From assembly GCA_021798115.1 (NCBI GenBank), contig JAJZYM010000018.1, positions 1 through 37,097 on the forward strand: a stretch of DNA of 37,097 bases, in the 5' to 3' direction. A program made the position numbers and the translations under genes. Under the pieces are notes generated by a model, which was not told the origin of the DNA, made no database searches, and was given only the letters and a program-made list of their open reading frames with translations. Positions 1 to 37,097 of the stretch are shown here, piece by piece. The DNA is from Pseudomonadota bacterium (GTDB lineage: Bacteria > Pseudomonadota > Gammaproteobacteria > JAKAQQ01). Numbering within the stretch: position 1 is the stretch's first letter; each line of letters starts with the position of its first letter.

Positions 1-125
1 GGGACAACACGCGGATGGGGGTGACGCTGATTGTGCCGGTGGCGATGGAGGAGGGGCTGCGCTTTGCGATCCGCGAAGGCGGCCGCACCGTCGGCGCCGG
101 AGTCGTCACCAAGATCCTCAAGTGA
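1..125 (+). CDS. tuf: Elongation factor Tu, C-terminal end (partial)
   Basis: Only the last 40 codons are in the window, read from base 3 to a TGA at 123-125. EF-Tu is the GTPase that delivers aminoacyl-tRNA to the ribosome. The fragment is the end of the third beta-barrel domain and carries the near-invariant run [15 protein letters not shown], which identifies it. It ends 22 nt before rpsJ on the same strand, the usual str-to-S10 junction. The short gap leaves little room for the long rpsJ leader known from E. coli, so rpsJ is probably read through from tuf. Confidence 0.97.
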
Positions 126-147
126 AGACATCGGGAGAGATCGTGCC

Positions 148-459
148 GTGAGCAGTCTGCGTTTTCGCATCCGTCTCAAGTCGTTTGATCATCGTCTTCT
201 CGACGAGGCGGCCCGGCAGGTGCTTGAGGCGATCAAGAGGAGCGGAGCCATCGTGCACGGACCGATCCCGCTTCCCGTGCGCACGGAGCGGTTCACCGTC
301 CTCGTCTCGCCAAACGCCGACAAGGACGCCCGCGATCAGTATGAAATCCGTACCTACAAGCGCATCATCGACATCGTCGAGGCCTCGGACAGCACGACGG
401 ATCATCTGCGGGACATCAAGCTGCCGCATGGGATCCAGGTGGCTATCGAGACATACTGA
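148..459 (+). CDS. rpsJ: 30S ribosomal protein S10
   Basis: S10 sits in the 30S head and, as NusE, also pairs with NusB in transcription antitermination. The product is 103 aa, the family length. The motifs [24 protein letters not shown] and [10 protein letters not shown] are diagnostic. The start is a GTG at 148, chosen because it gives the canonical N-terminus and follows a purine-rich GGGAGAGA about 9 nt upstream. The C-terminal part ([16 protein letters not shown]) differs from the E. coli form but keeps the length. A 134-nt gap with a promoter separates it from rplC. Confidence 0.97.
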
Positions 460-488
460 GGATGCGGTTTCCCCGGCGATCGAGGGTC

Positions 489-517
489 TTGACCTGAAGC
501 CGGGGAGTGGTTATACT
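489..517 (+). promoter_or_regulatory. Sigma70-type promoter between rpsJ and rplC
   Basis: TTGACC (489-494) is followed by a 17-nt spacer and TATACT (512-517). Both hexamers match the consensus at five of six positions and the spacing is ideal. Transcription should start near 524, giving a leader of about 70 nt before rplC. This is the best promoter-like sequence I found in the ribosomal protein region. Confidence 0.7.
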
Positions 518-522
518 TAAAA

Positions 523-586
523 GCTCGCCTCGTGAGGCGGGCCGGAGCGGGGTCAATCGTAACCCTGTTCCGTCACGATTGAGGAC
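523..586 (+). promoter_or_regulatory. Foldable leader upstream of rplC
   Basis: Two stem-loops can form in the predicted leader RNA. Hairpin 1 pairs 523-530 with 535-542 (8 bp, one G-U, CGTG loop). Hairpin 2 pairs TCAATCGT (553-560) with ACGATTGA (575-582), and its 3' arm runs into the purine-rich GAGGAC (581-586) that serves as the rplC ribosome-binding site. Folding of hairpin 2 could therefore control rplC translation. In E. coli the S10 operon is autoregulated by L4 through a leader before rpsJ; a similar role here is inference. Confidence 0.5.
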
Positions 587-593
587 TTGAGTC

Positions 594-1253
594 ATGACCC
601 TGGGTCTCGTGGGCCGCAAGTGCGGCATGAGCCGTATCTACACCGACGACGGTCGGGCCGTGGCCGTGACCGTGATTGAGGTCGAACCCAACCGCGTGGT
701 GCGCTTGAAGAGCGTGGCGAGCGACGGGTACTCGGCCGTCGAGGTCACCGTAGGCACCGTTGCCGCCGACCGGCTCACAAAGCCTCTGGCCGGGCATTTC
801 GCGAAAGCCGGTGTCGACCCCGGGCCGACCCTTCTCGAGTGGCGAGTCGATCCCGAGGAGGCCGGACGCTATCCGGTGGGCAGCACGATTCCCCTCACCC
901 ACTTGCGCGTCGGACAGGACGTCGACGTCCGTGGCCGGACGCGTGGCAAGGGGTTTGCCGGAACGATCAAGCGCCACCATTTCGCCAGTCAGGACGCCAC
1001 CCACGGCAACTCCCTCTCGCACCGTGTCCCGGGCGCGATCGGGCAGCGTCAGACCCCGGGTCGCGTGTTCAAGGGCAAGCGCATGGCGGGGCACTTGGGC
1101 GACGTCAACCGCACGCAGCTCAATCTTCGTCTCGTGCGGATCGATGAGGAGCGCGGGCTTCTTTATGTGTCCGGGGCGGTCCCGGGAGCGCCCGGCACCC
1201 TCCTCAAGATCCGCCCGGCCGTTCGCCGGCCTGCGGCCGAGGAGGCGTCGTGA
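594..1253 (+). CDS. rplC: 50S ribosomal protein L3
   Basis: L3 binds 23S rRNA near the peptidyl transferase centre and is an early assembly protein. The 219-aa product begins [20 protein letters not shown], the typical L3 N-terminus. It carries the extended-loop motif [20 protein letters not shown], which in E. coli contains the glutamine methylated by PrmB. The ATG at 594 follows GAGGAC. This is the first gene behind the internal promoter at 489-517. Its TGA shares a base with the rplD ATG, so the two are probably translationally coupled. Confidence 0.98.
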
Positions 1254-1876
1254 TGCGACTTCCCGTGGTGGGCGGCGCCGCCGCAACGGAGCTCGAGGTC
1301 GAGGAGACGACCTTCACGTCCGCGTTCAATGAGCCCCTGGTTCACCAGGTGGTCGTGTCGTACATGGCCGCAAGTCGCGCCGGAACGAAAGCCCAAAAAA
1401 GCCGTGCCTGCGTCCGCGGCGGCGGCCGCAAGCCGTGGAAACAGAAAGGATCGGGTCGGGCCCGCGCGGGCAGTACCCGAAGCCCCCTCTGGCGCGGCGG
1501 CGGTAAAATCTTCGCCGCCCGGCCGCGGAGCTTCGATCCCAAAGTCAACCGTAAGATGTACCGGGGCGCCATGAGAGCGATCCTTGCGGAGCTTGTCCGT
1601 CAGAAGAAGCTCACGGTGCTTGATCCTGGGGCGGTGGCCCTGAGTGCCCCCAAGACGCGTGAACTCGTCGGCCGCATCCGCAGCTGGGGGGTCGAGACGC
1701 TGTCGCTCCTTCTCGTCGTCGAAGCCCACGACGAGCGGCTGGCTCTCGCCGCGCGCAACCTGCCCGATGTCGACGTCTGCAGCGTCGAAGCGCTCGATCC
1801 CGTGCGCCTTGTGCGTTTCGAGGCGATCGCGATGACCGCACCGGCCCTGAAAAAAATCGAGGAGGCGCTTGCGTGA
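1253..1876 (+). CDS. rplD: 50S ribosomal protein L4
   Basis: L4 lines the nascent peptide exit tunnel through a long loop and represses its own operon in E. coli. The 207-aa product has the loop motif GGGRKPWKQKGSGRARAG near residues 53-70, followed by SPLWRGGG. The ATG at 1253 is preferred over a GTG three bases earlier because AGGAGG sits about 8 nt upstream of it; both choices overlap the rplC stop. The N-terminus is slightly divergent (VVGGAAATELEVEE). The last four bases overlap rplW as GTGA. Confidence 0.97.
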   Translation: MRLPVVGGAAATELEVEETTFTSAFNEPLVHQVVVSYMAASRAGTKAQKSRACVRGGGRKPWKQKGSGRARAGSTRSPLWRGGGKIFAARPRSFDPKVNRKMYRGAMRAILAELVRQKKLTVLDPGAVALSAPKTRELVGRIRSWGVETLSLLLVVEAHDERLALAARNLPDVDVCSVEALDPVRLVRFEAIAMTAPALKKIEEALA

Positions 1877-2184
1877 GTGACGACGCCCGGCTCTGGAGCG
1901 TGATCCGCGCTCCCCATGTGACCGAGAAAGCCACCCGCCTCGCCGCGGGCGGCCAGTATGTCTTTCGCGTCCGGCCCGAAGCGACCAAGGAAGAGATTCG
2001 TCGCGCTGTGGCCAAGGCTTTTGGCGTCACCGTCCTCGAGGTCAACGTTGTCCATCGCCGGGGTAAGGCCAAGCGGTTCGCCGGCCGTCTCGGTCGGCGG
2101 GTGGCCAGCAAGAAAGCCTACGTGCGCCTCGCTCCGGGGCAGCAACTCGATCTCGGCACTCCGCCCGTCGAGGCGGAGGGCTGA
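1873..2184 (+). CDS. rplW: 50S ribosomal protein L23
   Basis: L23 sits at the tunnel exit and is the docking site for trigger factor and SRP. The 103-aa product shows the L23 signature VIRAPHVTEKAT near residues 10-21 and AFGVTVLEVNVVHRRGKAKR around 50-70. It starts with a GTG whose GTGA overlaps the rplD stop, so it is likely coupled to rplD. Length is close to the E. coli protein (100 aa). Confidence 0.97.
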   Translation: MSDDARLWSVIRAPHVTEKATRLAAGGQYVFRVRPEATKEEIRRAVAKAFGVTVLEVNVVHRRGKAKRFAGRLGRRVASKKAYVRLAPGQQLDLGTPPVEAEG

Positions 2185-2199
2185 TCCAGGAAGAGCGCT

Positions 2200-3024
2200 A
2201 TGGCCACTGTCAAATCCCGACCCACCTCGCCCGGACGCCGTTTTCACGTGGAAGTCCCCCGCCCGGACCTCCACGACGGAGAGCCGTACCGTGCTCTCGT
2301 CACGCGCCTCCCGCGTCAGGGCGGACGCAACGCCCACGGACGAATCACCGTTCGCCATCGGGGCGGCGGATCGAAACGTCTCTACCGAGTGATTGATTTT
2401 CGCCGTGACAAGGACGCGATTCCTGCCCGGGTCGAGCGTCTCGAGTACGACCCCAACAGAAGCGCGCACATCGCCCTCCTGCTCTACGCCGACGGCGAGC
2501 GCCGCTACATCATCGCGCCCCAGCAGCTTGCCGTCGGGGACGAAATCCGTTCCGGAGCACAGGCGCCGATCCGTCCGGGCAACGCGCTCCCGCTCCGCAA
2601 CATCCCCGTAGGGAGCCTCGTGCACTGCATCGAAATCAAGCCCGGGCGCGGCGCGCAGCTGGCCCGCTCCGCGGGGGCCTCGGCTCAGCTCGTCGCCCGT
2701 GACGGACGCTACGCCGTCGTGCGCCTGCGCTCGGGCGAGCAGCGTCGCGTCCACGTCGAATGCCGCGCGGTGGTGGGTGAGGTGAGCAACCCCGACCACA
2801 GTCTCCGCGCCTACGGCAAGGCCGGTGCCAAACGCTGGCGTGGCATCCGTCCCACGGTGCGTGGGGTGGCCATGAACCCGGTCGACCACCCGCACGGTGG
2901 CGGCGAAGGTCGCGGCAAAGGCAACCATCCGCAGTCGCCCTGGGGTCAGCCCGCCAAGGGGTACAAGACGCGTCACAACAAGCGCACCGACGGGATGATC
3001 GTCGGCCGGCGCCGCAAGAAGTGA
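2200..3024 (+). CDS. rplB: 50S ribosomal protein L2
   Basis: L2 is essential for subunit association and peptidyl transferase activity. The 274-aa length is standard. The C-terminal motif [17 protein letters not shown] contains the conserved histidine implicated in function, and the tail [19 protein letters not shown] is typical. The N-terminal block [20 protein letters not shown] is also diagnostic. The ATG at 2200 lies 15 nt after rplW behind GGAAGAG. Confidence 0.98.
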
Positions 3025-3035
3025 GGAGGTAGGCC

Positions 3036-3320
3036 GTGCCGCGGTCCGTTCGCAAGGGTCCGTTCGTCGATCCGCATCTTGCCGACAAGGTCGCCAAGGC
3101 GGTGGCGAGCAAGAACAAGCGCCCGATCCAGACCTGGTCGCGACGCTCGATGGTTGTGCCTGACATGGTGGGACTCACCATTGCCGTGCACAACGGACGC
3201 CAGCACGTTCCGGTTTTCGTGACCGAGAACATGGTCGGTCACAAGCTCGGGGAGTTTGCCCCGACGCGGACGTTCAAGGGTCATCCGGCGGACAAGAAGA
3301 CGCCGGGAGCGACCAAATGA
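3036..3320 (+). CDS. rpsS: 30S ribosomal protein S19
   Basis: S19 is in the 30S head and contacts S13 and the A-site finger. The 94-aa product begins [17 protein letters not shown] and contains [19 protein letters not shown] and [18 protein letters not shown], all family signatures. The start is a GTG at 3036 behind GAGGAGGTAGG, a strong ribosome-binding site. It is followed by rplV after 17 nt. Confidence 0.97.
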
Positions 3321-3337
3321 CCGCCGGGGAGAGACCG

Positions 3338-3670
3338 ATGGAAACCATCGCACGCCACCGCTACGCCCGCCTTTCGCCGCAGAAGTGCCGGCTGGTGGCC
3401 GATCTTATCCGTGGCAAGAGTGTGGACGAGGCTCTGCGGGTCCTCCGTTTCTGCGAGAAGGATGCCGCGCGCATCGTTCGCAACGTGCTTGAATCGGCCG
3501 TGGCCAACGCCGAACACAATCGGGGTGCGGACGTCGATGTGCTGCGCGTCGTCCGTGTCACCGTTGACGAGGGACCGCGTCTCCGCCGCTTCCACGCCCG
3601 GGCGCGCGGCCGCTCGAACGTCATCATCAAGCGCACGTGCCACGTGACCGTGGCCGTCGACGCCCGCTGA
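3338..3670 (+). CDS. rplV: 50S ribosomal protein L22
   Basis: L22 reaches into the exit tunnel beside L4. I chose the ATG at 3338 because it gives [16 protein letters not shown] and 110 aa, the same length as E. coli L22, with GGGGAGAG about 6 nt upstream. An in-frame ATG at 3317 overlaps the rpsS stop and would add seven residues. The motif [16 protein letters not shown] at the C-terminus is typical of L22. Confidence 0.96.
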
Positions 3671-3679
3671 GGTTCCCCC

Positions 3680-4390
3680 ATGGGTCAGAAGGTTCACCCC
3701 GTCGGTTTTCGTTTGGGCATCACCCACAGCTGGTCTTCGACCTGGTACGGGGAGCGACGTGATTACGTGCGTGGAGTTCGGCTGGATCACGCGATCCGCA
3801 AGAAGCTCCTGACCACCTATCCCGAAGCCCGAATCGGGCAGATCGAGATCAAGAGGACGCTCGACCCGCGCAAAGGCGATCCTCTCGACATCGTCATCCA
3901 CGCGGCCCGGCAGGGGCACCTCATCGGCAAGAAGGCCGAGTACGACAAGCGCATGGGAGATCTCCGAACCATCGTGCTCGACATCGCGCGCGCCCAGGGC
4001 GTGGTCCTCGACGACAGGAATCTCAGCATCCACATTTCCGAGATCAAAAACCCCGAGCTCGATGCGAGCCTCGTCGCCGCGGACATCGCCGATCAGATCT
4101 CGCGCCGGATCATGTACCGCCGGGCGGTGCGGCGGGCCATCGCGGGGGCGATGCAGTCCAAAGCGTTGGGCATCAAGGTGCGGGTCTCGGGCCGGCTGAA
4201 CGATGCCGAGATTGCCCGCAGCGACTGGTTCCGCGAGGGACGCATTCCGCTTCATACGCTGCGCGCCGACATCGATTACGGATTTGCCACAGCGCGGACC
4301 ACCTACGGGACCATCGGGGTCAAGGTGTGGATCTTCAACGGGGAAGAGCGTGTCCGGGCGTCGGCCCCCGCTCTCGAGGCTATGGGGTAA
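3680..4390 (+). CDS. rpsC: 30S ribosomal protein S3
   Basis: S3 forms part of the mRNA entry channel. The 236-aa product starts [17 protein letters not shown] and ends with the S3 C-terminal domain ([20 protein letters not shown], then [17 protein letters not shown]). The KH domain lies around residues 39-107. Its GxxG loop reads [12 protein letters not shown] instead of the more usual IGKKG form, a small deviation. The ATG is at 3680, 9 nt after rplV, and rplP begins 4 nt after the stop. Confidence 0.97.
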
Positions 4391-4394
4391 GGTC

Positions 4395-4808
4395 ATGCTG
4401 CAGCCGAAACGCACGAAATACCGCAAACAGCAGAAAGGCCGCAACCGCGGGCTTGCCCAGGTGGGGAGCACGGTGGCGTTCGGCGATTTCGGACTCAAGG
4501 CTGTCTCGCGCGGACGCCTCACTGCGCGTCAGATCGAAGCCGCACGGCGAGCCATCACGCGCTACGTCCGTCGCGGGGGAAAGGTCTGGATCCGCGTCTT
4601 CCCCGACCTTCCGGTCTCGCGCAAGCCGCTTGAGGTCCGCATGGGCAGCGGCAAGGGCAACGTCGAATACTGGGTGGCGCGCATTCAGCCCGGCCGCGTC
4701 CTTTACGAAATGGAAGGGGTCAGCGAAGAGGTGGCGCGCGAGGCACTGCGGCTGGCCGCTTCCAAGCTTCCCGTCCGTACCGTCTTCGTCGCGAGGCATC
4801 TGTCGTGA
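4395..4808 (+). CDS. rplP: 50S ribosomal protein L16
   Basis: L16 organises the A-site side of the 50S subunit. The 137-aa product starts [19 protein letters not shown] and has [20 protein letters not shown] and [19 protein letters not shown], which are unmistakable for L16. The ATG at 4395 was chosen from this N-terminus, though the reading frame is open further upstream inside rpsC. The stop overlaps the rpmC GTG by four bases. Confidence 0.97.
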
Positions 4809-5011
4809 GTCGTGATCGCCTGCTGAACAAGACCCCCGCGGAGCTGCGGACGCTCGTGCGCGAGACCCGTCAGGCTCTCTTCCGCCTGCGCATGCAGCAC
4901 GCGGTCGGTCAGCTGCCCAAAACCCACGAGATTCGCGCCGCCCGTCGGGTCTTGGCGCTGGCCCTCACCCGGCTGAACGCCGTCCGTCCCGGCGAGGAGA
5001 AGAACCCGTGA
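4805..5011 (+). CDS. rpmC: 50S ribosomal protein L29
   Basis: L29 sits next to L23 at the tunnel exit. The 68-aa product shows [21 protein letters not shown] and the conserved helix [21 protein letters not shown]. The start GTG overlaps the rplP stop (GTGA), and its own stop overlaps rpsQ the same way. Length is slightly above the E. coli protein (63 aa). Confidence 0.95.
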
Positions 5012-5307
5012 GCTCCGTTGAGTCCTCGGCCCCACGCGGCCGTGTTGGGCGCGTTGATCGCGCCCGTATGCAGAAATCCGTGATCGTCGTCGTCGAGACT
5101 CTCGTCCGCCACCCGCGTTACGGCAAGTACCTGCGGATGCGCTCACGGATCATGGCGCACGACGCCGAGGGCCGTTGCCGTGAAGGCGACCTTGTGCGCA
5201 TCGTCCCTTCGCGCAAGCGCGCCAAACGCAAGGCCTGGGACGTGGCCGAGATCGTGGCGCGGGAGCCGGACGCGGTCCCGGCTGTGCCGAAGGAGACCGT
5301 GTCGTGA
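5008..5307 (+). CDS. rpsQ: 30S ribosomal protein S17
   Basis: S17 is a primary 16S rRNA-binding OB-fold protein. The 99-aa product has the core [20 protein letters not shown] and [19 protein letters not shown]. It is longer than the usual 84-90 aa because of a short N-terminal lead and a tail ending KETVS. The usual RPLSKTKSW segment reads [16 protein letters not shown]. The GTG start overlaps rpmC and the stop overlaps rplN, so the classical S10/spc operon boundary contains no intergenic DNA. Confidence 0.95.
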
Positions 5308-5672
5308 TCCAGATGGAAACCGTCCTCCTGGCTGCCGACAACAGCGGTGCGAAGCGGCTGCGCTGCATCAAGGTGCTGGGCGGCTCGCACCGCCGTTACG
5401 CCGCTGTCGGTGACGTGATCAAGGTGAGTGTGGTCGAGGCCATGCCCCGCGGCAAGGTCAAGAAAGGCGAGGTCTACGACGCCCTGGTCGTCCGCACGCG
5501 CAAGGGGGTGCGGCGGCCCGACGGCTCGGTGATCCGTTTCGACACGAACGCCGCCGTGCTTCTGACCAACAAACTCGAGCCGATCGGCACCCGCGTGTTC
5601 GGCCCGGTGACGCGCGAGCTCAGGACCGAACGCTTTATGCGGATCGCGTCGCTCGCGCCCGAAGTTCTGTGA
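5304..5672 (+). CDS. rplN: 50S ribosomal protein L14
   Basis: L14 contacts the small subunit in bridge B8 and binds the silencing factor RsfS. The product is 122 aa, a common length, beginning with I-Q-M-E-T and containing [18 protein letters not shown] and [20 protein letters not shown]. The GTG at 5304 gives this N-terminus and overlaps the rpsQ stop. In E. coli this gene heads the separate spc operon; here it must be cotranscribed with S10 genes. Confidence 0.98.
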
Positions 5673-5683
5673 GGACGTCCGTC

Positions 5684-5998
5684 ATGAATCGCATACGGCG
5701 CGGTGATGAAGTCATGGTTCTGAGCGGTCGGGACAAAGGCCGTCGCGGCACCGTCCTGCGCGTTCTCGGCGAGCGCGTGGTCGTCGAGGGCATCAACACG
5801 GTCAAAAAACACCAGCGGCCGAACCCCCAGAAAGGGGTGGCCGGCGGCATTGTCGAGCAGGAGGCCCCGCTCCACATTTCGAACGTCGCGCTCTACAACC
5901 CCGTCACGCGCAAACCCGACCGGGTGGGCTTCCGGGATCTCGCCGACGGCCGCAAAGTGCGCGTCTTCCGCTCCAACGGAGAGGTCATCGATGTCTGA
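5684..5998 (+). CDS. rplX: 50S ribosomal protein L24
   Basis: L24 initiates 50S assembly by binding the 5' part of 23S rRNA. The ATG at 5684 gives 104 aa, as in E. coli, with the KOW motif [20 protein letters not shown] near residues 6-25 and [16 protein letters not shown] after it. GAGGAC about 9 nt upstream is the binding site. An in-frame GTG at 5669 would overlap rplN but gives a non-standard N-terminus. It overlaps rplE by 8 nt. Confidence 0.96.
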
Positions 5999-6548
5999 GC
6001 GCACTTACGTTCCCCGCCTCGAACGCCTGTACCGCGAGAGCGTCGTTCCCGAGCTGCGCACGCGCTTTGGCTACGCCAATCCGATGGCGGTGCCGCACCT
6101 CGTCAAGATCACGCTCAACATGGGGGTGGGCGAGGCGGCGAGCGATCGCAAGAAGATCGAGAGCGCCGTGGCGGACCTGGCGCGCATCAGCGGGCAGAAG
6201 CCCGTCGTGACCCTGGCCCGCAAGTCCGTCGCCAGCTTCAAGATTCGTGAAGGCTGGCCGATCGGATGCAAGGTGACGCTGCGCCGGGCGCGGATGTACG
6301 AGTTTCTCGACCGGCTGATCAACGTGGCTCTTCCGCGCGTGCGTGACTTCCGTGGGCTCAACCCCCGCGGGTTCGACGGCCACGGAAACTACAGCCTCGG
6401 GATTCGCGAGCAGATCATCTTCCCCGAGATCGATTACGACAAGATCGACGTCCTCCGCGGGCTCGATGTCACCATCACCACCAGCGCCGCGAGCGACGAG
6501 GAGGCGCGTGAGCTTCTGCGCGCGTTCTCGTTCCCGCTGCGCACCTGA
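5991..6548 (+). CDS. rplE: 50S ribosomal protein L5
   Basis: L5 binds 5S rRNA together with L18 and contacts tRNA in the P site. The 185-aa product has [55 protein letters not shown] and [14 protein letters not shown] in family order. The ATG at 5991 lies inside the end of rplX behind GGAGAGG, indicating coupled translation. Confidence 0.98.
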
Positions 6549-6570
6549 CCCCGACGAGGGAGGTCCCTTC

Positions 6571-6876
6571 ATGGCCAAGCGATGCATGATCAACCGCGAA
6601 CTTCGGCGCCAGGCGCTCGCCGCCCGCTACCGGGACAAGCGTGGCACGCTCAAGAGCACCATCATCGACGCCCGCAAGAGCGACGAGGAGCGCGCCGCTG
6701 CCGTCCGGGCCCTGGCTCTCCTGCCCCGGGACAGCGCCCCCGTGCGTCAGCGCAGACGCTGCGCGCTGACCGGACGCCCCCGCGGCGTCTACCGCAAATT
6801 CGGCCTGAGTCGCCTTGTGCTCCGTGAGATTGCCATGCGTGGCGAGATCCCGGGCCTGCGCAAGTCGAGCTGGTGA
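6571..6876 (+). CDS. rpsN: 30S ribosomal protein S14, zinc-independent form
   Basis: S14 is in the 30S head. The 101-aa length equals that of E. coli S14, and there is no CxxC pair, so this is the C-minus form that does not bind zinc. The motifs [20 protein letters not shown] and IPGLRKSSW at the C-terminus are diagnostic. The ATG at 6571 follows GAGGGAGG. Confidence 0.97.
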
Positions 6877-6886
6877 GGGCCCGCCG

Positions 6887-7282
6887 ATGACCGTGAGCGA
6901 TCCCCTGGCCGATCTTTTGACGCGGATCCGAAACGCCCAGATGCGCGGGCACGAGACCCTGACGGTCGCCGCCTCACGTCTGCGCCGCGCGCTCCTCGAC
7001 GTGCTTCTGGCCGAGGGGTATCTCGACGCCGTCGACGAGACCGAGGACGGGGGTTTCCCTGCCCTCAAGGTGCGCCTCCGCTACCGCGAGGGGCGTCCCG
7101 CGATCCGCCGTCTCAAGCGGGTGAGTCGGCCGGGTCTTCGGATCTACCGCCGCCGCCGGGATCTCCCCCACGTGCTCAACGGCTACGGGATTTGCATCGT
7201 CTCGACCTCGCGCGGTGTCATGAGCGACCGCGACGCCCGCGCCCAGGGGCTGGGGGGCGAGGTTCTGTGCATCGTCGCCTGA
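6887..7282 (+). CDS. rpsH: 30S ribosomal protein S8
   Basis: S8 is a central-domain 16S rRNA binder and in E. coli represses the spc genes. The 131-aa product has SDPLADLLTRIRNAQMRGHE at the N-terminus and NGYGICIVSTSRGVMSDRDA near the C-terminus. The ATG at 6887 lies 10 nt after rpsN. Confidence 0.97.
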   Translation: MTVSDPLADLLTRIRNAQMRGHETLTVAASRLRRALLDVLLAEGYLDAVDETEDGGFPALKVRLRYREGRPAIRRLKRVSRPGLRIYRRRRDLPHVLNGYGICIVSTSRGVMSDRDARAQGLGGEVLCIVA

Positions 7283-7299
7283 GTCCGGAGGAATAAGCC

Positions 7300-7833
7300 A
7301 TGTCCCGCGTCGCCCGCATGCCGATCCCGGTTCCCAAGGGGGTCGAGGTGTCGATCGAGCCCGGTCGCGTTCGCGCGAAGGGCCCGAAAGGAAGTCTTGG
7401 GCTCGACGTTCCGCCCGTCGTCTCGCTCGAACGCGAGGGCGATGTCCTTCACATCCGCTGGGTCCCCGAACCCCGCCGGAACGTGGCCCTTGCCGGCACG
7501 ATGAGAGCGCTTCTCGCCAATCTCGTGCGTGGGGTCTCCGTGGGTTTCGAGAAGAAACTGGAACTCTCGGGCGTGGGCTTCCGTGCCCAGGTCCAGGGGC
7601 GCCAGCTGCAGCTGGCCCTCGGTTTTTCCCATCCTGTCGTGTATCCGATCCCCGAGGGGATCACGGTCGAGACCCCGTCGCAGACCGAGATCATCGTGCG
7701 CGGTGCCGACCGCCAACGGGTGGGCCAGGTGGCCGCGGAGCTTCGGGCGCTGCGTCGCCCCGACCCTTACAAGGGCAAGGGTGTCCGCTACGCCGGCGAG
7801 AAGATCGTCCTCAAAGAGACGAAGAAGAAGTGA
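7300..7833 (+). CDS. rplF: 50S ribosomal protein L6
   Basis: L6 lies near the factor-binding site of the 50S subunit. The 177-aa product has KGPKGSLGLDVP in the first domain and LSGVGFRAQVQGRQLQLALG, then the C-terminal signature RPDPYKGKGVRYAGEKI. The ATG at 7300 follows the strong site GGAGGAATAAGCC. Confidence 0.97.
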   Translation: MSRVARMPIPVPKGVEVSIEPGRVRAKGPKGSLGLDVPPVVSLEREGDVLHIRWVPEPRRNVALAGTMRALLANLVRGVSVGFEKKLELSGVGFRAQVQGRQLQLALGFSHPVVYPIPEGITVETPSQTEIIVRGADRQRVGQVAAELRALRRPDPYKGKGVRYAGEKIVLKETKKK

Positions 7834-7855
7834 GAACCGTGAGGAGTTGCCGACC

Positions 7856-8215
7856 ATGAGCATCAACCGTTTCGAACAGCGCGCCCGTCGGGCACGCAAG
7901 ACCCGTGCGGTCATCGCCCGCGGGACACGCGTGCGCCTCACGGTGCACCGCAGCGCCCGCCACATCTACGCCCAGATCTTCACCCCGCGCGGCGAACGCG
8001 TGCTCGTCCAAGCCTCGACGCTGGACAAGGAACTGCGCGACGCGACGGCCGGAGTGAACAAGACCGCGGCGGCGAGCGCCGTCGGCCAGGTGCTGGCCGC
8101 CCGCGCCCTGGCGCAAGGGATCACCGCCGTGGCTTTCGACCGCAGTGGTTTCCGTTACCACGGCCGCGTCCGTGCCCTCGCCGAAGCGGCCCGTACGGCC
8201 GGTCTTCAGTTCTGA
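7856..8215 (+). CDS. rplR: 50S ribosomal protein L18
   Basis: L18 binds 5S rRNA with L5. The 119-aa product shows [30 protein letters not shown] and [20 protein letters not shown], the family core and C-terminus. The ATG at 7856 follows GTGAGGAG; the frame is open further upstream inside rplF but that part is not L18-like. Confidence 0.97.
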
Positions 8216-8244
8216 CCGTGCCGTCCCAGCAGGAGAAACGAGCG

Positions 8245-8754
8245 ATGACAGCGACAAATGTAGAGACGAGGGACGAGCCCCGCGAGAAACTGGTGGCCGT
8301 CAACCGTGTGGCCAAGGTTGTCAAGGGCGGGCGGCGCTTCGCTTTCGGCGCGCTCCTCGTCGTCGGTGACGAGCGGGGGCGGATCGGGGTGGGCTATGGC
8401 AAGGCCCGCGAGGTCTCGCTCGCCATCCAAAAAGCGAAGGCGGCGGCGCAGAAGACCATGGTGCGTGTCCCGCTCCACGGCAACACCGTGCCGTACGCCG
8501 TCTGGGGCGAGCACGGCTCGACCCGCGTCTACATCCAACCGGCTTCGCAGGGCACCGGACTGATCGCCGGGGGCGCGATGCGTGCCGTCTTCGAGATGCT
8601 GGGGATCCGCAACGTCTTGGCCAAGGCGATGGGCTCGCGCAACCCGCACAACGTCGTGCGGGCAACGCTCGACGCCCTTGCCCAGCTCGAATCTCCGCGC
8701 CGTATCGCCGCCCGTCGCGGACTTCCCGCCGAGCGTCTGCGGGTGGCCCGATGA
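8245..8754 (+). CDS. rpsE: 30S ribosomal protein S5
   Basis: S5 is at the mRNA entry site and affects decoding accuracy. The 169-aa product has [19 protein letters not shown], the site of E. coli spectinomycin-resistance changes, and [21 protein letters not shown] chose the ATG at 8245, about 10 nt after AGGAG, because it gives near-standard length. A GTG at 8218 in frame would add nine residues. The last four bases overlap rpmD as ATGA. Confidence 0.97.
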
Positions 8755-8966
8755 GCGCCGCTTCCGCCCCCGCCGCGCGGGTTCGCGTCACGCTCGTGCG
8801 CAGCCTGGCCAAACGCACCTCCCGTCAGCGCGCCTGCGTGCGCGGGTTGGGCCTTCGCCGGCTTCATCATTCCGTCGAGGTGAACGCCACCCCGGAAAAC
8901 CTCGGGATGATTCGGGCCGTCGGCTACCTTCTGCGCATTGAGGAGATCGGCCATGCGTCTGAATGA
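8751..8966 (+). CDS. rpmD: 50S ribosomal protein L30
   Basis: L30 is a small 50S protein found in a subset of bacteria. The 71-aa product has the L30 pattern [39 protein letters not shown] and [14 protein letters not shown]. An N-terminal lead of about ten residues ([10 protein letters not shown]) makes it longer than the 59-aa E. coli form. The start overlaps rpsE by four bases and the end overlaps rplO by 14. Confidence 0.95.
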
Positions 8967-9387
8967 TCTCGCCCCCGCACCGGGGGCTCGCCCGCGCGCG
9001 ACGCGCGTGGGCCGCGGCCCCGGATCCGGCCTTGGCAAAACCTGCGGTCGTGGCCACAAAGGTCAGCACGCGCGCGCCGGAGGGCTGCGCAAGGTCGGCT
9101 TCGAGGGTGGGCAGATGCCGTTGCAACGCCGTCTTCCCAAGACCGGCTTCCGTTCTCCGCACGCCGGACGGGTCCGGACTTTGCGCCTCGACCGTCTGTC
9201 CCACGTGGCGGCCGAGGTCGTCGATCTCGATGCCCTCAAGAAGGCCGGACTCGTGCCGCAGCACACCGAGGCGGTCAAGATCGTCGTCCGCGGCAGCCTG
9301 ACGCGGCCCGTGCGGGTGCGTGGCCTCGCGCTCAGCCGGGGCGCGCAAGCGGCCCTCGAAGCGGCCGGTGGCCGGGTGGAGGACTGA
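8953..9387 (+). CDS. rplO: 50S ribosomal protein L15
   Basis: L15 is a late 50S assembly protein. The 144-aa product, the E. coli length, starts [20 protein letters not shown] and carries [19 protein letters not shown] and [17 protein letters not shown]. The ATG at 8953 lies within rpmD behind GAGGAGATCGG. secY begins 1 nt after the stop. Confidence 0.97.
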
Positions 9388-9388
9388 G

Positions 9389-10717
9389 ATGGCGCGTTCC
9401 GCCGCGCAGGCCACGACCTCCTTTGCTGGGCTGACCCGCTCGAAGGACCTTCGGCGGCGGTTGCTCTTCCTGGCCGGGGCGCTCCTCGTCTTCCGGATCG
9501 GCGCGCACATCCCGGTGCCCGGCATCAACCCCGAAGCGCTCGCCCGGCTGTTTCACAGCCAATCGGGCGGGATCCTCTCCATGTTCAACATGTTTTCCGG
9601 AGGCGCGCTCGCGCGGATGAGCGTTTTCGCCCTCGGCATCATGCCGTACATCTCGGCGTCGATCATTGTCCAGATGCTGAGCTCGGTGCTTCCGAGCCTC
9701 GAGGCTCTCAAGAAAGAAGGCTACGCAGGGACGCGCAAGTTGACCCGCTACACGCGCTACAGCACCGTAGGGCTGGCCGTTGTGCAGTCGGTGTTCGCCT
9801 CGATCGCGCTCGAGAGCCGCGGGGTGGTCATCGACCCCGGTCCCGGCTTCGTGATCCTCTCCACGCTCAGCCTGGTCGCCGGAACGATGTTTCTCACCTG
9901 GATCGGCGAGCAGGTCACCGAGCGGGGCATCGGCAACGGTATCTCGATGATCATTTTTGCCGCCATCGTGGCCGGGCTTCCGTCGGCCGTGAGCGGCTCG
10001 CTCAGTCTCGTCAGCACCGGGCAGCTGTCTCCGCTCGTCGGCATTCTGGTCTTCGCCCTCGTCCTCGGGGTGACGACGTTTGTGGTCTTTGTCGAGCACG
10101 GACAGCGGCGGATCACCGTCCACTACGCCCAGCGCCAGCAGGGGCGTCAGCTCTACGCGGCGCAGAGCACGCATCTTCCGCTCAAGCTCAACATGAGCGG
10201 TGTCATCCCGCCGATTTTCGCCTCGAGCATCCTGCTCTTCCCGGCCACGATCGCCGGCTGGTTCGGCAGCGGGAGCCACGCGCTTCTGCTGCAGAAGGTG
10301 GCGGCGCTTCTCTCGCCTCCCTCTCTGGCCTACATCCTGATCTTCGCCATTCTCATCATCTTCTTCTGCTTCTTCTACACGGCGCTGGTCTTTAATTCGC
10401 AAGAGACCGCCGACAACCTCAAAAAGTCGGGGGCGTTCGTTCCCGGCATCCGTCCCGGGCAGCAGACGGCCGAGTACGTCGACCGCGTGCTCAGCCGCCT
10501 CACGTTCTGGGGTGCGCTCTACGTGACGGCCGTTTGCCTTTTGCCCACGTTTTTGATTGCCTACACACACGTCCCGTTCTACTTTGGCGGGACCTCGCTC
10601 CTCATCATCGTGGTGGTGGTCATGGATTTCATGGCCCAGCTCCAGGCGCACGCCATGACCCACCAGTACGAGGGGCTTCTCAAGAAAGCCGGTCTGCGCG
10701 GGGGTCGGCGCAACTGA
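9389..10717 (+). CDS. secY: Protein translocase subunit SecY
   Basis: SecY is the channel of the SecYEG inner-membrane translocon. The 442-aa product has about ten hydrophobic segments. Recognisable blocks are [17 protein letters not shown] after TM1, [16 protein letters not shown] in TM2, [20 protein letters not shown] around TM5, and the cytoplasmic-loop region [20 protein letters not shown]. The ATG at 9389 is only 1 nt from the rplO stop and sits behind GGAGGACTGAG. The length matches E. coli SecY (443 aa). Confidence 0.98.
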
Positions 10718-10751
10718 TGCACACCCGGGTCTCGTCCCGGAGGGGGTACGC

Positions 10752-10865
10752 ATGAAGGTACGGGCTTCGGTCAAACGCATGTGCCGCAACTGCAAGGTGG
10801 TGCGGCGTGCGGGGGTCGTGCGGATCGTCTGCACGGACGCCCGCCACAAGCAACGCCAAGGTTAA
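10752..10865 (+). CDS. rpmJ: 50S ribosomal protein L36, zinc-binding form
   Basis: This 37-aa gene begins [19 protein letters not shown] and ends DARHKQRQG. The CxxC pair at residues 11 and 14 and the later C and H are the zinc ligands of the C-plus L36 form. The ATG at 10752 follows GGAGGGGG. Its position between secY and rpsM is conserved and marks the end of the spc genes. Confidence 0.96.
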
Positions 10866-10876
10866 GGAGACTCTTG

Positions 10877-10885
10877 TGCTATACT
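10877..10885 (+). promoter_or_regulatory. Extended -10 promoter candidate before rpsM
   Basis: TGC followed by TATACT (10880-10885) is an extended -10 element; I see no good -35 upstream. Transcription would start near 10892 and could supply rpsM-K-D-rpoA-rplQ separately from the spc genes. Only 57 nt lie between rpmJ and rpsM, so the long S4-binding pseudoknot leader known in E. coli does not seem to fit downstream of it. Confidence 0.4.
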
Positions 10886-10922
10886 GTTCCGTTCCAGTTG
10901 GTCTTCGTCCCGAGGGGGTCGC

Positions 10923-11285
10923 ATGGCGCGCATAGCAGGGGTCAACATCCCGGCCACCAAGCATACGGTGATCGCGCTCACGAGCATCTACGGGATCGGT
11001 CACGCGCGCGCGCGGGCCATCTGCGCGGCGGCGGGCGTCGACCCTGCCACCAAGGTGCGCGATCTCAGCGACGCTGAGGTTGACGCCCTGCGTGAGCAGG
11101 TGGCGCAACACCGGGTCGAGGGTGATCTCCGCCGCGAGATCGCCATGAACATCAAGCGTCTGATGGATCTCGGATGCTACCGTGGGCTTCGCCACCGCCG
11201 GGGTCTTCCGGTGCGCGGGCAGAGGACACGGACCAACGCCCGCACGCGCAAGGGACGGCCACGGGCCGGGAAACGTTCGTCGTGA
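10923..11285 (+). CDS. rpsM: 30S ribosomal protein S13
   Basis: S13 is in the 30S head and makes the B1a/B1b bridges. The 120-aa product starts [20 protein letters not shown], has the helix-turn region [19 protein letters not shown], and ends with the basic tail [20 protein letters not shown]. The ATG at 10923 follows GAGGGGGTCGC. Confidence 0.97.
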
Positions 11286-11351
11286 GGCGCTGCCCGTCCA
11301 CAGCGGTCCGCCCGCAACGAAGCATTATCCTTCTGACGGAGGCCAACGGTC

Positions 11352-11738
11352 GTGGTTGAGAACGCTCGCGCCCGTAAACGTGTCAAGAAAGTTGTGCCGG
11401 AAGCGCTGGTGCATGTGCACGCGTCCTTCAACAACACCATCATCACGGTCACCGACCGGCAGGGCAACGCGCTCGCGGCGGCCAGCGCAGGCGGCGCAGG
11501 ATTTCGCGGCTCACGCAAAAGCACCCCGTTTGCGGCGCAGATGGCCGCCGAAAAAATCGCGCCGGTCATGCGTGACTATGGGATCCGCACCCTGGATGTC
11601 CTCGTCGCGGGACCGGGCCCGGGACGCGAGTCGGCGGTGCGGGCCTTCCACAATCTCGGGTTCAAGATCAACACCATTTCGGACGTGACGCCGATCCCGC
11701 ACAACGGGTGCCGTCCGCCCAAGAGACGGCGCGTCTGA
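11352..11738 (+). CDS. rpsK: 30S ribosomal protein S11
   Basis: S11 forms part of the 30S platform near the E site. The 128-aa product has [33 protein letters not shown] and [19 protein letters not shown], and ends [16 protein letters not shown], the classic S11 C-terminus. The start is a GTG at 11352 behind GGAGGCCAAC. A 66-nt spacer separates it from rpsM, in which I see no clear signal. Confidence 0.97.
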
Positions 11739-11776
11739 TGCGCCCTTTCTGCAGCCGCTGAGGTCGGACAACGCTC

Positions 11777-12412
11777 ATGGCACGATATCTCGGACCCCGT
11801 ATGAAGCGCGCCCGCCGCGTCGGAACGGATCTTTCCCTTTCGATCAAGGCCCTTGCGGACAAATCGCCCAAGCGCCATCAGCGCCCCCCGGGTCAGCACG
11901 GCGCGGCCGCGGGGCGCGGTCCGCGCAGCAAAAGCTCCGACTACCGTCTGCAGCTCCTCGAGAAGCAGAAGCTCCGCTACACCTACGGGATCCTCGAGCG
12001 GCAGTTCCGCCGCTACTACAGCGAAGCCTCCAAGCGCCGTGGGGCCACGGGGGTCACGCTTCTTCAGCTTCTTGAGACGCGCCTCGACAACGTCGTCTAC
12101 CGCTTGGGGTTCGCCTCAACCCGCGCCGAGGCCCGCCAGCTGGTGAGCCACCGTGGGGTGAGCGTGAATGGGCGGACGGTCAATCTTCCGTCCTACGGAT
12201 GCCGGAGCGGGGACGTTGTGGCTCTCCGCGACAAAAGCCGGGCGCAGCAGCGTGTACGCGACGCCTTGGAGCAGGCCTCGGCCCGCGAACCGGTGCCGTG
12301 GCTCACGCTCGACACCGCGCGTTTCGAGGGGCGGATCCTCGATCTTCCCAAGCGGGAGGATCTTGACCCGCAGATCAACGAAAACCTTGTTGTGGAGCTC
12401 TATTCCAAGTGA
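11777..12412 (+). CDS. rpsD: 30S ribosomal protein S4
   Basis: S4 nucleates 30S assembly and represses the alpha operon in E. coli. The 211-aa product starts [18 protein letters not shown], contains RPPGQHG near residues 36-42 and the S4 RNA-binding domain ([20 protein letters not shown], then [17 protein letters not shown]). It lacks the N-terminal cysteine cluster, so it is the zinc-free form. It ends [11 protein letters not shown]. The ATG is at 11777. Confidence 0.97.
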
Positions 12413-12428
12413 GCTCAGGATACGCATC

Positions 12429-13454
12429 ATGCCGGAATTGACCGACGGGCTGCTTCAGCCTCGCCTCGCCTCCTTCGAGGAACTTTCCCCGTCCCTCACG
12501 CGGGTCGTCGTCGAACCCCTCGAGCGGGGCTTCGGGCACACGCTCGGCAACGCCCTGCGTCGCGTTCTGCACTCGGCCATCCCGGGGGACGCGGTGGTCG
12601 CCGTCGAGATCGATGGTGTCGTCCACGAATACACGCACATCGATGGTGTCGAAGAAGATGTCCTCGAGATCCTGCTTCGGCTGAAGACGCTCGCCGTCCG
12701 GTTGCACGGGCGGGACACGGCCGTCCTCAGCCTGGAGAAGGATGGCCCCGGTGTGGCGACCGCCGCCGACATCACCCACGACGATACGGTGACGATCGCC
12801 AACCCCGATCTGGTGCTTGCGCATCTTGGCCGCCGGGCTCACCTCGGCCTCCGGCTTCATGTGGCCCGCGGGCGCGGCTATGTGCCCGCCCCGCACGTCG
12901 GCGAGGGCACGGAGGAAGAGGTGGTGGGACGTCTTCGCCTCGACGCCAGTTTCAGTCCGGTCGTCCGTGTGTCCTACCACGTGGAGAACACCCGGGTCGA
13001 GCAGCGCACGGACCTCGACCGGTTGATCCTCGAGATCGAGACCAACGGAACGATCACCGCGCGCGAGGCTCTCGTCCGCGCGGGGGAGATTCTCACCGCG
13101 CAAATCGTCGCCATCACCGGGGCGGAGGCGACCCAGGCCGCTCCCGTCCGTCGTACGCAGAACCTTGATCCCATCCTCCTTCGTCCGATCGACGATCTCG
13201 GACTCCCGGTGCGCACCGTGAACGCGCTCAAAGCCGAGAACCTCTATTACATCGGCGATCTCGTGCAGTGCGGGGAAATGGATCTCCTGCGCACCCCGAA
13301 CCTGGGCAAGAAATCCCTCTTCGAGATCAAGGACGCCCTGGCCCAGCACGATCTGGCCCTCGAAACACGTCTCGAAGGATGGCCACCGGCTGATCTGCCC
13401 GAGGCCGCGCCCTCGTCGCCGGTCGCCGGGGGTTCCAGCCTCTCCTCTTCTTGA
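12429..13454 (+). CDS. rpoA: DNA-directed RNA polymerase subunit alpha
   Basis: Alpha dimerises to nucleate RNA polymerase, and its C-terminal domain contacts UP elements and activators. The 341-aa product has [20 protein letters not shown] in the N-terminal domain and the alpha-CTD from about residue 245 ([20 protein letters not shown], then [17 protein letters not shown]). The arginine of VRTVN matches the DNA-contacting position of E. coli R265. A low-complexity tail after GWPP (ending GGSSLSSS) makes it about 12 aa longer than E. coli alpha. The ATG is at 12429, 16 nt after rpsD. Confidence 0.98.
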
Positions 13455-13473
13455 ATCTTCCGGAGCCCGTCGT

Positions 13474-13983
13474 ATGCGCCACCGCAATTCCGGTCGTGCC
13501 CTTGGGCGCACGGACGCCCACCGGCGAGCCCTCGTCCGCAACCTGACCGTTTCCCTGCTCCGCCACGAAACGGTGCGCACCACCGTCGCCCGGGCCAAGG
13601 AGCTTCGTCGCGTCGTCGAGCCGGTCATCACGCTGGCCAAGAACGACACTCTGGCCGCCCGCCGCCGGGCGTTTGCGCTCCTTCGGGATGAGGCCGTGGT
13701 GGCCAAACTCTTCAGCGATCTCGGCCCCCACTACCGGGCCCGTCCCGGGGGCTATCTGCGCATCGTCCGCGATGGTGTGCGCAGCGGCGACAACGCCCCG
13801 CGGGCGATCGTCCAGCTCGTCGACCGGAGCCTGCCCGCCCCCAAGAAGCGCCGTGGACGCCCGGCCCCGTCGGCGGGCGAGGCGTCACCGGGGCCCGAGA
13901 CCGCCCGGACCGAGAAACCGGCACGCGGCGGACTCCTTGGCCGTCTGCGGCGCGGACGCCGCGAGGGCGGCGCCTCCTCCTGA
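13474..13983 (+). CDS. rplQ: 50S ribosomal protein L17 with C-terminal extension
   Basis: L17 lies near the exit tunnel. The first 120 residues are standard: [40 protein letters not shown] and the end [20 protein letters not shown]. The usual family length is about 120-130 aa, but here the protein is 169 aa. About 45 extra residues rich in P, G, R, A and E follow ([18 protein letters not shown] and onward), with no recognised domain. The gene ends 23 nt from the convergent uvrA, and I see no strong terminator between them. Confidence 0.96.
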
Positions 13984-14006
13984 GCGCTCTGGGAAGGGTC
14001 CCGCCT

Positions 14007-16850
14007 CTACCCCGGCGTGGGTTCCTGCCCTGCTGAGGGGTGGTCTCTGCCTCCGAGAAGCCGCTCGAGCCAACGCCCGGTCGGGGTGGGAAGGCCGGCG
14101 AGTCTCTCGGGTGGCCCCTCTCCGACGATCCGCCCTCCGCCCTCCCCCCCTTCGGGCCCGAGATCGATCAGCCAGTCGGCGGCGCGGACCACTTCCGGAT
14201 GGTGTTCGACGACGAGGACGCTGTGGCCCTCGTCGCAAAGACGCTGCAGCACCGCCAGGAGGCGGTCCACGTCGTGGACGTGGAGGCCCGTCGTCGGTTC
14301 GTCAAAAAGATAAAGTGTGGCCGGCCGTTCGGGCCGGGCGATTTCGCGTGCGAGTTTCAATCTTTGGGCTTCGCCCGCGGAGAGTGTGGTCGCGCTCTGC
14401 CCCAGGGTGACGTAGCCGAGGCCGAGTTCCTCGAGGACCGCGAGCGGATGGTGGAGAGCCGGCAAGGGCGCGAAAAACGCTCGTGCCTCGCTCACGGTGA
14501 GGGCAAGGATGTCGGCGATGTTGCGTCCGCGGTAACGGATTTCGAGGAGGTCTTCAGCGTAGCGGCGCCCCCCGCAGCGGTCACAGACGACCTCGACGTC
14601 GGGGAGAAAATGCATCGCCACGCGGCGCACGCCTTCACCCTGACAGGTCTCGCAACGCCCACCCGGACGGTTGAACGAGAAGCGGGCCGCACCGAGTCCG
14701 CGGGTCCGGGCTTCAGGAAGGGACGCAAAGAGCTCGCGCAGCGGGGTGAAGAGGCCGCTATAGGTCGCGGGCGTCGAGCGCGCGTTGCGGCCGATCGGGT
14801 GCTGGTCGACGGCGATGACCCGCCCGAGGAACGTGGCCCCCTCGAGCCGCGGAAGCGGACGGAGCGCGGGTGGGTCGAGGCCCTGGAGGTGGTGACGAAG
14901 AAGCGGGTAGAGCACGTCCTCGATCAACGTGGACTTGCCCGAGCCTGAGACGCCGGTCACGACGACGAGGAGCCCGAGGGGAATCGCGACCGTGAGCCCG
15001 TGGAGATTGTGCAAATGCGCGTCCGCCAGGAGGAGACGATGGGACCCCGGCGCCCGACGGGTGGGGCGTTGTGCGAGAGGCGCGCGTCCGCTCAGGTAGG
15101 CCCCCGTCGGGGAGTCCGGGTTGCGGCGCAGCTCCTCCGGGCTCCCCTGGGCGACAAGGCGTCCTCCCTCGCGTCCGCCTCCGGGTCCGAGCTCGACGAT
15201 GTGGTCCGCAGCGGCGAGGAAGGAGGCGTCGTGCTCGACGACGAGCACCGCGTTGCCGAGGTCGGCCAGGCGGCGCAGGATGCCGAGAAGCGGTTCAAGA
15301 TCGCGGGGGTGGAGCCCGACGGAAGGCTCGTCGAGGACGTAGGTCACGCCGACCAGCCCCTGGCCGATCTGGCCGGCCAGGTGAAGCCGCTGGCCCTCCC
15401 CGCCCGAGAGGCTCTGCGCGGGACGATCCAGGGTGAGGTACCCGAGGCCGACCTCGAGCAGGAAGGCGAGGCGCTGGTTGAGGGCGGCGCGCAGCGGAGC
15501 CGTCCAGGCGCACGCGACGGGATCGTCGGGAACGTAGGAGACGAGGACATCGGCGAGGCGCCGCAAGGGCAGCGCCACGAGGTCGGGCAGGGTCCACGGA
15601 CCGAGGCGCACGTGGCGGGCGAGGGGGTTGAGACGGCTTCCTTGGCAGGCGCCGCAGATCCGGCTTGAGCGCAACGCGCGCAGGCGCTCGCGGACGCGAG
15701 CGGAGCTGGTTTCCTGCCAGCGGAGAGCCAGGGTGGGCAGGACGCCGCCGAATCCGTCCGGATCGGGTCCGGGCGGCCCGTCGAGAAGAAGGGCGCGCGC
15801 GGCGGGCGCAAGTGCTGCGAAAGGGACATCGAGCGGGATCCCGTGGCGGTGGGCAAAGGCGCTCAGGGCCAGTCCGCCCCGACCGTGTCCCGGCTCCCAC
15901 CCGTGAAGCGCACCCTCTGCGAGACTCCGCGTGGGGTCGGTCACGATCTTCTGTGGATCGAAATACTCTTCCGTCCCGAGTCCGGCGCAGGTCGGGCAGG
16001 CTCCCTCGGGGTTGTTGAACGAGAGGTGCCGGGGCTCGAGTTCGGGGGCGGCGCGTCCGCAGACCGAGCAGGTGGCCCGGTGATGGAAGACGAGGGCCAG
16101 GTCCGGGCGGTCCACGCCCCGGATGTGAACACACTCGGCGCGGAGCCCCAGGGCATGTTCGAACGCCTCGCGCAGGCGCGCGCGGTCCTCCTCGTCCGCC
16201 CGCAGACGGTCGACAACGACCTCGATCGTGTGAAAAGCGCGAAGCGGCCGGGGGAGAGCGTCGAGCTCGGCCTCCTGGCCGTCGAGGAGCACGCGGACGT
16301 AGCCCTCGCGGCGCAAGGCTTCGAGGCGAGAGGCGCGCGCCCGAGGGCCGCGGCCCTCGGCCACGAGAGGGGCCAGAACGGCGACGCGTCCACCTCGGGC
16401 GGCCTCGAGGGTGCGTTCGATCATGGATTCGATCGATTCGGCGCGCATCGCCGTCCCGTGCTCGGGGCAGTGCGGGATCCCGGCCCGGGCGAAATAGAGC
16501 TTGAGGTATTCGTAAAGATCGGTGACCGTGCCGACGGTCGAGCGGGGGTTGTGGGCGGGGGCGCGGCGGCCGATCGCGAGAGCGGGCGAGAGCCCCTCGA
16601 TCGATTCGACCGGAGGGCGCGGCAGGAGGTCGAGGAACTGACGGGCGTAGAGCGAGAGGGACTCGACGTAGCGGCGCTGGCCTTCGGCGTAGATGGTGTC
16701 GAACGCGAGCGAGGATTTGCCCGAGCCCGAAGGGCCGGTGATGACGACGAGGGCGCGGCGGGGGAGACGGAGATCGAGATTCCGGAGGTTGTGGGTACGC
16801 GCTCCGCGGACGCGCAGTGTGTCCTCCGGAACGGGGTTCGCCGCGGTCAC
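14007..16850 (-). CDS. uvrA: UvrABC excision repair ATPase UvrA
   Basis: UvrA dimers scan DNA for bulky lesions and load UvrB. The 947-aa product has two ABC cassettes: Walker A GPSGSGKS at residues 39-46 and the second GVSGSGKST in the C-terminal half. Zinc-binding Cys pairs are visible (CSVC/CPTC, and CETC/CDRC in the second half). The UvrB-binding insertion after FARAGIPHCPEHG is present, which argues against a UvrA2-type paralogue. The second signature reads LSAGE (823-827) instead of LSGGE. The start is a GTG that overlaps the stop of the FAD oxidase gene by four bases. uvrA after rplQ is a known gammaproteobacterial arrangement. Confidence 0.95.
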   Translation of the reverse strand: MTAANPVPEDTLRVRGARTHNLRNLDLRLPRRALVVITGPSGSGKSSLAFDTIYAEGQRRYVESLSLYARQFLDLLPRPPVESIEGLSPALAIGRRAPAHNPRSTVGTVTDLYEYLKLYFARAGIPHCPEHGTAMRAESIESMIERTLEAARGGRVAVLAPLVAEGRGPRARASRLEALRREGYVRVLLDGQEAELDALPRPLRAFHTIEVVVDRLRADEEDRARLREAFEHALGLRAECVHIRGVDRPDLALVFHHRATCSVCGRAAPELEPRHLSFNNPEGACPTCAGLGTEEYFDPQKIVTDPTRSLAEGALHGWEPGHGRGGLALSAFAHRHGIPLDVPFAALAPAARALLLDGPPGPDPDGFGGVLPTLALRWQETSSARVRERLRALRSSRICGACQGSRLNPLARHVRLGPWTLPDLVALPLRRLADVLVSYVPDDPVACAWTAPLRAALNQRLAFLLEVGLGYLTLDRPAQSLSGGEGQRLHLAGQIGQGLVGVTYVLDEPSVGLHPRDLEPLLGILRRLADLGNAVLVVEHDASFLAAADHIVELGPGGGREGGRLVAQGSPEELRRNPDSPTGAYLSGRAPLAQRPTRRAPGSHRLLLADAHLHNLHGLTVAIPLGLLVVVTGVSGSGKSTLIEDVLYPLLRHHLQGLDPPALRPLPRLEGATFLGRVIAVDQHPIGRNARSTPATYSGLFTPLRELFASLPEARTRGLGAARFSFNRPGGRCETCQGEGVRRVAMHFLPDVEVVCDRCGGRRYAEDLLEIRYRGRNIADILALTVSEARAFFAPLPALHHPLAVLEELGLGYVTLGQSATTLSAGEAQRLKLAREIARPERPATLYLFDEPTTGLHVHDVDRLLAVLQRLCDEGHSVLVVEHHPEVVRAADWLIDLGPEGGEGGGRIVGEGPPERLAGLPTPTGRWLERLLGGRDHPSAGQEPTPG

Positions 16851-18259
16851 GCCGGGCGGGGGGCGGCGGGGACGCCCAGGACCTTGCCGGGGTTGAGGAT
16901 GCCGGCGGGGTCGAAGACCGCCTTGACGGACGCCATGACCCCGCGCGTCCCGGCGTCGATCTGCCAGGGGAGGTAGGGGGCCTTGGCGAGGCCCACGCCG
17001 TGTTCTCCCGAGAGCGTTCCTCCGAGGTCAAGGACACGGGCGAAGAGGACGGAGGCGGCCTCCGCGGCCCGGGCGCGGTCGTCCGCGTCGTCCGCGTCGT
17101 GGAGGATGTTGACGTGGAGGTTGCCGTTCGCAACGTGGCCGAAGCTGACGATGCGGAGGCCGGTGCGTGCGGCGAGATCCTCAAGATGGCCGACGAGCTC
17201 CGGAAGACGGCTTGCGGGCACGGCGACGTCTTCGTTGACCTTTCCGGAAGCGAGCCGGCGGAGTGCCGGCGAGAGCGCGCGCCGCGCCGCCCACAGGGTC
17301 TCGCGCTCGGGTTCGTCGTGGGCGCGGCGAAGATCAAGAAGACCCTCCCCGCGGAGCGCCTCCTCGTGGAGTTTCGTGACCGCCTCGAGCAAGCGAGGAT
17401 CCTCCTCCACGTCGACGAGAAGGAGCGCACCGGCCCCGGCGGGGACGGGGGGTGAAAGCTGGGGGGCGACAAGGCCGAGGGCGGCTCCGTCGAGGAGCTC
17501 GCAGACCGCCGGGCCGTGCGTGAGGGCGCGCAGACGCAGCACCGCCGCGACGGCTTCGTGCACCCCCGTGTAGCAGGCGCGAAGGCCGGTGCGTCCGGCG
17601 GGGCGCGGGACGAGGGCGAGCGTGGCCTCGACGATGATGGCGAGGGTCCCTTCCGAACCCACAAGGAGATCGGTGAGATCGTAGCCGACGGAATTTTTCT
17701 CGGTACGTGCCCCGGTGCGGACGACGGTCCCCGCGCCGGTCACGGCGGTGAGGCCGAGGACGTAGCGGCGGCTCGCTCCGTAACGCGCGGCGTGTGGCCC
17801 GGAGGCGTGGGTCGCGAGATTGCCCCCGACCGTGGCGTAGGCGGCCGAGGTCGGATCGGGAGGCCAGAGAAGGCCCGCTTCCCGGGCCACGTCCTGGACC
17901 CGGCGGTTGGGAACGCCGGCCTCGGCCACGAGAAGGCGGTCGGCGGGATGAAACGAGACGATGCGGGCGAGACGCTCGAGGCTCACGACCACCCCCCCGG
18001 CGACCGGCACGCTCGCTCCGGTGGTGTTGCTTCCGAGACCGCGGGGCGTGAGGGGCACACGGTGCTTGTTCGCCCAACGGACGAGAGCGACGATCTCCTC
18101 GAGTGCCGTGGGGAACACGACCGCGTCCGGCGGGGCCTCGCGCCGACTGTTGTCCGAGGCGTAGGGCCAGCAGCCCGACGGATCGAGGTGCCGCCTCTCG
18201 GGCGGAAAGAGGGCGGAGAGTTCGTTCCGGGACTCCGCGCTGAGAGGCACCGTCCGCAT
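16847..18259 (-). CDS. FAD-binding oxidase, GlcD/D-lactate dehydrogenase family
   Basis: Flavoenzymes of this family oxidise 2-hydroxy acids such as D-lactate or glycolate and pass electrons to quinone or an Fe-S partner. The 470-aa product has the PCMH-type FAD domain (AVVFPTALEEIVALVRWANK, then TPRGLGSNTTGASVPVAGG and PDPTSAAYATVGGNLATHAS) and the C-terminal oxidase domain (SFGHVANGNLHVNILHD, GTLSGEHGVGLAK). The substrate cannot be told from sequence. I chose the ATG at 18259, 5 nt after diaA; an in-frame ATG lies 21 bases upstream. It is cotranscribed with lpoA, diaA and uvrA by spacing, with no glcE/F partner nearby. Confidence 0.88.
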   Translation of the reverse strand: MRTVPLSAESRNELSALFPPERRHLDPSGCWPYASDNSRREAPPDAVVFPTALEEIVALVRWANKHRVPLTPRGLGSNTTGASVPVAGGVVVSLERLARIVSFHPADRLLVAEAGVPNRRVQDVAREAGLLWPPDPTSAAYATVGGNLATHASGPHAARYGASRRYVLGLTAVTGAGTVVRTGARTEKNSVGYDLTDLLVGSEGTLAIIVEATLALVPRPAGRTGLRACYTGVHEAVAAVLRLRALTHGPAVCELLDGAALGLVAPQLSPPVPAGAGALLLVDVEEDPRLLEAVTKLHEEALRGEGLLDLRRAHDEPERETLWAARRALSPALRRLASGKVNEDVAVPASRLPELVGHLEDLAARTGLRIVSFGHVANGNLHVNILHDADDADDRARAAEAASVLFARVLDLGGTLSGEHGVGLAKAPYLPWQIDAGTRGVMASVKAVFDPAGILNPGKVLGVPAAPRPA

Positions 18260-18264
18260 TCCGC

Positions 18265-20765
<2,501 letters not shown>

Positions 20766-20803
20766 GGACGTAGTATGCTCCCCCTGCGGGGCGTTGTCCG
20801 TCG
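20766..20803 (-). promoter_or_regulatory. lpoA/rsmI divergent spacer with weak lpoA promoter
   Basis: On the minus strand CGGACA (20795-20800) and CATACT (20772-20777) lie 17 nt apart, each matching the sigma70 consensus at four of six positions. The predicted start would fall at or next to the lpoA ATG, so the transcript would be leaderless or nearly so. A small GC hairpin (CCCC/GGGG, 20781-20791) lies in the spacer. This is weak evidence, and I see no equally good signal for rsmI. Confidence 0.25.
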
Positions 20804-21718
20804 GTGGCGAAATTCTCGCAGGTTCCGTCCGTTTTGTCATCTCATTCTCCTTCCTCTGCGGCGGGTGTTCTCCACGTCGTCGCCACCCCCATCGGTCATC
20901 TCGGAGAACTGGCACCCCGGGTGAGGGAGGTGCTCGCAGAAGCGGATCTCGTCCTCGCCGAGGACACGCGCCGCACCCGCGCGCTGTTTCATCATCTCGG
21001 CCTCACCCGTCCGCTCCTCTCACTCCACGCCCACAACGAGGCGTCGCGGGTGCCTCGGCTTCTCGAGCGGCTCCGGGGAGGAGCCCGCCTCGCGCTCGTC
21101 TCCGATGCCGGCACCCCCCTGGTCTGTGATCCGGGGGCGTCTCTCATTGCGGCGGCCCACGCGGCGGGGATCCGCGTGAGCCCCGTCGCCGGTCCCTCGG
21201 CGGTCACCGCCGCGCTTTCGGCCGCCGGTTTCCCGTGTGATCGCTTCCGTTTCGAGGGGTTTTTCCCCGCCGCCGGCACGGCCCGTCGTCGCCGCCTCGA
21301 GGCCCTACGGGAGGAGAGCGCCCCCACGGTCTTCTATGAGGCCCCGCACCGCCTGCTCGCGACTCTCGAGGACGCCTGCGTGGTGCTCGGGGGGGAGCGG
21401 GAAGCGGTTCTCGCCCACGAGCTCACAAAAATTCACGAGACGGTCGTGCGCGACAGTCTTGCCGGACATCGGCGCCGACTGACCGAGGCCGCGACACCCC
21501 CCCGGGGGGAGTATGTTCTCGTGCTCGGGCCCGCACCGAGTGTGGCGGTGAGCGCCGGGGAGAGTCTCACGGCGGAAATCCGGCGTGCGCTCGGGATTCT
21601 CGGTGAGGATCTCCCACCCGGGAAGGCCGCGGCGTTGGCCGCGCGTCTTTGGGGCATCGAGCGGCGTCTCGTTTACCGTTTTCTGACCGGTCCGGAACCC
21701 GGGGAGGACGAAAGTTGA
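20804..21718 (+). CDS. rsmI: 16S rRNA (cytidine1402-2'-O)-methyltransferase RsmI
   Basis: RsmI methylates the ribose of C1402 in the 16S decoding centre, using S-adenosylmethionine. The 304-aa product belongs to the tetrapyrrole-methylase fold and has VVATPIGHLGELAPRV, LVLAEDTRRTRALFHHLG, LHAHNEASR, LVSDAGTPLVCDPG and VFYEAPHRLLATLEDA, all RsmI signatures. The GTG at 20804 adds an unusual serine-rich N-terminus of about 20 residues before the conserved start and lacks a clear ribosome-binding site, so the true start is uncertain. It is divergent from lpoA and is followed by a low-GC gap. Confidence 0.93.
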   Translation: MAKFSQVPSVLSSHSPSSAAGVLHVVATPIGHLGELAPRVREVLAEADLVLAEDTRRTRALFHHLGLTRPLLSLHAHNEASRVPRLLERLRGGARLALVSDAGTPLVCDPGASLIAAAHAAGIRVSPVAGPSAVTAALSAAGFPCDRFRFEGFFPAAGTARRRRLEALREESAPTVFYEAPHRLLATLEDACVVLGGEREAVLAHELTKIHETVVRDSLAGHRRRLTEAATPPRGEYVLVLGPAPSVAVSAGESLTAEIRRALGILGEDLPPGKAAALAARLWGIERRLVYRFLTGPEPGEDES

Positions 21719-21739
21719 CAAAAAGCTGAGGGCTGCACT

Positions 21740-21774
21740 TGAACGTACGGGAGAATATCCCGCAGACGTTCAAA
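21740..21774. repeat. Inverted repeat downstream of rsmI
   Basis: TTGAACGT (21740-21747) and ACGTTCAA (21767-21774) form a perfect 8-bp stem. A nested GGGA/TCCC pair (21750-21753 and 21759-21762) lies inside. It is 21 nt after the rsmI stop and could act as a transcript-end hairpin, but no T-run follows on either strand. Confidence 0.5.
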
Positions 21775-21908
21775 GGGCTCAACTTACCGCAGATATGCAG
21801 ACGAAAACCGATATTTTTGGCAAAAACGAAAAAGTCGAGGTGTTCACGACTCCGTCTTCGTTCTGGGTTTCCATGGTTTTCTCATGACTCACGTCGCGGA
21901 CAAATCCA

Positions 21909-21942
21909 GCGGTCGTCTCTCCGGCGAAAACGGCTAGACCGC
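21909..21942. repeat. Inverted repeat with nested stem in the rsmI-adk gap
   Basis: GCGGTC (21909-21914) pairs with GACCGC (21937-21942), and CCG (21921-21923) can pair with CGG (21931-21933) inside. It may be an RNA hairpin or a chance structure. The arms are shared with the dyad at the adk promoter (22894-22908). Confidence 0.35.
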
Positions 21943-22007
21943 CCGGATATCTACACCAAGAATATCTATGTGACACCGCCCAAGACCGCGTCGGGTAGGT
22001 GCCCTTG

Positions 22008-22068
22008 TGACCCAAAGCGACGCAATGCCCCGGCCTTCAGGCATGGATCGATCAAACGCTTTGGGTCA
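22008..22068. repeat. 12-bp perfect inverted repeat between rsmI and adk
   Basis: TGACCCAAAGCG (22008-22019) and CGCTTTGGGTCA (22057-22068) are perfect complements. The 37-nt loop holds a second pair, ATGCC (22025-22029) with GGCAT (22040-22044). It lies 32 nt past the adk stop codon and could shape the 3' ends of adk and rsmI transcripts. There is no T-run, so it is not a standard intrinsic terminator. A mobile-element end is another possibility. Confidence 0.6.
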
Positions 22069-22100
22069 AGGTAGAACCGTCCTTGAGGGCGCGCGGCGTC

Positions 22101-22847
22101 TCAACGCCGTCGGCCGTGCCCGCTCCCGCGCGAACCCGTGCTGCGCCCGCCCCGACTCCCCGGACGGCGGGGGGAGGAGCGCGTCTGCGATTCTTTCGCC
22201 TGGAGTGCGCGGATCTCTGCGAGGATGGCGCGGGCCACCGCGGGCACCTCACCGTCGCCGTCGACGGTCCGCAGAAGGCCCCGTTCCGCGTAGTAGGCGA
22301 TCAGAGGTTCGGTCTGTTGGGCGTAGACACGCAGGCGGTTGGTCACGGTTTCGCTGTTGTCGTCGCTGCGGTGTCGCAGGGGGGTTCCGCAGACATCGCA
22401 GAGCTCGTCGATTTTCGGCGGCTGGGTGAAACGGTTATAGATCGTGCCGCAGCGGGGACAGCTGAGACGGCCTACGATGCGCTCGACCAGCGCATCGTGA
22501 TCGACGCGGATGTAGAGGGCGGCATCCAGGGGAGCCCCGATGTCGGTCAGCAGGGTGTCGAGCGCCTGCGCCTGGGCATGATTGCGCGGGAAACCGTCGA
22601 GGATGAACCCCCGGCGGGCGTCGTCCTCGGCAAGGCGGCGGCGAATGATGGCCAGGACGACCGCGTCGTCCACGAGTCGCCCGGCATCCATGCTCTCGCG
22701 CGCTTTGAGCCCCTCGGGCGTCCGCCCCTCGACGGCCGCGCGCAGAAGATCACCGGTGGAAATCTGAGGGATGCGGAATCGGGAGGCCAGGCGTTTGCCC
22801 TGGGTGCCTTTGCCCGAGCCCGGGGCTCCGAGGAGGACGAGACGCAT
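22101..22847 (-). CDS. adk: Adenylate kinase with zinc-type LID and basic tail
   Basis: Adenylate kinase interconverts AMP + ATP and 2 ADP. The 248-aa product starts MRLVLLGAPGSGKGTQGKRL (P-loop at 7-15), has ISTGDLLR and GFPRNHAQA, and a long-type LID with four cysteines: CPRCGTIYN and, after a spacer, CDVCGTPLRHRSDDN. The CxxC pairs indicate a structural zinc, as in Gram-positive and some other Adks but not E. coli. After EIRALQAKE about 30 residues rich in R, S and G follow, beyond the usual 214-220 aa. The ATG at 22847 gives the standard N-terminus. It is divergent from the phosphofructokinase gene. Confidence 0.96.
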   Translation of the reverse strand: MRLVLLGAPGSGKGTQGKRLASRFRIPQISTGDLLRAAVEGRTPEGLKARESMDAGRLVDDAVVLAIIRRRLAEDDARRGFILDGFPRNHAQAQALDTLLTDIGAPLDAALYIRVDHDALVERIVGRLSCPRCGTIYNRFTQPPKIDELCDVCGTPLRHRSDDNSETVTNRLRVYAQQTEPLIAYYAERGLLRTVDGDGEVPAVARAILAEIRALQAKESQTRSSPRRPGSRGGRSTGSRGSGHGRRR

Positions 22848-22893
22848 GGAAGACAAGACCCTCGTTGGGAGGAAGGGGGCGCCGCGCCGGAGA

Positions 22894-22908
22894 CGCGGTC
22901 GGACCGCG
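22894..22908. promoter_or_regulatory. Palindrome at the predicted adk transcription start
   Basis: CGCGGTC (22894-22900) and GACCGCG (22902-22908) form a perfect 7-bp dyad around one central base. It lies just downstream of the adk -10 box, where a repressor would block initiation. It is also upstream of the divergent phosphofructokinase gene. An operator role is inference. Confidence 0.35.
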
Positions 22909-22910
22909 CT

Positions 22911-22939
22911 AAACTACCCTGTCGTTCGCGTTTCGTCAA
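22911..22939 (-). promoter_or_regulatory. adk promoter candidate
   Basis: On the minus strand TTGACG (22934-22939) is followed by a 17-nt spacer and TAGTTT (22911-22916). The -35 matches five of six consensus positions and the -10 four of six. The start would be near 22904, leaving a leader of about 57 nt to the adk ATG. Confidence 0.45.
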
Positions 22940-22999
22940 TTCCGTCCCCGGACAGGCGGCTCTGCCGCGGTCTTGAGGGGCAAGACAAGGGGGGACATC

Positions 23000-24265
23000 A
23001 TGCCGGCGCCGAACGCGCTCTACGCCCAGTCGGGCGGGGTGACCGCCGTCATCAACACCACCGCGCGCGGCCTCATTGAGGCCGTCCGTCGCCATCCCGC
23101 TCGTCTCGGACGCCTCTACGCCGGCCGTGACGGCATCCTCGGGGTGCTCGAGGAACGTTTGATCGACACCGGGCGCCTCGGCGCAGAGGATCTCGCGCTC
23201 CTTGGCGATCTCCCGGGCGGGGTCTTCGGTTCGTGCCGCTACAAGCTTCGCTCTCCCGAGGAGCGCCCGGAGCTTTACGCGCGGCTGCTCGACGTCTTCG
23301 CCGCGCACCGCATCGGCTTTTTTTTCTACAACGGCGGGGGGGATTCCCAGGATACGGCGCAGAAAGTGGCCGCCTACGCGGCCGCGCGCGGGTACCCCCT
23401 GGTCGTCCTCGGCATCCCGAAGACGATCGATAACGATCTCCCGGAGACCGACTGTTCGCCCGGCTACGGATCGGTGGCCCGCTATGTGGCCGTCTCCACC
23501 TGGGAGGCGGCGCGCGATGTGGCCTCGATGGCGTCGAGTTCGACCCGTGTGTTCATTCTCGAGGTCATGGGCCGTCACGCCGGCTGGATCGCCGCCGCCG
23601 CGGGGCTCGTGCACCGACGGGCGGAGGATCCCCCGCACCTCATCCTGTTCCCCGAGAGACCTTTTGTCGAGGAGACTTTTCTTGCGTGTGTGCGCCGGAC
23701 GGTGGCCTCGTACGGTCACTGCGTGATCGTCGCCTCGGAGGGTGTGCGCGATGAGTCGGGCCGCTTTCTCGCCGAGGCCGGCGGGCGGGACGCCTTCGGG
23801 CACACGCAGCTCGGCGGGGTGGCGCCGCGGCTCTCGGCTCTCGTCCAGGACAAGCTCGGTTTCAAGTGCCACGCGGCCGTCGCCGACTATCTCCAGCGCG
23901 CCGCCCGCCACCTGGCCTCACGGACCGATCTTGAACTGGCGCGGGCCGTCGGCCGTGACGCCGTGCGCTACGCGCTCCTTGGACGCCATGCCGAGATGGT
24001 GACGATCGAACGCCTGTCCGATCGGCCCTACCGCTGGTGTACGGGGACGGTGCCGCTCGAACGGGTCGCCAACCGCGAGCGCCTTCTGCCCGAGGCGTTC
24101 ATCCGCGCCGACGGTTTTGGGATCACGGCGGCCGCCCGCCGGCATCTCGCCCCCTTCGTCGCGGGCGATGCTCCGCCGCGCACGGTGGACGGACTTCCGC
24201 CCCCGGTGCGTCTCCCCCTCGTTGCCGTCCGCCGCCGCCTTGAACCCTTCACCGCCCCGCGCTGA
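23000..24265 (+). CDS. pfp: Pyrophosphate-type 6-phosphofructokinase
   Basis: This enzyme phosphorylates fructose 6-phosphate, and the PPi-dependent type works reversibly in glycolysis and gluconeogenesis. The 421-aa product has the phosphoryl-donor loop YNGGGDSQDTAQ and the catalytic block GIPKTIDNDLPETD. The lysine in PKTIDND, where ATP-dependent enzymes have glycine, is the marker of PPi use. MGRHAGWIAAAAGL and GVAPRLSALVQ are further family blocks. The ATG at 23000 sits behind AAGGGGGGA; an upstream in-frame TTG at 22973 is less likely. It is divergent from adk and overlaps the next gene. Confidence 0.92.
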   Translation: MPAPNALYAQSGGVTAVINTTARGLIEAVRRHPARLGRLYAGRDGILGVLEERLIDTGRLGAEDLALLGDLPGGVFGSCRYKLRSPEERPELYARLLDVFAAHRIGFFFYNGGGDSQDTAQKVAAYAAARGYPLVVLGIPKTIDNDLPETDCSPGYGSVARYVAVSTWEAARDVASMASSSTRVFILEVMGRHAGWIAAAAGLVHRRAEDPPHLILFPERPFVEETFLACVRRTVASYGHCVIVASEGVRDESGRFLAEAGGRDAFGHTQLGGVAPRLSALVQDKLGFKCHAAVADYLQRAARHLASRTDLELARAVGRDAVRYALLGRHAEMVTIERLSDRPYRWCTGTVPLERVANRERLLPEAFIRADGFGITAAARRHLAPFVAGDAPPRTVDGLPPPVRLPLVAVRRRLEPFTAPR

Positions 24266-25226
24266 GGCCTCGGCGCACGAGCGTGCGCACGGAGAAGAGG
24301 GCGTTCTCCCGGCGATCTTTGCCCATCAGGCCAACACCGCAACCTTCCGCCGGGCGTTCGTCCTCACCACCGCTTGGGCGGTCGTCGAACTGGCGGGCGG
24401 GATCTGGGCGCATTCGCTCGCCCTCATCGGCGACGCCGGTCACGGTCTCGTCGATGCCCTCGCCCTTCTGCTCGCTCTTCTCGCCGGGCGTCTGGCCAAC
24501 CGGCCGGCGAGCGCCCGTCACAGCTTTGGACTCGGGCGGATTGAAGTGCTCATGGCGGACGTGAACGGACTTCTCATGCTGGCCCTTGTGGTGGCTCTGG
24601 CCTCGGCCGCCGTCCAGCGTCTGCGGCATCCCGGTGCCATCCACGTCGCGGGCCCCGCGGTCGTCGTCCTCGGCCTTGCCGGACTCCTTGTGAACGCGGG
24701 CGTTTTCTTCGTTCTCCGCCGCGGGGCCCGCACCCTCAACCAACGCGGCGCGCTCCTCCATGTGCTCGGCGATCTTCTCGGCTCTTCGGCCGCCACTCTC
24801 TCCGGGCTCGTGATCGTCCTGACCGGCTGGATGCCGATCGACCCCTTGGTCAGCTTCTTCATCGCCGGCCTGATTCTTGTCGCGGCCGTCCGTCTCATCC
24901 GCTCGACTCTCCCCGTCCTCCTCGAGGGTGTCCCGGAAGGCTTCGACCTCGGAGAGATCGGCCGGAGCCTGGCCGGCGTGGACGGTGTGGCCCAAGTGCA
25001 CGATCTCCACATCTGGGGGGTGGCCTCCGACCAAGTGGCGCTCGCCGCGCATGTCGTCGTCCACGACCTCGGCCGCTGGGACGAGACCCTGGCCGCCCTG
25101 AGCGCGGTGTTGGCCGATCGCTATGGCATACGCCACACGACGCTCCAGCCCGAACCCGTCTCGCACCGTCTCGAACCCCTGGCTTTCGACGCCCGAGTCA
25201 CGCCGGGCAGAGGACACGAGACCTAA
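24240..25226 (+). CDS. Cation diffusion facilitator (CzcD/ZitB type)
   Basis: CDF proteins export Zn2+ or related divalent metals from the cytoplasm in exchange for protons. The product (about 328 aa) has six hydrophobic segments and the metal-site motifs DAGHGLVD in TM2 and HVLGDLLGS in TM5, followed by a C-terminal cytoplasmic domain (VHDLHIWGVASDQVALAAHV, typical of ZitB/CzcD). The start is uncertain: no ATG gives a sensible N-terminus, and the TTG at 24240, which overlaps the end of pfp by 26 bases, is a guess. TTG at 24222 or ATG at 24168 are alternatives. It converges on gpx with a 4-nt overlap. Confidence 0.9.
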   Translation: MNPSPPRAEASAHERAHGEEGVLPAIFAHQANTATFRRAFVLTTAWAVVELAGGIWAHSLALIGDAGHGLVDALALLLALLAGRLANRPASARHSFGLGRIEVLMADVNGLLMLALVVALASAAVQRLRHPGAIHVAGPAVVVLGLAGLLVNAGVFFVLRRGARTLNQRGALLHVLGDLLGSSAATLSGLVIVLTGWMPIDPLVSFFIAGLILVAAVRLIRSTLPVLLEGVPEGFDLGEIGRSLAGVDGVAQVHDLHIWGVASDQVALAAHVVVHDLGRWDETLAALSAVLADRYGIRHTTLQPEPVSHRLEPLAFDARVTPGRGHET

Positions 25227-25750
25227 GCCGCGGAGATCCCTTGGCGCGGAGCGGGTTCGGCGAGGAGGCGCTCGATCCGCGGACGGAGCGCTTCTGGACG
25301 GACCCCCGGGGCGTGGCGCGAACGCACCCGGCCGTCGCGACCGACCAGGAACTTCGTGAAGTTCCACTTGATCGCCCGTGTCCCGAGAAGTCCGCCGGCC
25401 TCGCGTGTGAGCCATCGCCAGAGCGGGTGTGCCCCGGGTCCGTTCACCTCGACCTTGGCGAAGAGCGGGAAATCGACCTCGTAACGGGTGGAGCAGAAGC
25501 GGGCGATCGTCTCCCCGTCCCCCGGTTCCTGGCCTCCGAACTGGTTGCAGGGGAAGCCGAGGACGGCCAACCCTTGCTCGCGGTAGTCGCGGTGGAGTTG
25601 CTCGAGCTCGGCGTACTGCGGCGTAAACCCGCAGGCGCTCGCCGTGTTCACGACGAGCAGAACCTTCCCCCGCCAGTCGGCAAGCGCGCGCTCCACGCCC
25701 GAGATGTCGTGCGCGCGGAACGCGTAGATGTTCTCGGGGTCTGCGGTCAC
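25223..25750 (-). CDS. gpx: Glutathione peroxidase family protein (BtuE-like)
   Basis: Members reduce hydroperoxides, using glutathione or thioredoxin. The 175-aa product has the catalytic block NTASACGFTPQYAELEQL with the active cysteine, the glutamine-containing FPCNQFGGQEPG, and IKWNFTKFLVGRDG with the conserved Trp-Asn. I chose the GTG at 25750 because GAGGAGAG lies about 8 nt upstream and the N-terminus fits. A longer frame reaching 25822 has no family similarity. It is convergent with the CDF gene and divergent from the DGQHR gene. Confidence 0.93.
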   Translation of the reverse strand: MTADPENIYAFRAHDISGVERALADWRGKVLLVVNTASACGFTPQYAELEQLHRDYREQGLAVLGFPCNQFGGQEPGDGETIARFCSTRYEVDFPLFAKVEVNGPGAHPLWRWLTREAGGLLGTRAIKWNFTKFLVGRDGRVRSRHAPGVRPEALRPRIERLLAEPAPRQGISAA

Positions 25751-25815
25751 GGGCGGGCTCTCCTCACGAAGACTCCCGCAATCTACCACGGTCGGCCGCG
25801 GGGCGTCGCGGGCGT

Positions 25816-25821
25816 TATACA
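25816..25821 (+). promoter_or_regulatory. -10 element before the DGQHR gene
   Basis: TATACA, within TTATACAAT, lies in an otherwise GC-rich spacer. The expected start is near 25828, about 42 nt before the GTG at 25870. No good -35 is visible. Confidence 0.35.
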
Positions 25822-25869
25822 ATCGAAAGGGTCATCCCCGGTCCGTCCCGGGCCTTCGGAGGGAATCCC

Positions 25870-26988
25870 GTGCTGGCTTTCCGCGTCCGTCAGAAAGAGA
25901 GCGCTTTCTATCTCGTCAACTACAGCGCCCGCGATCTTGTCAAGCGGGTGCGCCTCACCGCCCGCGCGCCGCGTCGGGAGAGGGAGGACGAGCCCCACGC
26001 CGCCCCCGCGGACGAGGACCCGATCGGGCGTTTCATTGAAAAAGTCGAACGCGCCGAGGGCAGTTTCCAGCGCGAACCCATGCGGGCCAAGATTCGATCG
26101 CTCCTCGATTTTTACAAGCAGGTCACCCTGCAGCCCATGATTCCGGGAACCGTGCTTCTCTACACGTCCGAAACCCTTGATTTTCGGCCCCACCCGCCCT
26201 ACGAGGATCTCGGGGATCTGGCCGATCCGCGCGCGCCCTTTCTCGTCATCGACGGCCAGCACCGTCTCGGGGCCCTCAGGCTCTTTCTCGAGGAACGCGC
26301 GGAGGACGACCGTACGGCGATCCACGTCCCCTGCCTCGTGTTCGACGGCCGGCAGGAAGATTTCGCCGCCGAGATGTTTGTCATCATCAACTCGACGGCG
26401 ACGCGGATCAACAAAAGCCACCTCATCGATCTTTACGAAAAGGTCAGCTGGACCGATCCGGGACAAAAAGCCGCGGCGCGCCTCGTTCGCCGCCTCTACG
26501 AGGACGGCGCAAGCCCGCTCCACTACCGCATCAATCTCCTCGGCGGCCGCAGCCAACGCGACAAGTGGATGCTTCAGGCCGAGCTCTTCCACGAGGTGCA
26601 CGGCTGGTTTCGGGCGCTTGTTCCCAATCCCGCCGACGCCCGTGCGCGCGAAGGGGAGATCTATGCGGTCCTCCTCGACGGTCTCACGGCCGCGCGCCGC
26701 GCCCTCGCTCCGGGCTGGGGGGACAACGAGCGCTACAAGGTGACGACCTCCGTCACGCTGCGTGCTGTCCTGCGGGTGCTTCTGGGGCTGGCCCGCGAGG
26801 ACGCCCGTCCGCCGGAAGGCCGAGCCGAGCGCTGGGCCCGGCGGCTGGCCCCGTGGAGTGCGCTGGTCGACGACTTTCGGGAAGCCGGCTTTTACGAACG
26901 CTTTGCCGCGAAGGGCTATGTCGAGCGTGTGCGCCGGATCCAGGACAGACTCGCCCGGGCCGCCGGGATCGAGCTGCGCGGAGATTGA
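25870..26988 (+). CDS. DGQHR-domain protein, orphan
   Basis: The signature FLVIDGQHRLGALRLFLEER lies near residues 127-146 of 372, followed by FAAEMFVIINSTATRINKSH, the usual second block of the DGQHR family. That family includes DndB, the regulator of phosphorothioate DNA modification, and proteins with a ParB/sulfiredoxin-like fold; many lie in defence or DNA-modification loci. Here no dnd, restriction or DNA-modification gene is in the window. The GTG start follows GGAGGGAATCCC. Codon use looks like the neighbours, so recent transfer is not obvious. A DUF4124-like gene follows after 23 nt and may be cotranscribed. The function is unknown. Confidence 0.8.
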   Translation: MLAFRVRQKESAFYLVNYSARDLVKRVRLTARAPRREREDEPHAAPADEDPIGRFIEKVERAEGSFQREPMRAKIRSLLDFYKQVTLQPMIPGTVLLYTSETLDFRPHPPYEDLGDLADPRAPFLVIDGQHRLGALRLFLEERAEDDRTAIHVPCLVFDGRQEDFAAEMFVIINSTATRINKSHLIDLYEKVSWTDPGQKAAARLVRRLYEDGASPLHYRINLLGGRSQRDKWMLQAELFHEVHGWFRALVPNPADARAREGEIYAVLLDGLTAARRALAPGWGDNERYKVTTSVTLRAVLRVLLGLAREDARPPEGRAERWARRLAPWSALVDDFREAGFYERFAAKGYVERVRRIQDRLARAAGIELRGD

Positions 26989-27011
26989 AAGAGCTTCGGG
27001 AGACCCTCGCC

Positions 27012-27602
27012 GTGCCTCTTCGCCGCGCGCTTGTGATGGGTTTCCTGCTCGTCCTCCCGTTGAGCCCGCTCCACGCGCGGAATCTGCGGGTCTATGTCTG
27101 GACCGGACCGCACGGGACGGAGCATTTCTCGGATCGTCCGCCCCCGAAGCCGGGCGGACCGGTGGTGCGTCGTTTTCTCCGTCTTCCTCCGCCCGCGAGT
27201 CCCGCGGCGCTGCGGCGGGCCCGGCGCAGCGAGCGACGGGCGGCGCGGTTTCTCGCACGCCTCGCGCGCCGCCGCACGCCACCCCGGGGCTCCGCACCGC
27301 CGGTTGTGGGCGCGCCCCCCGTCATTCCTGAGGGACGTTCGGCCCCGCTGTGGTATCTCCCATTCGATCCCTATCCGGGGGTTCTCCCCCTCTATCCCCG
27401 CCCCCCCTCTCCGCCGGGCCCCGAGGGGCCTGCCCCCGATCTCGCGCCGGCCACGGGGGGATTCGGGATCTGTGGTTACGAAATTGCCTGCCCGTCTCCA
27501 GGGCCCCCCGGTGCGGCTCCGCCCGTTCTCCCGCGTCCGCCGCTCCTCTCGCCCCAGCCGGGGCCTCCCCGTGTCCCACCTCCGCCTCACCCCGGAGGCT
27601 GA
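27012..27602 (+). CDS. DUF4124-like exported proline-rich protein
   Basis: The 196-aa product begins VPLRRALVMGFLLVLPLSPL, a signal peptide with probable cleavage after HA. Next comes VYVWTGPHGTEHFSDRPPPK, the DUF4124 pattern (aromatic-x-W-x-D/G-x-x-G-x-x-H-x-S-D-x-P). A basic stretch (RRARRSERRAARFLARLARR) and a long proline/glycine tail follow, with two cysteines in GICGYEIACPSP. The GTG at 27012 follows GGGAGA; an ATG at 27036 is the alternative. Its end overlaps the convergent acs by 16 bases. The role of DUF4124 is unknown; location is probably periplasmic. Confidence 0.7.
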   Translation: MPLRRALVMGFLLVLPLSPLHARNLRVYVWTGPHGTEHFSDRPPPKPGGPVVRRFLRLPPPASPAALRRARRSERRAARFLARLARRRTPPRGSAPPVVGAPPVIPEGRSAPLWYLPFDPYPGVLPLYPRPPSPPGPEGPAPDLAPATGGFGICGYEIACPSPGPPGAAPPVLPRPPLLSPQPGPPRVPPPPHPGG

Positions 27603-29644
27603 GGCGCCCTCCCCTCGTTGGCCACGATCTCGGTGAGGACGCTCACGACCTCGGGGTTCGCCAACGTGGCGATGTCCCCGGGATCGCGTCCCGCGACGAG
27701 GGCGGCCAGAACACGGCGCATGATTTTGCCCGAGCGCGTCTTGGGCATGTCGGGAACGACCCAGAGGTGGTGCGGGCGGGCGATGGGCCCGATGCGTGCG
27801 GAGACGGTCTCTTCGAGTGTGCGGCGGACGTGCGCGGGATCTTCGGGGGCTCCTGGACCGAGGGCCACGAAGAGCCCCACCGCCTGTCCCCGCAGCGCGT
27901 CCGGCACCGCAACCACGGCGGCCTCGGCCACCCAGGGCACCGCGAGGGCGGCGGATTCGATTTCCTTGCTGCCCAGACGATGGCCCGAAGAATTGATGAC
28001 GTCGTCGATGCGTCCGAGGATGCGCACGTAGCCGTCCGTGTCGATCCGTGCCCCGTCGTTCGGACAGTACGGCCAGTCCCGCCAGTCGCGGCTGTGGGGA
28101 TCGCGGTTGAAACGTCCGTAGTACGTGCGGATGTAGCGTTCCTCGTCTCCCCAGAGCCCGAGCATGAGCCCCGGGCAGGGTGTGGAGAGGACCAGCGTGC
28201 CGGCGTGTTTCGAGCCCGGGGGGAGAGGGCGGCCTTCCTCGTCGAGAACCGCGACCTCGAGCCCCGGAAGAGGAGGCCCGGCGCTTCCGGGGCGCATGGG
28301 ATCGGCGGCCGGGAGGGTCGCAAGAATGTGCCCCCCGGTTTCGGTCTGCCACCAGGTGTCGACGACGGCGGCTCTTCGGGCGCCGACCGTCTCGTGGTAC
28401 CAACGCCAGACCTCGGGTTCGATGGGTTCACCGACGGTGACGAGAATCTCGAAAGGGGGGCGCTCGCGCCCCGGCCCTTCGGGGGCCAGCCGTCGCAGTG
28501 CCCGCAAGGCCGTCGGGGAGGTATGAAAAACACGCACCCCGTAACGGTGAGCGAGGCGCCACGGCCGCCCGGGGTCGGGGTAGTGGGGAACCCCCTCGTA
28601 GAGGAGCGAGGTGACCCCGCTCAGGAGCGGTCCGTAGACGATGTAGCTGTGGCCGGTGATCCAGCCGATGTCGGCCATGCACCAGTAGACGTCGCCCGGG
28701 TGGAGATCGAGCACCCAGCGGCAGGTGGCGGCGACCCAGGCGAGATAGCCGCCGTGGCCGTGCAGGCACCCTTTGGGCTTCCCCGTGGTGCCGCTGGAAT
28801 ACATGAGGAAGAGGCCGTCGTTGCTCGCGCGCGGGACGGGGGGGATGCGCATTCCCCGGCGGCGTGCGAGAAGGGGGGTCAGGTGATGGTCGCGGCCGGA
28901 GCGGAGCGGGGTTGGACTCGCGTAGCGCTCGGGATCGCGGGTGAACACGAGGACGGCGTCGAGGCGCCCTCCGCCCTCCGCGACCAGGGCGTCGGTCTCG
29001 TCGGCCTTGGCCTTGTGGTCGAGGACCGCTCCTCCCCGCCGGTAGACGTCGGCGGTGATGAGAAGACGGCTTCCGCTGTCGAGCATGCGCTCGGCGCAGG
29101 CGCGCGCCGAGAAGCCGCTGAAGACGACCGAATGGATGGCGCCGAGGCGTGCGCAGGCGAGCATGGCGACCGGAAGATCGAGGCTCATCGGCAGATGGAT
29201 CGTCACCCGGTCACCGGGGCGGATCCCGAAATCCTCGCGGAGCACGGCGGCGAGCGTTTCGACCCGTTCGAGGAGTTCGCCGTAGGTGAGGGATCGGGGT
29301 TCCTCATTTTCTTCTTCCGGGATCCAGTGGTACGCCACCCGCCCGTGTGCCGCGGGCAGGTGCCGGTCCAGCACGTTCGCGGAGGCGTTGAGCTCTCCTC
29401 CCTCGAACCAGCGCCAGAAGGGAGGGCGCGAATCGTCGAAGAGGGTCCGCCACGGGCGCGTCCAGACGAGGAGGTCGGCGAGAGCGGCGTAAGGATGGGG
29501 AAAGTCCTCGGCCCGGAAGGCGGCCAGCGTTGACCGCCTCGGCACGTGGGCCTGCCGCGCCAGGTTGGGGGGCGGGGGGACGAGCCTCTCCTCGGGCCAG
29601 AGCGCGTCGAGATCCGGGGGCGTTGGAAGAACGGGGTTCGTCAA
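27587..29644 (-). CDS. acs: Acetyl-CoA synthetase family (AMP-forming)
   Basis: The enzyme makes acetyl-CoA from acetate, ATP and CoA through acetyl-AMP. The 685-aa product has MYSSGTTGKPKGCLHG (ATP loop), MADIGWITGHSYIVYGPL, VDTWWQTETGG with the Trp that shapes the acetate pocket, and MPKTRSGKIMRR with the adenylation lysine that is a target of reversible acetylation in Acs. In the hinge region the sequence PNDGARIDTDGYVRILGRID replaces the usual SGDGARRD form and is preceded by an unusual segment (NRDPHSRDWRDW). A related short-chain substrate is therefore possible. The start is a TTG at 29644 behind GAGGGT, so it is provisional. Confidence 0.88.
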   Translation of the reverse strand: MTNPVLPTPPDLDALWPEERLVPPPPNLARQAHVPRRSTLAAFRAEDFPHPYAALADLLVWTRPWRTLFDDSRPPFWRWFEGGELNASANVLDRHLPAAHGRVAYHWIPEEENEEPRSLTYGELLERVETLAAVLREDFGIRPGDRVTIHLPMSLDLPVAMLACARLGAIHSVVFSGFSARACAERMLDSGSRLLITADVYRRGGAVLDHKAKADETDALVAEGGGRLDAVLVFTRDPERYASPTPLRSGRDHHLTPLLARRRGMRIPPVPRASNDGLFLMYSSGTTGKPKGCLHGHGGYLAWVAATCRWVLDLHPGDVYWCMADIGWITGHSYIVYGPLLSGVTSLLYEGVPHYPDPGRPWRLAHRYGVRVFHTSPTALRALRRLAPEGPGRERPPFEILVTVGEPIEPEVWRWYHETVGARRAAVVDTWWQTETGGHILATLPAADPMRPGSAGPPLPGLEVAVLDEEGRPLPPGSKHAGTLVLSTPCPGLMLGLWGDEERYIRTYYGRFNRDPHSRDWRDWPYCPNDGARIDTDGYVRILGRIDDVINSSGHRLGSKEIESAALAVPWVAEAAVVAVPDALRGQAVGLFVALGPGAPEDPAHVRRTLEETVSARIGPIARPHHLWVVPDMPKTRSGKIMRRVLAALVAGRDPGDIATLANPEVVSVLTEIVANEGRAPQPPG

Positions 29645-29697
29645 GGCCAGACCCTCGCTGAGGACGGGACTCTCAGGCTAGCACGAGCGGCCCTCGC

Positions 29698-30492
29698 TCA
29701 GCGCTCGAAGCGTCGGACGAACAGCACGAGCGCGCCGGCGCCGGCGAAGAGTGTGTAGGCGGTGAGGACCGCGAGATCCGTCAGGGGGTGGGGTGGGCTC
29801 TGCCCGATGAGGAGCGGGCGGACGAGACTCACCACGTGTGTGAGGGGGAGGAGACGCGCGCCCAGACGCACCGGCCGCGGAAGGGAGGCCAGTGGGAAGA
29901 AGACCCCCGAGACGAGAAGCAGTGGGGTCAGGACGAGCGTGAAATAGTAGGTGAAGAAGTCGTACCCGCGGGCGAAGGCGGTGGCGACGAGGGCGAGGGC
30001 GGCAAAGCAGAGGCCGGAGAGGAAGAGGACCGGGAGCGCCCAAAGGGCCCCCGCGGGCGCGACGAGTCCGAGGGCGAGGGCCACGATGAGAATGGCCAGC
30101 GCGTTGATCAGGCCCTTGGTCCCCGCCCAGAGGAGTTCGCCGAGCACGATGTCGGGGATCCCCAGCGGCGTCGCGTGGATGCCTTCCCAGGTCTTCTGCG
30201 GGTCCATGCGGGTGTAGGTCGAATAGAGCGCCTCGAAACTCGCGGCGTTCATCGCGCTCGAACAGGCGATGCCGGTGGCGAGGAACGTGATGTAGGGGAG
30301 GCCGCCCACACGGTGGACGAGGGTCCCGAAGCCGTAGCCGAAGGCGAGGAGGTAAAGCAGGGGCTCACCGAAGTTGGCGAGAAGCGAGGGGATGAGAAGT
30401 TTGTGCCAGACGGCCGTGTTGCGCCTCCAGACGGCCAACGCGCGCCGGAGGTGAGGCAGGTAGGCGCGGAGGGGGGGGCGAGGTTCAGTCAC
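29698..30492 (-). CDS. ABC-2 type permease, NodJ-like
   Basis: This is the membrane half of an ABC exporter. The 264-aa product has about six hydrophobic segments and the NodJ-type blocks YITFLATGIACSSAMNAASF, FEALYSTYTRMDPQKTWEGI and YDFFTYYFTLVLTPLLLVSG. Rhizobial NodIJ exports lipochitin oligosaccharides, but homologues are widespread in proteobacteria with no link to nodulation. The GTG at 30492 overlaps the stop of the ATPase gene by 8 bases, so the pair is an operon. The substrate is unknown; the adjacent polysaccharide genes make a glycan or glycolipid plausible. Confidence 0.85.
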   Translation of the reverse strand: MTEPRPPLRAYLPHLRRALAVWRRNTAVWHKLLIPSLLANFGEPLLYLLAFGYGFGTLVHRVGGLPYITFLATGIACSSAMNAASFEALYSTYTRMDPQKTWEGIHATPLGIPDIVLGELLWAGTKGLINALAILIVALALGLVAPAGALWALPVLFLSGLCFAALALVATAFARGYDFFTYYFTLVLTPLLLVSGVFFPLASLPRPVRLGARLLPLTHVVSLVRPLLIGQSPPHPLTDLAVLTAYTLFAGAGALVLFVRRFER

Positions 30493-31405
30493 GCAGCGCG
30501 TGCCCCGTGAGCGCGAAGAAGACGTCCTCGAGGTTCGAGGGGCGCAGCCGCGCCGGCGTCTCGGGGCAGCGGGAGAGGAGAGCCTCGAGGTCCTCCCGCG
30601 CCCGCGCGTAGACGAAGACGGTTTCCTCAAGATGCAGCGTCCGCAGCCCGTGGCGCTCTTCCCTGAGACCGAGGCCCCGCCCGGCCTCCGCGGGAAGCTC
30701 GAGGACGAAGGGTTCGACGTGACGGCGGACGAGTTCCTGGGGGGCGCCTTCGGCGACGACGCGCCCGTGATCGAGAACGACCAGTCGGTCGCAGAGCCTC
30801 TCGGCTTCCTCCATGTAGTGGGTGGTGAGAAGAAGGGTGCGGCCCTCGCGCCGGAGCTGGCGGAAACGCTGCCAGAGGTGAAAGCGCGCCTGGGGGTCGA
30901 GACCGGTGGTCGGTTCGTCGAGAAAGAGCATCACCGGGTCGTGGACGAGGGCACGGACGAGGGCGAGGCGGCGCCGCATGCCCCCGGAGAGTTCCCGAAG
31001 CGGTGCACCACGGCGGTCTTCGAGGCCGGCGAAGGTGAGGAGATCCGTGAAACGCTCCCGAAGCGCACGCGGATCGAGCCCGTAGTAGCGGGCGTAGTGG
31101 TAGAGGTTTTCCTCGACGTTGAAATCGGGATCGAGATTGTCGCTCTGGCCGACGACGCCCAATCGGGCGCGGGCCTGCGAGGCGGCATCCGGGATGGAGA
31201 AGCCCAAGACCTCGATGCGGCCCGCGTCCGGACGGGTGTGCCCGAGGAGAAGCCGCAACGTCGTGGTTTTGCCCGCGCCGTTCGGTCCAAGAAGGCCGAC
31301 ACAGGTGCCACGCGCGACGCGCAGGGACAGTCCGTCGACGACCGTGCGTCCGCCGTAGGTCTTGTGAAGATCCGTGACGAGGAGAGCCGCGGCGTTGTCG
31401 TCCAA
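30485..31405 (-). CDS. ABC transporter ATPase, NodI-like
   Basis: This 306-aa protein energises the NodJ-like permease. It has Walker A GPNGAGKTT near residues 39-47, the NodI-typical VVGQSDNLDPDFNVEENLYH, the signature LSGGMRRRLALVRALVHDP, Walker B LFLDEPTTGLDP and TTHYMEEAERLCDRLVVLDH. A C-terminal regulatory extension ends with the conserved NLEDVFFALTGH. The start is a TTG at 31405; no better start is in frame, and the -10 box at 31436-31441 leaves only a short leader. It is divergent from the dehydratase gene. Confidence 0.88.
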   Translation of the reverse strand: MDDNAAALLVTDLHKTYGGRTVVDGLSLRVARGTCVGLLGPNGAGKTTTLRLLLGHTRPDAGRIEVLGFSIPDAASQARARLGVVGQSDNLDPDFNVEENLYHYARYYGLDPRALRERFTDLLTFAGLEDRRGAPLRELSGGMRRRLALVRALVHDPVMLFLDEPTTGLDPQARFHLWQRFRQLRREGRTLLLTTHYMEEAERLCDRLVVLDHGRVVAEGAPQELVRRHVEPFVLELPAEAGRGLGLREERHGLRTLHLEETVFVYARAREDLEALLSRCPETPARLRPSNLEDVFFALTGHALRD

Positions 31406-31435
31406 AAGAGGGGAGGCCGTTCGGAGGGACGCCTG

Positions 31436-31441
31436 ATTGTA
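31436..31441 (-). promoter_or_regulatory. -10 element for the NodI/NodJ-like pair
   Basis: On the minus strand TACAAT lies 30 nt upstream of the TTG start, matching the -10 consensus at five of six positions. The -35 is weak (TCACGG at 17 nt). Confidence 0.35.
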
Positions 31442-31477
31442 GGGTCTTCGGGATGTGCCGTGATCCTCTCGCCCCGT

Positions 31478-31483
31478 TAAAAT
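31478..31483 (+). promoter_or_regulatory. -10 element for the polysaccharide operon
   Basis: TAAAAT, in an A/T island of an otherwise GC-rich spacer, lies about 44 nt upstream of the dehydratase ATG. No convincing -35 is visible. It could serve the five-gene plus-strand operon. Confidence 0.3.
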
Positions 31484-31526
31484 ACGAGCTCACCGAGGGA
31501 GGCCTGAAGACGCGGGGGGGGGTGCG

Positions 31527-33437
31527 ATGGCGTCAAGACTGCGCGAAACGGCCGTCGGCTCCCGGCTCCGCCGGGCGTTGGGGCTTGGCGCCGACCTCGT
31601 GCTCTTTCTCGTCGTCCTCTTCGGTCTCCTCCTGCTTCTCGGCGCCCCGAACGCGTGGCACTCGGCGGCGGGGGGACGCGCCGGGATCGTGGTCCTGGCC
31701 GGATCGGCTCTTCCGGTTCTGGGGCTCGTGCTCTGGTTCGCCGGGGCTTACCGCGGACTCTGGCGCTACGTTTCGCTCCCCGAGCTCGTGCGCCTTGCGT
31801 TCGCCGTGGTCGGGGCCTGGATCCTGGTGCTTGTGGTGCTCGCGGCGAACGGGGCCCTCACACGGCTCTCGCCCGCTCTCCTCGTTCTTCTTCCCGTCCT
31901 CTTCCTTGGGGCCGCCGCCGCGCTGCGCGCTCTCGTGCGCGGACTCCACGACAAGAGCCTCGATTTCCGCGCGAGCGGGCGGGCGCCCGTCCTCGTCGTC
32001 GGGGCCGGTCAGGGAGCCGAGCTTCTTCTCCGCGAGCTCCGCCGGGGCGGCCGCTACCGGCCCACGGGCCTCGTGGACGACGATCCGGGGAAACAGGGCC
32101 ACGAAATCCACGGCGTCCGCGTCGTGGGCCGCATCGACGATCTCCCCCGCCTCATTTCTGTGCACGGCGCGGAGACGGTCCTCGTCGCCATCCCGTCCGT
32201 CCGTCCCGATGTCCTCGACCGGATCGTCACCCATTGCGCCCGCGCCCGTGTGGCCTGCCGGCGCATGCCGCTCCTCACCGAAGTGCGTAGCGGGGCGTTT
32301 CCCGCGGCCGATCTCCGCCCGATTCAGGTCGAGGATCTGCTGCGCCGGAACCCCGTGCGTTTCGACGACCGGGCGTCGGCCGAACTTCTTCGCGGACGCC
32401 GCGTCCTCGTGAGCGGCGGTGGCGGATCGATCGGCGCCGAACTCGTCCGCCAGATCCTCCGTTACGATCCGGCGCTCGTTCTCATCCTCGACCACGACGA
32501 GGAAGCGCTCTACCGCATCATGCAAGACAGCGGATCGGGCCCGAACGGCGTGGGCCGTCCGGTTCTCGCAAGCGTCCTGGACGCGGCGGCGCTCCGCCGC
32601 CTCTTCGTTGAGCACGCCCCCGAAATCGTCTTCCATGCGGCCGCCTACAAACACGTGCCTCTTTCCGAAGCCAACGTCCGGACCGTGGTGCGCAACAACG
32701 TTCTCGGAACGATGATTCTGGTGGACGAGGCCGCCCGCGGTGGGGCCCAACTTTTTGTGCAGATCTCGACCGACAAGACGGTTCACCCCCGAAGCGTGAT
32801 GGGCGCGAGCAAGCGGGCGGCGGAACTGCTCCTCCGCGCCCGTCCGCACGGCCCGATGCGTACGGTCGTCACCCGTTTCGGCAATGTCCTCGATACCTCG
32901 GGGTCGGTCGTCCCCCTCTTCCGCAGGCAGATCCTCGAGAGTGGTCCTCTCACCGTGACCGACCCCGAGGTGACCCGCTACTTCATGCTGATCGACGAAG
33001 CCGTCGCGCTCATTCTCCAGGCCGCGGCGCACGGGCGCGGGGGGGAGATCTTCGTCCTCGACATGGGGGAGCCTCTGCGCATTCGCGATCTCGCCGAGCG
33101 GATGATCCGGCTCGCCGGCCTCGAACCGGGGATCGACATCCCGATCGTCTACACGGGGCTTCGGCCGGGGGAGAAGCTTTGCGAGACGCTCTTTTACGAA
33201 GACGAGACCCTCCATCCGACGCCTTTCCCGCACATCCTCCAGGCCCAGGCCCCGCCCGTGGACGCCGAAACGGTCTCCCGCCGTCTCGCCGAACTCCTTG
33301 CCGCCCTCGACGGGGAGGAGGGAGAGATTCTCCTCCGCCTTCGCCGGTTGGTCCCCGAGTACAGCCCGCAGGAATCCGTCTCCGTTCCCACCCTCCACGT
33401 CGTGGAGGGTGGGGCCGAAGAGAATCGCACGCGGTGA
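31527..33437 (+). CDS. Membrane nucleotide-sugar 4,6-dehydratase (PglF/CapD type)
   Basis: Enzymes of this family convert UDP-GlcNAc to the 4-keto-6-deoxy sugar for glycans. The 636-aa product starts with four membrane helices (about residues 15-140), then a first Rossmann-like domain (VLVVGAGQGAELLLREL near 153) and the catalytic SDR domain with VLVSGGGGSIGAELVRQIL near 292. The active site reads STDKTVHPRSVMGASKRAAE near 413, with Met replacing the SDR Tyr in MxxxK, as in PglF-type 4,6-dehydratases. The ATG at 31527 lies behind a G-run. The stop overlaps the rfbB GTG by four bases. Confidence 0.9.
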   Translation: MASRLRETAVGSRLRRALGLGADLVLFLVVLFGLLLLLGAPNAWHSAAGGRAGIVVLAGSALPVLGLVLWFAGAYRGLWRYVSLPELVRLAFAVVGAWILVLVVLAANGALTRLSPALLVLLPVLFLGAAAALRALVRGLHDKSLDFRASGRAPVLVVGAGQGAELLLRELRRGGRYRPTGLVDDDPGKQGHEIHGVRVVGRIDDLPRLISVHGAETVLVAIPSVRPDVLDRIVTHCARARVACRRMPLLTEVRSGAFPAADLRPIQVEDLLRRNPVRFDDRASAELLRGRRVLVSGGGGSIGAELVRQILRYDPALVLILDHDEEALYRIMQDSGSGPNGVGRPVLASVLDAAALRRLFVEHAPEIVFHAAAYKHVPLSEANVRTVVRNNVLGTMILVDEAARGGAQLFVQISTDKTVHPRSVMGASKRAAELLLRARPHGPMRTVVTRFGNVLDTSGSVVPLFRRQILESGPLTVTDPEVTRYFMLIDEAVALILQAAAHGRGGEIFVLDMGEPLRIRDLAERMIRLAGLEPGIDIPIVYTGLRPGEKLCETLFYEDETLHPTPFPHILQAQAPPVDAETVSRRLAELLAALDGEEGEILLRLRRLVPEYSPQESVSVPTLHVVEGGAEENRTR

Positions 33438-34507
33438 ACGCCTCCGCCCTTCTCGTCACCGGTGGGGCGGGCTTCATCGGCACGAACTTCGTGCGCGCGG
33501 CGGTGGCGCGGGGCGAACAGGTGGTCGTCGTCGACCGTCTGAACTACGCCGCCCAGGAGGGGAATCTTGCGGGGCTTGGTGCTCAGGTGCGCCTCGTCGC
33601 ACGGGACCTCGCCGCACCCGGAGACGATCTCGTGCGCCTTTTGGTCGAGACCCGGCCAAGGTGGATTGTCCACGCCGCCGCAGAGACCCATGTCGATCGC
33701 TCGATTCACCACCCGGAAGCGTTCGTCGCGAGCAATCTCCTCGGCACGTTCCGTCTCCTTGAGGCCGCCCGGGCCTACACCGCAGGGCTTGGGGAAGAAG
33801 AGCGGCGGCGTTTCCGTGTCCTCCACGTGTCGACCGATGAGGTCTACGGAGCGCGCGCAGCGGAGGAACCCGCGAACCGCGAGGGCGATCCCTACGAACC
33901 CACGAGTCCGTACGCCGCCACCAAGGCCGGGAGCGATCATCTCGTCCGCGCCTGGCACAAGACGTACGGTCTTCCGGTGCTCGTGACGAACTGCACGAAC
34001 AACTACGGCCCCTACCAGCATCCGGAGAAGTTTCTCCCGCTCATGATCTACCAGGCTCTGCGTGGCCGGCCTCTTCCCGTCTACGGCGACGGCCGGCAGG
34101 TGCGCGATTGGCTTTACGTCGACGACCACGTGCGCGCGCTCTTCCGGGTGCTCGAGGGAGGAACGCCGGGGGCCACCTACCACGTGAGCGCCGGACTTGG
34201 GCCCACCAACCTCGAGGTGCTCGAACGTCTCTGCACGATCCTGGACCGTCTCCGCCCCCGGCCGGAGGGATCTTACCGGGCCCTCGTCCGACACGTCGCC
34301 GATCGTCCCGCCCACGACCGCCGTTACGCGCTCGAGAGCACGCGTCTTCAGCACGAGCTCGGCTGGCGTCCCGAGGAGAGTCTCGCCGGCGGTCTTGAAA
34401 AGACGGTCCGCTGGTACCTCGGCCACGAGGCGTGGTGGCGTCGGGCGACGGGCGAGGATTTCCGCCGGTGGCTCGCCGCGCACTACGACGCGGAGCTCGT
34501 GGGGTGA
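33434..34507 (+). CDS. rfbB: dTDP-glucose 4,6-dehydratase
   Basis: RfbB (RmlB) is step 2 of dTDP-L-rhamnose synthesis, making dTDP-4-keto-6-deoxyglucose. The 357-aa product has the NAD loop [14 protein letters not shown] at the N-terminus, [20 protein letters not shown], the catalytic [10 protein letters not shown] and [20 protein letters not shown], then [19 protein letters not shown]. It starts at a GTG overlapping the dehydratase stop (GTGA). It is the first of four rhamnose genes in the order B-A-C-D. Confidence 0.96.
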
Positions 34508-35391
34508 CTTCCCTTCCCCGCCGCGGCCTTCTTCTCGCCGGAGGATCGGGCACCCGGCTCTACCCGCTCACGCACGCGGTCTCCAAGCAACTTCTTCCGG
34601 TCTACGACAAACCGCTCGTCTACTATCCGCTCTCGACCCTCATGCTGGCCGGGATCCGTACGATCCTTCTCATCAGCACCCCCGCCGATCTTGAGCGGTT
34701 CCGCGGGCTCCTCGGCGACGGTCGGGCCTGGGGGCTCGAGCTCCACTACGCCGAGCAGCCCTTCCCCGAAGGGCTCGCCCAGGCGCTCCTGATCGGCGAG
34801 CGGTTCCTCGACGGGACATCGAGCGCCCTCATCCTGGGCGACAACATTTTTTGGGGGCACGGGCTTCCCGAGATCCTGGTCCGCGCCGCCGCGCGGCGTG
34901 ACGGCGCGAGCATCTTCGCCTACCGGGTGCGCGATCCCGAGCGCTATGGCGTGGTCGAACTCGACGCGGCGGGCCGCCCGCTCTCGATCGAGGAGAAGCC
35001 CGCCGCTCCGCGGAGCCACCTCGCCGTGACAGGCCTTTATTTCTACGATGGCGAGGCCCCGGCGCTGGCGCGCACGCTCCGCCCCTCCGCCCGGGGGGAA
35101 CTCGAGATCACGGATCTCAACCGCCTTTATCTCGAGCGGGGACGGCTTGAGGTCGTCCCGTTCGGACGCGGGCACACGTGGCTCGATGCGGGTACGCACG
35201 ACGCCCTTCTCGAGGCGGGGGAGTTCGTCGCCACGATCGAGCGGCGCCAAGGCGTGCGGGTCGCCTGCCCCGAGGAGATCGCCTGGCGGCAGGGCTGGAT
35301 CAGCGACGAGGATCTCGAGCGTCTCGCCGCGCCACTCGCGAAGAACGGCTACGGCCGCTACCTCCTCGATCTTCTTGAGGAACGCAGGTGA
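34504..35391 (+). CDS. rfbA: Glucose-1-phosphate thymidylyltransferase
   Basis: RfbA (RmlA) is step 1: dTTP plus glucose 1-phosphate gives dTDP-glucose. The 295-aa product has the nucleotidyltransferase signature [20 protein letters not shown], then [33 protein letters not shown], and the C-terminal [20 protein letters not shown]. The GTG at 34504 overlaps the rfbB stop by four bases and is preferred over the in-frame upstream starts inside rfbB, because it gives the normal N-terminus. Confidence 0.96.
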
Positions 35392-35942
35392 GCATTGTTT
35401 TCTCGCCCGCCCCCATCGCGGGCGTCGTCCTGATCCGCCCCACCGTCCACCGCGACGCGCGCGGATTTTTTCTCGAGACCTTCCGCGCCGAATCCTACGG
35501 CGCCGCGGGTCTTCCCACCGCCTTCGCCCAGGCCAACCACAGCCGTTCGCGGCGTGGGGTACTCCGCGGTCTCCACTACCAGATCACCCACCCGCAGGGC
35601 AAGCTCGTCCGGGTCGCCCACGGACGGGTGTGGGACGCGGTCGTGGATCTGCGGCGGAGTTCGCCGACTTTCGGCCGCGCCTTCGGCCTCGTCCTCGACG
35701 ACGAGGCGGGAACCGAGCTCTGGGTGCCGCCCGGCTGCGCGCACGGTTACCTCACGCTGAGCGCGGAGGCGGACTTCCTCTACGCCTGCACCGACGTCTG
35801 GGACCCGCCGGGGGAGCGGACGATCCGTTGGGATGATCCTGCCCTCGGCCTCGAATGGCCGCTCGAGGAGAGCGGCCCTCCGCAAGTGTCGGAAAAGGAC
35901 GCCCTCGGGCTTCCCTTCGTCGAAGCCCCTCATTTTCCGTGA
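35388..35942 (+). CDS. rfbC: dTDP-4-dehydrorhamnose 3,5-epimerase
   Basis: RfbC (RmlC) is step 3, epimerising C3 and C5 of the 4-keto sugar. The 184-aa cupin protein has [37 protein letters not shown] with the catalytic histidine, and [15 protein letters not shown]. The region after ADFLY reads ACTDVWDP instead of the common TTDYY-type sequence, keeping the FLY tyrosine. The GTG start overlaps rfbA by four bases. Confidence 0.95.
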
Positions 35943-36832
35943 GCGCCTGGGCCCTTGTTCTGGGCGCGGGCGGGCAGCTCGGCCGCGCGCTTCTCGAGTC
36001 TGCATCTCCGGGCGTGGTCGGCCTCGGGCGTGAAGAGGCCGATCTCCGCGCCCCGGAAACACTGGCCCTTGCCCTGCGCACGCACGACCCGCGGATCGTC
36101 GTGAACGCCGCCGCCTGGACGGCGGTGGACCGGGCGGAGGAGGATCCCGAGGGTGCGGAGGCGGTGAACGCCCGCGGGGTCGAAACCCTCGCCCGGCTCT
36201 GCGCCGAGGGGGGGCGGCGCCTTCTTCACGTCTCCACCGATTATGTTTTCGACGGCACGCTCGGACGGCCCTACCGGCCGGACGACCCGCCCCGGCCGAT
36301 CAACGTCTACGGAGCGAGCAAGAGGCGGGGCGAGGAGGCCGTCCTTTCGCTCCTGGGCGGGCGCGGGACGGTCGTGAGGACGGCGTGGCTCTACGCCCCC
36401 TGGGGGACCAACTTCCTTCTCACGATTCTTCGCCGGGCGGCGACGGGGGGGCCGCTTCGTGTGGTCGACGACCAGCACGGAACGCCGACTTCGGTGCTCA
36501 CGCTGGCGCGGGTGCTGTGGACGGCGACCGCACACGAGGATCTCGGAGGATGCTGGCACTGGACGGACGGCGGGGAGACCACCTGGTTCGGGTTCGCGCG
36601 CGCCATTGTGGAGCGGGCGGCCGCCCGCGGGCTCATCGCGACCGCCGTCCCGATCACGCCGATCTCGACCGCCGAATACCCGCGTGCGGCCCGCCGCCCG
36701 CCCTCGAGCGTGCTCGACGTCTCGTCACTCTCCCGGAGACTGGGGATCCGTCCGGTGCCCTGGGAGGAGGCGCTCGAGGAGGTTCTCGAACGTGTCTCTC
36801 TCGCCGGGGCGGCCGCGCCCAGCCAGGGCTGA
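35939..36832 (+). CDS. rfbD: dTDP-4-dehydrorhamnose reductase
   Basis: RfbD (RmlD) is the last step, reducing the ketone with NAD(P)H to give dTDP-L-rhamnose. The 297-aa product has the cofactor loop LGAGGQLGRALLE, VNAAAWTAVDRAEEDPEGAE, the catalytic HVSTDYVFDGTL and NVYGASKRRGEEAV (YxxxK), and VVRTAWLYAPWGTNFLLTIL. The GTG start overlaps rfbC by four bases. It ends 29 nt from a convergent gene. No glycosyltransferase or export gene follows in the window. Confidence 0.95.
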   Translation: MSAWALVLGAGGQLGRALLESASPGVVGLGREEADLRAPETLALALRTHDPRIVVNAAAWTAVDRAEEDPEGAEAVNARGVETLARLCAEGGRRLLHVSTDYVFDGTLGRPYRPDDPPRPINVYGASKRRGEEAVLSLLGGRGTVVRTAWLYAPWGTNFLLTILRRAATGGPLRVVDDQHGTPTSVLTLARVLWTATAHEDLGGCWHWTDGGETTWFGFARAIVERAAARGLIATAVPITPISTAEYPRAARRPPSSVLDVSSLSRRLGIRPVPWEEALEEVLERVSLAGAAAPSQG

Positions 36833-36861
36833 GCGTTTGTGCCTCGGAGCCCCGCTGAAGT

Positions 36862-37097
36862 TCAGCTCGCCACCCGATCCTGGGCCTCGAGGATGAGACG
36901 GGCGAGAGCGATACGGATTGCGCGTGATTTCTGGCGCAAGACCTCGAAGAGAAGCCGCGATTCTTGAGCCTCCTTGCGGCACACGCTTTCGGCCAGGAGC
37001 GAGGCGGTCTTGTGGAAGGCCGTGTGTGTCGTGCGCAGCTCCTCGAAGAGAGGGAGGCGGGCCAGCGCTGAGCGGCTGGTTTTCTGGGAAAGGATCC
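36862..37097 (-). CDS. Probable CZB-domain signalling protein, C-terminal part (partial)
   Basis: A minus-strand frame enters from the right edge and stops at 36862-36864, giving 77 residues. It contains LARLPLFEELRTTHTAFHKT followed by a long helical stretch ending RLILEAQDRVAS. The LP-x-F-x-x-L-x-x-x-H-x-x-FH pattern resembles the second half of the chemoreceptor zinc-binding (CZB) domain found at the end of chemoreceptors and diguanylate cyclases. The CxxGkW half would lie outside the window, so the assignment is tentative. Confidence 0.45.
   Translation of the reverse strand, partial: ILSQKTSRSALARLPLFEELRTTHTAFHKTASLLAESVCRKEAQESRLLFEVLRQKSRAIRIALARLILEAQDRVAS

What the first reader, a model, noticed from the sequence alone, without database searches (positions are those of the whole stretch)
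489..586. Promoter and foldable leader between rpsJ and rplC
Seen: TTGACC-17-TATACT followed by two perfect or near-perfect hairpins, the second reaching the rplC ribosome-binding site. Known: in E. coli the L4-controlled leader precedes rpsJ. Inference: here S10 leader-type control has moved one gene downstream, leaving rpsJ with tuf, and may form a different L4-, L3- or other ligand-responsive element.
Basis: partly seen in the sequence, partly recalled or inferred. Interest (0 to 1): 0.62.

Follow-up and report, generated by a model that had tools for sequence, protein, structure and literature searches.

The report
Ribosomal-protein control hairpin before rplC
The gap between two ribosomal-protein genes holds a promoter and a conserved RNA hairpin that is the same one found in E. 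coli's known self-control leader for this operon, but sitting one gene further along, which suggests that this feedback control is older and more widespread than thought.

Summary
TTGACC-17-TATACT (489-517) is the only promoter-like site of 10/12 or better in the 37-kb window, and it is conserved in congeners whose spacer has diverged. The leader folds into two hairpins, 523-542 and 544-571.

That hairpin has a strongly conserved 8-nt loop, CAAUCGNA, on a covarying stem (7 of 8 pairs change on both sides). A covariance model searched through 369 genomes of the class gave 38 hits. All 30 fetched lie in the rpsJ-rplC gap, usually 23-34 nt before rplC. The same loop and stem form the attenuator hairpin (stem E) of the E. 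coli S10 leader, where they precede rpsJ by about 60 nt. It has no Rfam match and no rRNA look-alike.

Best explanation: a compact leader through which excess L4 represses translation of rplC and the genes behind it. The structure and its link to the S10 leader are shown. L4 as ligand, and repression, are inferred. The E. coli parts D and the U-run are absent, so this is a variant and not a plain member.

The parts
148..459 (+). rpsJ (S10), GTG start, 22 nt after the tuf stop codon
   Evidence: NCBIfam S10; EF-Tu C-terminus ending at 125
489..494 (+). -35 box TTGACC
   Evidence: 5/6 positions identical in three congeners
512..517 (+). -10 box TATACT; predicted transcript start about 523-525
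   Evidence: 6/6 positions identical in three congeners; start position inferred
523..542 (+). first hairpin GCUCGCCU-CGUG-AGGCGGGC at the predicted 5' end; sequence not conserved, stem kept in congeners
544..571 (+). conserved hairpin, 10-bp stem with 8-nt loop CAAUCGUA (554-561) closed by U553-A562; equivalent of stem E of the E. coli S10 leader
553..582 (+). alternative 8-bp pairing TCAATCGT 553-560 / ACGATTGA 575-582, next to the SD; kept in the three congeners only
   Evidence: predicted probability about 0.004 or less
581..585 (+). Shine-Dalgarno GAGGA of rplC
   Evidence: sequence
594..1253 (+). rplC (L3), first gene behind the leader
   Evidence: NCBIfam L3
1253..1876 (+). rplD (L4), the presumed regulator, second gene behind the leader; frame read from 1253, start codon not fixed here
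   Evidence: NCBIfam rplD_bact

Best explanation
The rpsJ-rplC gap is the promoter and autoregulatory leader of an S10 operon that begins at rplC. RNA polymerase starts near 523-525 and makes a leader of about 70 nt: a 5' hairpin (523-542), then a hairpin with the recognition loop CAAUCGNA (544-571), then the rplC SD and start. When L4 (rplD, second gene) is made in excess over free 23S rRNA, it binds the CAAUCGNA hairpin and blocks initiation at rplC, and so lowers expression of the genes behind it. Shown: the promoter match and its conservation, the hairpin and its covariation, its almost exclusive placement before rplC (or before rpsJ in Enterobacteriaceae), and identity of loop and stem type with stem E of the E. 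coli S10 leader. Inferred: start site, L4 as ligand, translational (not attenuation) mode, since no U-run follows the hairpin here.
For: Covariation: 44 distinct sequences, 91.8% of cells paired, 7 of 8 pairs with changes on both sides, covariation score 0.646 against 0.242 in shuffles and at most 0.21 in slid controls. RNAalifold finds the same 8 pairs unprompted. Check without a pairing filter: of 42 distinct CAATCGNA octamers in rpsJ-rplC gaps, 22 have all 8 flanking pairs; of 154 elsewhere only 2 do, one of them an rplC-gap copy on a contig where rpsJ was not detected. Specificity: whole-genome search of 369 genomes of the class gave 38 places at E<=0.05; all 30 fetched lie between rpsJ and rplC, and three more lie just before rplC by coordinates. 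The own genome has one strong hit. Spacing to the rplC start is 23-34 nt in most. E. coli S10 leader: the same hairpin CCCAUCAAUCGUAAUGGG at stem E, with covarying copies in Enterobacteriaceae-like families. L4 is the established regulator of that leader (PMC10578931; PMC10931766). Promoters: 24 of 50 motif gaps have a site of 9/12 or better, against 3.4 expected.
Against: No transcript or binding data. In E. coli, stem D is what is described as required for L4 control and stem E as the attenuator hairpin (PMC10578931). The window leader has no stem D equivalent and no U-run. Most other Enterobacterales sampled keep stem D but not the CAAUCGNA loop, so the loop need not be the L4 contact. The hairpin shows no recognisable mimicry of 23S or 16S rRNA. 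Several relatives have gaps too short for a promoter as well, so the element can also act on read-through RNA.
Confidence: 0.6

Rival explanations
1. Same leader and position, but the ligand is not L4: L3 (the first gene) or another S10-operon protein reads the CAAUCGNA loop.
For: rplC is the gene immediately behind the hairpin in nearly all relatives; the E. coli L4 determinant is described as stem D, not stem E; stem D equivalents are absent here.
Against: In E. coli the same hairpin is part of a leader controlled by L4, where it precedes rpsJ and not rplC.
Confidence: 0.2
2. The hairpin serves transcription: a NusA- or pause-related attenuator or anti-terminator element, as stem E does in E. 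coli, with regulation by any bound factor.
For: Stem E is the attenuator hairpin in E. coli, followed there by AUUUUCGUUU; several relatives carry a G+C-rich hairpin with a T-run just upstream of the motif (for example L055, L134, L144, L149).
Against: No T-run follows the motif hairpin in the window or in most relatives; the hairpin keeps a near-constant distance to the rplC start, which points to translation.
Confidence: 0.12
3. A ligand-free structure: the hairpin merely shapes the rplC RBS or protects the 5' end, or switches with the RBS-proximal pairing 553-560/575-582.
For: The alternative pairing touches the SD and is kept in three congeners.
Against: Loop letters are almost invariant over many families while the stem changes freely, the mark of a recognised site; the alternative pairing is absent outside the genus and energetically weak.
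Confidence: 0.06
4. Chance similarity: the E. coli stem E and the rplC-gap hairpins arose independently and share no function.
Against: Identical UCAAUCGUAA core with a covarying stem at the same operon; copies in Enterobacteriaceae-like families keep the loop while the stem changes.
Confidence: 0.05

Closest known systems
E. coli S10 operon leader (L4-controlled; stems A-E)
   Same: Stem E: stem closed by U-A, 8-nt loop CAAUCGUA, near the first ribosomal-protein gene of the operon; operon encodes L4
   Different: Lies between rpsJ and rplC, not before rpsJ; leader about 70 nt, not about 170; no stem D; no U-run; 23-34 nt from the start codon rather than about 60
23S domain-I look-alike leader in the same gap of Oceanospirillaceae-type genomes (L068, L081, L243, L244)
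   Same: Structured element in the rpsJ-rplC gap just before the rplC SD
   Different: Those resemble 23S rRNA (Rfam LSU model, E 1.6e-08 for L081); the window hairpin does not resemble rRNA
Ribosomal leaders of Eckert et al. 2020 (PMC7247131) and of Rfam 15
   Same: Kind: cis-acting RNA before ribosomal-protein genes, supported by covariation
   Different: None of the 20 motifs is an rplC/L3/L4 leader of Gammaproteobacteria; no Rfam match for the window or the E. coli leader

Membership tests
E. coli-type S10 (L4) leader | Stem E with loop CAAUCGNA | tested here: met
   window 544-571
E. coli-type S10 (L4) leader | Stem D (CUCCCGAUUUGGGAG type), described as required for L4 control | tested here: not met
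   First window hairpin is GCUCGCCU-CGUG-AGGCGGGC; no such stem in 515-600 (against 56, 57)
E. coli-type S10 (L4) leader | U-run after stem E (attenuation site) | tested here: not met
   GUCACGAUUGAGGAC follows the stem
E. coli-type S10 (L4) leader | Located before rpsJ | tested here: not met
   Between rpsJ and rplC
E. coli-type S10 (L4) leader | Repression by L4 | not testable with these tools
   needs binding or reporter assays
rRNA-mimicking ribosomal leader | Match of the recognised element to the ligand's rRNA site | tested here: not met
   Covariance models R1 on the E. coli rRNA operon and R2 on the E. coli and own rRNA operons, filters off: nothing above noise on the rRNA strand
Ribosomal leader (general: conserved covarying RNA consistently before ribosomal-protein genes) | Covariation and consistent gene context | tested here: met
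Rfam families | Match at gathering score | tested here: not met

The most novel reading that the evidence does not exclude
The CAAUCGNA hairpin is an old autoregulatory operator in front of rplC, present before Gammaproteobacteria and the former Betaproteobacteria split; the E. coli S10 leader is a later composite in which rpsJ came under the same promoter and stem D was combined with it. L4 feedback on this operon would then be older than the literature states ('emerged rather lately').
Probability: 0.4. Interest if true: 0.7.

Novelty: new variant of a known kind. Interest (0 to 1): 0.6.

Why it matters
[quoted passage not shown] The attenuator hairpin of that leader turns out to recur with an almost fixed loop before rplC in many families of the class and in Neisseriaceae. 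This gives a minimal, roughly 70-nt test object for what L4 (or another protein) reads, and makes the origin of the E. coli leader testable.

Tried and rejected
An rRNA mimic was considered (by eye the loop resembles GGCCAAUCAAACC of 23S domain II); the covariance models gave no match above noise on the rRNA strand. A loop-tail pseudoknot (554-560 with 575-581) was considered and rejected because 0-nt and 3-nt connecting loops would have to span 7- and 10-bp stems. RBS sequestration by the 8-bp repeat: probability about 0.004 or less, not conserved outside the genus. Rfam at relaxed E-value: nothing relevant except the Oceanospirillaceae 23S look-alikes. The key L4 papers (Allen 1999, Stelzl 2003, Worbs 2000, Fu 2013) are not in the held library. 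Text searches for an rplC leader or promoter or for the loop sequence found nothing relevant. Phylum-wide search: six weaker hits (E 0.013 or more) away from the S10 locus are taken as chance.

Full report
Where it is. The window is the start of a contig from an uncultivated gammaproteobacterium (own genome 1.88 Mb, 38 contigs; relatives). The end of tuf (EF-Tu C-terminus, stop at 123-125) is followed by rpsJ 148-459, a 134-nt gap, rplC 594-1253, then rplD, rplW, rplB, rpsS, rplV and rpsC.

The observation. TTGACC-17-TATACT at 489-517 is the only promoter-like site found in window 1-12000 and the only one with 10/12 or better in the whole window. In three congeneric genomes the two boxes are kept (11 of 12 positions) while the spacer (8/17) and the upstream flank (14/29) have diverged. 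In the sister genera of the family a TTGATT-17-TATAAT/TATCAT site occupies the same place. Behind it the RNA folds into 523-542 and 544-571.

The conserved hairpin. rpsJ-rplC gaps of relatives showed a recurring GGUCAAUCGNAAUC core. Aligned, it is a stem of 5-11 bp closed by U-A or C-G around an 8-nt loop CAAUCGNA. In 44 distinct sequences 7 of 8 pairs change on both sides, the covariation score is 0.646 against 0.242 in shuffles and at most 0.21 in slid controls, and RNAalifold predicts the same pairs. Some of these sequences had been picked with a minimum stem length, so a check without that filter was run: of 42 distinct CAATCGNA octamers in such gaps, 22 have all 8 flanking pairs, against 2 of 154 elsewhere, one of which is an unrecognised rplC-gap copy.

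Specificity. A covariance model from the first 19 sequences was run over 369 genomes of the class: 37 genomes had a hit at E<=0.05 (38 places). All 30 fetched places lie between rpsJ and rplC. Of the other eight, three (G165, G275, G303) lie just before rplC by coordinates, three do not, and two were not resolved. The own genome has one strong hit, at the window site. In most cases the hairpin ends 23-34 nt before the rplC start. By record title four loci are Neisseriaceae (L062, L077, L097, L105), so the former Betaproteobacteria are included. A further survey of about 100 loci drawn mainly one per family added four, two of them loop variants (L191, L198, L226, L251). The distribution is patchy: about one genome in ten. 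In a phylum-wide search with a refined model, 23 of 29 hits checked lie in the S10 locus; the six others are weak and lie elsewhere.

Link to the E. coli S10 leader. The model's best hit in 20 kb of E. coli DNA is in the S10 leader: CUCCCAUCAAUCGUAAUGGGUCUGAGGAG before rpsJ. Folding that leader gives five hairpins, and this is the fifth, followed by AUUUUCGUUU. It therefore corresponds to the attenuator hairpin, stem E, of the literature (PMC10578931); that assignment is mine. In E. coli's relatives the CAAUCGNA stem E was found before rpsJ in a few Enterobacteriaceae-like families, while most other Enterobacterales sampled keep stem D and not this loop. So the same hairpin occurs in two places: before rplC in many families, before rpsJ in Enterobacteriaceae.

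How it probably works. L4 regulates the E. coli S10 operon at transcription and translation through this leader (PMC10931766; PMC10578931). An invariant loop on a freely changing stem, at a near-constant distance from the rplC start, is what a protein-read translational operator looks like. The parsimonious reading is that L4 binds the hairpin and represses rplC and the genes behind it. The window leader lacks stem D and a U-run, so E. coli-type attenuation is unlikely here. Whether the ligand is L4 is not shown: stem D, absent here, is the part described as required for L4 control in E. coli. L3 or another protein remains possible.

Promoters. Of 50 motif-bearing gaps, 24 have a promoter-like site of 9/12 or better upstream of the hairpin, against 3.4 expected from resampled sequence. 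Congeners and near-identical relatives are among the 50, so the events are fewer than 24. Several gaps are too short for a promoter, and there the hairpin must act on read-through RNA from rpsJ.

Known or new. No Rfam family matches the window or the E. coli leader; the 20 leaders of Eckert et al. 2020 do not include it; text searches found no description. Key older papers on L4 control were not readable, so earlier notice of the loop in E. coli relatives cannot be excluded. The claim that L4 control arose late in Gammaproteobacteria (citing Allen et al. 1999) rests, as far as could be read here, on leaders before rpsJ; leaders before rplC seem not to have been examined.

Limits. No expression or binding data; MAG sequences; family names of most genomes are hidden; the direction of relocation is not settled because no rooted tree was made.

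Noticed in passing
L068, L080, L081, L243, L244 (rpsJ-rplC gaps): A different leader in the same gap, in records named Oceanospirillaceae and Terasakiispira among others, looks like 23S rRNA domain I (GGGCAGCCATAGCGGGTGATAGCCCCGTACAC; Rfam LSU model E 1.6e-08 for L081), near the L4 site as I recall it; a likely rRNA-mimicking L4 leader.
   Followed up: partly
L025, L055, L074, L134, L138, L149, L160, L193, L253 (rpsJ-rplC gaps): Many gaps carry a TATAAT-like box followed at once by a GGCCCG...CGGGCC hairpin, sometimes with a T-run, starting about at the predicted transcript start; it looks like a promoter-proximal terminator or attenuator.
   Followed up: no
window 553-582: The loop strand TCAATCGT is perfectly complementary to ACGATTGA overlapping the rplC SD; kept in all three congeners, absent elsewhere.
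   Followed up: partly
L260-L289 upstream of rpsJ: Stem D of the S10 leader (CUCCCGAUUUGGGAG type) is conserved over most of the sampled Enterobacterales even where the stem E loop is lost.
   Followed up: partly
L305, L306, L314: Loop variants CAAUUGAA and CAAUUGUA in some families, at 45-56 nt from the rplC start.
   Followed up: no
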